A DNA stretch of 64,000 nt from Candidatus Obscuribacter phosphatis (GTDB lineage Bacteria; Cyanobacteriota; Vampirovibrionia; Obscuribacterales; Obscuribacteraceae): NCBI GenBank assembly GCA_001899315.1, contig MOYA01000001.1, positions 1,195,403-1,259,402 of the forward strand. Direction: 5' to 3'. The notes below the pieces were generated by a model. It ran no database searches, was not told the DNA's origin, and was given only the letters and a program-made list of their open reading frames with translations. This document shows, piece by piece, positions 1 to 64,000 of the stretch (within the stretch, counting starts at the first letter, position 1; each line of letters starts with the position of its first letter). The position numbers were made by a program, and so were the translations under genes.

Positions 1-30
1 AGACATTCTGTTGTCATTCAAAAGCTGCTT

Positions 31-130
31 TGACTTAGCTTATTTTGTTTGTTTGGCTTATTAGTCTGAGCCTATTGGACTCGGCTTACCGGACTTAGCT
101 TATTTTGTTTGCTTAGCTTATTAGTCTCAG
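31..130. repeat. 60-bp-period tandem repeat downstream of aroQ
   Basis: Two imperfect copies of a 40-bp T-rich unit start at 31 and 91, exactly 60 bp apart. Both contain GACTTAGCTTATTTTGTTTG and both end in GCTTATTAGTCT. Shorter GCTTA/AGCTTATTA fragments continue to about 158. The repeat lies in the untranslated stretch after the stop codon of aroQ. I see no gene or terminator hairpin in 1-158. Confidence 0.7.
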
Positions 131-158
131 CTTATTACTCTCAGCTTACTGGCTTAAC

Positions 159-611
159 TTAATTCAGCTTGGCTAAAAGGGCTTCGGCAGCCAGTTCATA
201 ACCGAGGGGACCGCAGCCGACGATAACACCACTGGCGATATCAGAAAGCAAACTCTTGTGTCTGAACTCTTCGCGGGCATAGACATTAGAGATATGAATT
301 TCGACAAACTTGATGGCGGTTGCTAAAAGGGCGTCTCTGATGGCAATAGAAGTATGACCAAAGGCTCCAGGATTAATCACTATGCCGCCTTTGGTTTCTT
401 CTGAGTCTTTGAATTCTTGATAAGCCGCCTGAATGCGATCTACTATCGCCCCTTCATGATTTGACTGAAAGAAGCTCAGTTCAGCCTTGTTTTTCAGCCG
501 CACTTCGAGATTGGCTTCAATGTCCTTCAGGGTCAAAGTACCATAGTGACTGGTTTCTCTCAGCCCCAATAGATTTAAGTTAGGTCCGTTAATGACCAAG
601 AGCTTGATCAC
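159..611 (-). CDS. aroQ: 3-dehydroquinate dehydratase, type II
   Basis: Converts 3-dehydroquinate to 3-dehydroshikimate in the cytoplasmic shikimate pathway. The N-terminal motif NGPNLNLLG, the following Arg and Tyr (LRETSHYG), the NPGAFGHTS substrate loop, VEIHISN and the C-terminal [11 protein letters not shown] are the family signature. A longer frame is open to 656, but the conserved N-terminus begins at GTG 611 ([10 protein letters not shown]). That GTG overlaps the TGA of the upstream gene as GTGA, giving 150 aa, the usual length. It is last in a minus-strand run with aroK two genes upstream, so two shikimate steps are co-located. Confidence 0.95.
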
Positions 612-1237
612 GACTGCAGCTCTTCTTCTTCCATTTCCATGGCTTCCAAGGCGCACTGAGCTTCCACAAGGAAGGGATCGTTTCTGGTCAATAGTTGCTC
701 TCTGCGCACCATCTGCACCAGTTCACCCAGAACATCGATGATTGGCATATTGATGCCTTCGTTGGTGGGTACTTCCCGGTCGATGATAAACATGGCGGCA
801 CCAAGCAAAACTCTTGCTTCGACGGCGCGCAGCTCTTTAGACTGCAAAATCTCACCAAAGACATCGGTCTCTACCCTGTTTTCCATAACCAGGGCTTTAG
901 AAAAGGTCATGACCGAATTGAGCAACCCTTTGCTTCTTTCTTCGGGCAAAGATGCCGCCGCTCTAATCAAATTAAGGCGGTTGCCGGCGTCACCGAGACT
1001 CTCGGCGCTATCCACCAGGTTTCGCACTTGGTTAGCCTTTGTATTGAACTGTCTGCGCAATTCGTTTTCGGCTACCGATGAAACCGGTTTGGTGGCTGCG
1101 TCAAAGCGCTTGTCATAATAATCTTGTACATGCTGACGTTTCAGCTCAATGCCGAAGGGCATTAATTCCATGAAAATCGACTCCAGCCCTTCAAGCTGGC
1201 TTTGCAAATACATTAGTTCGTCTTGCGTGACTGTCAA
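608..1237 (-). CDS. Hypothetical helical protein between aroK and aroQ
   Basis: A 209-aa protein I do not recognise. It has no signal peptide or membrane segment. The composition is strongly helical and charged, with a Leu/Glu-rich start and a Glu-run C-terminus (EMEEEELQS). An AAGGAGC-type ribosome site precedes the ATG at 1237. It overlaps the GTG start of aroQ by 4 bp, so translation is probably coupled and it is genuinely expressed with aroQ. Nothing seen indicates an enzymatic role. Confidence 0.75.
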
Positions 1238-1308
1238 AAGGACCGCTCCTTTTCAAGGTCGAATTTCTCAATAGCCAATGATAGCACTGCTAACCAGGCA
1301 TATATCAA

Positions 1309-1815
1309 TTATTTCAAGTAGTTCAAGATAGTTTGAACAGTCTCTTCTACTGTCATCCCGGTTGTATCCACAGTAAATTGGGCTTTCTCGTAAACAGGCG
1401 CTCTCTTGGCAAGAAGTTGACTGACGCGATTGACAAGGTCGCCTTCACCATCGAGCATCGGTCGTGCTTCCGAAGTCAGAACTCTCTTGGCAAGGGCTTG
1501 CGGCCCGGCTTTCAAATAGACAGTCAAACCAAGCCGGTTCAATTTCTCTATATTGCCGGGAAATATCGGCAGCCCGCCGCCGCAGGCCAGTACAAAGGGC
1601 GCCGTTTCCTCAAAGAGGCTGTCTAAAAGTTGATTTTCCAGCTCGCGAAAGGTCGCTTCACCCATGGTGGCAAAGATTTGCTGCGGGCTCATGCCCGTGC
1701 CTTCTGCAATAAGCTTGTCGCTATCAACCAGACTAAGCTTGGTTTGCTCTGCCAAAATCTTGGCGCAAGAAGATTTTCCGGCACCAGATGGCCCAAGCAA
1801 GATCAAATTAGGCAT
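1309..1815 (-). CDS. aroK: Shikimate kinase
   Basis: ATP-dependent 3-phosphorylation of shikimate. The 168-aa length fits the family. The Walker A loop GPSGAGKSS lies at residues 8-16. The shikimate-binding Asp region is present as VDSDKLI (more often DTD), with ATFRELE and the CGGGLP substrate loop after it, and the lid Arg region (SEARPML) follows. It starts 14 bp after the stop of the upstream TPR gene. Confidence 0.95.
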   Translation of the reverse strand: MPNLILLGPSGAGKSSCAKILAEQTKLSLVDSDKLIAEGTGMSPQQIFATMGEATFRELENQLLDSLFEETAPFVLACGGGLPIFPGNIEKLNRLGLTVYLKAGPQALAKRVLTSEARPMLDGEGDLVNRVSQLLAKRAPVYEKAQFTVDTTGMTVEETVQTILNYLK

Positions 1816-1829
1816 CGAAAACGGCTTTG

Positions 1830-3260
1830 TTATAGTGATCTAGTCGCTTTTCTTTGACAGACTTGCAGCTTGGCCTGGGCGTCTATCAAATTAGGATTGA
1901 GCAAACATGCTTGTTTGAAAGACATGGCTGCACCGGCATAATCTTTGAGATTGTACATGGCCAGCCCTAAACCATAATGGGCTGATGCCATCTGTGGTGC
2001 CAGATAAATTGCCTGTTCAAACTGTTTGATTGCCGCCTCATAGTTGCCCGCCATCGAATACATCGAGGCTAAATTGTTATGGGCGGAGGCCAAATTGGGA
2101 TTGAGCTCTATAGCCTGTTTGAAATAGTTGGTGGCTTGGCTGTTTTGATTGTTTGCCGCATAGGCATTGCCCAAGTTGAAGGCATTGACTGCATTTTTGG
2201 GTTCCAACTTATAAGCCTGTTGATAGGCTTCCATGGCTTTGGCTTTCTTGCCTGACCGGTCATAAATAAAACCGAGACTGCTAAAGTAAGCGGCTTTGGT
2301 CGGCTCTAGGCGGGCCGCTTCTTCAAACTCTCTGCGGGCCAGGAAAAAATTATTGGTGGCTATGCCGGTCTTGCCCAAAAGTTCGTGGGCTTCGGCTAGA
2401 TCGGGCGCCACCGCTAGCAGTGTGCGCAGTTCTCTACCGGCATCGAGCATTCTACCCACTTGCATAAGGGCTTCGGCTCTGGCTAGACCGGCCACAATTT
2501 CTGGACTGGCTTTAGCCGGTTTGTCGGATTTGTCACTTGCCTTGATTGTGCCCGAGGCTAGTCCGCCTCCGATAACCACATCGCGGTTTAGCTCATCTAG
2601 TTGTTTCACCACACGCTGGCTGTCGCCGAGCTTTTCATAGACTCTAGCCAGGTTGGAATGGGCCGATGAAAGATCTAGTTGTATCGATGAAACATTGAGC
2701 ATCATTGCCGATGCCGCAGCCAGGTCGCCCTCGAGGCGCTTCACCTGAATTTTGGTATAAAGCTCTGAAAGTTTGGCCCTCGAAAGCAAGATGGCTTGCT
2801 TAAACTGTGCTTCTGCCTCGGGCATCTCGCCTATTTCGGCATAAATCATGCCCAGGCGGTTATGCAAGGTGGTGTTGCTTGGATCTTTCTCTAGTCCGCT
2901 CTGCAACTGCGCCACTGCTTGGTCAACTATGCGCATCTCTTCAGATGTGGTGGGCTTTTGACCACCTGTTTGCAGACCTTGCCCGACTGCAGAGACTCCG
3001 CCTACTGCACCCAACGGGGCGCTCAGATTGCTTTCTGCTTGCCCTTGTGTCTGATGCTTAGGCAACTTGCCTAAGAGCTTGCCTGTTTCTTGCACCAGAG
3101 CCGACTGCAGGGCTCTCACTGGTGGATAGTCTTTTAAAGCCAGGTAGGTTACCGGTACCGCCACCATGACGGTGCCCGCCACGAACAGGGTTACCAGCAT
3201 TTTGTTCGAGCGCCTCGAACCGCTGTGAAGAGATTTAGCGATTTGACTAGTGCTAGCCAA
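1830..3260 (-). CDS. Membrane-anchored TPR protein
   Basis: A 476-aa protein with one N-terminal hydrophobic segment (about residues 20-42), then a Gln/Ala/Gly-rich linker, then at least seven tetratricopeptide repeats. The C-terminal repeats are very regular (AYNLEPKNAVNAFNLGNAYA-type consensus, about residues 310-465). The sequence predicts a periplasm- or cytoplasm-facing scaffold tethered to the inner membrane, with no catalytic domain. The longest frame starts with TTG at 3260 without a clear ribosome site; an ATG at the start of the membrane helix (MLVTLFV) is an alternative. Confidence 0.85.
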   Translation of the reverse strand: MASTSQIAKSLHSGSRRSNKMLVTLFVAGTVMVAVPVTYLALKDYPPVRALQSALVQETGKLLGKLPKHQTQGQAESNLSAPLGAVGGVSAVGQGLQTGGQKPTTSEEMRIVDQAVAQLQSGLEKDPSNTTLHNRLGMIYAEIGEMPEAEAQFKQAILLSRAKLSELYTKIQVKRLEGDLAAASAMMLNVSSIQLDLSSAHSNLARVYEKLGDSQRVVKQLDELNRDVVIGGGLASGTIKASDKSDKPAKASPEIVAGLARAEALMQVGRMLDAGRELRTLLAVAPDLAEAHELLGKTGIATNNFFLARREFEEAARLEPTKAAYFSSLGFIYDRSGKKAKAMEAYQQAYKLEPKNAVNAFNLGNAYAANNQNSQATNYFKQAIELNPNLASAHNNLASMYSMAGNYEAAIKQFEQAIYLAPQMASAHYGLGLAMYNLKDYAGAAMSFKQACLLNPNLIDAQAKLQVCQRKATRSL

Positions 3261-3468
3261 AGGTAGGTCTCGCTTGCTGCCTGGGATATATTTACTGGAT
3301 CAAGATTAAGGTTGCTAAATGGTCAAGTCAATACGGGTTTTTACGCACTAGACGGAAAGGTTTAAGCGGGTGCCTGATAAGACAAATCTCATTCTCAAAG
3401 CCGATACCTATTAATAAGGCAAAACAGCCCCGGTGACATGCCGATAAAGAAAATATTTCCAGCTTTTA

Positions 3469-4569
3469 CTATTTTGCTTTGAAATAGAGAATCACTATAC
3501 CCAAGGCGCCAATGACCAAGTTGGGCATCCAAGCGGCAAGCATAGCCGGTATGCGCCCGGCGTCACCCATGGCGCCCGATGACGATTGCAGCACGTAATA
3601 GAGGAAAACTATCACAGCCGAATAGATGAGACCCATGTTTGAACGCGATCGTCTAGCCAAAAGTCCAAGCGGGGCTCCGGCTAGAGCAACTATCAAGCAG
3701 GCAAGCGGTTGCGAAAACTTTTGATAGTAGCGCACTAGTAGGTCATTGGTGACACTGTTCGACTCTTTCAGCAGGTCTAGATAATGACCCAGCTCAAGCA
3801 TATTCATTTCTTTGGGCGAGACCTTACCGGTCTCCATCACCTTTTGCACAGTGCCCAAACCAGGAATGACCAGTTTGTCGAATCGCAACACCCTAGTCAC
3901 ATCTGAGTCGCCCGATAGCACATAGGTACGCCCGTTCATAAGGGTCCATTCGCCGTTATTCCAGAGACCATTTGAAGCGGCGATAATTTTCACCAGCTTA
4001 TCGGTGCTAAAGTCGAGCACAATAATATTGCTCAGGTCTCTGCCGCTGTAATAGCCCACATAAAAAATGCGGTTCAAAGCCAGGTCTTTACCCCTTTCAA
4101 AATAGGTAAAGTTAGCCTGACCAGCCGGCAGTTCGGTTTTATAAAGTGCCACCCATTCAAGCCGCTTAGATGTGCGGTTGGCCCAGGGCACAACACATTC
4201 GTTCAAACCAAGGCTGACAAAACTAGTAAGCACGCCAAACATCAAGGGTGCAGCCATAATGCGATAAAAGCTGACGCCGCTTGTGCGCAGAGCTAAAATT
4301 TCAGAATCGCCCGAGAGGCGGTTGAAAACCAAGAGTGTACCCAGCAAAACCCCGATAGGGATGGTCATAACAATGACTTCGGGCAAGTGCAGACCGAGAA
4401 TGGTCAAAGCCATTTCGAGGGGTACACCCGAGCGCATAACCAAGTTAAAGATAGACTTGAGCTGTTCGGCGCCGAACCAGACCCCGGTGACGATACCAAT
4501 ACCAAATAAGAGCGGCTGCCAGAACTCGTTTGCAATATAGCGGTCGACAAGCTTCAGACCAAAGGTCAT
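3469..4569 (-). CDS. LptF/LptG-family permease (YjgP/YjgQ)
   Basis: Inner-membrane permease of the lipopolysaccharide transporter. Residues 1-115 and 275-365 carry the six expected membrane helices and the middle is the periplasmic beta-jellyroll. The N-terminal YIANEFWQPLLFG is typical of the family. Its ATG overlaps the lptB stop (4566-4569), so it is coupled to the ATPase. Only one permease is present here, so the transporter is either a homodimer or has its partner elsewhere. I cannot separate LptF from LptG by eye. Confidence 0.9.
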   Translation of the reverse strand: MTFGLKLVDRYIANEFWQPLLFGIGIVTGVWFGAEQLKSIFNLVMRSGVPLEMALTILGLHLPEVIVMTIPIGVLLGTLLVFNRLSGDSEILALRTSGVSFYRIMAAPLMFGVLTSFVSLGLNECVVPWANRTSKRLEWVALYKTELPAGQANFTYFERGKDLALNRIFYVGYYSGRDLSNIIVLDFSTDKLVKIIAASNGLWNNGEWTLMNGRTYVLSGDSDVTRVLRFDKLVIPGLGTVQKVMETGKVSPKEMNMLELGHYLDLLKESNSVTNDLLVRYYQKFSQPLACLIVALAGAPLGLLARRSRSNMGLIYSAVIVFLYYVLQSSSGAMGDAGRIPAMLAAWMPNLVIGALGIVILYFKAK

Positions 4570-5318
4570 AGGGTAAAGTCCTCGCCTAGATAATGTTTGC
4601 GGGCAACGGGGCTTTCGGCTACTTCGCGCGAAGAGCCGGCCACAAGGATCTTGCCGTTGTCGATAAGATAGGCGCGATCAGTGATTTTGAGCGTAGCGCG
4701 AGGGTTGTGGTCGGTGAGCAGGACGCCGAGGTTCCATTCATCTCTAAGCCTTCTAATCAAGCCCTGAATCTCAGTAATTGAAATCGGGTCGACCCCGGTA
4801 AAGGGTTCGTCCAGCAAGATAAATTCAGGTTCTGATGCCAGGCAGCGGGCGATTTCCAGACGTCTTCTTTCACCGCCTGATAGCTGCACAGCCAGGGTGT
4901 CGCCTAGGTGATCAAGGCTGAACTGTTCCAGCAAGTTTTTGATGCGTTGGTTAAACTCGCGTCTTGGTATGTTTTTGAGCTCAAGAATGATCTTGATGTT
5001 TTCGTTGACCGTTAATTTGCGAAAAATTGAAGCTTCTTGGGGCAGATAACCGATACCAAGGCGGCTGCGCTCATGAATGGGCAATTGGGCTATGTTCTTG
5101 TCACCAAGGGTGATGCGACCGCGCTCGGGCTTGACCAAGCCCAAGACCATATCAAATGAAGTGGTCTTACCGGCACCGTTGCGGCCCAAAAGGCCGACCA
5201 CTTCACCACGGCTGACGTGGAAGCTGACACCGTCCACTACTCTTCTTCTGCCGTAGGTTTTTTGCAGGTTGTCTATAACAAGGGTCTTCAGACCAGAACT
5301 AACTAAAGTTGACGTCAT
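4566..5318 (-). CDS. lptB: LPS export ABC transporter ATPase
   Basis: A 250-aa cytoplasmic ABC ATPase that powers extraction of lipid from the inner membrane. Walker A is GRNGAGKTT (near residue 45), the Q-loop follows at YLPQEAS, the signature is QLSGGERRRLEIARC, Walker B is FILLDEPFTGVDP and the H-loop is LLTDHNPR. The GERRR and DEPFTGVDP wording is LptB-like. It overlaps the lptA-like gene by 4 bp at its start and the permease by 4 bp at its end. Confidence 0.95.
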   Translation of the reverse strand: MTSTLVSSGLKTLVIDNLQKTYGRRRVVDGVSFHVSRGEVVGLLGRNGAGKTTSFDMVLGLVKPERGRITLGDKNIAQLPIHERSRLGIGYLPQEASIFRKLTVNENIKIILELKNIPRREFNQRIKNLLEQFSLDHLGDTLAVQLSGGERRRLEIARCLASEPEFILLDEPFTGVDPISITEIQGLIRRLRDEWNLGVLLTDHNPRATLKITDRAYLIDNGKILVAGSSREVAESPVARKHYLGEDFTL

Positions 5319-6706
5319 TGGGCCGCGTTTATCCTACTTGTACTTACCTGCTTGTTCTTGCTCTGGGCAAGCTGATAATCAAGACCAGGGTTTTCTTGTT
5401 TCTTCGGCAAGATATAGGCTTTGGTGTTGCCTTCCGCCAGCACTTTGCGGTCAGCTACTGTGAGCTGAATGCGGTCGGCAATCCAGCGTTTACCCGGCTG
5501 GGTAATCTGGCTGCGTCCGGTGAAAATTATCTTTTCGGCTTGACCATCGGCGTTGCGAATCAGCACAACTTTGGGACCAATGCCGACTGTGTCGTTATAA
5601 AAGATTTTGACATTGCCGTGGGCCGAAAGGCGACCGGTAAATTTGTTATAGTCTTGTCCGTCTGAAACAATGATGATAGGCGGGTCGGTTTCAGCATCGG
5701 CACCATTGACCAGATTGGCCTGGAAGTCGCCTGCCCCTTTGCTGGATGCAGCATTGGCAATAGGCTCGCTGGTGGGCTCGGCATAAGGCTTAGACGGCTC
5801 GGTCTTGTTTGCCGGTTGGGCTTTGTTTTGAATGACTTTAGATCTGACATGACCATCGGCTTGCAGGCGTTTGGTATTGAGAAAATAAGTCATACGGTCT
5901 GACTGGGTATTATTTGAACCTTGGGTAGCAGAGACCCTTCCAGTAAAAATAGCTGCTTCCGGTCTTGTGTCGATGCCATAGGCCATCTTGAGCTGGTCTG
6001 CGATGACATTGATATCGCCGGTGCGCACTTTCACATTGCCATAGGCTTCAAACTGGCCGGTGGCTTTGTCGTATATCTGTTTATCTGCATCAGTGATGAT
6101 TTTGGTTGGTCCACTTTCGCTGGGTCCGCCCAAGGGGCTGGCTGTGCCAGCACTTGAACCGGTACTACCGCCGGTGCCGGCAGCACTGGCTGTAGTCTGT
6201 TCTTCCTGCTCGGGGGCATCGTCACCAAATTCGTTTTCATCAGCCTTTTTCGCTGCCACAGGCTTGGCGCCTTTAGTGCCCGCTTTAGCTGTTTCTTGCG
6301 GCTTTTCTTCCGGTGCGTCGTTGATTACTTCAGAATGGGCATGACCTTCGGCGATAATCTTTGAACTGGCCATTTCAAAAGTAAGCACATCGGCATCAAT
6401 TTTATTGGTGCCTTGCACAAGATGCGGATGCCCGGTAAAAACTGCTCTCTGTGATTGTCCAGTGACCGGGTCTTTATAAAGAGTGGCTAGTGGCGCCAAA
6501 ATAATAGTGTCTTTGAATTTTACTCTGACATTGCCGCGCGCCACCATATGGTCACCGGCAAATTCTTGCTCGTTGGCAACAATATCGATAGGGCCGCCGG
6601 CATCTGCCGCCGGGGCTTGGGCAATTGCTTGCGGCACTGCCAGCGGTATCATCGCCGCCAGCTGGGTTAAGAGTATGAGACCGGTTGCTATCTTTTTTGT
6701 CGCCAT
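5315..6706 (-). CDS. lptA: LptA/OstA protein with three tandem OstA domains
   Basis: Secreted periplasmic lipid-bridge protein: signal peptide about residues 1-29 (ends AIAQA), 463 aa in all, against about 180 aa for single-domain LptA. Three similar OstA repeats are visible at roughly 40-135, 200-295 and 345-440. Each has an (A/G)xGNV(R/K)V segment, a VFTG/IFTG segment and a xAxGx(A/V/T)(H/K) segment, and they are joined by Ala/Pro/Lys-rich linkers. It lies between lptC and lptB with a 4-bp overlap to lptB. The triple domain could replace the usual head-to-tail LptA oligomer; that is inference. Confidence 0.9.
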   Translation of the reverse strand: MATKKIATGLILLTQLAAMIPLAVPQAIAQAPAADAGGPIDIVANEQEFAGDHMVARGNVRVKFKDTIILAPLATLYKDPVTGQSQRAVFTGHPHLVQGTNKIDADVLTFEMASSKIIAEGHAHSEVINDAPEEKPQETAKAGTKGAKPVAAKKADENEFGDDAPEQEEQTTASAAGTGGSTGSSAGTASPLGGPSESGPTKIITDADKQIYDKATGQFEAYGNVKVRTGDINVIADQLKMAYGIDTRPEAAIFTGRVSATQGSNNTQSDRMTYFLNTKRLQADGHVRSKVIQNKAQPANKTEPSKPYAEPTSEPIANAASSKGAGDFQANLVNGADAETDPPIIIVSDGQDYNKFTGRLSAHGNVKIFYNDTVGIGPKVVLIRNADGQAEKIIFTGRSQITQPGKRWIADRIQLTVADRKVLAEGNTKAYILPKKQENPGLDYQLAQSKNKQVSTSRINAAQ

Positions 6707-6796
6707 TTTTCGTTTGTTCTTTTCTTTTCTACTCGACTGCTTGACAACTGTTTGGTGCTTATTGCCTGATATCTCTTATAGCTTTCGTCTTTAGGG

Positions 6797-7387
6797 TTAC
6801 TCGATGATGGCATGGGTATGTCCCGTAATCTTGAATCCATCAAGATCTGCCTTACCGAGAACGCCGGATGCCATATCTCCGGTCACCTTGGCTACCCCGG
6901 CCACCACGATGTTAACACCCCCGGTAGCCTTGAACCCATTTTTTTTCGTTAATTCCAGGCGCTTCGTTTCCATTCTTGACTTTCCTTGTTCGCCTTCAGC
7001 CACCACCGGCTGTTTGGCTGTCGAGTCAAGCTTCACTTCGCGACTGTCTTCGTTGGCCACGCCAATGGGCGCGCTCACTTGCATCTTTACTTGGTCGCCG
7101 TCGAAATATTGCATCACTATGTCGGTAAGGTGAACGTTATTGTCTTTCTCGAAGACGCCGCTCTTGGCGGTAAGTTTCCACTTCACCTTGTTTTCGCCGT
7201 CAACTTCCGAGAGATTGTAGTTGTCAATAGATATCTTATCGGCTGTAGGATTGGCTTTTCTGTTAGCTTCGTACTCTTTCTCTTCTTTTTCGGCCTGCTT
7301 CTGCGCATAAAACATCAAACCGACGATTACTCCGAGAATCGCCAGGGCCAAAATTAGTTTGAATGCGTCTGTCTTGAATATCCACAT
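6797..7387 (-). CDS. lptC: LptC-type LPS export protein
   Basis: A 196-aa bitopic inner-membrane protein with an N-terminal helix (about residues 7-27) and a periplasmic OstA-like beta-fold. The segments NYNLSEVDGENKVKWKLTA and LTDIVMQYFDG match the LptC fold, which passes lipid from the permease to LptA. Ninety bases separate it from lptA and 9 bp from the upstream TPR gene, consistent with one operon. Confidence 0.85.
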   Translation of the reverse strand: MWIFKTDAFKLILALAILGVIVGLMFYAQKQAEKEEKEYEANRKANPTADKISIDNYNLSEVDGENKVKWKLTAKSGVFEKDNNVHLTDIVMQYFDGDQVKMQVSAPIGVANEDSREVKLDSTAKQPVVAEGEQGKSRMETKRLELTKKNGFKATGGVNIVVAGVAKVTGDMASGVLGKADLDGFKITGHTHAIIE

Positions 7388-7396
7388 GGTGGCTAT

Positions 7397-8758
7397 TCAC
7401 TGCCCTCCATCTTTTGCTTTGTTCTGTTCTTCTATTGCTGCAGGTTTAGCAGCGGTTTCTGCTTTCTCTTTCAGTTCTTTATTGTCGCTGACTTCTCTTT
7501 TTTCGCTTACTTCTTTATTGTCGCTTCGCAAAGCTACTGCCTGCGAGACATTCTTGAGGCTCTCTCTCAGATTGCCCTGCTTAAGAAAACCCTCGCCTAA
7601 AAAGAAATAGGGCGCCGGATTGGTTGGATTAGCATCTTTTACACTCAACCACTCGGCAATAGATTCGTCCAATTTGCCGCCCGCTTCATAGGCTAGATGC
7701 GCTCTATATATGCGTGCCCAGACATCAGTTGGATTGCTGGCTAATATCTGATCGAGCTTTTCCAGGGCTAGTTTGTAATAGTTTTGAATCTGCGGAATGG
7801 CTTTGGGCGAAGCCATCTCGATTGTTCTTTTCACCCGGGCGGCGCTTGCGTTAGCAGCCGCCGGATCTTTAGCTGGGTCCTTGGACTGATCTGGCGCCGG
7901 ATCTTCCTTCAAAGTCTTGATCCATTCCTTATATGAAGGATGGGTCTTATCTTGTTTGTCATAGCGAGCCAAAAGGTAAGCCTTCATGTAATAGGCCCAA
8001 GCCAGGTGGTAGCGCACCTGATTGTCGGTTGGACAATAGGTAAGCATATTTTCATAGGTGCTAATCATCTTATTAAAATAAGCCGGTCCGCCTTCTTTCT
8101 CAGCCAGACCTCTGGCCCGTCGTACTTCTTTTAGGGCTTGTTCTACCTTAAAGGTACGGCTTAGCGCCACCGCATATATAAAGCTTGCCTCGGCATTATC
8201 AGGAAAAGCCTCTCTTTGCTTGCGGGCCAGTTCCACATCGTTTGTACAGACGATATCTTCAAAGCCGGTATCTATAGTAAGAGCCTGACCGGGCTTGAGC
8301 AAAACCTTAGGGCTTGCTTCTGCTGGCGCAGTGTCGGGCTGTTTTACCCCATTCTGTGCTGTTTCGGCAGGGGCTTGCTTGCTCGCTTGTTCACCGCTGG
8401 CGGCTGTGCTTGATTTTATATCTGGCTTTTCGTTGGGTTTTTCGTTAGGCTTATCGGCTGTTTTGTCAGTCTGCTGGGCGAGGGCAGTCCCGGCAAAGAC
8501 CAGGTCTAAGCCAAAAGCGCAAACAAAAAAACAAACAAAAGCGCAAACAAAAAAAGAAACAAAAGCACTAAACAGCGACAACATAGACACTGAAACAGCA
8601 AAACTAGATGCGCTAAAGCCAGCGAACGACCGCCCGCCCTTGCTATTTCTCTTGCTGCCGAAAGTGTTTTGCCACATAGACTTTTGATGATAGCAGAATG
8701 GCGGCTTGAGCCCGTTTAACGCGCCTAACAAACCATCAATAAAGCCCGGGCTTTTCAT
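7397..8758 (-). CDS. Secreted TPR-like protein, first gene of the lpt cluster
   Basis: A 453-aa protein with an unusually long hydrophobic leader (about residues 45-92, ending GTALAQQ), a Lys/Pro/Glu/Ala-rich linker and then helical repeats of TPR type (ASFIYAVALSRTFKVEQAL, VWARIYRAHLAYEAGG, APYFFLGEGFLKQGN). The last 60 residues are Lys/Glu/Ala-rich. Part of the leader is built from a 24-bp DNA repeat. A GGGG sequence eight bases upstream supports the ATG at 8758, though an inner Met (8677) would give a more usual signal peptide. It probably shares a transcript with lptC. Confidence 0.8.
   Translation of the reverse strand: MKSPGFIDGLLGALNGLKPPFCYHQKSMWQNTFGSKRNSKGGRSFAGFSASSFAVSVSMLSLFSAFVSFFVCAFVCFFVCAFGLDLVFAGTALAQQTDKTADKPNEKPNEKPDIKSSTAASGEQASKQAPAETAQNGVKQPDTAPAEASPKVLLKPGQALTIDTGFEDIVCTNDVELARKQREAFPDNAEASFIYAVALSRTFKVEQALKEVRRARGLAEKEGGPAYFNKMISTYENMLTYCPTDNQVRYHLAWAYYMKAYLLARYDKQDKTHPSYKEWIKTLKEDPAPDQSKDPAKDPAAANASAARVKRTIEMASPKAIPQIQNYYKLALEKLDQILASNPTDVWARIYRAHLAYEAGGKLDESIAEWLSVKDANPTNPAPYFFLGEGFLKQGNLRESLKNVSQAVALRSDNKEVSEKREVSDNKELKEKAETAAKPAAIEEQNKAKDGGQ
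8513..8568. repeat. 24-bp tandem repeat inside a signal-peptide core
   Basis: AAAAGCGCAAACAAAAAAAC and its near copy repeat with a 24-bp period at 8513, 8537 and (partly) 8561. On the minus strand they encode the hydrophobic octapeptide FVCAFVxF in the leader of the TPR protein. The repeat is in frame and expands the membrane-spanning core. Confidence 0.75.
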
Positions 8759-9103
8759 CTATAAACCCCGTCTCATTGGCTGTATCGCCCACGCTATGTG
8801 GCTTTTACTTGCAAGAGTAGGGCTTGTGGGCGGCATTTATTTGTAACTCATCTCATATAGATATGACTAAGTTTGGTGTCATTTGGCTTATGACTGCAAA
8901 ATGTCACAAACTGTTCCCTGTTTGCTACGTAGAAACCGCAAAACAAAGCCAGAACAAGACTTTGCGCTCACAAATATGTCACAAACCTATGGCAATCTTA
9001 ATGCATCTCCCCCAGAGCACCGAGCTCCTTTATCCCACTAAATCAGCTAAAAGTCGCGACCCACCGTGACTGTTTTCTGACGCCTTCGACGAGGAAACCA
9101 AAA
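8759..9103. other. Divergent intergenic region with a repeated ATGTCACAAAC motif
   Basis: 345 bp between the divergent TPR and Asn-rich genes. The 11-mer ATGTCACAAAC occurs at 8901-8911 and again at 8976-8986, 75 bp apart and in the same orientation, so it is a possible regulator site. A GACGAGGAAACC ribosome site lies directly before 9104. I see no RNA gene here. Confidence 0.45.
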
Positions 9104-10198
9104 ATGACATACGATAGACCCCATGAGACCCCTCCCGCTCCCCAGCCCACTCCTGGCGACCTGAACCTGGTCAACTTGAACGGTAATCGCAACGACAACA
9201 GCAATCGTAACTCCAACGATAACCGCAACAACAACGCCAACGACAACCGCAACTATAACGGCAATAACAACCGTAACGACAACACCAACAACAACGCCAA
9301 CAATAACCGCAACGACAATACAAACAATAACAACGCCAGCTCCAGAAGCAATTCGGACGCCAACGCCAACTCCAACTCCAGAAGCAACTCTGATTCGAGA
9401 AGCAACTCTGATGCCAGAGCCACCGGCGGTAATTCTGCTTCCGACGCCAGAGCCACCGGCGGTAATGCCGCAGGCGGCAGCGCAGCCATCAACGACCACA
9501 GCGTCAATAAGACCACGGTCTACGGCGGCTCTGCCTATGCTCCCGATGTACGCGGCGGCGGTTTCTGTTCCGAAGGCGGCAGCGCCGGTGTATACGTCCT
9601 CGGTATCGGTGTTTCGGGTGGTAAGACCACTATCAACGAAACCTGCATGAAGAAAGAAGACTTCCAGCGCACCATGGTCAATGTTTGTACCGCAGCCGAC
9701 AACAAGTCTTCGCAAGCTCTCAACGGCTGGAGCCTGCAACTGCAAGCCGGTCGCGAACTGAACACCAACGCCATGGCTCAAAGCGTAGCCATGTCTGCCA
9801 AGCGCATGGCCGATGCTAAAGCCAAGACCGCTCTCGAACTAGACTCTGTCTGCGGCACCATGGCCGCCACCGCTGACGGCACTATGGAAGCCCTCAAGCG
9901 CGCTGGTCTCGATAAGCCCGTCATCATCGTCGAAGACGGCAGAAACCCGCAAGAGCAGAAACAAATTGATGAAGCTCTGCTCAAGAAAGTAGACGAACTC
10001 GACAAGCGCGTCAGCAAAGTAGAGTCTACTCCTACAGCCGTGATTCAGCAGAACCAAATCACCTTCATCGAGATGGAAGCTCCCAAACCTGCTCCCAGAC
10101 CGGTACATAGACCTACTCCCAAACCTGAATCTAAGCCGGAACCTAAGCCGCAGCCCAAAGCTGATGACTGTGTAGACGAAACCAAAAAGAAAAAATAA
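9104..10198 (+). CDS. Asn-rich (prion-like) low-complexity protein
   Basis: A 364-aa protein of unknown function without a signal peptide. Residues 1-25 are Pro-rich. Residues 26-110 are almost only Asn with Arg, Asp, Ser and Gly, in short units such as NRNDNTNNN and SRSNSDARATGG. A Gly-rich globular part with three Cys follows (YGGSAYAPDVRGGGFCSEGG, NETCMKKEDF, VCTAADNK; about 125-210). Then come a helical region, a likely coiled coil (IDEALLKKVDELDKRVSKVES) and a Pro/Lys tail ending KKKK. It has a GAGGAAA ribosome site. The LysM gene 40 bp downstream has nearly the same leader (GAGGAAACCTGCC), so the two look like an operon ended by the terminator at 11157. Confidence 0.85.
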   Translation: MTYDRPHETPPAPQPTPGDLNLVNLNGNRNDNSNRNSNDNRNNNANDNRNYNGNNNRNDNTNNNANNNRNDNTNNNNASSRSNSDANANSNSRSNSDSRSNSDARATGGNSASDARATGGNAAGGSAAINDHSVNKTTVYGGSAYAPDVRGGGFCSEGGSAGVYVLGIGVSGGKTTINETCMKKEDFQRTMVNVCTAADNKSSQALNGWSLQLQAGRELNTNAMAQSVAMSAKRMADAKAKTALELDSVCGTMAATADGTMEALKRAGLDKPVIIVEDGRNPQEQKQIDEALLKKVDELDKRVSKVESTPTAVIQQNQITFIEMEAPKPAPRPVHRPTPKPESKPEPKPQPKADDCVDETKKKK

Positions 10199-10238
10199 CT
10201 AACTCTACACTTTCTTAAAAAGGCTGAGGAAACCTGCC

Positions 10239-11138
10239 GTGAACAGATTTGAAATAGAACCGCCAAAGCGGTCGATAGTGCAAGAAAATGATGCGATGAA
10301 ACTGCCCGAAGGCGTAGCTGAAGTACGCAGTCGTGAGGCTGATCCCCAGGTGAGAATGTCACTTGAAGCTCAAGCCGATTTGAAAGTCAATCGCACCGCG
10401 AGCAAAGACAAATACTCAGATTGGGTACCTGCCGTCACCCTCGACGAAAGAGGCTGTAAGCAGTATTCCAGCTGGGCAGTGGAAGTGCTCGAAGGCAAGC
10501 AATACACCATTCAAAAGGGTGATTCACTGAAAGACATAGCCCGTCGCTCGCTCGGTGTAACCGGCAAGCCCGACGCTACGCCCAAAGAAATCGCCGAAGA
10601 GATGAAGCGTATAGTCGCCCTCAATAGCGACATGGCCGTCTTGCTCAATCGCAAAAATGGAATGGGACAACTGCCTCCAGGTATCACCCTGAAGCTGGCG
10701 GAAGCACCCAAACCACAGGCGGCAGCGAAAGACGATAAGGACGCCGCTCGCGCTCAGGGTGTTGATTGCCCTCCCCGCGAGAGAGTGGTTGTCTCACAAG
10801 GCTTCGTCAGAGCTGAAAACTGCGACAAATATGAGTACATGCAGGGAACAGCCGGGATAGTTAGACCCGGTGCCGATGTAGTCGTCAACAGCGGTGCCAG
10901 AGTGTTTGTCTTCGGCGGCAAAGTTGAAGCCCGGTCTGGATCTCGCATAATCACTGTGGGTGGTGATTTAAACGCTGATCCTGATGCCCGCGTCAAGTTT
11001 GTCAGTTCGGAAGGTATTGTCGAATCTCATCCGAGAAAGACTGATTTCGTCAACCTGCCGAAAGACTTCCTGGAAGAACCCAAGAAAAAGGCTGACAAGC
11101 CCGCCAACGGACCACAAGCTGACTTTTCTCCGGCTTAA
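10239..11138 (+). CDS. LysM-domain protein with a beta-helix-like C-terminus
   Basis: A 299-aa protein that starts at GTG with GAGGAAA ten bases upstream. Residues 83-140 form a LysM module (QYTIQKGDSLKDIARRSLGV, then an IVALNSDM helix), which binds peptidoglycan or similar glycans. Residues 195-265 carry a repetitive Gly/Val pattern (GIVRPGADVVVNSGARVFVF, GKVEARSGSRIITVGGDLN) that resembles a short beta-helix or bactofilin-like stack. There is no signal peptide, so the site of action is uncertain. It is the second gene of a pair with the Asn-rich protein. Confidence 0.8.
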   Translation: MNRFEIEPPKRSIVQENDAMKLPEGVAEVRSREADPQVRMSLEAQADLKVNRTASKDKYSDWVPAVTLDERGCKQYSSWAVEVLEGKQYTIQKGDSLKDIARRSLGVTGKPDATPKEIAEEMKRIVALNSDMAVLLNRKNGMGQLPPGITLKLAEAPKPQAAAKDDKDAARAQGVDCPPRERVVVSQGFVRAENCDKYEYMQGTAGIVRPGADVVVNSGARVFVFGGKVEARSGSRIITVGGDLNADPDARVKFVSSEGIVESHPRKTDFVNLPKDFLEEPKKKADKPANGPQADFSPA

Positions 11139-11156
11139 GGAGATCGCAAAATGGGG

Positions 11157-11196
11157 AAGAGGGACAGATTGAAAAGTCTGTCCCTCTTTTGTTTTG
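11157..11196 (+). terminator. Rho-independent terminator of the Asn-rich/LysM operon
   Basis: A perfect 12-bp stem AAGAGGGACAGA / TCTGTCCCTCTT (11157-11168 with 11177-11188), an 8-nt loop, and the tail TTTTGTTTTG. Confidence 0.95.
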
Positions 11197-11229
11197 TCTT
11201 CTTTTTATTTTGTTTTGTCGTCTTTCTAC

Positions 11230-11889
11230 TTAGCGTTTTCTGCCGTTCAATATAATCTTTTCGACCGCCACCAAGTCGGTAACAATATGGGTCGGCTCAG
11301 ACTTGGCAAGCATCTCGGCAGTGTGCACGCCGGTTGTGACGCCGATGGCGTCGACGCGGGCATTGCGAGCCATGTCGAGGTCAAAAATGCTGTCGCCGAT
11401 GACCACTGTTTCTTCACGGGCGGTGCCAAATTTTTCTACTGTCACATCGACCGATTCTGAATGCGGCTTGTGATTGGTCACCTCTTGGGCGCCCACAACC
11501 ATGGCAAAATATTCATTGAGGTTGTGGTGGTCGATAACCACCTGCACAAGGTTTGACCGCTTAGACGAGGCAATGGTGACAGTAATGCCTGCATCTTTCA
11601 GGTTCTTAAGCATAGGAACCATATGCGGGAAAGGCGGGCAGATTTCAATTGCCATCTTGTCATAGATTTCTCTATAACGATTGGCTACTTCCAAGTGAAA
11701 GTCGGCGTCGCGGTCAGGAAATATAATTTCCATCTGTCTTGGTAGAGGCACACCGACCAGGTGCTGCCATTCTTCCAAAATGCCTTCTTGAAAGTTGTAT
11801 TCATCAACAACGATCTTCATCACGTCGATGATACCGGGGGTAGAGTCGACGAGGGTGCCGTCAAAGTCAAATATGGCTAACTTATACAA
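11230..11889 (-). CDS. HAD-family phosphatase, phosphoglycolate phosphatase-like
   Basis: Haloacid dehalogenase hydrolase with motif I FDFDGTLVDS, motif II ITVTIASSKRS, the Lys region VTNHKPHSE (motif III) and motif IV VIGDSIFDLDMARNA. The alpha-helical C1 cap between motifs I and II fits Gph/PGMB-like phosphatases; the substrate cannot be read from the sequence. The frame is open to 11958 and into carA. The conserved start YKLAIFDFDGT suggests TTG 11889, which has only a weak ribosome site, so the start is uncertain. It follows carA with the same orientation. Confidence 0.85.
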   Translation of the reverse strand: MYKLAIFDFDGTLVDSTPGIIDVMKIVVDEYNFQEGILEEWQHLVGVPLPRQMEIIFPDRDADFHLEVANRYREIYDKMAIEICPPFPHMVPMLKNLKDAGITVTIASSKRSNLVQVVIDHHNLNEYFAMVVGAQEVTNHKPHSESVDVTVEKFGTAREETVVIGDSIFDLDMARNARVDAIGVTTGVHTAEMLAKSEPTHIVTDLVAVEKIILNGRKR

Positions 11890-11935
11890 GTTTGATACCC
11901 GAATTCGAAAAGAAAGGGATAGACGATGAAGCCGC

Positions 11936-13105
11936 TTATTTGGCGGCCTTGACTGCACCAGACATTAGAGTGACAAAACGGTCGAACAAATAAGTAGAAT
12001 CGTGCGGACCCGGGCTCGATTCGGGGTGATACTGCACGGCAAAGATAGGCAAGGTGCGGTGCCTAAAACCTTCCACCGAGTTATCATTCAAGTTTATATG
12101 GGTCAATTCGAGATGCTCAGGCAAGCTCTTATCGTCAACGGCAAAACCGTGATTCTGGCTTGTTACTTCTATTTTTCCAGTGGTCAAATCTTTGACCGGT
12201 TGATTTCCTCCGCGGTGTCCAAATTTTAGTTTGTATGTGCTTGCGCCCATGGCGATAGACAAAAGCTGGTGACCAAGACAGATGCCAAAAATGGGAATCT
12301 TGCTATCAATCAGATGAGGCAATTCTTTGAGCACAGCGCCGCAAGCAGCCGGGTCGCCAGGTCCGTTAGATAGAAAAATGCCATCAGGCTTGGTGTCTAA
12401 TATGGCTTTAGCGGCAGTGGCAGCCGGATAAACCGTGACCTCGATATCGCGCTTGACCAGCTCATTGAGAATATTAGCCTTGCAGCCAAAATCGAGCACG
12501 CTCACTTTTAGTTTATTGCCCTGCCCCAGTTTATAGACCTTGTCGGTGCTTACTTCGTTGGTCAGGTCTTGCCCAGTCATTTCGGGCGATTCTTTGACAA
12601 GCTTGGTAAGAGCCTCGCCGCCGGCTTTCAAATCTTCGGGCAAATTAGTAATCAGACAGCGCATGGCGCCCAGGTCGCGCAACTTGCGGGTAATAAGCCT
12701 GGTGTCGACCTCGCTTATTCCCACCACATTGTGCTTCTGCATAAAAGACTCAAGGCTTTCTTCCGCCCTAAAATTAGAATGCAACCTAGAGAGATGGCGC
12801 ACCACTAAGCCGCGGGCAAAAACTTTCTTGCTTTCAAGGTCTTCGTTATTGGTGCCATAGTTGCCCATCTCGGGATAAGTCATGGTGATGACCTGCCCGG
12901 CATAACTGGGGTCGGTCAAGACTTCTTGATACCCCATAAGCGACGTGTTGAACACCAGCTCGCCAAAACCGCGTCCCTCAGCCCCAAAAGACAGCCCCTC
13001 AAGCACGGTGCCGTCTTCCATCACCAATAAAGCTGCTGCTTTATCGGGCTTGATATGCAGTTTGCCTGACTGGTCTCTGTAAAACCTCTTTGCTCTTTCG
13101 GACAT
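11936..13105 (-). CDS. carA: Carbamoyl-phosphate synthase small (glutaminase) subunit
   Basis: Hydrolyses glutamine and passes ammonia to CarB for carbamoyl phosphate, used in pyrimidine and arginine synthesis. The N-terminal CarA domain (FGEVxFNTS-type GELVFNTSLMGYQEVLTDPS) is followed by a class I amidotransferase domain with the nucleophile Cys in FGICLGHQLL and the His/Glu in QYHPESSPGPHD. AGGAAG lies nine bases before ATG 13105, giving 389 aa. No carB is in the window. Confidence 0.97.
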   Translation of the reverse strand: MSERAKRFYRDQSGKLHIKPDKAAALLVMEDGTVLEGLSFGAEGRGFGELVFNTSLMGYQEVLTDPSYAGQVITMTYPEMGNYGTNNEDLESKKVFARGLVVRHLSRLHSNFRAEESLESFMQKHNVVGISEVDTRLITRKLRDLGAMRCLITNLPEDLKAGGEALTKLVKESPEMTGQDLTNEVSTDKVYKLGQGNKLKVSVLDFGCKANILNELVKRDIEVTVYPAATAAKAILDTKPDGIFLSNGPGDPAACGAVLKELPHLIDSKIPIFGICLGHQLLSIAMGASTYKLKFGHRGGNQPVKDLTTGKIEVTSQNHGFAVDDKSLPEHLELTHINLNDNSVEGFRHRTLPIFAVQYHPESSPGPHDSTYLFDRFVTLMSGAVKAAK

Positions 13106-13434
13106 TATCAAGTGCTTCCTGAGTGCGAAAATTAAGTGCCTGTGTACGACCTTTGAGTCTAGCGGTTCTAATTGCTGTCGGTCGTATCGTTAAGCATGCC
13201 GCCCGGTAAGAACTATCTTACCCAAATTTATCACTCATAAGCCTTTCGCATATACCGGCAAGCGGCTCTCACCAGTTCAAGCTTTCACTAAGCTGTAAAG
13301 AAGCCGCCTGGGCTGTCAATATGCCAATCTGCATAAACTAAAGCAAAGCTTAGCTAAAGAGTCTGCGAAACCCTGTAAGGACAGTTTCTACCTATGTAAA
13401 ATTAAGGGTGCTCAAAGGGGAATTCTTAGCAACT
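13106..13434. other. Divergent carA/nuoN intergenic region
   Basis: About 330 bp between carA and nuoN. I see no gene, RNA or clear hairpin. It must hold both promoters, but no near-consensus pair stands out. Confidence 0.5.
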
Positions 13435-15021
13435 ATGGATGCAATCAATAATTACTACCAACAGTTAGGTCACCTGGCGCCGCACATCGTTCTGACGGTG
13501 GGCATCTTGTTTGCCGCCCTCTGGAACCTGTTCGCTCCCAAAGCCAAAGGCATGACCCCGATAGTCAGCCTTGTCGCCCTCGGTGCCGCTGGTTTTCTTC
13601 TCACCCGCGACCTCAACACCACCGTCAAGCTTTACGGCGGTGTTTTCACAGTCGACCCGCTCTACAGTCTTTTCTCCCTCTTGAGCATCGTGGTCGGCAT
13701 CGTGGTCGTCCTGATGAGCATGGGCTATGACCATAAATTCGGCAAAAATACCGGCGAGTTCTACGCCATCTTGCTGACGGCGATTCTAGCCAATCTTTTC
13801 TTGGCCGGTTCGTCCGACCTAATCATGCTCTTTGTGGCACTCGAAACACTCAGTATCTGCTGCGTCCTCTTAACCGGCTTCCAAAAGCGCGATATCAAGA
13901 GCCAAGAAGCCTCCCTTAAATATTTGCTTTCCACAGCCGCCACCACCGCCACCCTTCTCTACGCCCTTTCCTTCCTCTATGGGCTTTCGGGCAGCACCAA
14001 TTTCGACGTCATCCGCGACGCCTTGTCAGTGGGTGCCGGCGGCAATGCCTCCTTCTTCCAAGTCTTGCTCTTGACCCTGGTACTCAGCGCCGTCGGTTTC
14101 AAACTCTCCACTGTGCCCTTCCATATGTGGACCCCCGACGTCTATGAAGGCGCCCCCACACCGGTCACAGCTTTCCTCTCAATAGGTTCTAAGGCGGGCG
14201 GTTTTGTAGTCGCCATAAGACTCTTGAGCGTTATGTTCGGTCAGTACCAAGCTGTCTGGCTCGGTCTGCTCGGCTTGCTCGCCATCCTATCTATGATCTC
14301 CGGCAACCTCATTGCCATGGCTCAGAGCTCACTCAAGCGTATGCTTGCCTACTCTTCCATCGCCCATGTCGGCTACATATTGATTGGTTTGATGGCAGGC
14401 GGCGAAGCCGGTCTATCAGCCATGGTCTTTTATGTGCTGGTTTATGGCTTTATGAACCTCGGCGCCTTTGCCGCCGCCATAATGTTCAGCAACGAAACAG
14501 GCTCTGACCGCATCGAAGACTACGCCGGTCTGATTCGCCGCCGTCCGCTCTTGGCTATCGCCATGTCGGTCTGCTTGCTCAACCTGGCTGGTCTGCCCAT
14601 ACCGCCTGCTGGTTTCTTTGCCAAAGTCTTTGTTTTCACAGCCGGTGCTTCAATTACCCAACCCTTCTTGGGTCTGCCTTTGGGCTGGGTACTGGTCGCC
14701 TGCGCTCTAATCACCTCGATACCGGCGGTTTATTACTACACCAAGGTAGTGATCGCCATGATCGTGCCCGAGCCGTCTGAAAAAGTCGCCCAACTGCCCG
14801 GTCGCGACCAGCCCAAGCCTTATGTCGGCTCACCGCAAGAGTTTCCTGCTTTTGCCTTGATGCTCTGCACAGTGATTGTTGCCGCTGCCGGTCTGACCTG
14901 CGTTCAGCCCCTCATGCAACTCTCTAAAAATGCAGTGACACAGATTTCTGGCTCAGCCATTCCAGTTGGCCAAACAATCCAAGACACAGCCTCGAAATTC
15001 CTCACATTTAAAGCTGAATAA
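13435..15021 (+). CDS. nuoN: NADH-quinone oxidoreductase subunit N
   Basis: Membrane subunit of respiratory complex I, related to Mrp antiporters and involved in proton pumping. The roughly 528-aa protein has about 14 hydrophobic helices. Family motifs are present: LKYLLSTAATTATLLYALSF, FHMWTPDVYEGAPTPVTAFL with SIGSKAGGF, LKRMLAYSSIAHVGYILIGL and LAGLPIPPAGFFAK. The frame is open to GTG 13408; ATG 13435 is preferred because AAAGGGGA precedes it, although the spacing is long. No other nuo genes are nearby, which is unusual for this subunit. Confidence 0.93.
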   Translation: MDAINNYYQQLGHLAPHIVLTVGILFAALWNLFAPKAKGMTPIVSLVALGAAGFLLTRDLNTTVKLYGGVFTVDPLYSLFSLLSIVVGIVVVLMSMGYDHKFGKNTGEFYAILLTAILANLFLAGSSDLIMLFVALETLSICCVLLTGFQKRDIKSQEASLKYLLSTAATTATLLYALSFLYGLSGSTNFDVIRDALSVGAGGNASFFQVLLLTLVLSAVGFKLSTVPFHMWTPDVYEGAPTPVTAFLSIGSKAGGFVVAIRLLSVMFGQYQAVWLGLLGLLAILSMISGNLIAMAQSSLKRMLAYSSIAHVGYILIGLMAGGEAGLSAMVFYVLVYGFMNLGAFAAAIMFSNETGSDRIEDYAGLIRRRPLLAIAMSVCLLNLAGLPIPPAGFFAKVFVFTAGASITQPFLGLPLGWVLVACALITSIPAVYYYTKVVIAMIVPEPSEKVAQLPGRDQPKPYVGSPQEFPAFALMLCTVIVAAAGLTCVQPLMQLSKNAVTQISGSAIPVGQTIQDTASKFLTFKAE

Positions 15022-15026
15022 AGACA

Positions 15027-17942
15027 GTGCATACAAATCAAGGGAAAGCCTATCTGGTTTCCCTTTTTGTTTTAACCCTGATTTTGTTGGCTTTCTATTA
15101 CCCGGTACTTTTTGCCGGGCGAGAATATTTCGTCTCAGACCACACCTATTTCTTTGAACCCTTTGCCAGGCTCATCAGTGCAGCCTTAAAAGAAGGGCGC
15201 CTGCCCCTCTGGAACCCCTATTTATATTGCGGCATGCCCCAGACCGCCAACCCCTCGCCCGGCTTGTTCTATTTTCCAAGCTTTCTATTTGGCTTTCTTT
15301 CATACAGCAAAGCCATGGCTTTGACTTTGATGCTAAGCCAAATAGTCGCCTTCACCGCCGGTTTTTTTCTTGCCCTAGAGCTAGAGCTGACCGTGGTGCT
15401 TGCCATCGCCCTTGGTGCAATACTTGCCCTCAACGGCTATATGTTTTCTTTTGCCGCCAATTATTCGCTGCCGGCCACCGCCTCTTGGGGCTTCTTAAGC
15501 ATGGTCGCCTTTTTGAAGCTCAACAAAGCCAGAGGGCGAGAAAAGCTTTTATACATAGCTGCCTCTGCCTGGTTGGCCCATACTACAATAATGGCCGGTC
15601 GTCCCGAGATATTTGTGCCGGTCTTTTTGGTACTTGGTGTGGTGGCGCTCTTGCCCTTGCGCCATTGCTTTGGCAAAGAGTCTGATAAAACCAGGGTGGT
15701 CTCTGACTTTGCCGCAGTGGCAGTCTCGTTTGCTTTGGCTTTAGCCATGAGCATGATCTCTATTTTGCCAACATATGAATGGACCCGCCTCTCACCCAGA
15801 GCCTCAGGGCTTAGCCTCAGCCAGGTCTTTTTATGGAGCGCCAACTGGTACGACTATATTTGTCTCTTTACCGGACAACCTTTAGGTGACCTGCAGCACT
15901 CATTGTCTTTGTACTTAGCCCAAGTGGCCAGTCGCAAGGGTTACTATCCCTTTATGCCGACCGCCTGCGTGGGGCCAATAGTCTTGGTCTTGGCTTTGCT
16001 TTCTTTTGGCGCCAAAGAGCATAAAAAACGGCGACTATTGTTTTTGCTGGGTTTTGTTATAGCCGCCTTGCTCGCCGCCGGCTGCAACACCCCGGTAAGT
16101 GGCTGGCTTTTAAAGCTTGTGCCACCGCTTGCGGTACTGCGCTACCCAGTCAAGCTGATGGTTTTTGTCGATTTGTTTTTAGCCCTTTTGGCAGTTTATG
16201 GACTTAAGGTGGCAGTAACCAAACCAGGGCGGCTGACTATTTCGCTGCTCTCTATTTTCCTTTGTCTAACCGCTGTGTTTGCCGCTTTATATTTTTGCCG
16301 CGATCTTTATGCCGCCAAGCCTTTCACCGCAAACGGTATCGCTTATACACTAGCCGCACCGGGCTTTTTTGAAATGCTCTTTCGGGCTTTAGCAGTCAAT
16401 AGTCTAATTGCCTCAATTTTTCTAGCTTTTCTTTTGGTGGCAGATAAACTAACCATGAAAGAAAGCGAACGTTATGCCATCGCCATCGGTGCCATAATCG
16501 CATCTCTTGCCACGGTTTCTTTTATGCTGCCGCAGCGCACCAGCCTTGGTGGCTTTTACCGGCGACCGGTTTTGGCAGATAGGCTAACAGCGATGTCGCA
16601 AACCGCTAATTTTGATAAAGCAAACGAGTTTAACGGCGTCGGGCGCTATATGACCGGTTATTTCGACCCGCTGTATAGCCCACGCGGCTATCATGCCCGC
16701 GGTGATCTAAACAAGATTCAGCTGGGCGAAAACTATATGCAATATTGCCGCGACTTGCTTTTGCCCAATACCAGTGTGGGCACATACCCGGTTACCGGTG
16801 GTTATGAAGCCGCCGCCACCTCGCAATTTCAAAAGAATTTTTTGAAAGCCTATAAGACAAGCTCGCTAGAGCGCGCCGGGCAAGACGACTTGCCCCTATA
16901 TTTGTTTTGTCGGCTGACCGCCACAAAGTTTGTCGGCTCGCAAACAAAGAAAAACAAGGGCAAGGGACCTCTCGATGTGTCTTTGCTGGACGAGAAATAT
17001 TTTGCCCTCAAGCATGAAAGCAAGGCGCTTGCCTTGCGGGTTTATGAGGTGTTGCAACCGACGCCGCGCGCTTATGTGAGTGAGGGTTATGAGGTTGTTG
17101 ATGGGGTTGATGGTGTTGTAGCTGGTGCGACTGGTGGTGGCTCGGGGGCGGGCTTGGGCTCGGGTGCGGGCTTGGGCTCGGGTGCGGTGGGTACTGGTAG
17201 TTCGGGGGCGGGTGCTGGGGGGGCTGGTGCGAAGGATAACCGGGTTAAGGAGAAGAAGCGAGATGCCTTGGTTGAATATTTAGAGCAGAAAGATAGCCAG
17301 TATCTAAAAGACTTTATAGAGGAAGACCCACTAGTAGACAGCCCTTTTGAAAAGCCCGAGTTTGCCTTTGTGGACGGCGATGTGCGCGAGCGGCTGCCCT
17401 TGCTTGTGCCAGCCGATTGGGGCAAAACCACTGTGGGCGATGGCGGCGAGACCGACAAGCGCAGCAAGGCGAACAGTGTGCGCGTAATGGTTGACAAGCC
17501 GGAACACCTGGCAGTTGCTGTCACTCTTAAGAGCCCCGGCTATTTCATTTTGTGCGACCATTTCTACCCGGGGTGGCGGGTCAAGGTTGATAGCTTTGAG
17601 GCAAAGCTTGCCAGAGCAAATGGTCTGATGCGGGCTGTAAAGCTTGAGAAGGGCGCTCATTTGGTTGAGTTTGACTATAGGCCCAGGTCTTTTACCTTGG
17701 GGTTGTATTTGACTGTGGCAGGCTATGCTGTCGCCCTGCTGTTGTTGGTTTATTGGAGCCTGCCCCATCTGTGGCAGATTGTGCTCTTTCTTTCGTATGG
17801 GAAGAGAGGAGTGGGTGGGGGTAGTGCGTCTGTACATTGTGGTGATGGTGAGGCTGGTGGAGCGAGTGCTGGTGGGGTAGCTGGAGACGTGATTGCGCCA
17901 GATGGTGGGGCTGATGAGGCTGGTGGATCTGATGACAAGTGA
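15027..17942 (+). CDS. Large YfhO-like multi-spanning membrane protein
   Basis: A 971-aa protein. Residues 1-500 hold a dozen or more membrane helices in the style of YfhO and GT-C glycosyltransferases, with an early luminal motif SDHTYFFEPFARLISAALKE and the PLWNPYLYCGMP segment. A large extracytoplasmic part follows, then one or two C-terminal helices (residues 890-925). YfhO homologues are implicated in glycosylating lipids or cell-wall polymers, but the substrate here is unknown. Gly-rich inserts, with a sharp shift to G-rich codons, interrupt it at about residues 690-735 and fill the tail after residue 925. It starts 5 bp after nuoN. Confidence 0.75.
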   Translation: MHTNQGKAYLVSLFVLTLILLAFYYPVLFAGREYFVSDHTYFFEPFARLISAALKEGRLPLWNPYLYCGMPQTANPSPGLFYFPSFLFGFLSYSKAMALTLMLSQIVAFTAGFFLALELELTVVLAIALGAILALNGYMFSFAANYSLPATASWGFLSMVAFLKLNKARGREKLLYIAASAWLAHTTIMAGRPEIFVPVFLVLGVVALLPLRHCFGKESDKTRVVSDFAAVAVSFALALAMSMISILPTYEWTRLSPRASGLSLSQVFLWSANWYDYICLFTGQPLGDLQHSLSLYLAQVASRKGYYPFMPTACVGPIVLVLALLSFGAKEHKKRRLLFLLGFVIAALLAAGCNTPVSGWLLKLVPPLAVLRYPVKLMVFVDLFLALLAVYGLKVAVTKPGRLTISLLSIFLCLTAVFAALYFCRDLYAAKPFTANGIAYTLAAPGFFEMLFRALAVNSLIASIFLAFLLVADKLTMKESERYAIAIGAIIASLATVSFMLPQRTSLGGFYRRPVLADRLTAMSQTANFDKANEFNGVGRYMTGYFDPLYSPRGYHARGDLNKIQLGENYMQYCRDLLLPNTSVGTYPVTGGYEAAATSQFQKNFLKAYKTSSLERAGQDDLPLYLFCRLTATKFVGSQTKKNKGKGPLDVSLLDEKYFALKHESKALALRVYEVLQPTPRAYVSEGYEVVDGVDGVVAGATGGGSGAGLGSGAGLGSGAVGTGSSGAGAGGAGAKDNRVKEKKRDALVEYLEQKDSQYLKDFIEEDPLVDSPFEKPEFAFVDGDVRERLPLLVPADWGKTTVGDGGETDKRSKANSVRVMVDKPEHLAVAVTLKSPGYFILCDHFYPGWRVKVDSFEAKLARANGLMRAVKLEKGAHLVEFDYRPRSFTLGLYLTVAGYAVALLLLVYWSLPHLWQIVLFLSYGKRGVGGGSASVHCGDGEAGGASAGGVAGDVIAPDGGADEAGGSDDK

Positions 17943-18014
17943 AGGTGTGGCAGGTTTCTAAGGGTTTGGAAGTTGATGCCAATGCCGGGGTGGTCTGGTA
18001 AACTAATTTTCTAG

Positions 18015-18088
18015 GCCCTCGTAGTTCAGTTGGATAGAACACCTCCGTCCTAAGGAGGGTGTCGGGAGTTCGAGTCTCTCCGAGGGTG
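18015..18088 (+). tRNA. tRNA-Arg (anticodon CCU)
   Basis: A full cloverleaf is visible. The acceptor stem is GCCCTCG/CGAGGGT, the D arm GTTC...GAAC, the anticodon stem CCTCC/GGAGG with loop GTCCTAA (anticodon CCT, reads AGG), and the T arm GGGAG-TTCGAGT-CTCTC. The discriminator is G and CCA is not encoded. It sits 0.5 kb before the IS-bounded island, a usual integration neighbourhood, but I found no repeat of its 3' end farther on. Confidence 0.95.
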
Positions 18089-18258
18089 AGTTTTTTGTGG
18101 ATCTGTGTTTAGGTGTTACTCCACGATAACGGTGATTGATTCCCGTGTCATATTTAGTCAAGACTAGAGTAAGTAATCATTGAGCGTCTGCTGGTCATCT
18201 AGGCGCATCAACTGTCCGTAAAGGTTAATGGACGCAGCTAAAGGAGCTTTTCATTCCT

Positions 18259-18468
18259 GTGCAGAGTCAGCGGAATAAGCAAGTTATTCCGAGGGGAGGA
18301 CCTCTAAGTGGCCAGTTATTTGGCTCTCAACATAATCCTACTTTAGCTATTCATTGCGTTGACTCAAAAGGAAAACTAATAGGAATCTATGTATACGAAG
18401 CCTCAAAGACAGTGGAAACAAAAAACGGTATACAATACCGAATCTATTTTTATACTGGGAAAGTTTGA
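18259..18468 (+). CDS. Small unknown protein between the tRNA and the island
   Basis: A 69-aa frame starting at GTG with AGGAG 12 bases upstream. The residue pattern (NPTLAIHCVDSKGKLIGIYV, QYRIYFYTGKV) looks like a real beta-rich protein end rather than noise, with Lys/Gln-rich composition unlike its neighbours. It may be the C-terminal remnant of a larger transferred gene. The rest of 18089-18633 shows nothing I can name. Confidence 0.35.
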   Translation: MQSQRNKQVIPRGGPLSGQLFGSQHNPTLAIHCVDSKGKLIGIYVYEASKTVETKNGIQYRIYFYTGKV

Positions 18469-18633
18469 CTGACCTGAATTAGGCTTTTGATGCGCAACAC
18501 TCATGGTCACAAGAAGCCTCTACTCTCAAAGCTATGCACTATAGTACTATAAATTTGAGCAGCACTAAAGATTATCTACTCCTATTTCTCCTCTGCCATT
18601 TAGGCTGCGGGAACTCTCTATATCTAGGATTAT

Positions 18634-19647
18634 TGACCCCATCCCCAGCACTTGTACCAAGCCAAGTAGACGATTGAGCAAATATCAGTCATGGTTTCAA
18701 TTAGACAGGAGAAGGTCTAATGAAAAAGAGCAGATGCACGGATGAACAGATTGTAAACATACTTAGGGAGTCGGAAACAGGCACGACCAAAGCTGAGCTT
18801 TGCTGCAAACGCGGAATCTCCACCAACAAGCTGTATAACTGGACAGCTAAGTTCGGTGGCATGCAATCTGCTGACGTTAAGCGCCTCAGAGCACTATAGG
18901 AAGGGAAGATGCAGAATGAAAAGGCTGCTCGGCGAACAGGCACTTCTGATCGACGGCTACAAGTATGCACTTTCGAAAAGTATTGACCATCTCTCAGAGA
19001 ATAGCCATTGTCGCGGCGTTTGAAGTGGTGGGAGTTAGTGAGCGCAAAGACTGCATTGCCGTGGGCTTGGCCCGGGGCACTCATCGACACAAAAGCACCA
19101 AGAAGGATGAATCTGAACTGCGTGAACAGATAAAGGAGATTGCGCATGCTCGAAAACGATTTTGCTACGAGCGAATAACCTGGCTGTTGCAACGTGGCGG
19201 TCTGCGCATCAACAATAAGCGGGTTTACCGAATATACAAACAATCAGGTGCGCAAGCGATGCCGCAAGAGAGAGCGTCGACGTCGCAAACCGCTTGAACC
19301 AGCCACATATCCTTGTCAAAGATGGTCGCTAGATTTCGTTAGCGACAGCTTATCCATCGGCAGAAGATTCAGAACGCTGAACGTCATCGACGAATGTACG
19401 CGCGAGTGCCTGGCGATGGAGGTGGATTTCAGTTTGCCTGGAGAGCGTGTTGTAAGAGTCTTGGAGCGTCTCGACTGGTGCTATGGGAAGCCCTGAAGCG
19501 CGCACAATCACTGAGGGATGGAGGTACGGGTACAACACGATAAGACCGCGCGGGTCGCTGGGAAGAATTGCACCGTCGGAATTCGCTCAGCAATTTCGAG
19601 AACAGAAATTGTCCGCTTGACGGGGTCCAAGAAAATGGGCGGGGTCA
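18634..19647 (+). mobile_element. Decayed IS3-family element, left border of island
   Basis: The left end (TGACCCCATCCCCAGCACTT at 18634) and the right end (reverse complement TGACCCCGCCCATTTTCTTG, ending in CA at 19647) share TGACCCC, CTTG, ACC and CAAG at matching positions. They are thus imperfect terminal inverted repeats with IS3-type TG...CA ends. Between them lie a broken orfA and orfB. The bases flanking the ends (TTAT and GTCG) do not match, so the target duplication is lost or the island has rearranged. A second, shorter copy lies inverted at 29430-30072. Confidence 0.8.
18721..19496 (+). pseudogene. IS3-family transposase OrfA/OrfB remnants
   Basis: OrfA starts at ATG 18721 after AGGAGAAGG (MKKSRCTDEQIVNILRESET..., an HTH_8-type DNA-binding domain) but stops early at 18898. 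Its usual C-terminus reappears in another frame (LKRLLGEQALLIDGYKYALS-like, ending near 18986). OrfB begins in the 18965 frame with the HTH_21 part (YERITWLLQRGGLRIN), shifts frame near 19240, and continues with the integrase core LDFVSDSLSIGRRFRTLNVIDECTRECLA (DDE Asp), stopping at 19496. The remaining core is not in frame. Several independent breaks make it inactive. Confidence 0.85.
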
Positions 19648-19737
19648 GTCGTCGATCACTGGACAGATATCTCATGCTGCTCCCGCGCTCTGCCAAGCTT
19701 CTCCGCCGAGCTATCAACAACCAAAGGAGTTCGTTAC

Positions 19738-21282
19738 TCAGGCTCTAAAGTGTTCAAAAATTGGACCAGCCCTTAGTTCTGCCATATGGGCAGCAACTTG
19801 AGGATCTGCGAAAATGAATGCTGTCAGCTGACGGATTTTAGCAGAAATTGATTGGTCGAATTCAACTATGGATAGAAGAAGCCTTCCTTGTTCGATATCC
19901 GTTGAGTCGAAAATGAGCTCTAAAACAAGCTTCTTTCCAATTCGTGCTTTTGCCCGCCAGACGAACTTTGGTAGATTTCGAAAAAGAATATTCTTTCTTA
20001 CGGATGGAGTCGTAGTAGACGATTTGAATATATCTGACTTAAAGTCATTCACCGATGACAAAAATATGTCCCATTCAAACTCACCAAGCTTTTTAGCGCT
20101 AGGTGTCAGATTTGCCCAATCTCTAAGCATGCGATCGAATTGGATAACGGTATCCAATATAGTGGCAAACGGGATGCGAATATTATTGTCCAGTGGGACA
20201 AGCATGTTTTCTCCAACTGCATAGTGCGTACCGACACCTCCGAATGAGGTAGACAAATGAAACGATGGCAGCCCCTTCTTTTTTCCTTTCATGAAGGACA
20301 TTCGCGCAAATGGACCAACCTGATCATCATGTGCGTAAATCTTATTTATTCGGTCCGCGCGCAATTTGAAACCATTTCTACTTACAGAACGAGGGCGCGA
20401 GTCGGGCAATCGAAAACCCGTTAGGGTAACAGCATGCCATCCTACAGACTTTCCTCCAAATTCAAAGAGCTCGAGACCGAGTACCACAGGAATCTTTGCG
20501 TTCAGGTAGGCATATAATGTACTGCTCAAAGTGTACTGGTCCTTCCCTCCACCAAGCACAAGTGGTTCCAACCCGACCGCTCGAACAGCCTGAGCCATTT
20601 CTGGAAAAGTTAGACCTTTGTTTGGGAAAATTCTTGACAGAGATCCAGATCCTCTTTTTGCTGCTGACGTGATCTGATGAGGCGATGGAATCTCATGATG
20701 GAATGTTTCACCTGTGCAATGAAGAGCAGACCAGAGCGCACTCGTAGCGCAAGCCGCAGTCACGGTGTCTTGTTCCTGAAATGCAATTGTGTCAACGGAC
20801 AAGGAGATTCCAAACAAATTGGCTTTGTATGTCTTGGTAATTGGATAATGCCGTTCAGGGCCAGCATAAGTTTTCAAACAAGTTCTGCCTAATAATGTTG
20901 TGGGCAGTGGCTTTACAACAACAAATCCAAGATATGCCTTTTGCAGCCGCTCCTCTGACAGCTTCCCTCGACGGTTTTCGATAAATCCAGTGAATTCTTC
21001 GGGGCTGAACTTGATGTCGAAAAAGTGCAAACGCCTGCACATGCGATCATAACCGTGAAAACAACCAACGTAGTAAGCAGTGTAATCATCGAGGAAGTGC
21101 TGATCTACGTAATTGTTTTCTGCAACTACTGTTTTGGTTTCCAGAAAGCCGAAGTACTCTTTGAAATATATACCGTGAATTCGACGTTCCCATGATTCGG
21201 GTGCTGTCCTTGCGCCTGCCGTCAACAGCTTAATCAAGGACTGGTGTGAATATGGTACTACCTCGAAAAGCGGTTTGGTCAT
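19738..21282 (-). CDS. Papain-like (C39-like) cysteine protease candidate
   Basis: A 514-aa soluble protein without a signal peptide. A papain-fold core is suggested by Gln169/Gln171 and Cys178 in AFQEQDTVTAACATSALW, His283 in VGWHAVTLTGF and Asp319/320 in KIYAHDDQVGPFARM, in the Gln-Cys-His-Asp order of C39-like peptidases. Residues 1-165 and 340-514 match nothing I know. It lies 12 bp after a small basic protein and is divergent from the XRE/ubiquitin-like operon. It could be a second deconjugating protease, an effector, or unrelated cargo; the triad is seen, the role is inference. Confidence 0.65.
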   Translation of the reverse strand: MTKPLFEVVPYSHQSLIKLLTAGARTAPESWERRIHGIYFKEYFGFLETKTVVAENNYVDQHFLDDYTAYYVGCFHGYDRMCRRLHFFDIKFSPEEFTGFIENRRGKLSEERLQKAYLGFVVVKPLPTTLLGRTCLKTYAGPERHYPITKTYKANLFGISLSVDTIAFQEQDTVTAACATSALWSALHCTGETFHHEIPSPHQITSAAKRGSGSLSRIFPNKGLTFPEMAQAVRAVGLEPLVLGGGKDQYTLSSTLYAYLNAKIPVVLGLELFEFGGKSVGWHAVTLTGFRLPDSRPRSVSRNGFKLRADRINKIYAHDDQVGPFARMSFMKGKKKGLPSFHLSTSFGGVGTHYAVGENMLVPLDNNIRIPFATILDTVIQFDRMLRDWANLTPSAKKLGEFEWDIFLSSVNDFKSDIFKSSTTTPSVRKNILFRNLPKFVWRAKARIGKKLVLELIFDSTDIEQGRLLLSIVEFDQSISAKIRQLTAFIFADPQVAAHMAELRAGPIFEHFRA

Positions 21283-21294
21283 AGCAATTAATCG

Positions 21295-21480
21295 CTACAA
21301 GGTCATTGGCTGAAGTAAGCTCTCTGGTTTGACTTGGCGAACACTTTCCAATTTCTTAGTAATAGCGTACGCTGCTTGGATTGACAATCTCATCTGTTTG
21401 GCTTTTTCCGATGAGGAAGCGGAGCGCTTACGTGAACCGCTAGCGCTCTTGCCGCGTTTCGTTGCAACCCTTGTGCTCAT
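21295..21480 (-). CDS. Small basic protein preceding the papain-like protease
   Basis: 61 aa starting at ATG 21480 with GGTGG four bases upstream; an in-frame TTG at 21492 is less likely. The first 30 residues are Arg/Lys/Ser-rich (TKRGKSASGSRKRSASSSEK), followed by one amphipathic helix. The composition suggests nucleic-acid binding or a disordered cap. It is the first gene of a two-gene minus-strand unit with the protease (12-bp gap). I do not recognise the family. Confidence 0.55.
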   Translation of the reverse strand: MSTRVATKRGKSASGSRKRSASSSEKAKQMRLSIQAAYAITKKLESVRQVKPESLLQPMTL

Positions 21481-21582
21481 AAATCCACCCAATTTAGGTT
21501 AGCCAAACCGTTCTTTAATATTAAACCAGCTGAAAAGCGAATTGGCAACCATTTTCACGACTTCGAGCTTGACATTTTGTGC

Positions 21583-21601
21583 GTAAGCCAAGTAAGCTTA
21601 C
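21583..21601. promoter_or_regulatory. XRE-promoter operator: GTAAGC-N3-GTAAGCTTAC
   Basis: A half site GTAAGC (21583-21588), three bases, then the perfect palindrome GTAAGCTTAC (21592-21601), all just upstream of ATG 21609. A TTGACA at 21569-21574 precedes it. The same arrangement, with the same 3-base spacing, occurs before the ubiquitin-like operon at 22700-22718. Confidence 0.75.
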
Positions 21602-21608
21602 ATTATAT

Positions 21609-21947
21609 ATGAAGACGCTTGGGCAAAAAATTAGGGAATTGCGGGAGCTTAAAGGCCTTTCTCTTCGGGAAATGTCCAAAAAGCTTGAGGTATCTGCTGC
21701 ATTTTTATCAGATATCGAATTGGGCCGCAGATTCCCCTCAGAGGAAGTTCTGAAGAAGATCTGCAAGATTCTTCAAGTCAAGTTTGACGAACTTAAAGAT
21801 CTCGATCCAAGGGCCCCAATCGAAGAGCTCAAGCGCATGTCTGAAGGTGACCCTCAATATGCTCTTGCATTGCGGACAATGGTAGATGACGACGTAAGCG
21901 CTAGCGAGCTGCTTCATTGGCTCCAGCAGAAGAAAAAGAACAAGTGA
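21609..21947 (+). CDS. XRE-family transcriptional regulator
   Basis: 112 aa. Residues 4-58 form a Cro/C1 helix-turn-helix (LGQKIRELRELKGLSLREMS, KKLEVSAAFLSDIELGRRFP, SEEVLKKICKIL). The C-terminal half is acidic and helical. An in-frame GTG at 21579 would lengthen it by 10 residues but would place the operator inside the gene, so ATG 21609 is preferred. The GTAAGCTTAC palindrome at its own promoter and at the ubiquitin-like operon suggests it represses both. Confidence 0.9.
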   Translation: MKTLGQKIRELRELKGLSLREMSKKLEVSAAFLSDIELGRRFPSEEVLKKICKILQVKFDELKDLDPRAPIEELKRMSEGDPQYALALRTMVDDDVSASELLHWLQQKKKNK

Positions 21948-22661
21948 AATGTCTGTTTGCAACCGTCAAAAGACTGTATTTCACAACGCAGAAAGTTGAA
22001 GACCTCTGTGAGAAAGCGCTAAACAGCGTCAAGTTCATGCCAGATAATCCCGAGGCGATCAGGTTCGATCGGTTTTTGGAAAGAAAAGTTTGGTATCTCG
22101 CCTGAATATGAGGATTTGCCACTAGGTATTCTCGGTTTTAGGTGCTTCAGTAATGTTGGCGCAGAATCGGTCGTGATCAGTCGCTCACTTGACGAAGATC
22201 CAAGCGACCAGAGCCGAAGACGAGTCAGATCCGCTTTAGGTCTCGAGGCTGGTCAGATCTTGATGCACGAGAAACTCTTCGCAGCTCAAGAAGCTACGCA
22301 GCTGAGCCTGCTCGCACTGGAGCTATCGAAACCTAAGGTTCTTTGTCGGGACGGCTACGAACTTTCCAAGTTCAGCAAGCCTTCGTATTCTGTTAATTGG
22401 TGGAAGCACCAAGCCAACATGGTGATCGGCTTATTATTAATGCCTCGATGTTTGGTGTCTAAGGCCGTCGAGCCATTCCTAATTATACGTAGGGTCCACC
22501 ATGACTCCTGCCAACAGGCAAGTAACGTTCTTTCTGAGCTGTTTGATGTTGTTGTGCGAATACGGGTCGACGAGTTGCACCCACCCCACATGAACAGCCA
22601 TCTGGTAATTTTAATTCGAAAACAAAAAAAAAAACTTGTCAGCTATGTAAGCTTACGCTAG
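21917..22661 (+). pseudogene. ImmA/IrrE-like metallopeptidase, frameshifted, zinc motif lost
   Basis: The frame starting at 21917 overlaps the XRE gene and ends at 22105 after an N-terminal helix region. The family's next segment is in the +1 frame: FWKEKFGISPEYEDLPLGIL, VVISRSLDEDP, then LGLEAGQILMHEKLF, and later VNWWKHQANMVIGLLLMPR. The switch falls at a run of five T near 22074. In active members the HExxH helix reads like LAHEAGHGLLH; here it reads LGLEAGQILMH, so both zinc-binding His are gone. XRE followed by ImmA/IrrE is a classic regulator/protease pair. Here the protease half looks dead. Confidence 0.7.
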
Positions 22662-22664
22662 TAT
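22636..22664 (+). promoter_or_regulatory. Promoter of the ubiquitin-like operon with operator in the spacer
   Basis: TTGTCA (22636-22641), 17 bp, TAGTAT (22659-22664). The 10-bp palindrome GTAAGCTTAC (22647-22656) sits inside the spacer, so a bound repressor would block RNA polymerase. Transcription would begin near 22671, about 90 bases before the first gene. Confidence 0.7.
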
Positions 22665-22699
22665 ACAAGTATCGGATCGGAATTTTTTTTGGTCCGAGT

Positions 22700-22718
22700 G
22701 TAAGCGGAGTAAGCTTAC
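22700..22718. promoter_or_regulatory. Second operator of the ubiquitin-like operon
   Basis: GTAAGC (22700-22705), GGA, GTAAGCTTAC (22709-22718): the same layout as at the XRE promoter. It lies downstream of the predicted start of transcription, so it could act as a roadblock or cooperate with the spacer site. Confidence 0.7.
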
Positions 22719-22762
22719 TGCGCTGAAACAAACTAACCCATATTCTCTAAAGGAGTCGATAA

Positions 22763-23434
22763 ATGGGCAATTACGTTAGGGAACACACGCCGTTCAATTC
22801 CGGCAACCATCTGGCTGAAGTAAATGGGGTCCAAATCGCTTTCACGGATCCTGTCCCGCAGGGTAGACAGATTCTCTCCGAAGCTGGCTACGATCCCGCT
22901 GATGAGCATCTGTTGATACAGCTGCTCCATCACGAAACCAGATCGGTGTCACTTGATGAAATGGTTGACTTGCGAACAGAAGGAGCCAAAAACTTCATGG
23001 CATTCCGAAATGATCGTATCTTTCGATTCACAATAAATGATCGCGGTTACGAATGGGGAACTGAGCTAATAGGCGAGCCCATGCTGCGCCGGCTGGCAGG
23101 CATTTCAAACGACGCTGTATTGGTGCTGGAATCTGAGGATGGAGAAGTCGTCCTGGAGCCGTACGCTCAAGTCAATCTGAGCGAATCTGGCACTGAACAT
23201 ATACAGAGTAAGAGCCGATACATAACGGTCTCTTTGAATGGCGACAAACGCGAGATTCCACGCGGTATTTACACGATGGAGCAGCTCATCGTGATCCTGC
23301 CTGTTGAGCCCGGTTATGTACTTAACTTGCTCGATGCCGACGGAAAACTTACTGCACTCAAGTCTGATGAAAAGCTGCGTGTCAAAGAAGGCATGAAATT
23401 CTTCAGCCAGGTACCTTGCGGAGCCTCATCATGA
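22763..23434 (+). CDS. Triple ubiquitin-like protein (multiubiquitin type)
   Basis: A 223-aa protein with three beta-grasp-like repeats at about 16-82, 84-148 and 150-218. Each follows the bacterial multiubiquitin layout: (I/F)xxNG or FTIND start, a helix (GRQILSEAGY; GEPMLRRLAGI; TMEQLIVILPV), a DLRTEGAKNFM / NLSESGTEHI / RVKEGMKFFS strand. The C-terminus is FFSQVPCGASS: removal of the last three residues would expose Gly220, as in processed ubiquitin-like modifiers. AGGAG lies seven bases before the ATG. Its stop overlaps the next start as ATGA. The proposed role is the modifier conjugated by the E1/E2 encoded downstream. Confidence 0.85.
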   Translation: MGNYVREHTPFNSGNHLAEVNGVQIAFTDPVPQGRQILSEAGYDPADEHLLIQLLHHETRSVSLDEMVDLRTEGAKNFMAFRNDRIFRFTINDRGYEWGTELIGEPMLRRLAGISNDAVLVLESEDGEVVLEPYAQVNLSESGTEHIQSKSRYITVSLNGDKREIPRGIYTMEQLIVILPVEPGYVLNLLDADGKLTALKSDEKLRVKEGMKFFSQVPCGASS

Positions 23435-23763
23435 CTAACATATCTATTCATTTCGACGCACTCAAACAGATATGCCCTGCTGCGACCATTTTGACCGAGG
23501 GCGGAAAAGCATTGGTGCTCCTTCCGAATATGCAGGTGGTCTCAGCCGGGCAAATACTCACGATGACACTACTGCTGGTGCCTTTTGAGCATACAGGCTA
23601 TAAGACTAGGCTCTTTTTTGAGCGAAAAATTGACGGTCGCGGCTCGAATTGGAACCAGCATCGCGTGGTCGACAAGCAATGGTGGGCACCGTCCTGGCAA
23701 GGTGTGCCTGCCGATCTACCCTGGACTGCAATACTTCTAGAACACTTGAGGTGCGTCGCATGA
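23431..23763 (+). CDS. E2-like protein (prokaryotic E2 family E type)
   Basis: 110 aa from ATG 23431, overlapping the modifier gene by 4 bp. An N-terminal helix (SIHFDALKQICPAATILTEG) is followed by beta strands (KALVLLPNM, TLLLVPFEHTGY, TRLFFERK) and a conserved-looking WNQHRVVDKQWWAPSW segment with a helix (WTAILLEHL). This matches the small E2/UBC-like proteins that accompany multiubiquitin genes. The only Cys are C15 and C108; no Cys lies where the classical catalytic Cys would be expected, so the chemistry may differ (His/Trp-rich loop) or C108 may serve. Assignment rests mainly on context plus this pattern. Confidence 0.7.
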   Translation: MTNISIHFDALKQICPAATILTEGGKALVLLPNMQVVSAGQILTMTLLLVPFEHTGYKTRLFFERKIDGRGSNWNQHRVVDKQWWAPSWQGVPADLPWTAILLEHLRCVA

Positions 23764-24266
23764 ACATCACATTCAAAATCACATCACGATTACTTGAAAA
23801 AATTCGCGCCGATCTCAGGCGACGACATTCCTTCGCTTATGAACGGGTCGGATTCATTTCGGCCGGGCTCTCATTTGCAGACGGAAACAAGGTGCTCATA
23901 TTGGCACGGGACTACCTGCCAGTGGAGGACGAAGACTATTTGCCTGACCTGACCGTTGGTGCGCTCTTGGGCTCGGAAGCCATCAGGAAAGCTCTTCAAT
24001 GGTCAATCTCCAAAGGCAATGCTGTTTTCCACGTGCATAGTCACAGCGGCATAGGCATGCCATCTTTCAGTGCAATCGATCTGCATGAGAGCTCCAAGTT
24101 CATGCTGGATTTTCTAAAAGTGAGCCCTATGAGGCTCCATGGCGCCTTAGTGCTTAGTAACGACTTGGCTTCTGGGCTTGCTGTCTTTGACAGAAATCAA
24201 CCGTGTATACCCGTCGACAGTTTTGTTGAAGTCGGCTGCCCCATCAAGAAATGGAGTAGAACCTAA
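23760..24266 (+). CDS. JAMM/MPN-type metallopeptidase (deubiquitinase-like)
   Basis: 168 aa from ATG 23760, overlapping the E2-like stop by 4 bp; a longer frame runs back to 23649 but is shadow. The JAMM zinc site is complete: Glu28 (YERVGF), His93 and His95 (HVHSHSGIGMP), Ser104 and Asp107 (FSAIDL). There is no membrane segment. In related operons such proteins trim the modifier precursor and remove conjugates. The CGASS tail of the upstream modifier is a fitting substrate. The stop TAA overlaps the next ATG by one base. Confidence 0.88.
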   Translation: MNITFKITSRLLEKIRADLRRRHSFAYERVGFISAGLSFADGNKVLILARDYLPVEDEDYLPDLTVGALLGSEAIRKALQWSISKGNAVFHVHSHSGIGMPSFSAIDLHESSKFMLDFLKVSPMRLHGALVLSNDLASGLAVFDRNQPCIPVDSFVEVGCPIKKWSRT

Positions 24267-25183
24267 TGAATAGCGATAATCGCCAAAGCTTCTTAGGACC
24301 AGACAGTGACCATAATCTCTCCGCGGCGACAATCGGATTGGTTGGGCTAGGGGGAGGTGGATCTCATCTGGTACTGCAATGTGCTCACCTCGGAATCGGG
24401 CGTTATATCCTTTGCGATCCAGACATTATTGAGCTTTCTAACACTAATCGCCTAGTATGTGGCACTATTTCTGACGTTGAGCGAGAACTTGCAAAAGTTG
24501 AGATCGCCAAGCGAACCATTCGAGCACTTCTGCCCAATGCTCAGATAATTTCAATAACTGGCTCGTGGCAGGAAGCGGTTGAGCAATTGAAGCTTTGTGA
24601 TGTAATCATCGGTGCTGTTGATTCCTTTACAGAAAGAGAGCAACTTGAACGCTTTGCGCGTAGATACATCATTCCATACATCGACATCGGCATGGAAGTC
24701 ACTCACCGCCCGCTTCTCGACGATTTTCTCATCAGTGGACAGGTTATTCTTTCGTTCCCAGGCAAAGCTTGTTTGCGATGTTGCAACTTTATAACTGATG
24801 AGCGCCTAGTACAAGAAGCTCAGCAATATGGCGCAGCTGGAGGTCGTCCTCAGGTGGTTTGGCCGAATGGTGTGCTGGCCTCAACCGCCATCGGTCTCAT
24901 GGTGCAATTGCTTACACCTTGGTCTCGTTTTTCGGTCGACTTCAACTATCTCGAATATGACGGCAACAAGTCAATGATTGCATCTAGCTTTTGGGTAGAG
25001 CAGCTCAGAAACAAGCACTGTCCGCACCACCCCGTAGACGAGACAGGTGACCCGTTCTTTGATATTCGAGAGTATTCCAAACCGCACGTTACCGATCAAT
25101 TAAGCGATGTCGTCGAACCAAGAAGCTCTTGGATGCGTCCGCTCAAGAAGCTAGTTGGTTGGCTCCGCAAGCTTCGGCACTAG
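24266..25183 (+). CDS. E1-like ThiF/MoeB-family adenylyltransferase
   Basis: A 305-aa protein of the E1/ThiF fold that should adenylate the C-terminus of the ubiquitin-like protein using ATP. The nucleotide loop is GLVGLGGGGSH (residues 24-34), the acidic loop CDPDIIELSNTNRLV (50-64) carries the Mg and ATP residues, and ADP-ribose-side AVDSFTER follows. A Cys cluster KACLRCC (168-173) with HCPHH (251-255) is a likely zinc site. The basic C-terminus (KKLVGWLRKLRH) is unusual. It is the last gene of the coupled four-gene set. Confidence 0.9.
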   Translation: MNSDNRQSFLGPDSDHNLSAATIGLVGLGGGGSHLVLQCAHLGIGRYILCDPDIIELSNTNRLVCGTISDVERELAKVEIAKRTIRALLPNAQIISITGSWQEAVEQLKLCDVIIGAVDSFTEREQLERFARRYIIPYIDIGMEVTHRPLLDDFLISGQVILSFPGKACLRCCNFITDERLVQEAQQYGAAGGRPQVVWPNGVLASTAIGLMVQLLTPWSRFSVDFNYLEYDGNKSMIASSFWVEQLRNKHCPHHPVDETGDPFFDIREYSKPHVTDQLSDVVEPRSSWMRPLKKLVGWLRKLRH

Positions 25184-25198
25184 CCTTGCTTGTGTCGC

Positions 25199-25227
25199 TT
25201 GACGAATGGTAACATATGTGTTACTAT
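25199..25227 (+). promoter_or_regulatory. HigBA promoter with palindromic operator; possible leaderless start
   Basis: TTGACG (25199-25204), exactly 17 bp, TACTAT (25222-25227). The inverted repeat GTAACA-TATG-TGTTAC (25209-25224) fills the spacer and touches the -10, as expected for toxin-antitoxin autorepression. Transcription would begin near 25234, which is the A of the ATG chosen for the toxin. Confidence 0.7.
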
Positions 25228-25233
25228 GGCGGA

Positions 25234-25635
25234 ATGAGAGTAGAAGAATATCTTCTGGAAGATGGTTCCAGCCCCTACAAAACATGGTTCGATGACCTCG
25301 ATGTCAAAGCCGCAGCAAAAGTTACCTCTGCAAAAGTGCGTATGGAGCGGGGGCTAACATCGGCAATCAAATGGTTTGATGGAATTGGAGAATACATTAT
25401 TGATTGGGGTCCTGGTTATCGAATCTATTTAGCACAAGACGGCAAAGACCTCATTATCTTGTTCGGTGGCGGAACGAAGAAGGGGCAAAACGAAGACATT
25501 AAGGAGGCTAAGCGCTTGCACGAAGAATACAAAGTAAGAAAGGCTGCAAAAGCGAAAGCCGAGAAAGAGAAAGAAAAACAGAAGTCCAGCAGAACCAAGA
25601 AGACGGACAATAAACTTAAGAGAGACAAAAGGTAG
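25234..25635 (+). CDS. RelE/HigB-like toxin
   Basis: 133 aa. Residues 1-95 match the small phage-Gp49/HigB-type killer family: VEEYLLEDGSSPYKTWFDDL, then RMERGLTSAIKWFDGIGEY, then GPGYRIYLAQDGKDLIILFG and GGTKKGQNEDIKEAKRL. These toxins cleave mRNA on the ribosome; RelE-type basic residues are present in the last helix. A Lys/Glu/Ala-rich tail of about 35 residues is longer than usual. An in-frame ATG at 25216 lies inside the operator, so ATG 25234 is preferred. The antitoxin gene follows after 4 bp. Confidence 0.88.
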   Translation: MRVEEYLLEDGSSPYKTWFDDLDVKAAAKVTSAKVRMERGLTSAIKWFDGIGEYIIDWGPGYRIYLAQDGKDLIILFGGGTKKGQNEDIKEAKRLHEEYKVRKAAKAKAEKEKEKQKSSRTKKTDNKLKRDKR

Positions 25636-25639
25636 TGAT

Positions 25640-25981
25640 ATGGCACTTACACGCAATTTTAAACAGACAGTTGTCGAACGCGTAAATCGAGAACCTGCGT
25701 TTGCCAAAGCGTTGCTCGATGAAGCAACCAAGCTGTTTCTGACTGGAGAATCAGAAACAGCCCGTCTAATTCTTCGCGATCTCGTCAATGCCACCATTGG
25801 TTTCGAAGGATTGGCTCGTGCCATCGATACACCTGCAAAAAGCTTGCACCGAATGCTTTCGGAACGCGGTAACCCAAGCATGGATAATACCGCCGCCATC
25901 TTCTGCGCTGTATGTGAAAATCTCGATGTAAAGATTGAAACTGTTGTAGTTGACGTTGGAAGAAAGAAAAAGTCTCGCTAG
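25640..25981 (+). CDS. HigA-like antitoxin, helix-turn-helix
   Basis: 113 aa. The C-terminal part has the addiction-module antidote HTH (TIGFEGLARAIDTPAKSLHR, MLSERGNPSMDNTAAIF), and the N-terminal part has the expected helix (FAKALLDEATKLFLTGESET). It should bind the toxin and the GTAACA/TGTTAC operator. The toxin-first order is the HigBA arrangement. The C-terminus is basic (GRKKKSR). Confidence 0.88.
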   Translation: MALTRNFKQTVVERVNREPAFAKALLDEATKLFLTGESETARLILRDLVNATIGFEGLARAIDTPAKSLHRMLSERGNPSMDNTAAIFCAVCENLDVKIETVVVDVGRKKKSR

Positions 25982-26068
25982 AGAGGTCCGCTTTTACTGC
26001 AACTTTCAGCATTCGATTGTCAGTTCTCAATTCACGGTTGGGCTTTACACATGTGCTTTCCGACTGTA

Positions 26069-26120
26069 GGGCAGACGGCGACCGACTGAGGCAAGTAGAA
26101 AGTGTTCTTCACCGTCTGCC
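26069..26120. repeat. Long-loop inverted repeat in a gene-free stretch
   Basis: GGCAGACGG (26070-26078) pairs with CCGTCTGCC (26112-26120) across a 33-base loop. It lies in the 256-bp gap (25982-26237) between the antitoxin and the kinase. The rest of the gap holds short out-of-frame stretches and no gene I can support. Confidence 0.4.
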
Positions 26121-26237
26121 GCTCCTAGCCTGGCAAATGCTTCAAGCCGATTCAGTCGCTATGTCCATATTCCTGCTGGCGGCTAGCAGCCGGGCTCCAA
26201 CTCGCTCCTTCGGCAAAAAAAACTGGGCATAGTTCTT

Positions 26238-27404
26238 ATGGTGACTGAATATGGCGCTGGGTCAGATGAGTATACTTACGCAAACAAAACCAATTTTGAG
26301 GACTTGAATTTGAAACAAATTGACTTATCCTCCTCATTCGAGGAGGTTGTTTACTCTGTGAATGCCCAATTTGAGCCAGGAAGCATGCAATCTGGAATAG
26401 CTCGAAATGCCGTCATCGAAATGTGGGGACAGCTGGTCGGAAAGAATAGGGCCATCCGGGAGATTGATGAGACAATTGCGAAATATGGTTCAATCTCAAG
26501 GACTGCGAAAGCACTTGCCGCACGTCCGGAAACGATTAAACGTTTCAGGGCATTTTTTGAAGCTTTGCCAGATGAACCTGACGCGCACATTAGGTACAGA
26601 TTGGGCGATCAAGTCGGTCCCTGGCGCCTTCGTGAAAAACTAGGGAGGGGTGGCAATGCAGAAGTTTGGAAAGCCACTAAGAATGACGCCACGATTGGTG
26701 CAATCAAACTCTGCTTAGCGAACTCGTATCGAACCAATACTTTGACTCGCTTCACCTCCGAAATTGAAGCACTGAGTCGGCTGAAGGACCTACCTGGCGT
26801 AATCCCAATTATCGACTATTATTTACCAAGCCGGTATGACAAGCAGGATATTCCTTGGCTTGTGATGCCTATGGCGGAACAATTTCCGAAGGTGATGGAA
26901 GAAGCGAATGATTTAGTAAAATTCGTGGCATTTTCTTCTATCGCAAAGACAATGGCAATTGTGCATGATCGGAGTATCTCTCATCGAGATCTCAAGCCTG
27001 AAAACCTTTTCTACCTTAACGGCCAGTGGTGTATCGGAGATTTCGGAATCGCATCGTTTCCAGAGAAGGTAGCCTTAACAAAGGACCGACAAAAGCTGGG
27101 ACCGGCGTTTTATCTAGCGCCAGAGATGCTCAATAATGCCGGTTCTGCAGATGGCAAAAAGGCCGACGTTTACTCATTGGCGAAAACCATTTGGGTCACA
27201 CTAACAGAAATGCGCAATCCATTACCTGGTACATTATGGCAAAACGAAGAAGTAACGAAGCTCACGACCTATTCGTTTGGTTCCGCAAGTCATCAGATTG
27301 AGCCCATGCTGGAAGCTTGCACTTTGAACGATCCCACAAAACGTCCAGACATGGCTGATTTGGCAAAAGAGTTGGAATATTGTGTTCGCCGACGATTTGA
27401 GTAG
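26238..27404 (+). CDS. Island Ser/Thr protein kinase with N-terminal extension
   Basis: A 388-aa protein. Residues 1-120 are a helical region of unknown family (IREIDETIAKYGSISRTAKA, ARPETIKRFRAFFEALP looks like a small HTH-type module). Residues 127-385 are a Hanks-type kinase: Gly loop LGRGGNAEVW, Lys157 (AIKLCLA), HRDLKPEN (249-256), DFG (268-270), APEML and a C-lobe Asp. There is no membrane segment, unlike most housekeeping PASTA/PknB kinases. It lies among defence-type genes, and kinases with extra N-terminal modules are common there. No ribosome site is clear before ATG 26238. Confidence 0.88.
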   Translation: MVTEYGAGSDEYTYANKTNFEDLNLKQIDLSSSFEEVVYSVNAQFEPGSMQSGIARNAVIEMWGQLVGKNRAIREIDETIAKYGSISRTAKALAARPETIKRFRAFFEALPDEPDAHIRYRLGDQVGPWRLREKLGRGGNAEVWKATKNDATIGAIKLCLANSYRTNTLTRFTSEIEALSRLKDLPGVIPIIDYYLPSRYDKQDIPWLVMPMAEQFPKVMEEANDLVKFVAFSSIAKTMAIVHDRSISHRDLKPENLFYLNGQWCIGDFGIASFPEKVALTKDRQKLGPAFYLAPEMLNNAGSADGKKADVYSLAKTIWVTLTEMRNPLPGTLWQNEEVTKLTTYSFGSASHQIEPMLEACTLNDPTKRPDMADLAKELEYCVRRRFE

Positions 27405-27546
27405 AATTCCATACCGACCGAGCCTGATTTTGTTTGACGCTGGGTCTCCTAGCGCGGTCATCAACGCAGTCAACGCAATCCAACTTGACAGTAAGCATAC
27501 CTCTGCCAGCTCGGCAATAAGCCCAACATACCTGTTGTTTTTGAAG

Positions 27547-28047
27547 TTATGTCGGCTCCGAAACTGGAAGCAACGTTGCTGGATTCTTGACGTAGTCCGA
27601 CAAATATTCCTTTGCCTTCGTAGCTGGAAAGCCACTTATAGTAGAGTTTTCTTCGTCGCCACGGCATACAAATGCGGCAATATATCCCTTCCTATCGATT
27701 ATAGGTGCACCGCTACAGCCCCTAAAGAACTTATGTCCAGGATATTATGATTTTGGTTCTTAGAGGTTTGCACTGCTTCCGTTGACCCCACTCAGTGTCT
27801 TGAGTTGGATCGAGATGATCTGCTTACCTTCTTCGATTTCCCTGCTGAGCACTGGGTCCACATTCGCACAACAAATCCCATTTGAATCAATCTTCGCGAC
27901 TGTCAGATTGCGCACTGCAAAGACTCGCGGTTGCCTGACTAGAGACACAATGCTAACGATGGTGTTCAAGCTATGCGGAAGCGCACAAAAGCTATGGCGC
28001 CGACTGAATGTGCCGGAACGTCTTGCCGACGTGCTGACCGGCATCAA
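27547..28047 (-). pseudogene. Trypsin-like serine protease remnant
   Basis: A minus-strand open frame at 27547-27744 encodes the C-terminal part of a chymotrypsin-fold protease: KFFRGCSGAPIIDRKGYIAA, with the nucleophile motif GCSGAP, then FVCRGDEENSTISGFPATKA and a stop. A stop codon lies just upstream. A different frame (27760-28047) contains VRQPRVFAVRNLTVAKIDSN, which could be an earlier part of the same protein after a frameshift. No complete His/Asp half is visible. The gene is convergent with the kinase. The nucleophile motif is clear; joining the two frames is inference. Confidence 0.55.
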
Positions 28048-28193
28048 TATTAAAGACGAAATCAGGGAGAAGAAGGAGACCGACTAATTTACCCCAGAAC
28101 AGAAGATTTGACAAAAACTCCAATCAGTGACCAATAATCCTAATGCCACAGTTTAATTGACAGATCCCACATGTCAGGTCTGTCTATATGTAG

Positions 28194-29387
28194 CTAATTG
28201 GTTTTGGTGATGCGGTTCATCGTCTCTTCCGTAATTACATCTTCGGTCTCGAGAGTGCCTAGGTCGCAGGCAAAAAGAAGGTCTGAAACTACTGCTTTCC
28301 AGAAATGAGAATTGTTGAGTTCATGCGGTTTGTATGCGAATTCAGAACGTGAAGATTGCTCTATTGGAAGTCTTGCATTTCTTCTGCTTTTTAGTGTTTT
28401 GTAGGTGTAGTATCCATTTGAATCAAATCCAGTAATGAGTTCTATTTCAACTCTCAGATTTCCACTAAAGTTACAGGACTCGTATAGGGACAATGCTTTT
28501 GTCGTGCAATCATGAATGCTCATTAGAACTTCTTCAAAATTAAATGAATTGGTTTCCCGATCTTTCTCGATTCCAACGCATTGGAAAATGCTTCCCCACA
28601 AGGTAATTTCTTCATAGCGCCATTCGGGGCGGAGGCATCGAACATAGTATGTCTCTTGTGCAGTTCCAAAATTTTGCAAATGTCTTCTATGGTCAAATCC
28701 GAAATCCTCTGCAAGGTTCTTAAGTGCTTTCCAGTCAAGCAAGCGTTCTTTTGGCAATGCGGGCAAAATACCTATTGCTACGAATGCTGAGCTACTGCTG
28801 CTTGCTGATGCTCGTGATTTTGCTCTTTCTAATATTTCTTGGCTTTTCTTCTCTAGTTGCTCACGTCTTCTGTAGTAACTATTGAGATCTGATGGCGTCA
28901 ATAGTTGAATTCCGTTCTTGTGCACGGTGAAGTCATTGGTCCTAATTGGCACAGTGCATTTATTCTCTGTTCCTAACCAGTGCGGTGCTTCCACGCTCTG
29001 TGGAATTCGAATAAGCATTACGAATCTATTTTCCAGATCGTGTATCTTATAGAAGTGAATTTCTGGAACTAGGCTTGGATGAATCACATTCGCACATTTC
29101 CGTCCAATTGCACCAGCCAACTTCTCTGGATCGAGTATTCCAATGACTTCAGATGGCACGCCTGGTTTACCATTGTCTTCACCCTTGGTCTTGACTCCGA
29201 CTACTATTAATCCTCCTTCCGCGTTTGCCATAGCGGCAACGTCTTTCCCAATGTCTCCTAGATCCTCGATGGTAGTTTTGTAGTCCAGGTAAGTACACTC
29301 AGCTATTCTGTGATTGCAGAACTCGTTGATATCCTCAAAAGTCAAAATATCTAAAGGATCACGAAAGATATCTGCATATCTTGGCAT
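28194..29387 (-). CDS. AlbA_2/Schlafen-type DNA-binding protein
   Basis: 397 aa. Residues 15-170 carry the AlbA_2 (Schlafen-like) domain: EFCNHRIAECTYLDYKTT, then DIGKDVAAMANAEGGLIVVG, and VMLIRIPQSVEAPHW with RTNDFTVH at its end. The remaining 230 residues are unassigned. Such proteins bind nucleic acid and occur in transcription control and phage defence. The frame extends to 29438, into the inverted repeat of the IS remnant. ATG 29387 has GGGAG eight bases upstream and is the better start. The native promoter was probably replaced by the IS end. Confidence 0.8.
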   Translation of the reverse strand: MPRYADIFRDPLDILTFEDINEFCNHRIAECTYLDYKTTIEDLGDIGKDVAAMANAEGGLIVVGVKTKGEDNGKPGVPSEVIGILDPEKLAGAIGRKCANVIHPSLVPEIHFYKIHDLENRFVMLIRIPQSVEAPHWLGTENKCTVPIRTNDFTVHKNGIQLLTPSDLNSYYRRREQLEKKSQEILERAKSRASASSSSSAFVAIGILPALPKERLLDWKALKNLAEDFGFDHRRHLQNFGTAQETYYVRCLRPEWRYEEITLWGSIFQCVGIEKDRETNSFNFEEVLMSIHDCTTKALSLYESCNFSGNLRVEIELITGFDSNGYYTYKTLKSRRNARLPIEQSSRSEFAYKPHELNNSHFWKAVVSDLLFACDLGTLETEDVITEETMNRITKTN

Positions 29388-29429
29388 TTCATCGTCTCCC
29401 ATTACTACTCGGCTGTCATAACCTAGTGG

Positions 29430-30072
29430 TGAACCCACCCATTTTCTTGTACCACGTCAAGCGGACAATTTCTGTTCTCTAAATTGCTGAGCGAATTCCG
29501 ACGGTGCAATTCTTCCCAGCGACCCGTGCGGTCTTATCGTGTTTTAGTCGTGCCTCCATTCCTCAGTGATTGTGCGCGCGTCAGGGCGTCCCATAGCACC
29601 AGGCGAGACGCTCCAAGACTCTCACAACACGCTCTCCAGGCAAACCAAAATCCACCTCTACCGCCAGGCATTCGCGCGTAAATTCGTCGATGACGTTCAG
29701 CGTTCTGAGTCTGCTGCCGCTGGATAAGCTGCCGCTAACGAAATCTAGAGGACATCTTTGACACGGATATGTGGCTTGTTCAAGCGGTTTACGAAGTCGG
29801 CGTTCTCTCTTGCGGCATCGCCTGCGCACCTGAAGTCCTTCTTGTTTGTACATTCGGTAAACGCGCTTCCTGTTGATGCGCAGACCGCCGCGTTGCAACA
29901 GCCTGGTTATTCGTTCGTAGCCAAATGGTTTTCGAGCATGCGCAATCTCCTTTATCTGTTCACGCAGTTCAGATTCATCCTTCTTGGTGCTTTTGTGTCG
30001 ATGAGTGCCCCGGGCCAAGCTGACGGCAATGCAGTTTTTGCGCTCACTAACTCCCACCACTTCAAACGCCGC
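29430..30072 (-). mobile_element. Truncated IS3-family copy, right border of island
   Basis: The terminal repeat TGAACCCACCCATTTTCTTG at 29430 is the counterpart of the right end of the 18634-19647 copy. The homology runs to about 30072, where it stops abruptly inside the N-terminus of orfB; orfA and the other end are missing. The copy is inverted relative to the first, so the two remnants face each other around an 11-kb segment. Confidence 0.8.
29581..30060 (-). pseudogene. IS3-family transposase OrfB fragment
   Basis: 159 residues remain in one frame: VGVSERKNCIAVSLARGTH, the HTH_21 segment FGYERITRLLQRGGLRINRK, and the integrase start CPLDFVSGSLSSGSRLRTLN with VIDEFTRECLAVEVDFGLPG. It then stops at 29581, before the second Asp and the Glu of the DDE site; remaining core fragments are in other frames to 29430. 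It is closely similar to the copy at 18965-19496 but less frameshifted. Confidence 0.85.
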
Positions 30073-30136
30073 CTTTGGTACTCTTTACTTTTTCTGGATA
30101 ATTGTTCTTATCTTGATTTGTCTATAGGAGGCATAG

Positions 30137-30244
30137 ATGGATAACAAATTTGTTCAAAAGGAAGATCGAGCAACCGAGTACGAAAATCCAAAGAAGTGCA
30201 CGTCTGATTATTCGCTCAGGAACTTGCAGCAAGCTTTATATTGA
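30137..30244 (+). CDS. Possible 35-aa peptide with perfect ribosome site
   Basis: ATG 30137 lies six bases after AGGAGG (30127-30132). The frame encodes a hydrophilic peptide (MDNKFVQKEDRATEYENPKK...) that ends at 30244 and overlaps the tail of the opposite gene. It sits directly beyond the truncated IS copy, so it may be the surviving start of a deleted gene rather than a functional peptide. Confidence 0.3.
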   Translation: MDNKFVQKEDRATEYENPKKCTSDYSLRNLQQALY

Positions 30245-30695
30245 CACTTTGACTGCCAAATTCGATCAGAATTCCTCGTTGATAGGGCAGATCATTTGCT
30301 GGACATGAAAATGGAATAGCTGCCCTGATGACTTTTAACGCTTTTTCGTCATAGCTTTTTGTTCCGGATGAACTTTGTAAAATCGGAAGTGCAGAGCCAT
30401 CTTGCTTGTCCAAGAAAACCTTGAAAACGACTGTTCTTTTACAATTCGGTAAGTTCAGCTTTTCTGCAGTAACAGACAATTTCTGATCCATTTTCGCAAA
30501 CCAAGGCTTCAATTCTCTTTCAAATGCTTGGTCAGCCTCTTCTCTAGATTTAACAATCCAGCACCTTGAATGAGGGAAACTGCCTATGTCTTCATGGGGT
30601 TTCAAAAACTTTTGAATCCTATCTTGTGCCTGTGCTTGAGCCAAGCACAATAATGTGACACTTAATGCTATTACGAATGTCGAGGTAATGCGCAA
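30216..30695 (-). CDS. Secreted protein with TonB-C-like domain
   Basis: 159 aa with a clear signal peptide (residues 1-23, cut after AQAQA). Residues 85-155 resemble the TonB C-terminal fold used as a stand-alone domain: KRTVVFKVFLDKQDGSALPI, SYDEKALKVIRAAIPFSCPA and LIEFGSQSVNIKL. Free TonB-C domains of this kind are frequent in this genome style (the caspase-fold protein at 45.8 kb ends with a similar one). There are two Cys in the mature part. No transport partners are nearby, so energy transduction is unlikely. Confidence 0.65.
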   Translation of the reverse strand: MRITSTFVIALSVTLLCLAQAQAQDRIQKFLKPHEDIGSFPHSRCWIVKSREEADQAFERELKPWFAKMDQKLSVTAEKLNLPNCKRTVVFKVFLDKQDGSALPILQSSSGTKSYDEKALKVIRAAIPFSCPANDLPYQRGILIEFGSQSVNIKLAASS

Positions 30696-30873
30696 AATAT
30701 AGATAATGATGTATGGATAGTCTTGGTTTTATTATGCCATGGAAAAAGTGGTGCGCCAAGTCAAAATTGCCGCTGCATCTGACCTGTCCAAGCGGACTAG
30801 CTTTCTCTGTTCTCGGTTATAATCAGCTGAGATGCATTAGGACCGCAGTTCGTCATAAAGCTTACCACCAGCA

Positions 30874-30899
30874 AAAAGAGCCCCTGATGGGGCTCTTTT
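30874..30899. terminator. Bidirectional terminator upstream of SDR 3' end
   Basis: A perfect 11-bp stem AAAAGAGCCCC (30874-30884), loop TGAT, GGGGCTCTTTT (30889-30899). The A-run and T-run make it usable on both strands. It would terminate the minus-strand SDR gene that ends at 30960. Confidence 0.9.
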
Positions 30900-30959
30900 G
30901 AGAAGACGGCTTGAACCTTTTCGGCTCCTTCCTCTGCGGGTGGTGCTTCACATCCCGCC

Positions 30960-31736
30960 TTAAACGGCTAGTCCGCCGTCGGCTTCCATCACTTTGCCGT
31001 TCATCCAACGTCCATCATTGCCAGCCAGGAATGCCACCACTGCGGCAATATCATTTGGCTCACCGAGGCGGCCAAGCGCAGTCTTCTGAATGTAAGCCTG
31101 CTTTGCCTCTTCCGGCAGTCCGGCTTCAAGCATTTCAGTCAGTGTGGTGCCTGGCGAGACTGAATTGACGGTAATGCATCGCTTGCCGAGATCTTGTGCC
31201 CAGGCTCTTGTAAGAGCATCAAGAGCGGCTTTTGTGGCGGAATAGAAACCGAAGCCTGGTGCAATAGCTCTGGCTGCCACCGAGGAAATGTTTATGATGC
31301 GGCCGCCATCGTTCATATGAGGAAGGGCAGCCATGGTAGTCACAGCCACGCCTCTAAGATTGGTGTCAAACACCCGCTCGAATTGGTCTATAGAAACAGC
31401 TTCGATGGAACCGCCCTCGAAGACTCCGGCATTGTTGACCAAAATATCGATCTTGCCGTGTTTGGTCACTTGGGCTACGAGAGCCTTATTGTCGGCGGCA
31501 GACGAAGCATTTGCCTGGACGGCTACGGCTTTGCCGCCGGCGGCAGCAATGTCTGCCACCACTTTGTCGGCACTTGATTTACTCTTGGCGTATGTGATGA
31601 CGACGGTTGCGCCCTCGGCGGCAAGACGTGAAGCAATAGCGGCGCCAATGCCCCTGGAACCACCAGTAACAATGGCGATTTTACCAAGCAGATTTTTGGG
31701 CTGGACAGCCTGGGTTTGAACTTGAGCTGGTGACAT
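30960..31736 (-). CDS. Short-chain dehydrogenase/reductase (SDR)
   Basis: 258 aa from ATG 31736, which has AGGAGG five bases upstream. It has a classical Rossmann NAD(P) site TGGSRGIGAAIA, NNAG (VNNAGVFEG), the catalytic Ser in NISSVAARA and the YSATK motif with the active Tyr and Lys, then PGTT. The sequence resembles FabG-like 3-oxoacyl reductases used for diverse substrates; the substrate is not evident. It is a single-gene unit. The 31737-32116 stretch upstream holds its promoter and nothing else I can name. Confidence 0.93.
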   Translation of the reverse strand: MSPAQVQTQAVQPKNLLGKIAIVTGGSRGIGAAIASRLAAEGATVVITYAKSKSSADKVVADIAAAGGKAVAVQANASSAADNKALVAQVTKHGKIDILVNNAGVFEGGSIEAVSIDQFERVFDTNLRGVAVTTMAALPHMNDGGRIINISSVAARAIAPGFGFYSATKAALDALTRAWAQDLGKRCITVNSVSPGTTLTEMLEAGLPEEAKQAYIQKTALGRLGEPNDIAAVVAFLAGNDGRWMNGKVMEADGGLAV

Positions 31737-32116
31737 GGGAACCTCCTGAAGGACCTGCAATAGGACTGTTCTTTGAATCAGTCGAGGAAGAATTACGATT
31801 TAAGCCGCAGCGATTGGAATAGATTAGACCGGTCGTCTCTCTTTCGTCAACTCACCCAAAAATAAACTTGGGACTGTCTCAAAGTCCTTGTTCATATTTC
31901 CTTGTGGGAGTTGACAGAGGTTGGGTTTAGGTCGAGACATCTTTTAAGAGAGGCTTTGACGCAAGGTGTCTTAGCCTCCGAAGGTGCTCTTGATATGCGT
32001 TTGCATGCTGATTGAGAAACTGTCTATCGCAAGTCAACCTGGTGTCAGATTAAAACGATAATGTGAGAGCAATAATGTTCGCAATCTATTTCCAGCCGAA
32101 ATGACACGAGGTAAGT

Positions 32117-32672
32117 ATGCAAACTTTGCACCAAGGGACCGGAGCGCACCGCGCTGACTATTCAGGTGACAGAATAGCGTCCAAACAGTCATTATCTGAG
32201 AGTCGATTACAGAGAGAGGCAAGCTCACTGCTCTGTGATCGTTCTTCTATGTCTGCTTTTCAGGACAGGTTGTCGCCTTCTAGTAAGTCAGGAGCTTCGC
32301 TTGAAGTCCTTGCGCATCACGCAGAAAACGAGAACACCCTAAAGGAGATGAACGCAGACAGCGACCAGATAGGTCAGATGTTGGAGTTGAATCCAATCAG
32401 TGAGTTATTTGATGCGCTCAAGGACCGTGATAGAGATGAAGCTTTGAGATTTGCTGAAAGAAACCAAGAAGTTCAGACTCACGCACTTCACTTGGATGAC
32501 TCAATTTTTTCGCAGGAAGTGAGATTACGAATTTCAGGCAATACTTGACTTTAAACAGCTCAAAAATGCTATAGAGCTTGGGCTTCGCCAAGCCCTGAGA
32601 CATCTCTCTAAGCGTAGAGTAGAAGGCTTGGGCATGGAGGAAATCTTGAGACTGAAGGACTATTCGAAGTAA
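32117..32672 (+). pseudogene. Unknown gene, probably frameshifted near 32500
   Basis: GAGGT lies four bases before ATG 32117. The first frame encodes 143 residues, Ser/Arg-rich then acidic-helical (MLELNPISELFDALKDRDRD), stopping at 32548. A second frame, open from about 32523 to the TAA at 32672, encodes a well-formed helical end (FQAILDFKQLKNAIELGLRQ, then ALRHLSKRRVEGLGMEEILR). This reads naturally as the original C-terminus. A run of six T near 32505 is the likely slip site. No family was recognised; the two-frame interpretation is inference. Confidence 0.4.
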
Positions 32673-32739
32673 GCTCTAAGTTTTCCAAGATTTTGCTTTA
32701 TGATGTAAGAATTGATCGATCGATTTGACTGGAACAGCC

Positions 32740-33495
32740 GTGAACGAGCAAGAAGTCTTAGATAAAGTATGCGATGTCTATTCGAGATTCGACTCGTACG
32801 CCGATGTTGGAACAGTAGAATCACCAGACCTCCCTGGTTCAAGGCTTGAATTTCAGACGCACTTCAAACGACCTTTGAAGTTTCGGTTTCACTGGCTATC
32901 TTGGCTTCCTTTTGTCGAAAAGTCCAAGCCTGGCAAGGAGTACACGGTTTGGAGCAATGGCGAGACATTTGCATGCAATTTTTGGGGACGAATTGAGTAC
33001 GCCGAAAATCTTGGAATTCTGCTTGCTGGCGCTACAGGGATATCACAAGGCTCAGTCAATCATATCTTAAACATCATGCATCCGGGCGCTCTTGAGCTTT
33101 CATGGAACTGGCATGAGATGACAGATGTGAAGGCTTTGCCTGAAGAATTGCTGCATGAAGTTGAGTGCTTTCATCTGCTCGGCACTACCGAGAATAGCGA
33201 AGACTGCGAGGTTTGGATCGATAAGGAGACCTATATTGTTAGGCGCTTAAGGCAAACGATGACAATAACGGAAGATGTTAGCGCTCAAGTTTTCGAGGAA
33301 CTAACATCTGAGAAGAGTCTAGAAATTTTTCGCGATATGGCAGAGAAGGGCAGCCTGCCGGCTGAAAAAATTGAGGAGGCAATTGCTCATTTGAAGGCTG
33401 CTGGTTTCGAACCAAAGACATATCGCCATATCTACGACTACACCAAAGTTGTCGTGAATGAACTGATCGACGACGCGCTTTTCAATTGCAAATGA
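32740..33495 (+). CDS. Hypothetical protein, possibly LolA/DUF2092-like fold
   Basis: About 251 aa from GTG 32740; an in-frame TTG at 32725 is the alternative. There is no signal peptide. The order of features (a starting helix YSRFDSYADVGTV, alternating strands, ETFACNFWGRIEY, and VWIDKETYIVRRLRQTM) recalls outer-membrane lipoprotein-sorting-like and DUF2092 proteins, where WIDKxTxxxRR is typical. The C-terminal 60 residues are helical. It stands alone and upstream of a YiiX-like lipoprotein. Confidence in the fold is low. Confidence 0.6.
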   Translation: MNEQEVLDKVCDVYSRFDSYADVGTVESPDLPGSRLEFQTHFKRPLKFRFHWLSWLPFVEKSKPGKEYTVWSNGETFACNFWGRIEYAENLGILLAGATGISQGSVNHILNIMHPGALELSWNWHEMTDVKALPEELLHEVECFHLLGTTENSEDCEVWIDKETYIVRRLRQTMTITEDVSAQVFEELTSEKSLEIFRDMAEKGSLPAEKIEEAIAHLKAAGFEPKTYRHIYDYTKVVVNELIDDALFNCK

Positions 33496-33635
33496 GCTGT
33501 ACTCAGGCACCTTTTTCACCAACAAACAGTTTGTTAACTGTTTGCAGTCGGCGGCTGAAATCTGGAATATCGTAGTAGCCTTGAATCTTATTGCCAGTCG
33601 ATGCTTTGTTATGTGAGAGCCCCCTGGAGTTCTAA

Positions 33636-34301
33636 TTGAGCAGCTTCCTTGCCATTTTGCGGTACCGAGTAAAGGAAACCTGGTTTGGGTTTGCCTCTGT
33701 TTTCTGCCTGATTGGCTTGATTTGTGCGTGCTCTTCTTTGCCAGCTTCCTCGGTTACTTCGCCTGCATTATCTAAACTCCAAGATGGCGACATCATCTTT
33801 CAAACATCAAGGTCTAGCCAAAGTCGAGTTATTCAGATTGCTACGCATTCTAAGTATTCACACATGGGTATCGTCTTTCGCAAGGATGGGCGCCTCTGGG
33901 TTCTTGAAGCGGTCGGACCGGTTAAGCTTACGCCAATTGAGTCGTGGATTAGGCGCGGTGTAAGATCTGAGTATGTTGTGAAGAGACTGCGTAAGCAGCA
34001 TTTTTCTGCAAGCGCAGTGAAAAGTTTGTGGCTGGCCGGGTCTTCATTTATTGGAAAGCCCTATGATCCATATTTTGGTTGGTCTAACGACAAGATTTAT
34101 TGTTCTGAGCTTGTATGGAAAGTCTATAGGACTGCATTGGGCGTTGAAGTTGGAAAACTCAGAGAACTGAGGAGCTTCGACCTATCGGCAAGAGAAGTGC
34201 AGATGAAGCTGAAGCAAAGGTACGGTACTGCTATTCCGCTATCTGAATCAGTCATTAGCCCTGCAGATATTTTCGACAGTGATTTATTGCAGCCGGTCTA
34301 A
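33636..34301 (+). CDS. YiiX/YebB-like permuted papain-fold lipoprotein
   Basis: 221 aa starting at TTG. A hydrophobic leader (residues 19-31) ends in GLICACSS, a plausible lipobox, so the protein is probably membrane-anchored on the outside of the inner membrane. The body matches the circularly permuted NlpC/P60 (YiiX) group: LQDGDIIFQTSRSSQS, catalytic His in HSKYSHMGIVF, GKPYDPYFGWSNDKIYCSEL with the catalytic Cys, and FSASAVKSLW between. Such enzymes are amidases or acyl-hydrolases of cell-wall or lipid substrates; the true substrate is unknown. Confidence 0.8.
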   Translation: MSSFLAILRYRVKETWFGFASVFCLIGLICACSSLPASSVTSPALSKLQDGDIIFQTSRSSQSRVIQIATHSKYSHMGIVFRKDGRLWVLEAVGPVKLTPIESWIRRGVRSEYVVKRLRKQHFSASAVKSLWLAGSSFIGKPYDPYFGWSNDKIYCSELVWKVYRTALGVEVGKLRELRSFDLSAREVQMKLKQRYGTAIPLSESVISPADIFDSDLLQPV

Positions 34302-34412
34302 CCCGCCGCAGCGCTCAAAGTTTCCTTGTATCTCGACTTTAACTAATCGAATGTCATCGCTTCGGTATACCCTTAACCGCCTCCAATTTTTCAACAACTG
34401 TGCAAATCCACA

Positions 34413-36374
34413 TTGTTCTGCGCTGTCACGTTTGCTCTACTTGAGGCTGATATAATTGAGCCTCTAGGGAGCACGCTCTTGCCAGATTCTAAAGACAATC
34501 AGGACGGGGAACAGCGGCTGTTCAAGTTGTCTGCAAGGGTGTACGTGCTCGCCGAGCGTGGCTTGAATGTGCATGCAGCGGCTAATAGCAGTAGCGCTGA
34601 GCGGGCGAGGTTTGAGAAGTCTCGAACCAACAGGCATAGCGGCAGCGCCGGTGGCGACCAGATGCAAAGTATTGAATTGGTCTTTGAAGACGGCAGTAAG
34701 GTTTCGCGCCTCCAACCAGGCAAAGAGTCTGCCAGGGAAGATTCTCTTTCGTTTCTTTCCCGCCATGAGATTAAGCCGCACGAGTTAGACAAACGATTAG
34801 CAGCAGTGTCTGAAGGGCGCGACAAACTGCTCTCAGCCGCCATAAACGAAGGCAGCGATGCTAAGAAAGTCGAAGCCTTAGGTATAGCCAAAGATGATGT
34901 TGGATCTGCTCTGACTGTTTACATGCTCGGAGTTGATACGGCAAGAGCCCTTGGACCGAAAGCCACTAAGGCAATCGGGGATCATGTCATCATATTTGGT
35001 ATCGCCCCTTTATTTGGTGCCTTTGAGAGTGGTAGTCATAAGGTCACGAGTGAGCGAGATAAGCTAGCGCAGAGAGGTGCATCGAATGTGGTGCTTGGCA
35101 CCGCTATTGGTTATGCCTTAGAGCGAGCGAACCCAGCTGTTGGTGCTGGAGCTTTAGCCCTCGGCGTGGGCGCAATGAGAAACGAGCTAGTTACGTCGCC
35201 TCAAGCCCAAGAGAGAAATGCTCAGCTCAAGGTGCTCGCTGACAATACAGGGTCGGGGCTGACGCCGCTTGACTTGGTCAGATATGCCAACCACACCAAG
35301 CAAAGTCTCGGACCAGCAATTTTCGATGGTACCTTTGATCTGGTCATAGGTGGAGTGAGTATACCCGGGGCAAAACAAAGCTTTGGGCATCTAGGCGAAC
35401 TAGGCAAGTCTGGCGCGGCAGACGTGTTGCCGGGTGCGCCTTTTGGCGGCGATACAGGCTCTGTAATTTCTGCCAATGGCGAATTTACCAAGACTGTTTC
35501 AGTCATGATTGATAAATCGCTATCACAGTTAGGCAATTTGTCAGCCGAAACATGGGGTTCCATATGCGCTTTGGTTTCAGACTTCCCTCATTTTCCAAAT
35601 CAAGGACCAAGCTTTGCCTATGCTGAGGCTGGTGCCGGTATTAGTCCAGGCATGGCTGCTCATGCGGGCGATAAGAGCGCTTCTATTTCTCAGGCTGGCA
35701 AAAAGACTTTTGAAGATTTTGTCAGTTACATGTCTGGGTTTAAGGAGAAATTTGGACGCAATGAGCGTCAAGAGTGGAACCGATTTCTTGGTCTGACCGA
35801 TCAGTTTGAGAAAGCAAAGATTAAGGAAGGCAAGAGCGGTCAAATTCCAGACGAAGTGCTTGCCGGTTTACCCGACAAAAATAATGTACCGCCTGAAATT
35901 ATCGAGAAATATACTGTGGTTCAGCAGGTGCATCCCAAAGCTTGTGTTGCTGCCGTGGGCGAAATGCTGACAAGAGGCGCTGTAAAACAGGAAGAATTTT
36001 TGCAGCAGTTTCAGCTCTATGTTCCTGAACAGTTTCGCAAACAAGAAATGTCTGCTGACCTAGCTTGGCTTAAGAAAGAGTTAGGTGATGACTTTTCTAG
36101 AACTTTTATCAACCCGAATTTGTCGGAAGTTAAAGAGTTCCTTGCCAATACCAAGATGGCGGCTGTGGAGATTATGGGCGCCGCCCGAATAAGTCATGTT
36201 GTGCTCATGCATGAAGTTAATCCAAACGGCAATGTGTTTATAAGAGATCCTCTTGAAGGTACACATTTTGAGCTGACTATTGAGTCATTTATGGAAGTCT
36301 GGAACGGAAGATCGGTCTTTCAGAAATCGCCCGAGATTTCGCCAACCTATCAAATCAAGGAAAATCAGAAATGA
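34413..36374 (+). CDS. Papain-fold toxin candidate (polymorphic-toxin-like)
   Basis: Up to 653 aa. The C-terminal 150 residues look like a papain/C39 catalytic domain: Gln-Gln and Cys in VVQQVHPKACVAAVGEMLTR, His in ISHVVLMHEV, Asp in GNVFIRDPLEGTHFELT, then FMEVWNGRSVF. The middle (about 165-290) has Gly/Ala-rich hydrophobic helices (AIGDHVIIFGIAPLFGAFES), which could be a pore or delivery part. The start is unsettled: TTG 34413 lacks a ribosome site, and an ATG near 34662 (MQSIELVFEDG) is plausible. Its stop overlaps the next gene as ATGA, and that gene is duplicated, which suggests toxin plus immunity. Confidence 0.65.
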   Translation: MFCAVTFALLEADIIEPLGSTLLPDSKDNQDGEQRLFKLSARVYVLAERGLNVHAAANSSSAERARFEKSRTNRHSGSAGGDQMQSIELVFEDGSKVSRLQPGKESAREDSLSFLSRHEIKPHELDKRLAAVSEGRDKLLSAAINEGSDAKKVEALGIAKDDVGSALTVYMLGVDTARALGPKATKAIGDHVIIFGIAPLFGAFESGSHKVTSERDKLAQRGASNVVLGTAIGYALERANPAVGAGALALGVGAMRNELVTSPQAQERNAQLKVLADNTGSGLTPLDLVRYANHTKQSLGPAIFDGTFDLVIGGVSIPGAKQSFGHLGELGKSGAADVLPGAPFGGDTGSVISANGEFTKTVSVMIDKSLSQLGNLSAETWGSICALVSDFPHFPNQGPSFAYAEAGAGISPGMAAHAGDKSASISQAGKKTFEDFVSYMSGFKEKFGRNERQEWNRFLGLTDQFEKAKIKEGKSGQIPDEVLAGLPDKNNVPPEIIEKYTVVQQVHPKACVAAVGEMLTRGAVKQEEFLQQFQLYVPEQFRKQEMSADLAWLKKELGDDFSRTFINPNLSEVKEFLANTKMAAVEIMGAARISHVVLMHEVNPNGNVFIRDPLEGTHFELTIESFMEVWNGRSVFQKSPEISPTYQIKENQK

Positions 36375-36955
36375 TAAATCTCTTCCCTCTCTACATTAGA
36401 GTGCATGGTCCGCGTTCCTATTATCTAGGCTTTAGGACTGCTGATGGCGATGTGGAATATCTCTTTCGTTTTAGCGATAATAGCGATAGCATGGTCGATT
36501 ATATAGACTCTGGTTTCGAGGACGCGACCATTGAAGATGAATCCAAGTTTTTCATTTACCAGACCGTATTCAGTTTCCATGGTGCAAGGAAATCCTCCAT
36601 CCTCAAGGGTAGTGCGGGGCAGGAACTTCACCCAACTGAAGTCAGATATCTTGGAGAGGGACCTGAGTGGGTATTTAATTTCTGCGCCAGTTTTTCTGAT
36701 GAGTCAGATACAGAACACACCAAATTGAAGTTTAGGGTGATTCAAGGCGACGGTGGCAAAATTTCGATTGAAGACGCACAGGGTGTTCACTCTGTGGAAA
36801 CTTCAAGAAATCGTTCATCTGTTTTACGTGAGAGAGGGCTTCATGCAGATTTACTTCAGACTGCTATCTTTCTTGACCAAGCAAGCTACTATCGTGGCGG
36901 AAATCCTACTGAATCTATGAAAATCGATTTGGTTTATGAGGGTGATGATGAGTAG
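36371..36955 (+). CDS. Putative immunity protein, copy 1
   Basis: A 194-aa soluble protein of no family known to me. It starts within the toxin stop (ATGA, 4-bp overlap). It is acidic (FSDESDTEH, YEGDDE end), predicted beta-rich at the start (MINLFPLYIRVHGPRSYYLG) and helical near the end (LHADLLQTAIFLDQASYY). Tight coupling to a toxin-like gene, acidity and duplication fit an immunity protein; that function is inference. A second copy about 90 percent identical by eye follows. Confidence 0.75.
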   Translation: MINLFPLYIRVHGPRSYYLGFRTADGDVEYLFRFSDNSDSMVDYIDSGFEDATIEDESKFFIYQTVFSFHGARKSSILKGSAGQELHPTEVRYLGEGPEWVFNFCASFSDESDTEHTKLKFRVIQGDGGKISIEDAQGVHSVETSRNRSSVLRERGLHADLLQTAIFLDQASYYRGGNPTESMKIDLVYEGDDE

Positions 36956-37068
36956 GCTTCAGCTGGTTGAGTTGCTTTCAACTGGTTGAGTTTTCTTTCG
37001 GTCTCTCAAGCGCCGCAGAACTGGGCAATATGCAATGAATACCGTATGCTAATCAAGGAAAATCAGAA

Positions 37069-37668
37069 ATGATAAATCTCTTCCCTCTCTATATTAGAGT
37101 CCACGGTCCGCGCTCTTATTATCTGGGCTTTAGGACTGCTAGTGGCGATGTGGAGTATCTCTTTCGTTTTAGCGATGATAGCGATAGCATGGTCGATTAT
37201 GTGGATTTAGGTTTCTGTAATGCGACTATTGAAGATGAAGCCAAGTTCTTTATTTACCAGACCGTCTTCAGTTTCCATGGTGCAAGGAAATCATCCATCC
37301 TCAAGGGTAGTGCGGGTCAGGAACTTCACCCAACTGAAGTTAGATATCTTGGAGAGGGACCTGAGTGGGTATTTAATTTCTGCGCCAGTTTTTCTGATGA
37401 GTCAGATACAGAACACACCAAATTGAAGTTTAGGGTGATTCAAGGCGATGGTGGCAAAATTTCGATTGAAGACGCACAGGGTGTTCACTCTGTTGAAACT
37501 TCAAGTAATGGTTCATCTGTTTTATGTGAGAGAGGGCTTCATGCAGATTTACTTCAGACTGCTATCTTTCTTGACCAGGCAAGCTACTATCGTGGCGTAA
37601 ATCAGGATGAACCTATGAAAATCGATTTGGTTTGTAAGGGTGATGATGAGCTGTCTTCATCTAGTTGA
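37069..37668 (+). CDS. Putative immunity protein, copy 2
   Basis: 199 aa, differing from copy 1 at roughly 17-20 positions, clustered at residues 24-56 (ASGD, VDLGFCNA) and in the tail (VNQDEPMKIDLVCKGDDELS). The middle 80 residues are identical. Its ribosome region is the duplicated toxin 3' end (ATCAAGGAAAATCAGAA). The changes in the variable patches could shift toxin specificity. The frame is intact. Confidence 0.75.
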   Translation: MINLFPLYIRVHGPRSYYLGFRTASGDVEYLFRFSDDSDSMVDYVDLGFCNATIEDEAKFFIYQTVFSFHGARKSSILKGSAGQELHPTEVRYLGEGPEWVFNFCASFSDESDTEHTKLKFRVIQGDGGKISIEDAQGVHSVETSSNGSSVLCERGLHADLLQTAIFLDQASYYRGVNQDEPMKIDLVCKGDDELSSSS

Positions 37669-37765
37669 AATGATTTCAATGAGTTGAGTTTGCTCCGGTC
37701 TTTCGAGAGCCGCAAACTAAGTCCTTATGCAGTGAAGACCGGATGCTAATCAAGGAGAATCAGAA

Positions 37766-37807
37766 GTGATAAATCTCTTCCCTCTCTATATTAGAGTCCA
37801 TGAGTAG
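37766..37807 (+). pseudogene. Third, aborted copy of the putative immunity gene
   Basis: GTG 37766 begins the same 12 codons as the two intact copies (INLFPLYIRVH) after the same leader, but codon 14 is TAG. Downstream sequence no longer matches. It marks an incomplete or decayed third duplication. Confidence 0.8.
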
Positions 37808-37872
37808 CGTTCTTGTTTTTATCCTTTAGTATCGCTAATGGCTATACGAAATTGAATAATCGCTCCTCTTCA

Positions 37873-38724
37873 TCTTGCCACCACTAGCGATACTGGCAAT
37901 CTTCTGGCTCAAATCATTACGTGGTTGAGTCATTCTTTATCGTCTTCGCGCTGGCTGAGCAGTTGCGAGTATTGAGGAGCTTCCTTGACAAGACCCTGAT
38001 CACTCGGAGGTTCACACATCGAAGTGTTCGAACCCTGTCCGACCATATCAGGATAACCCACTGTTGGAATTACTGTCTGTGTTTGCAGATTAGCTTTGCT
38101 AAGATTCGCTTGTATAATAGCTTCGAGTTTTTGCTCATTTGCTTGCACTAAGTTACGCAGCGAATTAAACTCGGCTTTGCTGGCAGACTCGCTGGCAGTA
38201 AAGCCAAGATCTTGCTTCGCTTGCCGAAAAACGCACAACTTTATGTATGTTTGATAGGGTACTCCAATTTCTTCTGCTGCTCTCTTAACTAGATCAAGTT
38301 GCTCGCGTTGCCAACGAAAATTTACGTGACATTCCGAAAGATCTTTTTCTGCTTGTACAACGATAGATTCAGCTTCTTGTTCAGCAGCCGAAGAAGCGAA
38401 CTTATATTCTCCACCATCCTTTAGAGAGCCTTTTATGCGCGCTCTTCTTTCCCTTTTCGCGTCTGTCATAATCAAATCCCTTGATTTCTCTAGTTTACAC
38501 CCAACTTGCGCAAATGGCTATACATTTGCAATTCAAATGGAAAGATTGCTCAAAATGCAAGCAGGACTGCAATCTTTGGTACATCGGACTAGCGTTGATG
38601 TGACTCGATTTCTCTCTGGGCAGGTCCGTCCGCTTGGGGCAGAAATCCCTGTTGAGAACTTCGAGCGGTAGCTGATTGCTCTAACAGGCTCTTGCCACCA
38701 CTGGCGATACTGGCAATCTTCTGG
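37873..38724. repeat. 35-bp direct repeats flanking the CopG-like gene
   Basis: TCTTGCCACCACTAGCGATA and the following CTGGCAATCTTCTGG occur at 37873-37907 and again, with one change, at 38690-38724. The pair, 817 bp apart, encloses the CopG-like gene. This could be a duplication of the insertion site or the remains of a mobile cassette. Between 38476 and 38883 I see no other gene I can support. Confidence 0.7.
37930..38469 (-). CDS. CopG/ribbon-helix-helix antitoxin-like protein
   Basis: 179 aa from ATG 38469, with AAGGGA eight bases upstream. Residues 47-90 resemble CopG-type antitoxins: HVNFRWQREQLDLVKRAAEE then IGVPYQTYIKLCVFRQAKQD. The N-terminus is very basic, and the last 80 residues are Gln/Asn/Ser-rich and probably disordered. 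No toxin gene of the BrnT/HicA type is adjacent, so it looks orphaned. It lies between two 35-bp direct repeats. Confidence 0.65.
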   Translation of the reverse strand: MTDAKRERRARIKGSLKDGGEYKFASSAAEQEAESIVVQAEKDLSECHVNFRWQREQLDLVKRAAEEIGVPYQTYIKLCVFRQAKQDLGFTASESASKAEFNSLRNLVQANEQKLEAIIQANLSKANLQTQTVIPTVGYPDMVGQGSNTSMCEPPSDQGLVKEAPQYSQLLSQREDDKE

Positions 38725-38883
38725 TTTAAGCTAATTACCCGACTAAAAGCATCAACACAAAAAGAAAAGGGATAGGAATAACCTAACCCTTCGCTTTTTC
38801 TCTCTTTTCTTTGTGTGGTGGCAGGGAGAATAAAAGTTGTCGACCGAAGTCAAAAGAATCTACACGAGACCCTCATGGTTCTT

Positions 38884-39294
38884 TCAGTCGAGCTCTTCTA
38901 GTTCCGGCTCTTCGTCTACCTCTTGCGAGTTGTCGAAGATTTCGTCGGGATCTCCTTGAGTGGCTTTTTTGCCCTTTTGGGGTAGGGATAGCTGGCTTGC
39001 TTCAACCACAGGAGTGATGCGATTGGTGCCCTGTCTGTCGGTCCAATGGTCCAGAATGAGTCTGCCCGTGACTGTAATCTGGTTGCCTTTGTTTAAACAG
39101 CGGGCTGCAAGCTCAGCCAGCTTTCCCCAGGTCTCGACCTTGTAGAAGTCGCATGCTTTATCGGTCTTGCCCGATGACCGAATAAAGCTGTTAACTGCTA
39201 CAACCATCGTTGTCTTAACCCGTCCACTCGAAAATTCGATCCTTTCTGGTGCTTTTACTAGATTCCCAACCAGAGCTACATTGGAAAGACTCAT
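38884..39294 (-). CDS. ssb: Single-stranded DNA-binding protein
   Basis: 136 aa. It has an OB-fold with the SSB start MSLSNVALVGNLVKAPE, FYKVETWGKLAELAARCLNK, GNQITVTGRLILDHWTDRQG and a C-terminal acidic tail. The tail ends EPELEELD and lacks the usual DDxIPF partner-binding tip. GGAGGTAAAGAT precedes the ATG, a strong ribosome site. Being in an accessory region, it may be a second, specialised SSB; proteins bound through the normal tip would not be recruited. Confidence 0.9.
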   Translation of the reverse strand: MSLSNVALVGNLVKAPERIEFSSGRVKTTMVVAVNSFIRSSGKTDKACDFYKVETWGKLAELAARCLNKGNQITVTGRLILDHWTDRQGTNRITPVVEASQLSLPQKGKKATQGDPDEIFDNSQEVDEEPELEELD

Positions 39295-39582
39295 ATCTTT
39301 ACCTCCATCGTTCTCGGCTGGGGGAGACTCTTATAAATTAACACCCATACAAACGTCTGTCAACATAATTTTGTCTGGTATTTGATTAATTCAAATCCTT
39401 GATATTTATGACATTTTTACATGAACATACAATATTATTTCTGCACATCTAAGCGCCCAGTGGGTCGGGCTTTAGCCTTGCTGCAAAGAGGTCGATTCCT
39501 TCGAAACGCCCCATATTTCTATATATAGGCGATTATTCAAGCCCAAGGGGGAACATATATTATGTAATTCAGGAGTCACAAT

Positions 39583-40887
39583 TTGTCCCAAACATCAGAC
39601 GATCCCTGGTTCAAGCGCTATCGCTGGTTGCAGATGCTTGGCACCGGCGGCATGGGCGTGATTTACCTAGCTCAGGATCTCTACAGCGACGAAGCTTATC
39701 GCGTCGTCAAACACCTTAGTAGTACGTTTACCGACCCCGACGAGAAAGCCGAGGCGGTGCGTCTGTTTAGACGTGAAGCCGCCATGTTGCAACGCCTCAA
39801 CCACCCAGGCGTGGTGCGCTTTCACGACCATTATTTTACCGACGAGGGAAAATATTACCTGGTCATGGATTATGTGCCGGGTAGCTCGCTTGAGAGTGTT
39901 ATCAACGAGTTTGGACCCTTCAACGATGACGATGCGGTCAAAGTCGGCATTCAAATTTGCGAAGTGCTTGAATATTTGCACGATCAAGATCCGCCCATTA
40001 TCTATCGAGATCTTAAGCCGTCCAACTTGATGTTGACCCCTTCTGGTCAGATTGTCTTTATCGACTTTGGTATCGCCCGCAATTTCATTGCCAAAGAGGC
40101 GGCTACGCGCGTTGTTACTGCCGGTTATTCGCCGCCTGAGCAATATTTTGGCAAGCCCGAGACCCGCAGCGACATATATGCCTTAGGGGCCACTCTTGGT
40201 CATCTTGTTACCGGTGTCAGACCGAAGCCTCTTACCTCTACCGTGGTCAGCCAAAGCAAGCCCGAAGTCTTGCCGTCGCTCGATATCTTGATAAAGCGCA
40301 TGACCAGCCATGCCATCGACGATAGACCACCCACAGCCAGGCATGTCAGGCATGCTCTTTATAGATGCTATCAAGAGTTGCATCCTGAGTTTGAGATACC
40401 CGATGAAGTATTCAAGGCGCCGGCGCACAATACTACAAAAGAAGAACAATTTATCTCGCAGCGCATTATGAAATCGGGCATGGCTGCCGCTGCTACTGCC
40501 TTGCGCAGTGAAGAGGACAAGCAGCGCAAGAGGCGTGAAGGCGAGTCTGGTTTTGATAAGTTGCGCGGCATCAAGGGTGATGGCAAAACAAACAGCTCTT
40601 CGCATCAGCGTATTTCGTCGAGCAAAGTGCAAAAGCTGCAGAAAGATTCTAATCGCGATCGTGGTCGCAACGAAGAAGACTATGATGATGATGAAGAGTA
40701 TGAGACTAGACGCCCGCCCAATAGAAGTACATCAAGCGGCAGAACCCGCACTACCCGCGAAACACGCAATCCGAGCAGCACTGGGCGCAACTCTGCCTAT
40801 GGCAAGAGCGGCTGGCGCGCCAAGAAAAAGACAGAGAGCAGCTTAATCGAGAAGCTCTTAGGCTGGTTTACCCGCAAAGACGACTGA
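39583..40887 (+). CDS. Hanks-type Ser/Thr protein kinase, soluble
   Basis: 434 aa starting at TTG with AGGAG seven bases upstream. Kinase domain residues 10-265: LGTGGMGVIYLAQD, Lys in RVVKHL, YRDLKPSNLML (catalytic Asp), DFGIARN, GYSPPEQYFGKPE and a short C-lobe. The C-terminal 150 residues are charged and disordered (Arg/Ser/Thr-rich after KEEQFISQRIM) with no membrane helix. It ends 6 bp before the convergent ddl. The YRDLKPSN/GYSPPEQY wording is shared with the kinase at 62063. Confidence 0.92.
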   Translation: MSQTSDDPWFKRYRWLQMLGTGGMGVIYLAQDLYSDEAYRVVKHLSSTFTDPDEKAEAVRLFRREAAMLQRLNHPGVVRFHDHYFTDEGKYYLVMDYVPGSSLESVINEFGPFNDDDAVKVGIQICEVLEYLHDQDPPIIYRDLKPSNLMLTPSGQIVFIDFGIARNFIAKEAATRVVTAGYSPPEQYFGKPETRSDIYALGATLGHLVTGVRPKPLTSTVVSQSKPEVLPSLDILIKRMTSHAIDDRPPTARHVRHALYRCYQELHPEFEIPDEVFKAPAHNTTKEEQFISQRIMKSGMAAAATALRSEEDKQRKRREGESGFDKLRGIKGDGKTNSSSHQRISSSKVQKLQKDSNRDRGRNEEDYDDDEEYETRRPPNRSTSSGRTRTTRETRNPSSTGRNSAYGKSGWRAKKKTESSLIEKLLGWFTRKDD

Positions 40888-40892
40888 TTTTT

Positions 40893-41951
40893 CTATTTGT
40901 CTAGACCAGCTGAAACCAAGATGCGCTCAACCAGTGCGTCATAGCTTATTCCTGCTACTTCGGCCATGGCGGGCAAATCTGAGGTGTCGGTCATGCCCGG
41001 CAAGGTGTTCACTTCTAGTATGTATGTGTTGCCGTCTTTGCCGGCAATCATATCTACTCTTGCATAACCGCTGCAGTTCAGGGCTCTAAATGTTTTCTTG
41101 GCCAGTTCTTGGGCTTCTTTTGTGCGTGTGTCCGATAGTTTGGCAGGCAAAACAAATTCGGTTAGACCTTTGGTGTATTTTGCCTCATAGTCATAAAAAC
41201 CGGCTTTCGATTTGGGAATCAGCTCAAGTATGGGTAGCGCGGTGAGGGTTTCTTTGTGCCCTTTGCCGTTGCCGTTACCATTGCTATTGCTTGAGCTATT
41301 ACTAGAGCCATTGCTGGTGCCATTGCCGTTTGCGTGGCTGTGGCCGTGCAAGTCTTCCAGTACGCCGATTGTAATTTCTTGACCTTCTACATAGTTTTCT
41401 ACTATGGCGCCGCCAAATTCTTTGATTGTTTTCTTGACGCAGTCGGCCAGTTCTTCGGCTTTGTCTATTTTGTAGACACCGACCGACGAGCCTTCGTTTA
41501 GGGGCTTTACCATCACCGGTGGTGCGGGCAATTTGGCTAGATATTCATCTAGACATTGACCGTCGTTTTCTTGAATGACATAGCTTCTGGGGAAGGGCAG
41601 TTCTTGCGAGAGCAAAACGCGCTTGGTAAGAGGCTTGTTCATGGAAAGTGCCGAGGCTAAGACGCCTGAGCCGGTGTAAGGAATTTTGAGCAGTTCAAGT
41701 AGACCTTGCACTGTGCCGTCTTCACCAAATCTGCCATGCAGGCAAAGAAAGGCGACTTCTATTTTGTGATTTTTTAGTTCTTCCGAAAGATTTTCGCCGA
41801 CATCAATTAAGACCGCGTTTTCATAGCCGAGACGCTTGAGGGCGTTGAAGCAATTTTTGCCTGACCTGAGCGAGACTTCTCTTTCGTTGGATAAGCCGCC
41901 ATAGAGGACGCCGATTCTAGTTTGCTTGGTGATCTTTTCTGCTACTTTCAC
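40893..41951 (-). CDS. ddl: D-alanine--D-alanine ligase
   Basis: 352 aa from GTG 41951, which overlaps the murB stop as GTGA and has GGAGG eight bases upstream; a longer frame to 42008 is less likely. ATP-grasp enzyme that makes the peptidoglycan dipeptide: IGVLYGGLSNEREVSLRSG, ALHG-like LCLHGRFGEDG, PYTGSGVLASALSMNK, KPLNEGSSVGV and EVNTLPGMTDTS. An Asn/Ser/Gly/His-rich insert (about residues 205-233, NGNGTSNGSSNSSSNSNG) interrupts the central domain. Confidence 0.95.
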   Translation of the reverse strand: MKVAEKITKQTRIGVLYGGLSNEREVSLRSGKNCFNALKRLGYENAVLIDVGENLSEELKNHKIEVAFLCLHGRFGEDGTVQGLLELLKIPYTGSGVLASALSMNKPLTKRVLLSQELPFPRSYVIQENDGQCLDEYLAKLPAPPVMVKPLNEGSSVGVYKIDKAEELADCVKKTIKEFGGAIVENYVEGQEITIGVLEDLHGHSHANGNGTSNGSSNSSSNSNGNGNGKGHKETLTALPILELIPKSKAGFYDYEAKYTKGLTEFVLPAKLSDTRTKEAQELAKKTFRALNCSGYARVDMIAGKDGNTYILEVNTLPGMTDTSDLPAMAEVAGISYDALVERILVSAGLDK

Positions 41952-43009
41952 TTTTTTGTCCTCCAGACGGATAATTCGTCGTCGCTGAATTCTCCCATTG
42001 TTTTCCACTCGGGAGTGAGGTCGATATCAAACTTTTCTTTGACCGTGCTTTGCATTTGTTTGAGCAAGGCGGCGACATCGTGCGATGTGGCGTTGCCCAA
42101 ATTGATGACAAAGTTGGCATGCAATTCGCTTACGCAGGCATTGCCCACCTGAGTCTTTTTCAGCCCGGAGCTATCAATTAAAAAGCCCGCGCTTTTATCG
42201 GGGAATGGATTTTTGAAGGTACTGCCTGCATTTGGAAAGCCTATGGGCTGGGTCTTGAGGCGGTATTCTTCGTTGTGTCTGGTGCGGGCTTCGATCAGTT
42301 CGGGCTGGTCTTGCGGCATTATAAATTTGGCTGAGAGGACCACATGCCTGAGCGGATCGAGTATGCAGCGGCGGTATTGAAAGGCTAGCTCTTCATTGGT
42401 CATTTCTTTTACTGTACCGCTTGCCGAGTCTAAGACCAGGGCGGTCTTTAGTATGGCTGAAATAGAGCTGCCATGCGCGCCGGCGTTCATTATCACGGCA
42501 CCGCCCACGGTTCCGGGTATGCCGACGGCAAATTCTAAACCAGACAGACCAGACTGGGCGGCCATTTTTGCCAAGTGAGGTAGGCGGGCACCGGCTTCGG
42601 CTTCCAAAAGACCGGGTTCGAGTATTTTGATGCCGGTCAGACCGGCGGTGCGAATTACATGACCGCGTACACCTTCAGACGAAATTAGCAGGTTTGAGCC
42701 GCCGCCCAAGACGTACCATTTTTCGCCGCGCTTTTGCAGGTCGCTCACTAGAGTGACTAGCTCTTGCACCGATGTGGGTTGATAGAAATAGTCGGCATTG
42801 CCGCCGATGCGCAAAGTTGTATAGCGAGCCAGGGGAGCGTCTTTTGTCACCGCCCCTGAGCTTTGGCTAATAGTCCTTTGACTAGTGCCAATACCAAGAG
42901 AAGCTGAGTCTTTTGCCGATTCAGCTATTTCAATTGGCGGCTTCTGCTCGTTCTTATCTTGCTCTGGGCCCATAAATGCTTTCCCAAACTGAATGCCTTG
43001 TGAGTTCAT
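41948..43009 (-). CDS. murB: UDP-N-acetylenolpyruvoylglucosamine reductase
   Basis: 353 aa, FAD-dependent NADPH reductase of peptidoglycan precursor synthesis. A Gly/Pro-poor N-terminal extension of about 55 residues precedes the FAD domain (TTLRIGGNADYFYQPTSVQE, LGGGSNLLISSEG, GLEFAVGIPGTVGGAVIMNAG). The substrate domain has YRRCILD, GFPNAGSTFKNP (catalytic Ser) and GNACVSELHANFVIN. It overlaps both murC and ddl by 4 bp. Confidence 0.96.
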   Translation of the reverse strand: MNSQGIQFGKAFMGPEQDKNEQKPPIEIAESAKDSASLGIGTSQRTISQSSGAVTKDAPLARYTTLRIGGNADYFYQPTSVQELVTLVSDLQKRGEKWYVLGGGSNLLISSEGVRGHVIRTAGLTGIKILEPGLLEAEAGARLPHLAKMAAQSGLSGLEFAVGIPGTVGGAVIMNAGAHGSSISAILKTALVLDSASGTVKEMTNEELAFQYRRCILDPLRHVVLSAKFIMPQDQPELIEARTRHNEEYRLKTQPIGFPNAGSTFKNPFPDKSAGFLIDSSGLKKTQVGNACVSELHANFVINLGNATSHDVAALLKQMQSTVKEKFDIDLTPEWKTMGEFSDDELSVWRTKK

Positions 43010-44502
43010 TTTGACCCCAGCTCTATTTTGAGCTTTTCTACCAGAGCCGGGCCTACTTTGGTTATATCACCGGCGCCGACGGTCAAGACCAGGTCGCCTT
43101 CTTTTAGATGGGGCAGCAAATTGTCGGCTAGTTCGCCCACTTTGCCGTGCAGATAATGGGTATGACCGTTTGCTACTTCTTTGACAAAGATCTCTGAGCT
43201 GACACCATCTATGGCGCCGCCTCTGGCGATATAAATATCAGAAATAAAGGCTAGGTCTGCATCATCGAAGGCTACTAGAAATTCTTTCCAGAGGTCGCGC
43301 AGGCGGCCCGGTTGATGGGGCTGGAAGAGGCAGATGACGCGTCCTTTGCCTTGGCGCTCTTGTTTGATAAATTCGCGCGAAGCTTTCAGTAGGGCGGCTA
43401 CTTCGGTTGGGTGGTGTGCATAGTCGTCGACCACCAGGGTGCCTTTTACCTCGCCGATGCGCTGAAATCTGCGGTCGACACCTTTGAAGCCTGCGGCTGC
43501 TTGGCTGGCGGCGGCAAAATCGGCGCCCAGCTCTAAAGCAAGCGCGATGGCGGCGGTGATGTTATAGCGATTGTGGTCGCCCGGTACGCTTAAAGATAGG
43601 CGTCCAAGCTCTTTGTCGCCTTTGTAGAAAGCCATGTCAAAGCCCGAGAGGCTCTTGAAGCTGTAGTGGCAATCTTGAGTTTTGCCGTAGGTAATTAGTT
43701 TGGCTGACTGCTCTTTATTGCCGGCTAGGCGGTCCACCAGGGTCTTGATACCTTGATCGTCTTGGCAGACCAGTACAAACTTTGAAGTGTTGGCGACAAA
43801 ACGTTCCATGCAAGAGAGAATTTCTTCAAAGCCGCCAGGATAGTTTTCTAGGTGGTCGGGCTCGATATTTGTGATAACTGCTGCATAAGAATGCGACTTG
43901 ACGTGGGTGCCGTCAGACTCGTCCGATTCGGCCACGAAATAGCCACCATGGCCGGTGCGAGAGTTGGCGCCTATGTGTTCGAAAATGCCGCCTACGACGA
44001 TGCTCGGGTCAAGACCGCAGCCCATCATTACTTGACCGACCATGGCCGTGGTAGTGGTTTTGCCGTGGGTGCCGGTAATAGATATCAGTTTTTCGCGGCT
44101 GGCCAAATAGTTGAGCATGTCTGAACGGTGATAGACAGGCAGATTCTTTTCTTTAGCGGCTTCCAACTCGGGGTTGCCGCTCACGATTGCGGTTGAGACC
44201 ACCAGGGCGCCTGCGCCATCCATGTTTTTGCGTTCGTGCCCGATACAAATGCGGGCGCCTTTTGCTTTTAATTCTTCGGTGATGGGGCTGGCTTGCTTGT
44301 CAGAGCCTGAAACTTTATAGCCGCGCTCAAGCAAAATACGAGCTAGCGCAGACATGCCGATGCCGCCAATGCCGGCGAAGTGGATACTGCCATCGAGAGA
44401 CTTCAAGTCCATAGCCAGATTCTTTTTCTCCGCAACCAGATTTTGTTCTATAAGAGGTCCGGCGCTGGTTTTAGCTACGGTTTTGACGTTTGTTGTATCC
44501 AA
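43006..44502 (-). CDS. murC: UDP-N-acetylmuramate--L-alanine ligase
   Basis: 498 aa. HFAGIGGIGMSALARIL is the UDP-binding start (residue about 40, after an extra N-terminal stretch), followed by the ATP loop ISITGTHGKTTTTAMV, ITNIEPDHLENYPG, and the C-terminal VDDYAHHPTEV and FQPHQPGRLRDL motifs. It is the first gene of the coupled murC-murB-ddl unit. Confidence 0.97.
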   Translation of the reverse strand: MDTTNVKTVAKTSAGPLIEQNLVAEKKNLAMDLKSLDGSIHFAGIGGIGMSALARILLERGYKVSGSDKQASPITEELKAKGARICIGHERKNMDGAGALVVSTAIVSGNPELEAAKEKNLPVYHRSDMLNYLASREKLISITGTHGKTTTTAMVGQVMMGCGLDPSIVVGGIFEHIGANSRTGHGGYFVAESDESDGTHVKSHSYAAVITNIEPDHLENYPGGFEEILSCMERFVANTSKFVLVCQDDQGIKTLVDRLAGNKEQSAKLITYGKTQDCHYSFKSLSGFDMAFYKGDKELGRLSLSVPGDHNRYNITAAIALALELGADFAAASQAAAGFKGVDRRFQRIGEVKGTLVVDDYAHHPTEVAALLKASREFIKQERQGKGRVICLFQPHQPGRLRDLWKEFLVAFDDADLAFISDIYIARGGAIDGVSSEIFVKEVANGHTHYLHGKVGELADNLLPHLKEGDLVLTVGAGDITKVGPALVEKLKIELGSK

Positions 44503-44680
44503 TGCAGAGCCTCGCTTGTGGTCTAAAGATGTCAGCAGCAGCTGCCGGCCAGCTTCTTTTCTTGTCGTCTATACAGTCTGGTATCCAGTTTATATGCGAT
44601 TGCTCTACAAACGGCATAGAGCCTGGGTTCTGGCTGTTTTTCTCGACTTTTCTGTTCAAATATAACTGGTTGGACGCCAA

Positions 44681-44711
44681 AAAGAAACAGACGGATTGGC
44701 TCTCCGTCTGT
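44681..44711 (-). terminator. Terminator of rpsT
   Basis: Stem ACAGACGGA (44687-44695) / TCCGTCTGT (44703-44711), 7-base loop. Read on the minus strand it is followed by TTCTTTTT, as expected downstream of rpsT (ends 44737). Confidence 0.85.
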
Positions 44712-44736
44712 CTCTAAATATTATTTTGCCTGCTTC

Positions 44737-45009
44737 TTACTTCTTGGCGCTCGATTTTACAAGCTGACTAGCGAGACGGGCTTTGCGTCTTGCTGCAGTG
44801 TTTCTATGCAGAACGCCTTTAGAAACGGCTCTATCGATGACCGAGTAGGCTCTCTTGAGAGCTGCGGCTGTATCTTCGGCTTTACCCGAATCACAGGCGT
44901 CTTCTACGTTTGTGGTGGCGGTACGAATCTGGGATTTCCAGTTACGATTGCGCTCACGGTTACGCTCGGCGACTTCGACTCTTTTGATGGCTGACTTGAT
45001 GTTAGGCAC
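44737..45009 (-). CDS. rpsT: 30S ribosomal protein S20
   Basis: 90 aa from GTG 45009 (VPNIKSAIKRVEVAERNRER), preceded by GGAAG. It has the S20 pattern: basic N-terminus, KRAYSVIDRAVSKGVLHRNT and AARRKARLASQLVKSSAKK. A longer frame to 45051 is not needed. It is monocistronic with a terminator on each side. A GTG start is notable because rpsT often uses weak starts for autoregulation. Confidence 0.97.
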   Translation of the reverse strand: MPNIKSAIKRVEVAERNRERNRNWKSQIRTATTNVEDACDSGKAEDTAAALKRAYSVIDRAVSKGVLHRNTAARRKARLASQLVKSSAKK

Positions 45010-45127
45010 GACTTTCTTCCGCTCTGTTGTTAATTGACAAATCACAGTCATGTTAGCATATGCCCCGCCTATGCCTCAGAAACAGGCGCCCTAGTTTTTC
45101 AAGTGCTTAATAAACTCTGGTTAAAGT

Positions 45128-45155
45128 AAAGAGAGCCGCCTGGGCGGCTCTCTTT
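45128..45155 (-). terminator. Terminator downstream of the 45181 gene
   Basis: Perfect 13-bp stem AAAGAGAGCCGCC / GGCGGCTCTCTTT (45128-45140 with 45143-45155). The A/T ends let it work on both strands. It separates rpsT from the upstream gene. Confidence 0.9.
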
Positions 45156-45180
45156 GTAATGGTGTACTGGCTGCGTTCGC

Positions 45181-45609
45181 TTATTTTTCAAGCGAGCCGG
45201 TAATGGCTTGCTTCATGGCCTGCTTATGAGCTTCGGAAAAGCAACCGCCCTTCTTGGGATCGCCAAAGAAGTCGATGGCGTCTTCCAAATCTTTCTTGTA
45301 CATCTTTTTGTCGGCATCTGAGGCATTGCCAAGTTTCTGGCAACCTTCGCTGAGCTTGTTGGCCATGCCGCCCACAACCTTTTCCATTTGCTTGAAGGTC
45401 TCAGGATCGGCACTTTTGTCGTTTACCAGAACCTTATCACCGGCTTTGTCGCCGTTATCGACGATTTGAGCGGGTTTAAAATCTTCGGTGTTCTTAGTCG
45501 GAGCTTCAGGCTTAGCTTGTCCGATAAGACTCAGATCAGGATGCGGAGCCTCTGGAGCTTTCTGCGCATTGTTGTCAGCTTTATCGTTGATTTCGTGTGG
45601 ACCAGCCAT
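45181..45609 (-). CDS. Hypothetical hydrophilic protein
   Basis: 142 aa, no signal peptide. The first 60 residues are disordered (Asn, Pro, Lys, Asp-rich). The rest is helical: FKQMEKVVGGMANKLSEGCQ, KKMYKKDLEDAIDFFGDPKK with two Cys (EGCQK, GGCFSE). AAGGA is eight bases before the ATG. It stands alone with its own terminator. No family recognised. Confidence 0.7.
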   Translation of the reverse strand: MAGPHEINDKADNNAQKAPEAPHPDLSLIGQAKPEAPTKNTEDFKPAQIVDNGDKAGDKVLVNDKSADPETFKQMEKVVGGMANKLSEGCQKLGNASDADKKMYKKDLEDAIDFFGDPKKGGCFSEAHKQAMKQAITGSLEK

Positions 45610-45798
45610 GGTGCAATCCTTCGCCTTTAAGGAAATTCCTTAGAAATATGGGGAATTTGTATTTAGTAACTTGAATTAGGTGTGTATCACCTGTATTCAG
45701 ATTACCCAGCGTTAATGCGATCGTCAATGTGGTTTCTACGTAGTCGCATCTTTGCAAGCTGGAATCATACCACCAAACGGCACTTTCCCCTTTGCGAA

Positions 45799-47715
45799 TT
45801 AAGGTTGGGAAGCATATATATGGAAGCGGAAGCGAATCTGCACTTCTTCGCCCAGTTCGCTTGGCAAAGGCGGCAATTTTGCCTCTTTCAGGGTCTTAAG
45901 GGCAAGAGCATCGAGTCTGCTGTCTTTTGAAGACTCAAGCAATTCAATATCAAAGATTTGCCCGCCCCGGGCTATTGAGAACACGGCTGCGGGGTCGACC
46001 AGGCCGCTTTTGCTCTGGGCTTCTTTCACCAGGGGGTCGTTCTCGAATCTATCGGCAAGCAGGTCCATGACATGCTCTTGATAGTTGTCGGCGGTCAAAG
46101 GGGCAGGTTTTGGCACAGGCTTGGCTGCGGCATTAGGTTGAGGGCTATTGGGATGGTTATGGATAATAGGCTGGTTTATAGGTTGGCGGGTACCGGGTTG
46201 GTAACCGGCTTGGTTACCGGCTTGGTTACCGGCTTGGTTACCGACTTGGTTTATAGGTTGGTTACTAGAGGCGCTATTGGGGACTTTATCTAGGACTTTA
46301 TTGGAGACTTTATCTAAGCCTCTATCTAGGCTTGTATCTAGTCCATTATCGAGAACTTTACCGAGAACCTTATTTGTCGAGATATTGGCATGATTTGCTT
46401 CGGGGTTCTCTGTATCAGCGGCGGTATCAGCGGCGGCGTGCAGGTCTTTCAATATAGATGTGGGCTTGTGTGGTTTGCTCTCGGTCAAGATGTCGTTCAT
46501 TGTTTTGGGCTTGATCTTTGATTCTTCCGGCTTGATTGGTGCTTTGAAAGAGTCTGAAAGACCAATTGCCAGCTCTGGATGCTTTTCCAAAGAGTGACCG
46601 ATTTTGACATAGCGCGGGTCGAAGCCTTTGGGCTTGAGACCGAGGGTCTGCTTACCCAAATCGGGGTCGGCGCAACTTATATAGAAAGGTATCTGACCGG
46701 GGGCGCCCAAATTTTGCACGCAATACTGAGCCATGGCTTCGATCGGCATCAGCCCACCTGAGGCGCGTAAAAGTTCTATCAAAGAACTGGTGTAGAGCGT
46801 GGCGCCCTCGCTGCCCGGCACAACCTGAGAGTTTGCCAGATTTTGATCTTGGCATAAGATGATGCATCCGGTGTCGGCGGCTATTTTTTGCAAGCGCGAG
46901 GCGACTTCGTTTGCCCCTACTTTGTCGGCTTTGCTGGTGAGCGAATCGAGCACGACCACAATGTTTTGACACTGGGTGCGTCTCTTTATCTCTCTGACTG
47001 TGCCCAAGAGCGAGACTGCATGCCTTTCTATATCGCTGCTTGCGGTGGCGGGCGGCAAAAGATAGAGGTCGGTTGTGTGTTTGCTGGGGCTGACCCTGAG
47101 AGCTATATATAAGAGGATGAGATGGTTGGGTAGGGCTTTCTTTGAAAGCCAGTCACTGTGCAGGGCGGTGCCTAGATTGGCATTGGTCACTTTTGATTCG
47201 GTGATGAGCAAAATATGATCGGGGGTAAATCTTCCGGAGTTTGGGTCAATCATTATTTTGGTCAGATTGAGTATGTTCTGGGTGGCGCCGGGCACATCAC
47301 CTATGGCTTTGTCGGCATAGTCTGTGGCACCTATCAAGACAGCCCATTTGTCATGTATAGAAAGCGCTGCTTTCTTTTCGGCTGCCAGTGCCGGTGTTGA
47401 CAAAGTGAGCGTCAAAAGAGCATACAAATATGCCCCGAAAGCCACCCGGAAAAGACTGGGGCGAAAGCTGTTATAAGTAGCTCGGTGAGCTGCTTTGCGC
47501 AATGGGTGGTGAGGCGAAAACAGATCGCCGATAGACTGCTTTTTGTTTGTCGCCAGCCGCTGCGAATTGCTGAAAAGCCGCTGTGAAAGCCTTCTATATA
47601 TGTATGTCTTGATTGCTGGGACGAAGCACATATTTTTCACTTGGAGGCTAAAGGCAAAAAAATTGCAAGCGACAGGTTTTTCATATAGTACTGCCAGTAT
47701 ATGTCTTTCGCGCAT
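45799..47715 (-). CDS. Caspase-fold protein without catalytic dyad, TonB-C end
   Basis: Up to 638 aa. A signal-like helix ends at STPALAA (about residue 112), so it is likely secreted. Residues 120-350 follow the peptidase C14 (caspase) order: KWAVLIGATDYADKAIGDVP, GATQNILNLTKIM, a LILLYIALRVSP strand where SGHG with the catalytic His is expected, and VVVLDSLTSKA where DACHSG with the catalytic Cys is expected. Both active residues are absent. A low-complexity linker follows (NQAG repeats at 46189-46250, LDxGLDxxLD repeats). The last 60 residues are a TonB-C-like domain (FSIARGGQIFDIELLESSKD). The exact start is uncertain. Confidence 0.7.
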   Translation of the reverse strand: MRERHILAVLYEKPVACNFFAFSLQVKNMCFVPAIKTYIYRRLSQRLFSNSQRLATNKKQSIGDLFSPHHPLRKAAHRATYNSFRPSLFRVAFGAYLYALLTLTLSTPALAAEKKAALSIHDKWAVLIGATDYADKAIGDVPGATQNILNLTKIMIDPNSGRFTPDHILLITESKVTNANLGTALHSDWLSKKALPNHLILLYIALRVSPSKHTTDLYLLPPATASSDIERHAVSLLGTVREIKRRTQCQNIVVVLDSLTSKADKVGANEVASRLQKIAADTGCIILCQDQNLANSQVVPGSEGATLYTSSLIELLRASGGLMPIEAMAQYCVQNLGAPGQIPFYISCADPDLGKQTLGLKPKGFDPRYVKIGHSLEKHPELAIGLSDSFKAPIKPEESKIKPKTMNDILTESKPHKPTSILKDLHAAADTAADTENPEANHANISTNKVLGKVLDNGLDTSLDRGLDKVSNKVLDKVPNSASSNQPINQVGNQAGNQAGNQAGYQPGTRQPINQPIIHNHPNSPQPNAAAKPVPKPAPLTADNYQEHVMDLLADRFENDPLVKEAQSKSGLVDPAAVFSIARGGQIFDIELLESSKDSRLDALALKTLKEAKLPPLPSELGEEVQIRFRFHIYASQP

Positions 47716-48159
47716 CCACTGCTTTGTTTCAAATAGATATCTAAAGGTGGCGGATCTTATTAGTGCACATTTTGTCTGTTACTTGTTTTTGAGAAATTGT
47801 ACCTGCAAAGGGTAATTTGGCAGTGGTGCCTGCGGCTGAAAGTGGCTCAGTGAGCCAATGTTCTGTTGCAAGCTAGGTGCTTTTGGCTTAACCATGCGTG
47901 TTTCCTGACTATGAGAAAAATCAAGGCTTTTGCAAGAGATTAACTGCGGCAGTTGAGCAGGAAAAATTTTCCAGGCAAGTGTGCTTGCTTAAGTTTACGA
48001 ATTAAATTACACACAACTGTAGATAACCTGTAGAAAACTTTGCCTGACCAGTCTGATCTCCTTAAGCCAATTGAAAGATAAAATGCTCTAAGGTGCCAGA
48101 TGTGCAGCGTTTTAGACTACGCTCTGGTTTTTGACAAGCGGAAAGAGAGGGCTGTCAAG
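47716..48159. other. Intergenic region before rsmI
   Basis: About 440 bp. It contains the near-palindrome GGAAAAATTTTCC and, nearby, the small hairpin GCAAG-TGTG-CTTGC. No gene or RNA is supported. An AT-rich stretch at 48000-48080 probably holds the rsmI promoter. Confidence 0.4.
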
Positions 48160-49023
48160 GTGTCAGGGAAACTGTTCATAATCGCAACTCCAATCGGTAA
48201 TCTTTCCGATATATCGACTCGGATGGAAAGCTCTCTAAAAGAATGCGATTTGCTATTTGTTGAAGATACAAGAGTGAGTATCAAGCTGCTCAATCATCTA
48301 TCTCTTTCTATTCCGATGCTCAGTTGCCATAAACACAATGAGCGAGAGCGTCTCAAGGCTCTTGAAAAAGTGGCTGCCGAGGGGCGCAATGCCGGGCTCA
48401 TGTCCGATGCCGGTATGCCCTTGATAAGCGATCCCGGTGATCCCTTGGTGCGCAGAGCAATAGAGCTTGGCATGACCGTGATTCCGGTGGCTGGTCCCTG
48501 CGCTTTTGTAATGGCTCTGGTTGGGTCAGGTTTTGACTTATCGAGCTTTGTCTTTGAAGGCTTTTTGCCTGACGGCAATGCCCCTCTGCGACAGAAGCTG
48601 AATCAATTGAAAGGCGAGCGCCGCACCCTGGCTTTCTATGTATCGCCGCATAAGCTCAAGCATACTCTTGAGATGATGCGCGAAGTAATCGGCAATCGCC
48701 GCGCCTGTCTGGCCCGCGAACTGACCAAATTTTACGAAGAGTTTTTGCGCGGCGACCTCAGTCGCCTGATTGAAATATGCGACGAGCGCGAACTGAAAGG
48801 TGAGATGGTGCTCGTCTTGGAAGGCGACTCGGCGGTTGAGAAAGATATGAGCGAATGGCTGAGTACGCCAAGTTTGCATGACGAAGTGATGGATCATGTG
48901 CGAGGCGGTCTCAGTCAAGGTTTGAAACTTTCAAAAGCCTGTCAATTAACTGCTCAATATTTTTCTATAGTCAAAGCAGATATATACAAAGAAGCAGTGC
49001 GTCTCTTTCGCGATCAAGTCTGA
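48160..49023 (+). CDS. rsmI: 16S rRNA 2'-O-ribose methyltransferase RsmI
   Basis: 287 aa from GTG 48160, with GAGAGG nine bases upstream (a longer frame to 48100 lacks conserved residues). SAM-dependent methylation of 16S rRNA C1402. Motifs: LFIIATPIGNLSDIS, FVEDTRVSIKLL, LMSDAGMPLISDPGDPLV, VIPVAGPCAFVMALVGSGF and FVFEGFLP. A C-terminal helical extension (ACQLTAQYFSIVKADIYKEA) fits the family. Confidence 0.96.
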   Translation: MSGKLFIIATPIGNLSDISTRMESSLKECDLLFVEDTRVSIKLLNHLSLSIPMLSCHKHNERERLKALEKVAAEGRNAGLMSDAGMPLISDPGDPLVRRAIELGMTVIPVAGPCAFVMALVGSGFDLSSFVFEGFLPDGNAPLRQKLNQLKGERRTLAFYVSPHKLKHTLEMMREVIGNRRACLARELTKFYEEFLRGDLSRLIEICDERELKGEMVLVLEGDSAVEKDMSEWLSTPSLHDEVMDHVRGGLSQGLKLSKACQLTAQYFSIVKADIYKEAVRLFRDQV

Positions 49024-49127
49024 GCGGCGCTGCAGGTGATACCATATGATTTTGCCGGAAAAGAACCGATAAACACTTTGTATATAAGTTTATTGGTCTC
49101 AAATAGTCGGGAGGCAGTTAGGCGGAA

Positions 49128-49985
49128 TTGGCTGATTTAGCGCACGGAGCTGGTGTTGCCGGCGGTTCGATTTCTTATTTAGAGGCGGCGGTGCTGGGTG
49201 TTGTGCAAGGGCTGACTGAGTTTTTGCCGATAAGCTCAACGGCGCACCTGCGGGTGGTGCCGGCCTTGCTGCATTGGCCTGATCTCGGGGTGGCTTTTTC
49301 GGCTGTTATTCAGCTTGGTTCTTTGGTGGCTGTGCTGGCTTATTTCTTTCAAGACTTGGTGAGAATTGCCGGCGGCACAATCAAGGCTCTCAAAAACAAA
49401 GACTTTAGCGGTCCGGAAGTGCGTCTAGCCGGTGCCATTATTATTGGTACCATTCCCGTTGTCGTGCTTGGTCTTATTTTGAAGCCCTTTATGGAGCAGT
49501 TGCGATCGCTTTATGTTATCGGCGGCGCTGCTATTTTTATGGGTTTGTTCTTGCTTTATGCCGAAAAGAAAGCGAAACATATTAAAAGTATCGAACAGAT
49601 GGGTGCCAAGGACGGTCTGATCGTCGGCATTGGACAAGCTATGGCTCTTGTGCCCGGTTGTTCGCGCAGTGGCTCGACTTTGACTTTTGCTATGTTGCTT
49701 GGTTTAAACAGAGCCGATGCGGCGCGCTTTAGTTTTTTGCTTGGTATACCGGCAATCTTTGCCTCGGGCATGCTTGAGCTGAAAGAAATGCTGGACGCCG
49801 GACTATCGGGCGAAAGTATGGGCGCTTTAGCGGTTGGTCTTTTTACTAGTTTGATTGTCAGCTATTTGTCTATTGCCTGGCTAATCAAGTTTTTGCAGAA
49901 TAGCAATACTTATGTGTTTGTCGGCTATCGTCTTTTGTTTGGCGCCATAACTATATTTTTGGCGGCAAGCAAATTGATTGAATAG
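49128..49985 (+). CDS. uppP: Undecaprenyl-diphosphate phosphatase
   Basis: 285 aa, starts at TTG; GGGAGG and GGCGG lie upstream. Polytopic membrane enzyme recycling the C55 lipid carrier for the cell wall. Signature motifs: LGVVQGLTEFLPISSTAHLR (first catalytic region) and LVPGCSRSGSTLTFAMLLGL (second). Its 3' end overlaps the convergent gene at 49951 by 35 bp. Confidence 0.96.
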   Translation: MADLAHGAGVAGGSISYLEAAVLGVVQGLTEFLPISSTAHLRVVPALLHWPDLGVAFSAVIQLGSLVAVLAYFFQDLVRIAGGTIKALKNKDFSGPEVRLAGAIIIGTIPVVVLGLILKPFMEQLRSLYVIGGAAIFMGLFLLYAEKKAKHIKSIEQMGAKDGLIVGIGQAMALVPGCSRSGSTLTFAMLLGLNRADAARFSFLLGIPAIFASGMLELKEMLDAGLSGESMGALAVGLFTSLIVSYLSIAWLIKFLQNSNTYVFVGYRLLFGAITIFLAASKLIE

Positions 49986-50904
49986 ATTGGCTTGAGGCTT
50001 TGCCGCCTGCTTTTGCCTTAAAAGTTATGGTGTTGGCCTCGGGGTCGACCTTAAAGTTGTACTGACCGACAAAGGGCTGCCCAAGGATAGGTTCGTCGTG
50101 GCTTTTTTCAAGCACCATCATTTCGTAGTCTTTTAGGGTGATACTGCCGATGGTGAGGTTGACCTTAACCAACCAGTACTTAACGTCTGAGCCGCCTATT
50201 ACCGGCGTGAAGTCTACATATTTACCGGTCGGTGCCGGCAGCCCGAGGGCGCGCAACTGGTCGATGCTAATGGTGCTATGAGCTTCCGGCTCGAAAATCA
50301 TTTCGAGGGGGCGACCCTGCATCTTGGTTTCGATCTTGATATTGCGAGCGCCTCTAATAAAGCGTACCTTGGTCTCGGCATTGCCATCTTTCTCGCTTTT
50401 GAAATAGCGAGGGGTTTGTTTCTCTAGATGGGGCAGGCGGGCCAGGGCTGCTTCGGCATAGACTTTGTCTTGGGCGTCGCCCCATTGCATAGCCTGGCTG
50501 TAATATCTTTGTGCTTTCTCAGGCTCTTTCAGTTTTTCAAGACAATAGCCGAGATTGACCAGCACACGACCATCTTGCGGATGTCGTCTGATATGGCGGT
50601 CGAGAAAATAAACAGCATCGCGATATTTGCCGCCTTTGATGCAGGCGCGGGCGTGTTTTCGCTCTGCGCTTTCGAAAGTCATGGGGCGATCGCCGATTTC
50701 TTCAGGCTGATTATTAGAAGAGGTTGGCTGATCGGATGCGCGCTCACTCTTAGAAGAAGTCTGGCTATCGGAAGCGGGCTGGCTGCGTGCCGGCGGTGTT
50801 GCCGCAGTGAAGACGGCGGCGAGCGCTAAATTTAGTGAAAGAGAAATCCAAAGAGAGAGCGAAGGAGGCAATATAGATGTACAAAAATAGCTTTGTCTTT
50901 TCAT
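49951..50904 (-). CDS. TPR plus retropepsin-like protein with a lost catalytic motif
   Basis: 317 aa. Signal-like N-terminus (residues 15-37), a Ser/Gln/Pro linker, and one or two TPRs (KYRDAVYFLDRHIRRHPQDG, RVLVNLGYCLEKLKEPEKAQ). A C-terminal retropepsin-like domain has the family frame GRPLEMIFEPEAHSTISIDQ and ILGQPFVGQYNFKVDPE, but the position of the active DTG is EPE. It is a paralogue of the next gene (51008-52252), where DTG is intact. It therefore probably acts as a binding or regulatory partner rather than a protease. Confidence 0.75.
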   Translation of the reverse strand: MKRQSYFCTSILPPSLSLWISLSLNLALAAVFTAATPPARSQPASDSQTSSKSERASDQPTSSNNQPEEIGDRPMTFESAERKHARACIKGGKYRDAVYFLDRHIRRHPQDGRVLVNLGYCLEKLKEPEKAQRYYSQAMQWGDAQDKVYAEAALARLPHLEKQTPRYFKSEKDGNAETKVRFIRGARNIKIETKMQGRPLEMIFEPEAHSTISIDQLRALGLPAPTGKYVDFTPVIGGSDVKYWLVKVNLTIGSITLKDYEMMVLEKSHDEPILGQPFVGQYNFKVDPEANTITFKAKAGGKASSQSIQSICLPPKI

Positions 50905-51007
50905 AAGTCTGACTTTTGCCGTCTCATAAGCGATTTTAGCGAGCGTCTTAAATTAGAGTTCTTGATTGGCGTTCTGAATCTTTAAAGTATTTATTTGGCG
51001 TTTTTAT

Positions 51008-52252
51008 TTAGCGTCTTACAAAATGAATCTGTTTGTTGTCCATGTCGATTGTGTATTGATAGTTTTTCCAGAAAGGTTCGCCCAAGAGCGGCAAGGTCCC
51101 GTCATGACCTTCGTCGTTGACGGCGCATTCGACATTCGATTGATCGATCGGACCAAGTTTGACGCGGTTGATTGGAAAAATGCGCACCCGCCCTCTGCCT
51201 GAGACACCTTGGGTGTAGCCGACGGCGGCATCTTCGGGCACTCTCAGTCCATATTTTTCTGCCTGTTCTTGGCTGTGAAATTTTATTGCTGAGGCTGAGT
51301 TGCCTGTGTCGAACATGACTTTGCCTGGGCGTCCGTTTATTTCTACGGTAACCACTATGCGGTTGCCGTGCTTGATAAATTCGAAGGGCACACTGTATGC
51401 ATTGCGATCTTTGCCCTGGGCGAGCCCTTTTTGCCGAAAGAATATGCTGCCGCCGCCCTGGTCGATTGTATAGTCGAATTGCTTAAAGAAAGTCTGTCCA
51501 AATAGAGGCGGCGAGCTATTGCTCTCAAGCACGCAGAGATCCATTTCTTTCTCGACCGGTCCAAGCTTGACCTTGGTTTTCATGTCCCAAAAGTTTATCA
51601 AGCTGGCATTGGCGGCCCCGCCTGTCACACCATCGGGTTTGCCGCTCGGCGGTCTCAACCCGATCGCTTCTAATTGATCTTTGCCGATAGTTATGCCCGG
51701 TGCACCTGTGTCGAAGACCATGTCTACAGGTCTGCCGTCCAGGGTCGGGGTGACCATGATTGAACCGTGTTCTTTGCGGCACCTGACGGTAAATTCTTTC
51801 GGATAGCGTGGGTCAAACTTGGGGGTGCTATCTTCTTGCGAGGCGGCGGCACCAGGGGTGGTTCCTTTGCCTTCGCCCTTCTGCCCTGCGGTGGCAGCAC
51901 CACTATTGGTGCCGGTTGAAAGACTGGTCGCGACACTGCTTGGGTCGACCTTCAAGAGAATCGATTTGGCATAGCCGCCCAGTTGTCCGTTCGGTTGAAG
52001 ATTGTAGACAGCCTTGTAATAGCGCTTGGCTGCCGACATATTGCCGGTTTGCTGGCTAGCCATGGCGGCATAGTAGCTGGCGTAAGCATCTTGGGGATTG
52101 CTCTTAATTACTTCTTCAAAGAGCACCAGGGACTCTTTGAACTGTTTGTTGTTATAGAGTTTGATTGCCTCTTGCAATTTAGTATCGGCAGCAAAGCCTG
52201 GCGAGCAAGCGATGAAAGAGAACAGCAAGAAGCAAATCAAAATCAGACGCAT
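51008..52252 (-). CDS. TPR plus double retropepsin-like aspartic protease
   Basis: 414 aa with a signal peptide (residues 1-21; FIACSPGFAA could be a lipobox, Cys16). A TPR-like part (residues 25-100) and a Gly/Thr/Ala linker follow. Two retropepsin-like domains come next: GRPVDMVFDTGAPGITIGKD (about 180) and GRPGKVMFDTGNSASAIKF (about 315), each with a DTG site, plus ALFGQTFFKQFDYTIDQ-like and LLGEPFWKNYQYTIDMD flaps. Two domains in one chain could form the pseudo-dimeric active site. It is a periplasmic protease by inference; the partner is the DTG-less paralogue downstream. Confidence 0.8.
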   Translation of the reverse strand: MRLILICFLLFSFIACSPGFAADTKLQEAIKLYNNKQFKESLVLFEEVIKSNPQDAYASYYAAMASQQTGNMSAAKRYYKAVYNLQPNGQLGGYAKSILLKVDPSSVATSLSTGTNSGAATAGQKGEGKGTTPGAAASQEDSTPKFDPRYPKEFTVRCRKEHGSIMVTPTLDGRPVDMVFDTGAPGITIGKDQLEAIGLRPPSGKPDGVTGGAANASLINFWDMKTKVKLGPVEKEMDLCVLESNSSPPLFGQTFFKQFDYTIDQGGGSIFFRQKGLAQGKDRNAYSVPFEFIKHGNRIVVTVEINGRPGKVMFDTGNSASAIKFHSQEQAEKYGLRVPEDAAVGYTQGVSGRGRVRIFPINRVKLGPIDQSNVECAVNDEGHDGTLPLLGEPFWKNYQYTIDMDNKQIHFVRR

Positions 52253-52350
52253 AAAGATCCAGTTAACTGCCGAGAAAATTTTCGAGAATATTTACCAGAA
52301 GACTTACGAGAAGACTTATAAGAAAATCAATTTGATACCAGAATATAGAG

Positions 52351-52378
52351 AAGAGCCCGGGTCTACCGGGCTCTTTTG
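52351..52378. terminator. Hairpin terminator between MCM and the aspartic protease
   Basis: AAGAGCCCGG (52351-52360) / CCGGGCTCTT (52366-52375) with a 5-base loop. The plus-strand tail is TTTTGTTT, the minus-strand tail is only moderately T-rich. It lies just after the mutase stop (52386, minus strand). Confidence 0.8.
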
Positions 52379-52385
52379 TTTCACT

Positions 52386-54152
52386 TTATAGAACAGCGGT
52401 TTCTCTGTAGGCGCCATGTACTTCTCGCATGGCATCGCAGATTTCACCGACTGTGGCATATGCCTCAACACATTCAAGCAGAAGCGGGAAAGCATTCTCG
52501 TTTTTGCGTAAAGCATCTTTGAGGGCATTGAGGGTGTTATTCACCTGCTCGGCATTGCGGCGTTCTTTCACAGCCTGGATGCGAGCCTTTTGCCTTTCTT
52601 CGTACTGGCTGCCGATTTTCAAGATTTCAATCTTAGAACCGGGCGCTTCTTCTCTGAAGCCGTTCAAGCCGACAAAGACACGATCTTGGCTTTGCAGCTT
52701 TTGCTCGAAGCGATAAGCCGAATCGGCGATTTCTTTCATGAAGAAACCTTTTTCGATACCAGGTATGACACCACCAATTTCTTCAATCTGTTTGAAGTAA
52801 GCGTTGGCTCCACGCTCAAGTTCGTCGGTCAGCCATTCGACATAATACGAACCGGCCAGGGGATCGACTACATTGGCAACACCGGTTTCGTAGGCGATGA
52901 TTTGCTGGGTACGCAGCGCGATATGGGCGGCTTTCTCGGTGGGCAGACCGAGCACTTCGTCCATCGAATTGGTGTGCAATGACTGTGTACCGCCCAGCAC
53001 TCCGGCTAAAGCTTCGATGGCTGTACGAATGATGTTGTTTTCAGGCTGCGGGGCAGTGAGACTGCAACCGGCGGTCTGGGTGTGGAAGCGCAGTTTGAGC
53101 GAACGCTCGTCTTTGGCTTTGTAGTGGTCGCGCATGCGCTTGGCCCAGATGCGGCGGGCGGCGCGGTATTTGGCAATCTCTTCGAAGAAGTCGATATGGG
53201 CATTGAAGAAGAAGGACAGCCTGGGCACGAACTCGTCTACTTCCAAGCCGGCTTCGATACCGGCATCGACATAGGCAAATCCGTCGGCCAAGGTGAAGGC
53301 CAGCTCTTGTACAGCGGTGGCGCCCGCTTCTCTGATGTGATAGCCCGATACCGAAATGGTATTCCACTTAGGTACATTTCTGGTGCAGAAAACCATCATG
53401 TCCTGAATGAGCTTAAGAGCCGGTCTCGGCGGAATCAGATAAGTTTTCTGGGCAATGTACTCTTTAAATATGTCGTTTTGCAGGGTGCCGTTCAGATTCT
53501 TCCAATCGAAACCGCGCTTTCTTGCGTTAGCGAGGAACATGGCATAGATAATCACAGCCGGACCATTGATGGTCATCGAAGTCGACACTTTATCGAGCGG
53601 CAGATCTTTATAGAGAATCTCCATATCTTCGAGGGTGTCGATGGCTACTCCGCAAACGCCTACTTCGCCGCAAGCTTTGGGATGGTCAGAGTCATAACCC
53701 ATGAGAGTGGGCAGATCGAAAGCTGTGGAAAGACCGGTTTGGCCTTGGGCTAAGAGATACTTGAAGCGCTGGTTGGTTTCCTCTGGACCGCCGAAACCGG
53801 CAAACTGACGCATTGTCCAGACTTTGCCCCGATACATGTCGGCGTGGATGCCGCGGGTGTAGGGGAAGATACCTGGGTCGGCCAGGGCTTCGTCATATTT
53901 CCAATCTTTTAGATCTTCAGGACCGTAAACGCTTTTGAGCGGAATGCCCGATAGAGTTTCATACTCTCTTTCTTTTTTAGGCTTAGCTTCAGACTTGGGC
54001 TTAGCTTCAGACTTGGGCTTAGCTTCGGGCTTGGTCGTTGCCTCAGCATTTGTAGCTGTCGCTATCGACTCTTCAGCCTGATTCGAGCTGTTCGGGCTAT
54101 TAGAGCTATTTGAGCTACTAGATGCATCGCGCTTAGTCAGTTCCTTGACCAT
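52386..54152 (-). CDS. Methylmalonyl-CoA mutase family, catalytic subunit
   Basis: 588 aa. After about 60 disordered residues (Ser/Asn-rich, then PKSEAKPKSEAKPK repeats) it has the mutase TIM-barrel: PYTRGIHADMYRGKVWTMRQ, FAGFGGPEETNQRFKYLLAQ, GLSTAFDLPTLMGYDSDHP, SVSGYHIREAGATAVQELAF (active His) and RFHTQTAGCSLTAPQPENNI, LGGTQSLHTNSMDEV. The C-terminal B12-binding domain is missing, so it is the separate large subunit type and needs a small B12 subunit encoded elsewhere. AGGAG lies six bases before ATG 54152. Confidence 0.92.
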   Translation of the reverse strand: MVKELTKRDASSSSNSSNSPNSSNQAEESIATATNAEATTKPEAKPKSEAKPKSEAKPKKEREYETLSGIPLKSVYGPEDLKDWKYDEALADPGIFPYTRGIHADMYRGKVWTMRQFAGFGGPEETNQRFKYLLAQGQTGLSTAFDLPTLMGYDSDHPKACGEVGVCGVAIDTLEDMEILYKDLPLDKVSTSMTINGPAVIIYAMFLANARKRGFDWKNLNGTLQNDIFKEYIAQKTYLIPPRPALKLIQDMMVFCTRNVPKWNTISVSGYHIREAGATAVQELAFTLADGFAYVDAGIEAGLEVDEFVPRLSFFFNAHIDFFEEIAKYRAARRIWAKRMRDHYKAKDERSLKLRFHTQTAGCSLTAPQPENNIIRTAIEALAGVLGGTQSLHTNSMDEVLGLPTEKAAHIALRTQQIIAYETGVANVVDPLAGSYYVEWLTDELERGANAYFKQIEEIGGVIPGIEKGFFMKEIADSAYRFEQKLQSQDRVFVGLNGFREEAPGSKIEILKIGSQYEERQKARIQAVKERRNAEQVNNTLNALKDALRKNENAFPLLLECVEAYATVGEICDAMREVHGAYRETAVL

Positions 54153-54264
54153 GGATAACTCCTGGGATTTTGTCCCGAAATTGGGATATGATCTCTAGCG
54201 ACGCGGGAAATCCTCGTCACTACCTAATTTTTACATATTATCTCAGTAAAGAGGCATTTCTTCT

Positions 54265-55989
54265 ATGTCGCGGCAAGCAAGTGTCATGTCCGGAACCGAT
54301 TTGATTAAAACAATTTTGGAAAGTAAGGAAGCTATTGAAGTGAGAGCTCCTCATGGCTCGACACTGCATACCAAAGGCTGGGTGCAAGAGGCAGCTCTGC
54401 GCATGCTGCTCAATAACCTCGACCCGGACGTAGCTGAGAGACCTCTCGATCTTATTGTCTATGGCGGTCTAGGCAAGGCGGCGCGCAACTGGGATTGCTT
54501 CAAAGCCATCGTCAAGGCGCTCACCAAGCTGGAGTCAGATGAGACCTTACTTATCCAAAGTGGTAAGCCGGTCGGAGTATTCAAGAGCCATGCCAATGCT
54601 CCCCGAGTCTTGATTGCCAATTCTAATTTGGTTGGTCATTGGGCAACCTGGGAGCATTTCCGCGAATTAGATAAGAAAGGTCTGGCCATGTATGGTCAGA
54701 TGACCGCTGGTTCTTGGATATATATAGGAACCCAGGGCATTTTGCAGGGTACATACGAAACCTTTGCTTCGCTAGCCCGCAAAAACTTTGGTGGCTCACT
54801 GAAGGGACGCATAGTGCTGACCGCCGGACTGGGCGGCATGGGTGGTGCCCAACCACTGGCAATTACAATGAATGGCGGCGTGGCTCTTTGTATTGAAGTT
54901 GATGAAACTAGAATTCAAAGAAGACTAGACACCAAGTATTTGGATGTAAAAGCCGACAGCCTTGAGCATGCACTCAAATTGGCTGCTGATGCCAAAGCAA
55001 AAGGCGAAGCCGTATCAATCGGCATTCACGGTAATGCCGCCGATATCTTGCCCCGCATGCTGTCTCTGGGCTTCTTGCCCGATGCTCTCACCGATCAGAC
55101 TTCGGCTCATGATCCTCTCAACGGTTATGTGCCTCTCGATGAAAGTGGCAAGCCCATGGAGCTTGGTGATGCTGCCCATCTGAGAGAGTCGCCCGAGGCT
55201 TATCTCAAACTTTCAGAGAAGGCTATTGCCAAACATGTGGAAGCCATGCTCGAGTTTCAGAAGCGCGGCGTAGTTACTTTCGATTATGGCAACAACATTC
55301 GGCAGGTGGCTTTCAATCACGGTGTCAAAGACGCCTTCAACTTCCCCGGCTTTGTGCCTGCTTATATCAGACCTCTATTTTGCGAAGGCAAGGGCCCGTT
55401 CAGATGGGCGGCTCTATCCGGCGACCCTGCCGATATCAAAGCAATTGACGAAGCCATTCTGGAAAATTTTGCTCATGAAGAAGACCTTTGCCGTTGGATC
55501 AAAATGGCTTCTGAAAAGGTCAAGTTTCAGGGGCTGCCGGCGCGTATTTGTTGGCTTGGCTATGGCGACCGCAAGAAAATGGGCTTGATAATGAACGAGA
55601 TGGTGCGCACCGGCAAGGTCAAGGCTCCTATCGTCATCGGTCGCGACCATCTTGATTCTGGTTCGGTGGCTTCTCCTAATCGCGAAACTGAGGCCATGAA
55701 AGATGGCTCTGATGCCGTGGCCGATTGGGTTTACCTCAACGCCATGATTAATGCAGTGGGCGGCGCCAGCTGGGTTTCGTTGCACCATGGCGGCGGCGTC
55801 GGCATGGGCTATTCCTTGCACTCGGGTCAGGTGATAGTTGCCGATGGCACCGACGAAGCAGCAGATAGACTAAGTCGCGTCCTTACGACAGATCCTGGTA
55901 TGGGTGTGATTCGTCACGTTGATGCCGGCTATGATGAGGCAATTGAATTCGCCAAGAAATCGGATGTGCGGATTCCCATGTGGGAATAA
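54265..55989 (+). CDS. hutU: Urocanate hydratase
   Basis: 574 aa, NAD-containing lyase converting urocanate to imidazolonepropionate in histidine breakdown. Motifs: [71 protein letters not shown] (NAD loop) and HDPLNGYVP, and near the end [20 protein letters not shown]. No other hut gene is adjacent; it faces away from the mutase across 112 bp. Confidence 0.96.
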
Positions 55990-56131
55990 GCTTCGGTTCA
56001 ACCAATTAATTTGCTTCGCCAATAATTCGGTTAGGAATAAATTGCAAATGCGAAATTGTGACAGCGGTTGTCGAGTGTTCTTGGCAGGCACTTGTCATTA
56101 GGTGTTTTGCACCCAGCTCTTTTGGTCAAAT

Positions 56132-56176
56132 TTCAAAATTTTGAATTGAGTTTTTGTCTTAACCGAATTCGGTTAA
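56132..56176. promoter_or_regulatory. Two perfect palindromes upstream of the lysC promoter
   Basis: TTCAAAATTTTGAA (56132-56145) and TTAACCGAATTCGGTTAA (56159-56176), the latter an 18-bp perfect palindrome. A related half site AATTCGGTTA lies at 56024-56033. They lie 55-100 bp before the -35, consistent with a regulator binding site. The 479-bp stretch (55990-56468) has no gene. Confidence 0.65.
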
Positions 56177-56231
56177 TTCAAAAAGTCCCAATACGCTTGC
56201 ATTTCAAAATAGCAATATCGCCTGCAATCTC

Positions 56232-56260
56232 TTGACAGCCCGTCCCTGTATTTATATCTT
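56232..56260 (+). promoter_or_regulatory. Near-consensus promoter of lysC with long leader
   Basis: TTGACA (56232-56237), 17 bp, TATCTT (56255-56260). Start of transcription near 56267 leaves about 200 nt before lysC. In this leader TCAGCTC (near 56317) can pair with GAGCTGA (near 56407). I could not recognise a lysine-riboswitch core. Confidence 0.7.
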
Positions 56261-56468
56261 GGCAGCACTTCTGTGTCTGCTTTTGTATATGTAAGTGAGT
56301 CCAGTCAGCTCAGGCATGGTCTATTCATTAAAGAATTTTTGTCGTTGCTTCTGACAATTGGTCTTAGGGCCGGGATATCATTTGAAGACGTGTCTTAATC
56401 GGGCAGAGCTGAGCCCCACGTATATTCAAAAGTATTGGTGTCTATATCCGGTCGCCCGGCAAGAGTGA

Positions 56469-57725
56469 ATGACTCGTCTAGTTCAAAAATTTGGTGGTAC
56501 TTCAGTCGCCGACGTGCAAAAGATCAAGCGCGCTGCTGAGATTACTGCGCAAGCTGCCGCTGCCGGTCATGAAGTTACAACAGTGGTTTCAGCCATGGGG
56601 CATACCACCGATCATCTTATCGATCTGGCCGAGCAAGTAATGGCAGACCCTCACGGGCAAGCCTCAAGAGAAATGGATATGTTGCTTGCCACCGGGGAGC
56701 AGGTCTCGATTGCTCTTTTCACGATGGCTTTGCAGAGTCTCGGTGTCAATGCCCGCAGCTTTACTGGGGCGCAAGCCGGAATAATCACAGAAAATCGCCA
56801 CGGAAGCGCCAGAATTCAAGAGGTGCGTTCAGATAAAGTAGAAGCCACGCTCTCTCGTGGTGAAGTGGCTGTAGTGGCAGGTTTTCAGGGCATTACCGAG
56901 TCGGAAGAATTGACCACCCTAGGACGTGGTGGTTCGGATACCACGGCTGTGGCTCTAGCTGCGGCAATAGGAGCCGATCGCTGCGATATCTACACAGATG
57001 TTGAAGGTGTTTTTACTGCTGATCCGCGAATTATTTCGGAAGCCCGCTGCTTGCCTTCGGTGAGCTATGAAGAGATGTTGGAACTAGCCTTTACGGGAGC
57101 CCAGGTGATGAACGCTAGAAGTGTTGAGCTTGCCATGGATAATCAAGTACCGATAAGAGTAAGGTCTACTTTCACCCCTGAGAATCCCGGCACTCTCATT
57201 ACCCACAGAGTGGCTTCGCCCGAGTACACCATCGCCGGTATTGCCCTTGATATGAATTCGGCAGTCTTGAAGCTTAAGTCGCTCAGTGCCGTCAGTGATA
57301 CCAGACCTTTAGAAGGGGTTTCTTCGCTCTTTACCAGATTGACCGAGCTAGGTATTCAGACCGATATGGTTATGGTTTTGAAGCGTGAAGACGAACCGGC
57401 TTCCGAACTGGTCTTTACTGTAGAAAAGTCGGCTCTGGCGCGGGTGCAGCAACTTATCGAATCGTTGGCATCGGCCCTTGGTAATCCGCTTATGCAGATC
57501 GAGACCGACACAGCTAAAGTTAGCGTGGTCGGACGTCGCCTCACCAGTCGTCCCGAGGTCGTGGCTGGTGTTTTTGAAACTTTGAATGATGCTGAAATTC
57601 CTGTGCAGATGGTGGCTACGGGTGATATGAGGGTGAGTGTCTTGATGCCGGCTCGTTTTGGACGCGAGGCGGTTCGCAAGATACATCAAAGGTTTAATTT
57701 AGAAGAAGGCACGATTACAGTTTAG
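56469..57725 (+). CDS. lysC: Aspartate kinase
   Basis: 418 aa. First step of lysine, threonine and methionine synthesis. Kinase domain: LVQKFGGTSVADVQKIKRAA, VVSAMGHTTDHLIDL, FQGITESEELTTLGRGGSDT, DIYTDVEGVFTADPRI. Two ACT domains (about 265-330 and 340-410) for feedback control by amino acids: DTRPLEGVSSLFTRLTELGI and AKVSVVGRRLTSRPEVVAGV. Length fits the single-function Lys-sensitive type. It has no strong ribosome site before the ATG. Confidence 0.97.
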   Translation: MTRLVQKFGGTSVADVQKIKRAAEITAQAAAAGHEVTTVVSAMGHTTDHLIDLAEQVMADPHGQASREMDMLLATGEQVSIALFTMALQSLGVNARSFTGAQAGIITENRHGSARIQEVRSDKVEATLSRGEVAVVAGFQGITESEELTTLGRGGSDTTAVALAAAIGADRCDIYTDVEGVFTADPRIISEARCLPSVSYEEMLELAFTGAQVMNARSVELAMDNQVPIRVRSTFTPENPGTLITHRVASPEYTIAGIALDMNSAVLKLKSLSAVSDTRPLEGVSSLFTRLTELGIQTDMVMVLKREDEPASELVFTVEKSALARVQQLIESLASALGNPLMQIETDTAKVSVVGRRLTSRPEVVAGVFETLNDAEIPVQMVATGDMRVSVLMPARFGREAVRKIHQRFNLEEGTITV

Positions 57726-57760
57726 TTCTAGGGTCGCTTAAGCAGTGAGATAGGTGAAAC

Positions 57761-58126
57761 ATGCCAGGTCCCGGTTTCGATAACATATTCAATAAAATGA
57801 AAGAGGTGACCAATAAGGCTGCTAGCGAGACAAATAAGGCAGCCAAAGCCGCTAAGCTGAAGATGACGGTCATGTCTCTCAACACCGAAAAGACCAGGCA
57901 TTTGCAGACCGTCGGTCAGCGCACCTATACTTTATTTATTGAAAATCAGTCTATAAACGGCAAGCTTCTGCAAGAGAAAGTCTTGGAAGAACTAAAGCAG
58001 ATAGAACGAATCGAAGAACGCATCAAAGAACTGGAAGCCGAAGTGGCCGAATTGCAAGGGCAACCGGTAAACGTAACTGATGTCACGGGTGGTGGCGAAG
58101 GCACATCGCCGGAGGATAATCGCTGA
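57761..58126 (+). CDS. Hypothetical coiled-coil protein
   Basis: 121 aa, no signal peptide. Residues 8-35 are Lys/Ala/Thr-rich (NKAASETNKAAKAAKLK), followed by TEKTRHLQTVGQRTYTLFIE and a long coiled coil (LEELKQIERIEERIKELEAE). The tail is Gly-rich. It follows lysC by 35 bp, and its TGA overlaps the next ATG by one base. Unknown family. Confidence 0.75.
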   Translation: MPGPGFDNIFNKMKEVTNKAASETNKAAKAAKLKMTVMSLNTEKTRHLQTVGQRTYTLFIENQSINGKLLQEKVLEELKQIERIEERIKELEAEVAELQGQPVNVTDVTGGGEGTSPEDNR

Positions 58127-58743
58127 TGACTAAATCCAATAGAAATCCGCTCTCTGTGACTGGCTTTCGCGCTCTATTTCCTGGTCTCTTGGCGGCAATT
58201 ATGCCAGCTGCAATTATTTTTGCTGTACTTTTTTGGGCTCAGCCCAGTCAAGCCGATGTCATTTCGCCGAGTATAGATCGAGAACAAGAAGTTTATTCCA
58301 GTGAATTGCCCAATGCCGCATTTTTTGGTCGCGGTATCAGTGGGCGCATGTCTGAGGCTTCGCATCTGCGCTTCAACGGTGAACAGTTCTTGCTAGAAAG
58401 GCGCTACAAAGATGCTTATCGCGTGCTTAGCAAAGCCGTGCAGCTTGACTCCGGAGACCCGACTGGACACGTGCTTCTTGCTCGTTCGATGACTGGGCTT
58501 TTGCGCAAAGCCGATGGAACTTACGATGAAGACATGCTCAACCGGGTCGTGAAAGAATGGAAAATGATTGCTTATCACGATGCCGATATCAGTGAGCAGT
58601 TTGAGGCGAAAGCGCAGCTGAGAAAGCTTGGCAAGATTGTCAAAGCCCTCAAGAAAGAAAAGCTCGAAAAGAAAGAGCTTGAACAAAAAGAACTGGAACA
58701 AAAAGAGCAAGTAGCGGCAAAAGCCGGCGCTGGTCCTAAGTAA
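58126..58743 (+). CDS. Secreted TPR-like protein
   Basis: 205 aa. A signal peptide (residues 18-42, ending SQADV) is followed by an ordered segment with one or two TPR units (FNGEQFLLERRYKDAYRVLS, KAVQLDSGDPTGHVLLARSM). A highly charged tail contains the direct repeat ELEQKELEQKEQ. It is coupled to the coiled-coil gene upstream and ends 1 bp before the convergent lipM. Confidence 0.75.
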   Translation: MTKSNRNPLSVTGFRALFPGLLAAIMPAAIIFAVLFWAQPSQADVISPSIDREQEVYSSELPNAAFFGRGISGRMSEASHLRFNGEQFLLERRYKDAYRVLSKAVQLDSGDPTGHVLLARSMTGLLRKADGTYDEDMLNRVVKEWKMIAYHDADISEQFEAKAQLRKLGKIVKALKKEKLEKKELEQKELEQKEQVAAKAGAGPK

Positions 58744-58744
58744 A

Positions 58745-59563
58745 TCAGACCCGGTATTTTTCGGGATCTGACTTGAGTGAATCGACCACTTGCCATTCTT
58801 CGAATGTAAGATCGTAGACACTGAAGGTGCAGTCGAAGACTTTGCTGAAGCCAAAGCCGATAGCCTCTTCCAGACTGGTTCTATCGACTTCGACCAGGTC
58901 TTTCAGGCAGGCATGTCGCTTACTGGCTAGAGCAGTTTGGCTTTCACTGTGTTCTTGATTTTCTTTGGTCTTGGCATACGAACCAAGCCCAAGGGCATAA
59001 GCCATGGCGTCTTGCTTTTGATCCAAAATTACCGAACCGTGTTGCAAGAGGCTGTCTTTGCGCCTTAGCTGGGCTGAGCCCACTAGTTTTGAGCCATTGT
59101 GATGCAAGTCGGCGAGAGTGGTCGCTTCAAAGCAATCTTCATGGCTGCGATAACCGCTGTCGGCGCGCCCTAGTTCTACTTCTACGCCCAGTTTTTCTAG
59201 ACCGATAATAAAGGCGCGGCAGATTTCTTTGTAGTCTTGCTGCACGCTCTTTGAGCCTACAGGGCCGACATAGCTATAGGTCAATTCGCCCTGATGCAGT
59301 ACGGCCCGTCCGCCTGTTGGGCGACGCACCATGCCTAAGCCCAATTCTTTCAGGCGATCGCTTACCCTTTCGCTTACCTTTTGACTATAGCCAAAGCTCA
59401 CTGCCGCAGGCTCCCAGCCATAAAAACGCAGTGTGGGCGGGCATTTTCCTCTAATGTGCAGTTCCAGCAAGGCTTCGTCTATAGCCATATTGGTGACCGG
59501 ATCTTGCACCTCATACGGTATCAGGCGAAATGTCCTTAGACCTTTGGGAAATTCAGTTTGCAT
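58745..59563 (-). CDS. lipM: Octanoyltransferase LipM (lipoate-ligase A fold)
   Basis: 272 aa of the LplA/LipB superfamily. FYGWEPAAVSFGYSQ, RRPTGGRAVLHQGELTYSYV and SKLVGSAQLRRKDSLLQHGS are the cofactor-ligase core, and Cys in EDCFEATT sits where the LipM acyl-Cys lies. It would move octanoate from ACP to a lipoyl domain in lipoate synthesis. A LplA ligase cannot be fully excluded. It starts 18 bp after the phosphorylase gene. Confidence 0.85.
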   Translation of the reverse strand: MQTEFPKGLRTFRLIPYEVQDPVTNMAIDEALLELHIRGKCPPTLRFYGWEPAAVSFGYSQKVSERVSDRLKELGLGMVRRPTGGRAVLHQGELTYSYVGPVGSKSVQQDYKEICRAFIIGLEKLGVEVELGRADSGYRSHEDCFEATTLADLHHNGSKLVGSAQLRRKDSLLQHGSVILDQKQDAMAYALGLGSYAKTKENQEHSESQTALASKRHACLKDLVEVDRTSLEEAIGFGFSKVFDCTFSVYDLTFEEWQVVDSLKSDPEKYRV

Positions 59564-59581
59564 ATGCTGCTTGCCTAGCTC

Positions 59582-60898
59582 TTACTTGACTGTCGCTTTG
59601 ATCAAGCTCGGTTTGGCTATCTCTTTGTTCGAGAAAGTAAAGGCTTCGGTCAGTTTGGCGCAGGCTGCTTCAAACTGTTTTTCGTCGTTGCAATAGACGA
59701 TGGCTGCCGCCTCTCCGCCCTTTAGTTTGTCGCCGCATTTACCCTTCAAAACCAGACCGACACTGAGATCTATGGGGTCGCCTTTCTTGGTGCGACCGGC
59801 ACCCATTACTTTTGCTGCTTCGGCAATTTTTCTGCCGTCGATATGGGCTATCCATTTATTTTCTGCGGCTTGTCCCGGCACCAAAAATTCTTTCTTTAGT
59901 TTGGCTGTGGGCATCAGGCTATAGTCTTCCAGCACTTTGCTGTCGCCGCCCTGGGCTTCAATTAGCTTGGCGAAAGTTTGCAGGGCTTTGCCCGAGCTTA
60001 TCAGTTCTTTCAATTTAGCTTCAGCTTCTTCTTTGCTCTTGGCCTTGCCGGCTTCTATAAGAGCCAGTCCGCCCAGTTCCATGCAAAGTTCGTGCAGGTC
60101 GTCCGGTCCGCGGCCCTTCAGTGTTTCGATTGCTTCGATTACTTCTACAGTATGACCGACTGCATAACCTAGAGGCTGCTCCATATCGGTGACCACGGCA
60201 AGCACAGGGCGTTTGAGAATACGACCAACACTAGCCATGGTGGCGGCCAGTTCTTTGGCTTTTTCTTCTGTTTCCATGAAAGCGCCTTTGCCGCACTTCA
60301 CGTCCAAGATAATTAGATTGGCTCCAGCCGCTAGTTTCTTAGACATGACCGAAGCCGAAATCAAAGGAATCGATTCGACAGTGCCGGTGACGTCTCTGAG
60401 TGCGTAGATTTTGCCGTCGGCAGGTGCCAGTTCGGCTGTCTGACCGCCAATGGCCATGCCGATACCCTTTACTTGTTTGATAAAGTCGGCTGTGCTCAGG
60501 TCGACCTTAAAGCCCGGAATAGCTTCCAGCTTATCTATGGTGCCGCCGGTATGACCGAGACCCCGTCCTGATAATTTAGCCATAGGTATGCCCGCCGCCG
60601 CCAAGAGCGGTACAAAAACCAAGGTGGTTTTGTCGCCCACGCCGCCTGTGCTGTGCTTATCGCCCACCACCGAGCCCAGTTCGCTCAAATCTAATACTTG
60701 CCCCGAATGACACATGGCGTCGGTGAGAAAGGCAGTTTCTTCCATATTCATGCCCTGCCAGCAAACAGCCATAAGCCAGGCCGAAAGCTGATAGTCGGGG
60801 ATGGAACCGTCCATGATACCGTCCACCAGAAACTGGATTTGTTCTCGACTATGGGAGCCGCCGCTTCGCTTAGCCAGTATCAGGTCGATCATTTTCAT
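59582..60898 (-). CDS. Thymidine/pyrimidine-nucleoside phosphorylase
   Basis: 438 aa. Cleaves thymidine or uridine with phosphate to base and sugar-1-phosphate. Motifs: SGGSHSREQIQFLVDGIMDG, DKHSTGGVGDKTTLVFVPLL (phosphate site), KLSGRGLGHTGGTIDKLEAI (family signature) and LIILDVKCGKGAFMET. Length fits both DeoA and Pdp; I cannot tell which substrate range applies. Transcribed with lipM. Confidence 0.95.
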   Translation of the reverse strand: MKMIDLILAKRSGGSHSREQIQFLVDGIMDGSIPDYQLSAWLMAVCWQGMNMEETAFLTDAMCHSGQVLDLSELGSVVGDKHSTGGVGDKTTLVFVPLLAAAGIPMAKLSGRGLGHTGGTIDKLEAIPGFKVDLSTADFIKQVKGIGMAIGGQTAELAPADGKIYALRDVTGTVESIPLISASVMSKKLAAGANLIILDVKCGKGAFMETEEKAKELAATMASVGRILKRPVLAVVTDMEQPLGYAVGHTVEVIEAIETLKGRGPDDLHELCMELGGLALIEAGKAKSKEEAEAKLKELISSGKALQTFAKLIEAQGGDSKVLEDYSLMPTAKLKKEFLVPGQAAENKWIAHIDGRKIAEAAKVMGAGRTKKGDPIDLSVGLVLKGKCGDKLKGGEAAAIVYCNDEKQFEAACAKLTEAFTFSNKEIAKPSLIKATVK

Positions 60899-60984
60899 CT
60901 GTCCAGGGTACCTCTTGAGGTGATGGCGAAATTTTATTCAAAGAACTACTTGACGACTGCCGCCTTACCTGCATAATGGAAGTA

Positions 60985-61029
60985 GGGAGCCGGACCCAAG
61001 AATATACTAAATTTAACTGGTCCGCTCCC
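60985..61029. other. Strong hairpin between the phosphorylase and mqnA
   Basis: GGGAGC-C-GGACC (60985-60996) pairs with GGTCC-GCTCCC (61019-61029) with one bulged C and a 22-base loop. It is followed 12 bases later by a plus-strand terminator, so a short plus-strand RNA could span both. No known RNA family recognised. Confidence 0.45.
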
Positions 61030-61040
61030 ACTTTTATAGC

Positions 61041-61070
61041 AAGCGCTGCCCTGTCAAGGCGGCGCTTTTT
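61041..61070 (+). terminator. Rho-independent terminator upstream of mqnA
   Basis: AAGCGCTGCC (61041-61050) / GGCGGCGCTT (61058-61067), all ten pairs formed (one T-G), loop of 7, then a T-run to 61070. There is no plus-strand gene before it within 2 kb other than the hairpin region. Confidence 0.75.
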
Positions 61071-61147
61071 GTTACCGAAAACTGCAAATTTTTCCAACTT
61101 GGTCAAAGCTCTGTCATGATCTAGTTTGTCTTGAGCAGGAGTCGGTT

Positions 61148-61996
61148 ATTCCAAAGAGCTATAGCCTTATTCGCCCAGTACAGTTCGGTCAGATTGACTT
61201 CGTCAATTGTCTGCCCATCACTTTGCCTCTGCTCGAATCTTTGCCCGAAGGCATGAGCTTGACCATGGGCACACCCGGCCAGCTAAATCAGCTCTATAGC
61301 GAGGGCAAACTCGATATAGGGGCGATGAGCGCCCATTTTTTGCTTGCCAGTGGCGACTTTGAAGTGATTCCCACTCTTTCTATTTCCAGTCAAAACGAAG
61401 TAGGCAGTGTTTTTTTCTATAGCAAGCTGCCCCTCAATCGTCTCAGCATGCAAGATTCCGTTATCGGGGTGCCGGTCTCTTCGGCAACTTCTATTTGTCT
61501 TCTCAAGATTTTGCTCACCGAAGAACTGGGTTTTTGCCCGCAGTTTGTTTATGGCAAAGACCCCAGTCTCGATGACAGCCGCTTTGATGCCGTGCTTATG
61601 ATTGGGGACGCTGCTCTTGATTTCGATGAGGCGCTCAAAAAAAGAAGTGCCGAGGCGCTAGGTCAGCTGCACCGCTTTGATATGGGCAGTTGGTGGCGGC
61701 GCCATTATGGACTGCCCATGGTCTTTGGTCTTTGGGGGGCCAGGCGGTCTTACTATCAGGCTTCTTTTGATGACTTTCAGACAATTGCCGAGCTTTTGGG
61801 CGACTGCTGGCGTCGGGGGCTGGGCGAAAAGTTCAATCAGGTGCTGGATGAAGCGGTGCGCCGTACCGGCTTGGATCGCTCTCTTTTGCAAGAGTATTTC
61901 AGAGACCAGCTCGAATATGACTTTGAAGAGCAACATATCAAGTCCCTGGCGCTTTTCGAGCAATTAGCCGAGAAACATAAGCTACTTGTCGTCTAA
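61148..61996 (+). CDS. mqnA: MqnA-like chorismate dehydratase, ATT start
   Basis: About 282 aa. Menaquinone synthesis by the futalosine route: chorismate to 3-enolpyruvylbenzoate, with a periplasmic-binding-protein-like fold. The family start is encoded from 61163 on (IRPVQFGQIDFVNCLPITLP, where RIGxVxYLNCLP is usual). The next segments are GTPGQLNQLYSEGKLDIGAM, DSVIGVPVSSATSICLLKIL and LMIGDAAL. There is no ATG, GTG or TTG upstream in frame. ATT 61148 lies six bases after AGGAG (61137-61141). The next TTG is at 61223 and would remove the conserved start. Confidence 0.85.
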   Translation: MPKSYSLIRPVQFGQIDFVNCLPITLPLLESLPEGMSLTMGTPGQLNQLYSEGKLDIGAMSAHFLLASGDFEVIPTLSISSQNEVGSVFFYSKLPLNRLSMQDSVIGVPVSSATSICLLKILLTEELGFCPQFVYGKDPSLDDSRFDAVLMIGDAALDFDEALKKRSAEALGQLHRFDMGSWWRRHYGLPMVFGLWGARRSYYQASFDDFQTIAELLGDCWRRGLGEKFNQVLDEAVRRTGLDRSLLQEYFRDQLEYDFEEQHIKSLALFEQLAEKHKLLVV

Positions 61997-62062
61997 CCTT
62001 AAATAAAGCTTCCTGTCTAGATTAAACGTTGTTATACTGAAGTATCTGATAGGGGAGAAGCT

Positions 62063-63637
62063 ATGGTAGGCGGCTTCGGCAACGAGATTGGCATGAATGA
62101 GCGGGACCCCAGACGGGACGGTCCCTTCGTTCTGCGTGGCCGTTGGCAGGTGGTCGACTATCTGGGTCAGGGCGGTATGGGTACCGTTTATCTGGCTTAC
62201 GACCTCAACTTAGACAAGCGCAAGTGCGTGGTCAAAAAGCTGCGCGACGATTTCTTTAGAGAAGAAGACAAAGCCAAGGCTCAGCAGTTCTTTCTGCGCG
62301 AGGCCAATGTGCTGGCTAAATTGCAGCATCCAAATATCGTACTGGTGCTCGACAGCTTCCAAGATCAAGACGACTACTATCTGGTCATGGAATATGTCGA
62401 GGGGCATAACTTGCACGACATGCTCAAAGAAAGAGAAGAGCCCTTCTCAGAAGAGCAGGTCTTGGTTTGGGCGCGCCAGATTTGCGATGTGCTGAGTTAT
62501 TTGCATTCAAATGACCCGCCGGTTATTTATCGTGACTTGAAGCCTTCCAATATCATGATTGATACCAAAGACCGGGTTAAGCTGGTCGACTTTGGTATTG
62601 CCCGGCTCTATCAAGACGAAGGCGACAATACCCATGTGGTTTCTCAAGGGTATTCGCCCCCCGAACAGTACTGGGGCGGCGCCGACCCGCGCTCAGATAT
62701 CTATGCCCTTGGCGCCACCATGCACTTCTTGCTTACCGGTGCCGAGCCCCTCGCCTTGACCATATGCAAACCGGCTGAGATTGATGAAGAAATTTCAGAA
62801 GCCACCGACTTGATTGTGCAGCGGGCCACCCAGCAAGATGTTTATTTGCGCTATCAGTCGGCGCAAGACATGAAAGAAGAGCTCGAGTTTGTTCTGCAAG
62901 GCGAAGAAGAAGTAAAATCCGGTTTTCGCTGGGTGGAATTGACCGTTGGGGTGCTCATTACCTTCCTTTCGGTGGGTGCCTGGTTTGCCTATAGCAAGTT
63001 TGTCGAACTCAAGGGCGAAGTGGACAAGAAGCAAAGTGAGATTAGTAAATACGAAAAAAACATAGCCGAAGTAAAAGCCAGAGAAGCCAGTCTTAAGAAA
63101 GAAACAGTGGCCAAAATGGAGAAACTAATGCGCGAGCGTCAAGAAGATAATTTGAATCAAGGGCAAGCGCCTGCTTCTCTCTTCTCACAGATGCCTCAAA
63201 ACCCTAATGCAAATAACTTATTCGGCACCAATTCAGGCACTAATACAGGCACCCCATCCGGCTTCCCTTCTTTTGGCTTTCCCTCCGCGCGCAATAATCA
63301 GCCGGCGGCAGGAAGTAATATCGGCGGCGGCAGCGGCGGCGGAGACATGTCTATATCGGGGCTTTTCAAAGAACTGAACGCCAACAAAAGCAAAGGGCGC
63401 AGAGTTCAAGGTGGCGCCGGTGGTGGCACCCAGCAGATGCAAAGCGCCGAACAAAACTCCGGCAATAGCGCACCCAGCGCTTTGAACTACCCATCTTATG
63501 CGGTCAATTCCGGCCAGTCGCCCATACAGCCTGCGGGCCGCGCTCAAATATCTGGTGAAGCCCAAATCGACCGTGAAGAAGGACAGATGACCGACCAAGA
63601 CGCTCTCTCGCCTCTTGAGCAGGATATACAGCGCTAG
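62063..63637 (+). CDS. Transmembrane Hanks-type Ser/Thr kinase
   Basis: 524 aa. Kinase residues 18-285: LGQGGMGTVYLAYD, Lys in CVVKKL, VIYRDLKPSNIMI, DFGIARLY, GYSPPEQYWGGADPRSD. A membrane helix follows (WVELTVGVLITFLSVGAWFA, near residue 300), then a coiled coil (KQSEISKYEKNIAEVKAREA) and a Gly/Asn/Gln-rich outer domain that has no PASTA repeat. GGGGAG lies seven bases before the ATG. The ligand is unknown. Confidence 0.93.
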   Translation: MVGGFGNEIGMNERDPRRDGPFVLRGRWQVVDYLGQGGMGTVYLAYDLNLDKRKCVVKKLRDDFFREEDKAKAQQFFLREANVLAKLQHPNIVLVLDSFQDQDDYYLVMEYVEGHNLHDMLKEREEPFSEEQVLVWARQICDVLSYLHSNDPPVIYRDLKPSNIMIDTKDRVKLVDFGIARLYQDEGDNTHVVSQGYSPPEQYWGGADPRSDIYALGATMHFLLTGAEPLALTICKPAEIDEEISEATDLIVQRATQQDVYLRYQSAQDMKEELEFVLQGEEEVKSGFRWVELTVGVLITFLSVGAWFAYSKFVELKGEVDKKQSEISKYEKNIAEVKAREASLKKETVAKMEKLMRERQEDNLNQGQAPASLFSQMPQNPNANNLFGTNSGTNTGTPSGFPSFGFPSARNNQPAAGSNIGGGSGGGDMSISGLFKELNANKSKGRRVQGGAGGGTQQMQSAEQNSGNSAPSALNYPSYAVNSGQSPIQPAGRAQISGEAQIDREEGQMTDQDALSPLEQDIQR

Positions 63638-63894
63638 TAAATTAGTTGGTTTGTCAGTTCTTTTGGTCTGTTAGCTCGTTAGTCTTGTGGTCTAACCGTC
63701 AATATTAAAAGAAATTTGCCTATTGCCGCCCTAATTTAGGGCATGCTGAGGTTGTGCAATCGCCACAAGACAAAGCAAAATGGCTTTTTGTTTTGTCGTA
63801 AGCAAAGTTATCCGGTGCCCTTCTGGAAAGCCAAGAGGTAACATATAATAGGTTTACGGGTTGTATATTCGTTTTTGAGGTCAGTCGGTTTTTA
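63638..63894. other. Intergenic region with terminator-like hairpin and -10 box
   Basis: A loose hairpin around GACAAAGCAAAA/TTTTTGTTTTGTC (63768-63798) may end the kinase transcript. A consensus TATAAT at 63844-63849 follows, with only a weak -35 (TTCTGG at 63821), and would serve the gene starting at 63895. Confidence 0.45.
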
Positions 63895-64000
63895 TGGATA
63901 ATCAGAAGAAAGCTTTCAACTTTACCTTGGGAGACCTTCCTCGTCCCCGTTGGAACGTTCTAGATTTGATCCAAATCATCGGTAGAGATTCTGTTCCCAC
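63895..64000 (+). CDS. Partial CDS running off the window end
   Basis: ATG 63895 opens a frame (MDNQKKAFNFTLGDLPRPRW) that continues to the edge. GAGG lies about 13 bases upstream and a TATAAT box 46 bases upstream. The 35 visible residues do not identify a family. Confidence 0.6.

Follow-up and report, generated by a model that had tools for sequence, protein, structure and literature searches.

The window, by which we mean the whole 64,000-nucleotide stretch of DNA analysed, contains four overlapping genes on the forward strand at 22763-25183. The first gene encodes a 223 aa ubiquitin-like modifier (Ubl) resembling BubA (22763..23434, +), recognised from Multi_ubiq matches and an AlphaFold2 (AF2) model, and the second encodes a 110 aa E2-like, BubB-like protein (23431..23763, +) with a UBC fold in its AF2 model. 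These are followed by a gene for a 168 aa BubC-like JAMM/JAB metalloprotease (23760..24266, +), assigned from its catalytic motif and a family alignment, and by a gene for a 305 aa BubD-like E1-type adenylyltransferase with a ThiF match (24266..25183, +). The overlaps, each between a stop codon and the next start codon, measure 4 bp (Ubl/E2), 4 bp (E2/JAMM) and 1 bp (JAMM/E1), in agreement with the first-pass annotation of this DNA. All four genes are open and retain the residues that are invariant in their families. The profile search that the annotation had proposed identified Multi_ubiq in the Ubl (E 1e-20) and ThiF in the E1 (E 3.4e-28) but no Pfam family for the E2-like protein or the JAMM protease. 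PADLOC returned no match for the Ubl, E2-like and JAMM proteins and matched the E1 weakly to E1-E2 models.

Relatives were collected using an E1 profile scan of 84,980 species genomes, which gave 114 relatives, the best 80 of which were kept. Kept relatives with all four parts, the window and loci from the window's own order together made up 82 complete loci. In this set, drawn from the best 80 of 114 relatives and the own-order loci, the gene order was Ubl-E2-JAMM-E1 in all 82 loci, window included, and this recurrence of the same genes in the same order puts the four-gene set far beyond chance. JAMM and E1 are separate genes in 70 of the 82 loci (69 of 81 without the window) and fused in 12. 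Ubls of at least 200 aa were found in 46 of the 82, so that about half are three-domain-sized, with length counted from the first Met and therefore an upper bound. The same operon also occurs on plasmids, for example in Methylovirgula and Bradyrhizobium, annotated as "multiubiquitin domain-containing protein" and "ThiF family adenylyltransferase". The first-pass annotation had considered the gene order and the three-domain modifier distinctive. This is refuted by the order common to all 82 loci, by the 46 large Ubls, by the three-domain Ubls of solved structure (9cd2 and 9d5a) and by a 2006 account (PMC1779556) of polyUbls that carry between one and three domains and whose E2-like gene, where it stands alone, separates the Ubl gene from JAB/E1. 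As the order is found in every locus, the Ubl size in about half and the operon on plasmids as well, the layout is not special to the window.

Related loci span Pseudomonadota, Acidobacteriota, Verrucomicrobiota, Bacteroidota, Thermodesulfobacteriota and others. The E1 tree places the window sequence beside two gammaproteobacterial ones (support 99/88) within a mixed clade of 16, at a distance from its own lineage's copies, and this placement suggests that the operon was acquired horizontally. No E1 relative was found among 50,697 phage records. A second Ubl operon is present in the same genome, on a 35.6-kb contig (L106, 5251-10901), and encodes a single-domain Ubl ending in DGGSS, an E2-like protein and a fused JAMM-E1. 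A divergent AAA-ATPase and S8 peptidase pair lies beside this second, single-Ubl operon. In many alphaproteobacteria an ATP-binding protein and an S8 (subtilisin-type) peptidase likewise follow the operon (L092, 6074-9441; L094, 7049-10428; also L012-L015, L017, L023 and L024). As it recurs at two different Ubl operon types, the ATP-binding/S8 peptidase pair is a candidate effector module.

AF2 models of the Ubl and the E2-like protein were built on alignments of the window proteins with related proteins. The Multi_ubiq match (PF14452) covers three separate stretches of the Ubl, and the Ubl model (pLDDT 92.9) consists of three successive beta-grasp units at about aa 16-84, 86-152 and 153-218. 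By VIA-align the best match was Methylobacterium 9d5b (Z 18.4) over the first two domains, followed by E. coli 9cd2 (Z 18.1 over 203 residues) and Citrobacter 9d5a (Z 17.3 over 201 residues). The latter two, both multi-ubiquitin proteins with three domains, cover all three units. The three beta-grasp repeats described in the first-pass annotation are therefore borne out by both the Multi_ubiq stretches and the model. The CGASS tail it described is also present at the end of the Ubl (23417..23431, +), with the Gly at position -4 kept and a predicted JAMM cut after that Gly. This Gly is found in 79 of the 82 Ubls, the next residue varies (G in 45, Q in 11, H in 8, A in 8) and mostly SS follows. 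The kept feature of the tail is thus a single Gly (xG/xSS) and not a di-glycine. A reading of CGASS as a decayed di-glycine was ruled out, since family members differ in the residue that follows the Gly and locus L014 has CGASS as well.

The model of the E2-like protein (pLDDT 93.6) adopts a UBC fold. Its best match by VIA-align was Citrobacter BubB (9eae chain C; Z 9.5, rmsd 3.2, 106 of 110 residues), and the next were the Tsg101 UEV domain (Z 7.3) and then many E2 enzymes. Foldseek gave only E 0.99 and TM 0.65 against BubB, and we base the BubB-like call on the VIA-align Z score, on how much of the protein is covered and on the lower-ranking matches, which are uniformly of UBC/UEV type. Of the structurally aligned residues only about 7% are identical between the protein and Citrobacter BubB. 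No Pfam family was found for the window protein or in a scan of 45 E2-like proteins, and PDB sequence searches using the protein alone or a four-sequence E2 profile returned nothing relevant. Across 82 sequences W74, W84 and S88 are 100% conserved, H105 98% and N73 95%. No Cys is conserved among the same 82 proteins; the best Cys column reaches 56% and holds a Val in the window. Citrobacter BubB likewise has no E2-type Cys, and in a weak alignment a Thr falls near the position of S88. The small E2-like protein proposed from the sequence therefore passed the structure check with its UBC fold but has no E2 catalytic cysteine. The same applies to the suggestion that the operon encodes all parts of a modifier pathway: the set of Ubl, E2-like protein, JAMM and E1 is complete, but without a conserved E2 Cys the E2 thioester step that this implied is unlikely.

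The JAMM protease contains E28, H93, H95 (HxH), S104 and D107, and E28, H93, H95 and D107, the intact residues listed in the first-pass annotation, are 100% conserved in the 82 sequences. The protein aligns with fused JAB-E1 proteins, and a PDB sequence search with it alone returned nothing relevant. As it has no Pfam match, its assignment is made from the catalytic motif and the family alignment. The E1 has a single ThiF domain with the glycine loop GLGGGGSH, and its adenylation residues (R62, K77, D119 and others) are 98-100% conserved in the 82 sequences. The Cys cluster noted earlier together with this loop corresponds to C169-x2-C172 ... C252-x-H254, which is 98% conserved in the same set, and these four residues look like a zinc site. 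C169, C172 and C252 are the only E1 cysteines conserved above 90%; C111 (87%) sits in the Rossmann core, and no conserved transthiolation Cys was found in the 82 E1 sequences. The best solved relative was Citrobacter BubCD (9ea4), with E 5.9e-13 for the E1 alone and 1.4e-21 using a profile; BubCD lacks the putative zinc-site cysteines. The C-terminal extension of the E1 (25050-25180) ends in a basic, Trp-containing stretch, SWMRPLKKLVGWLRKLRH, and the tails of its relatives are alike (GDPxFDIR...WW..L..R), perhaps forming an amphipathic helix.

Upstream of the operon lies a gene for an HTH_3 protein, a probable CapH-like repressor (21609..21947, +; HTH_3 E 9.8e-15), whose PADLOC capH match (E 2.9e-13) is a generic HTH match. 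It overlaps by 4 bp a broken gene for a CapP-like, ImmA/IrrE-type peptidase (21944..22661, +) with a frame break near 22090. In L047 and L077 the peptidase is intact and both frames of the broken gene match it; the broken gene reads LEAGQ where intact relatives have HEAGH, so that both zinc-binding His are replaced. The change of frame could come from an error in sequencing or assembly, but the loss of HEAGH could not. The palindrome GTAAGCTTAC, a putative operator, occurs in only three exact copies in the 64 kb, one upstream of the HTH gene (21592..21601, +) and two upstream of the Ubl gene (22647..22656, + and 22709..22718, +), all at the promoter regions of these two genes. An HTH_3 homologue with an ImmA partner lies upstream of the Ubl gene in L047 and L077, and intact HTH and ImmA pairs adjoin the operon in L013-L015, L017, L021, L023, L024, L047, L077, L092 and L094. 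CapW or CapH+CapP has been reported at 219 of 544 Bub operons (PMC13373217), and the HTH gene with its broken ImmA partner appears by analogy to match the CapH+CapP arrangement, a known type of control. The HTH repressor, bound at the putative GTAAGCTTAC operators, probably holds down expression of the operon. Because the peptidase gene is broken, relief of this repression may have been lost here, unless another peptidase acts.

The operon is part of a 9.8-kb cargo segment (19648-29429) between two degenerate inverted IS3-type copies (19013-19647 and 29430-30072) with arms 91-94% alike. Immediately downstream of the E1 gene are a RelE/ParE-type toxin gene (TIGR02683, above cut-off) and an antitoxin-like gene (25216-25981). 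A Ser/Thr protein kinase gene follows at 26238-27404; its best PADLOC matches were the defence kinases mad6 and PD-T4-6, which may be generic. An AlbA_2 protein is also encoded inside the IS3-flanked segment. On the other side of the regulator a gene on the reverse strand (19738..21282, -) encodes a predicted papain-like cysteine peptidase of 514 aa (C178, H283, D320). The motifs QD..ACA..W, HA and D..G are invariant in its family, for which no Pfam, NCBIfam or PDB match was obtained above threshold; relatives match Peptidase_C39_2 and C70 weakly. Homologues lie beside the operon in L035, L036, L038, L041, L042, L048 and L039 (Sphingopyxis, Novosphingobium and a betaproteobacterium) and occur without the operon in three genomes of the window's own order. 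We tentatively consider the peptidase a plausible accessory of some Ubl-E2-JAMM-E1 operons, and not an established part of them.

With the gene content, folds, conserved residues, relatives and operator repeats of the operon all observed, we consider it likely that 22763-25183 (+) is a polyUbl/Bub-type (bacterial ubiquitination-like) operon, with all four parts as separate genes and the conjugation steps proposed below. This identity is assigned because the nearest structures are the solved multi-ubiquitin proteins and Citrobacter BubB and because the E1 is nearest to Citrobacter BubCD. The operon fits the polyUbl class of Iyer et al. 2006 (row 6e, PMC1779556) on every feature tested and is closest in structure to Bub. 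With the polyUbl class it shares one to three tandem Ubl domains, a Cys-less E2/RWD-like protein, a JAB protease and a ThiF-type E1, but here JAB and E1 are separate adjacent genes with the 1-bp overlap, and the metal-binding "Y" protein was not seen next to the window operon. The Bub system of Citrobacter (BubA/B/CD; PDB 9ea4, 9ea8, 9eae and 9d5a) likewise has a Ubl of three beta-grasp domains, a Cys-less UBC protein, the nearest E1 and a JAMM protease, and its DNA-damage-type regulators upstream may have a counterpart here. CapW, CapH+CapP or CapK+CapS is common but not universal upstream of Bub, and the window has the HTH and broken ImmA/IrrE-type genes at this place. Unlike the window operon, that of Citrobacter fuses BubA-BubB and BubC-BubD, includes DUF6527 and has an E1 without the putative zinc-site cysteines. 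DUF6527 (PF20137) had no match in the whole genome and none by phmmer in the related loci.

Bil, the BilABCD anti-phage system, also has four genes for Ubl, E2, JAMM and E1, and its letters A-B-C-D correspond to this order (PMC11354881). The BilA modifier has two Ubl domains, the catalytic Cys of BilB lies in CEHH, and BilD combines a Cys domain with two adenylation domains (PMC11354881), whereas the window has an E2 without catalytic Cys, an E1 with one adenylation domain and a Ubl with three domains. Membership of Bil was ruled out by the 82 E2-like proteins without a conserved Cys, the one ThiF domain and the three Ubl domains. As the operon class is already known from hundreds of bacteria, this locus is a good further example and not a new kind of system.

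The chemical steps given next, the targets and a possible role in stress or phage defence are inferred. The JAMM protease would trim the Ubl tail after the conserved Gly G220 (PCG/ASS) and the E1 would adenylate the C-terminal Gly exposed by trimming. Docked on the E1, the Cys-less UBC protein would then hand the Ubl over to a target with no thioester on the E2, perhaps by way of an ester at the invariant Ser88/His105, or it may position the target as an adaptor that binds non-covalently. Ester-type intermediates are a feature of Bub. The JAMM protease could also take the Ubl off its target. Multi-ubiquitin proteins form Ca2+-dependent filaments, and the first two Ubl domains, which resemble filament-forming bacterial multi-ubiquitins, may add self-assembly. 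A more specific proposal, which we find possible but doubtful, is that the unfused clade, with the E1 zinc site and no DUF6527, conjugates without a catalytic Cys in either E1 or E2. The E1 would only adenylate, Ser88 (with His105) would carry or position the Ubl, and the nearby papain-like peptidase would be a second Ubl protease, of the cysteine type, or an effector.

The operon might instead not conjugate its Ubl to proteins at all, the Ubl being activated and trimmed mainly to control its own assembly into filaments with the UBC protein as an inactive RWD/UEV-like adaptor. The absence of an E2 cysteine is in keeping with this, as are the second-best structural match of the E2-like protein, the Tsg101 UEV being an inactive E2 variant, the close Ubl relatives 9d59 and 9d5b solved as filaments and the use of the term inactive for these E2-like domains by Iyer et al. 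(PMC1779556). However, the invariant S88 and W84 and the near-invariant H105 go beyond what a pure scaffold needs, and the catalytic residues of JAMM and E1 are fully retained; we judge this explanation unlikely. A decaying island remnant that has lost its expression or regulation would account for the frameshifted ImmA/IrrE-type partner without its zinc-binding His and for the degenerate inverted IS3-type copies around the island, but hardly for four open, tightly overlapping genes with family-invariant residues kept. The CGASS tail, occurring in L014 as well, is no sign of decay either, and we consider such a remnant quite improbable.

The E1 matches both ThiF and MoeB models and shares with MoeB the lack of a conserved transthiolation Cys, which raises the alternative of sulfur-carrier activation for a cofactor such as thiamine, molybdopterin or a siderophore. 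ThiF/MoeB activators also share the single ThiF adenylation domain and the zinc-type cysteine site, but the window E1 is partnered with a Multi_ubiq Ubl, a UBC protein and a JAMM protease. The first-pass annotation had named sulfur-carrier homology as one of the findings that would count against its reading, and this homology is disfavoured: the NCBIfam matches are far under cut-off (60.2 against 275 bits for the ThiF equivalog, others lower). Moreover, the surroundings contain no rhodanese or cofactor gene, the modifier is a Multi_ubiq protein of three domains, the nearest solved E1 is BubCD and a different ThiF-family protein of the genome scores much higher (235 bits). A sulfur-carrier role is extremely improbable, and the thiamine/molybdopterin pathway was rejected on the sub-cut-off ThiF/MoeB scores and the stronger ThiF-family protein elsewhere in the genome.

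Read as a polyUbl/Bub-type operon, the locus resembles the ubiquitin-tagging machinery of human cells, and eukaryotic ubiquitination probably descends from bacterial ubiquitin-like pathways. Here the set is compact and entirely unfused, and the Melainabacteria-type genome carrying it has a second copy that is fused and encodes a single Ubl. Because all four genes are unfused each enzyme could be tested separately, and for the question of Cys-less transfer the 82-member alignment singles out G220 of the Ubl, S88 and H105 of the E2-like protein and C169, C172, C252 and H254 of the E1.
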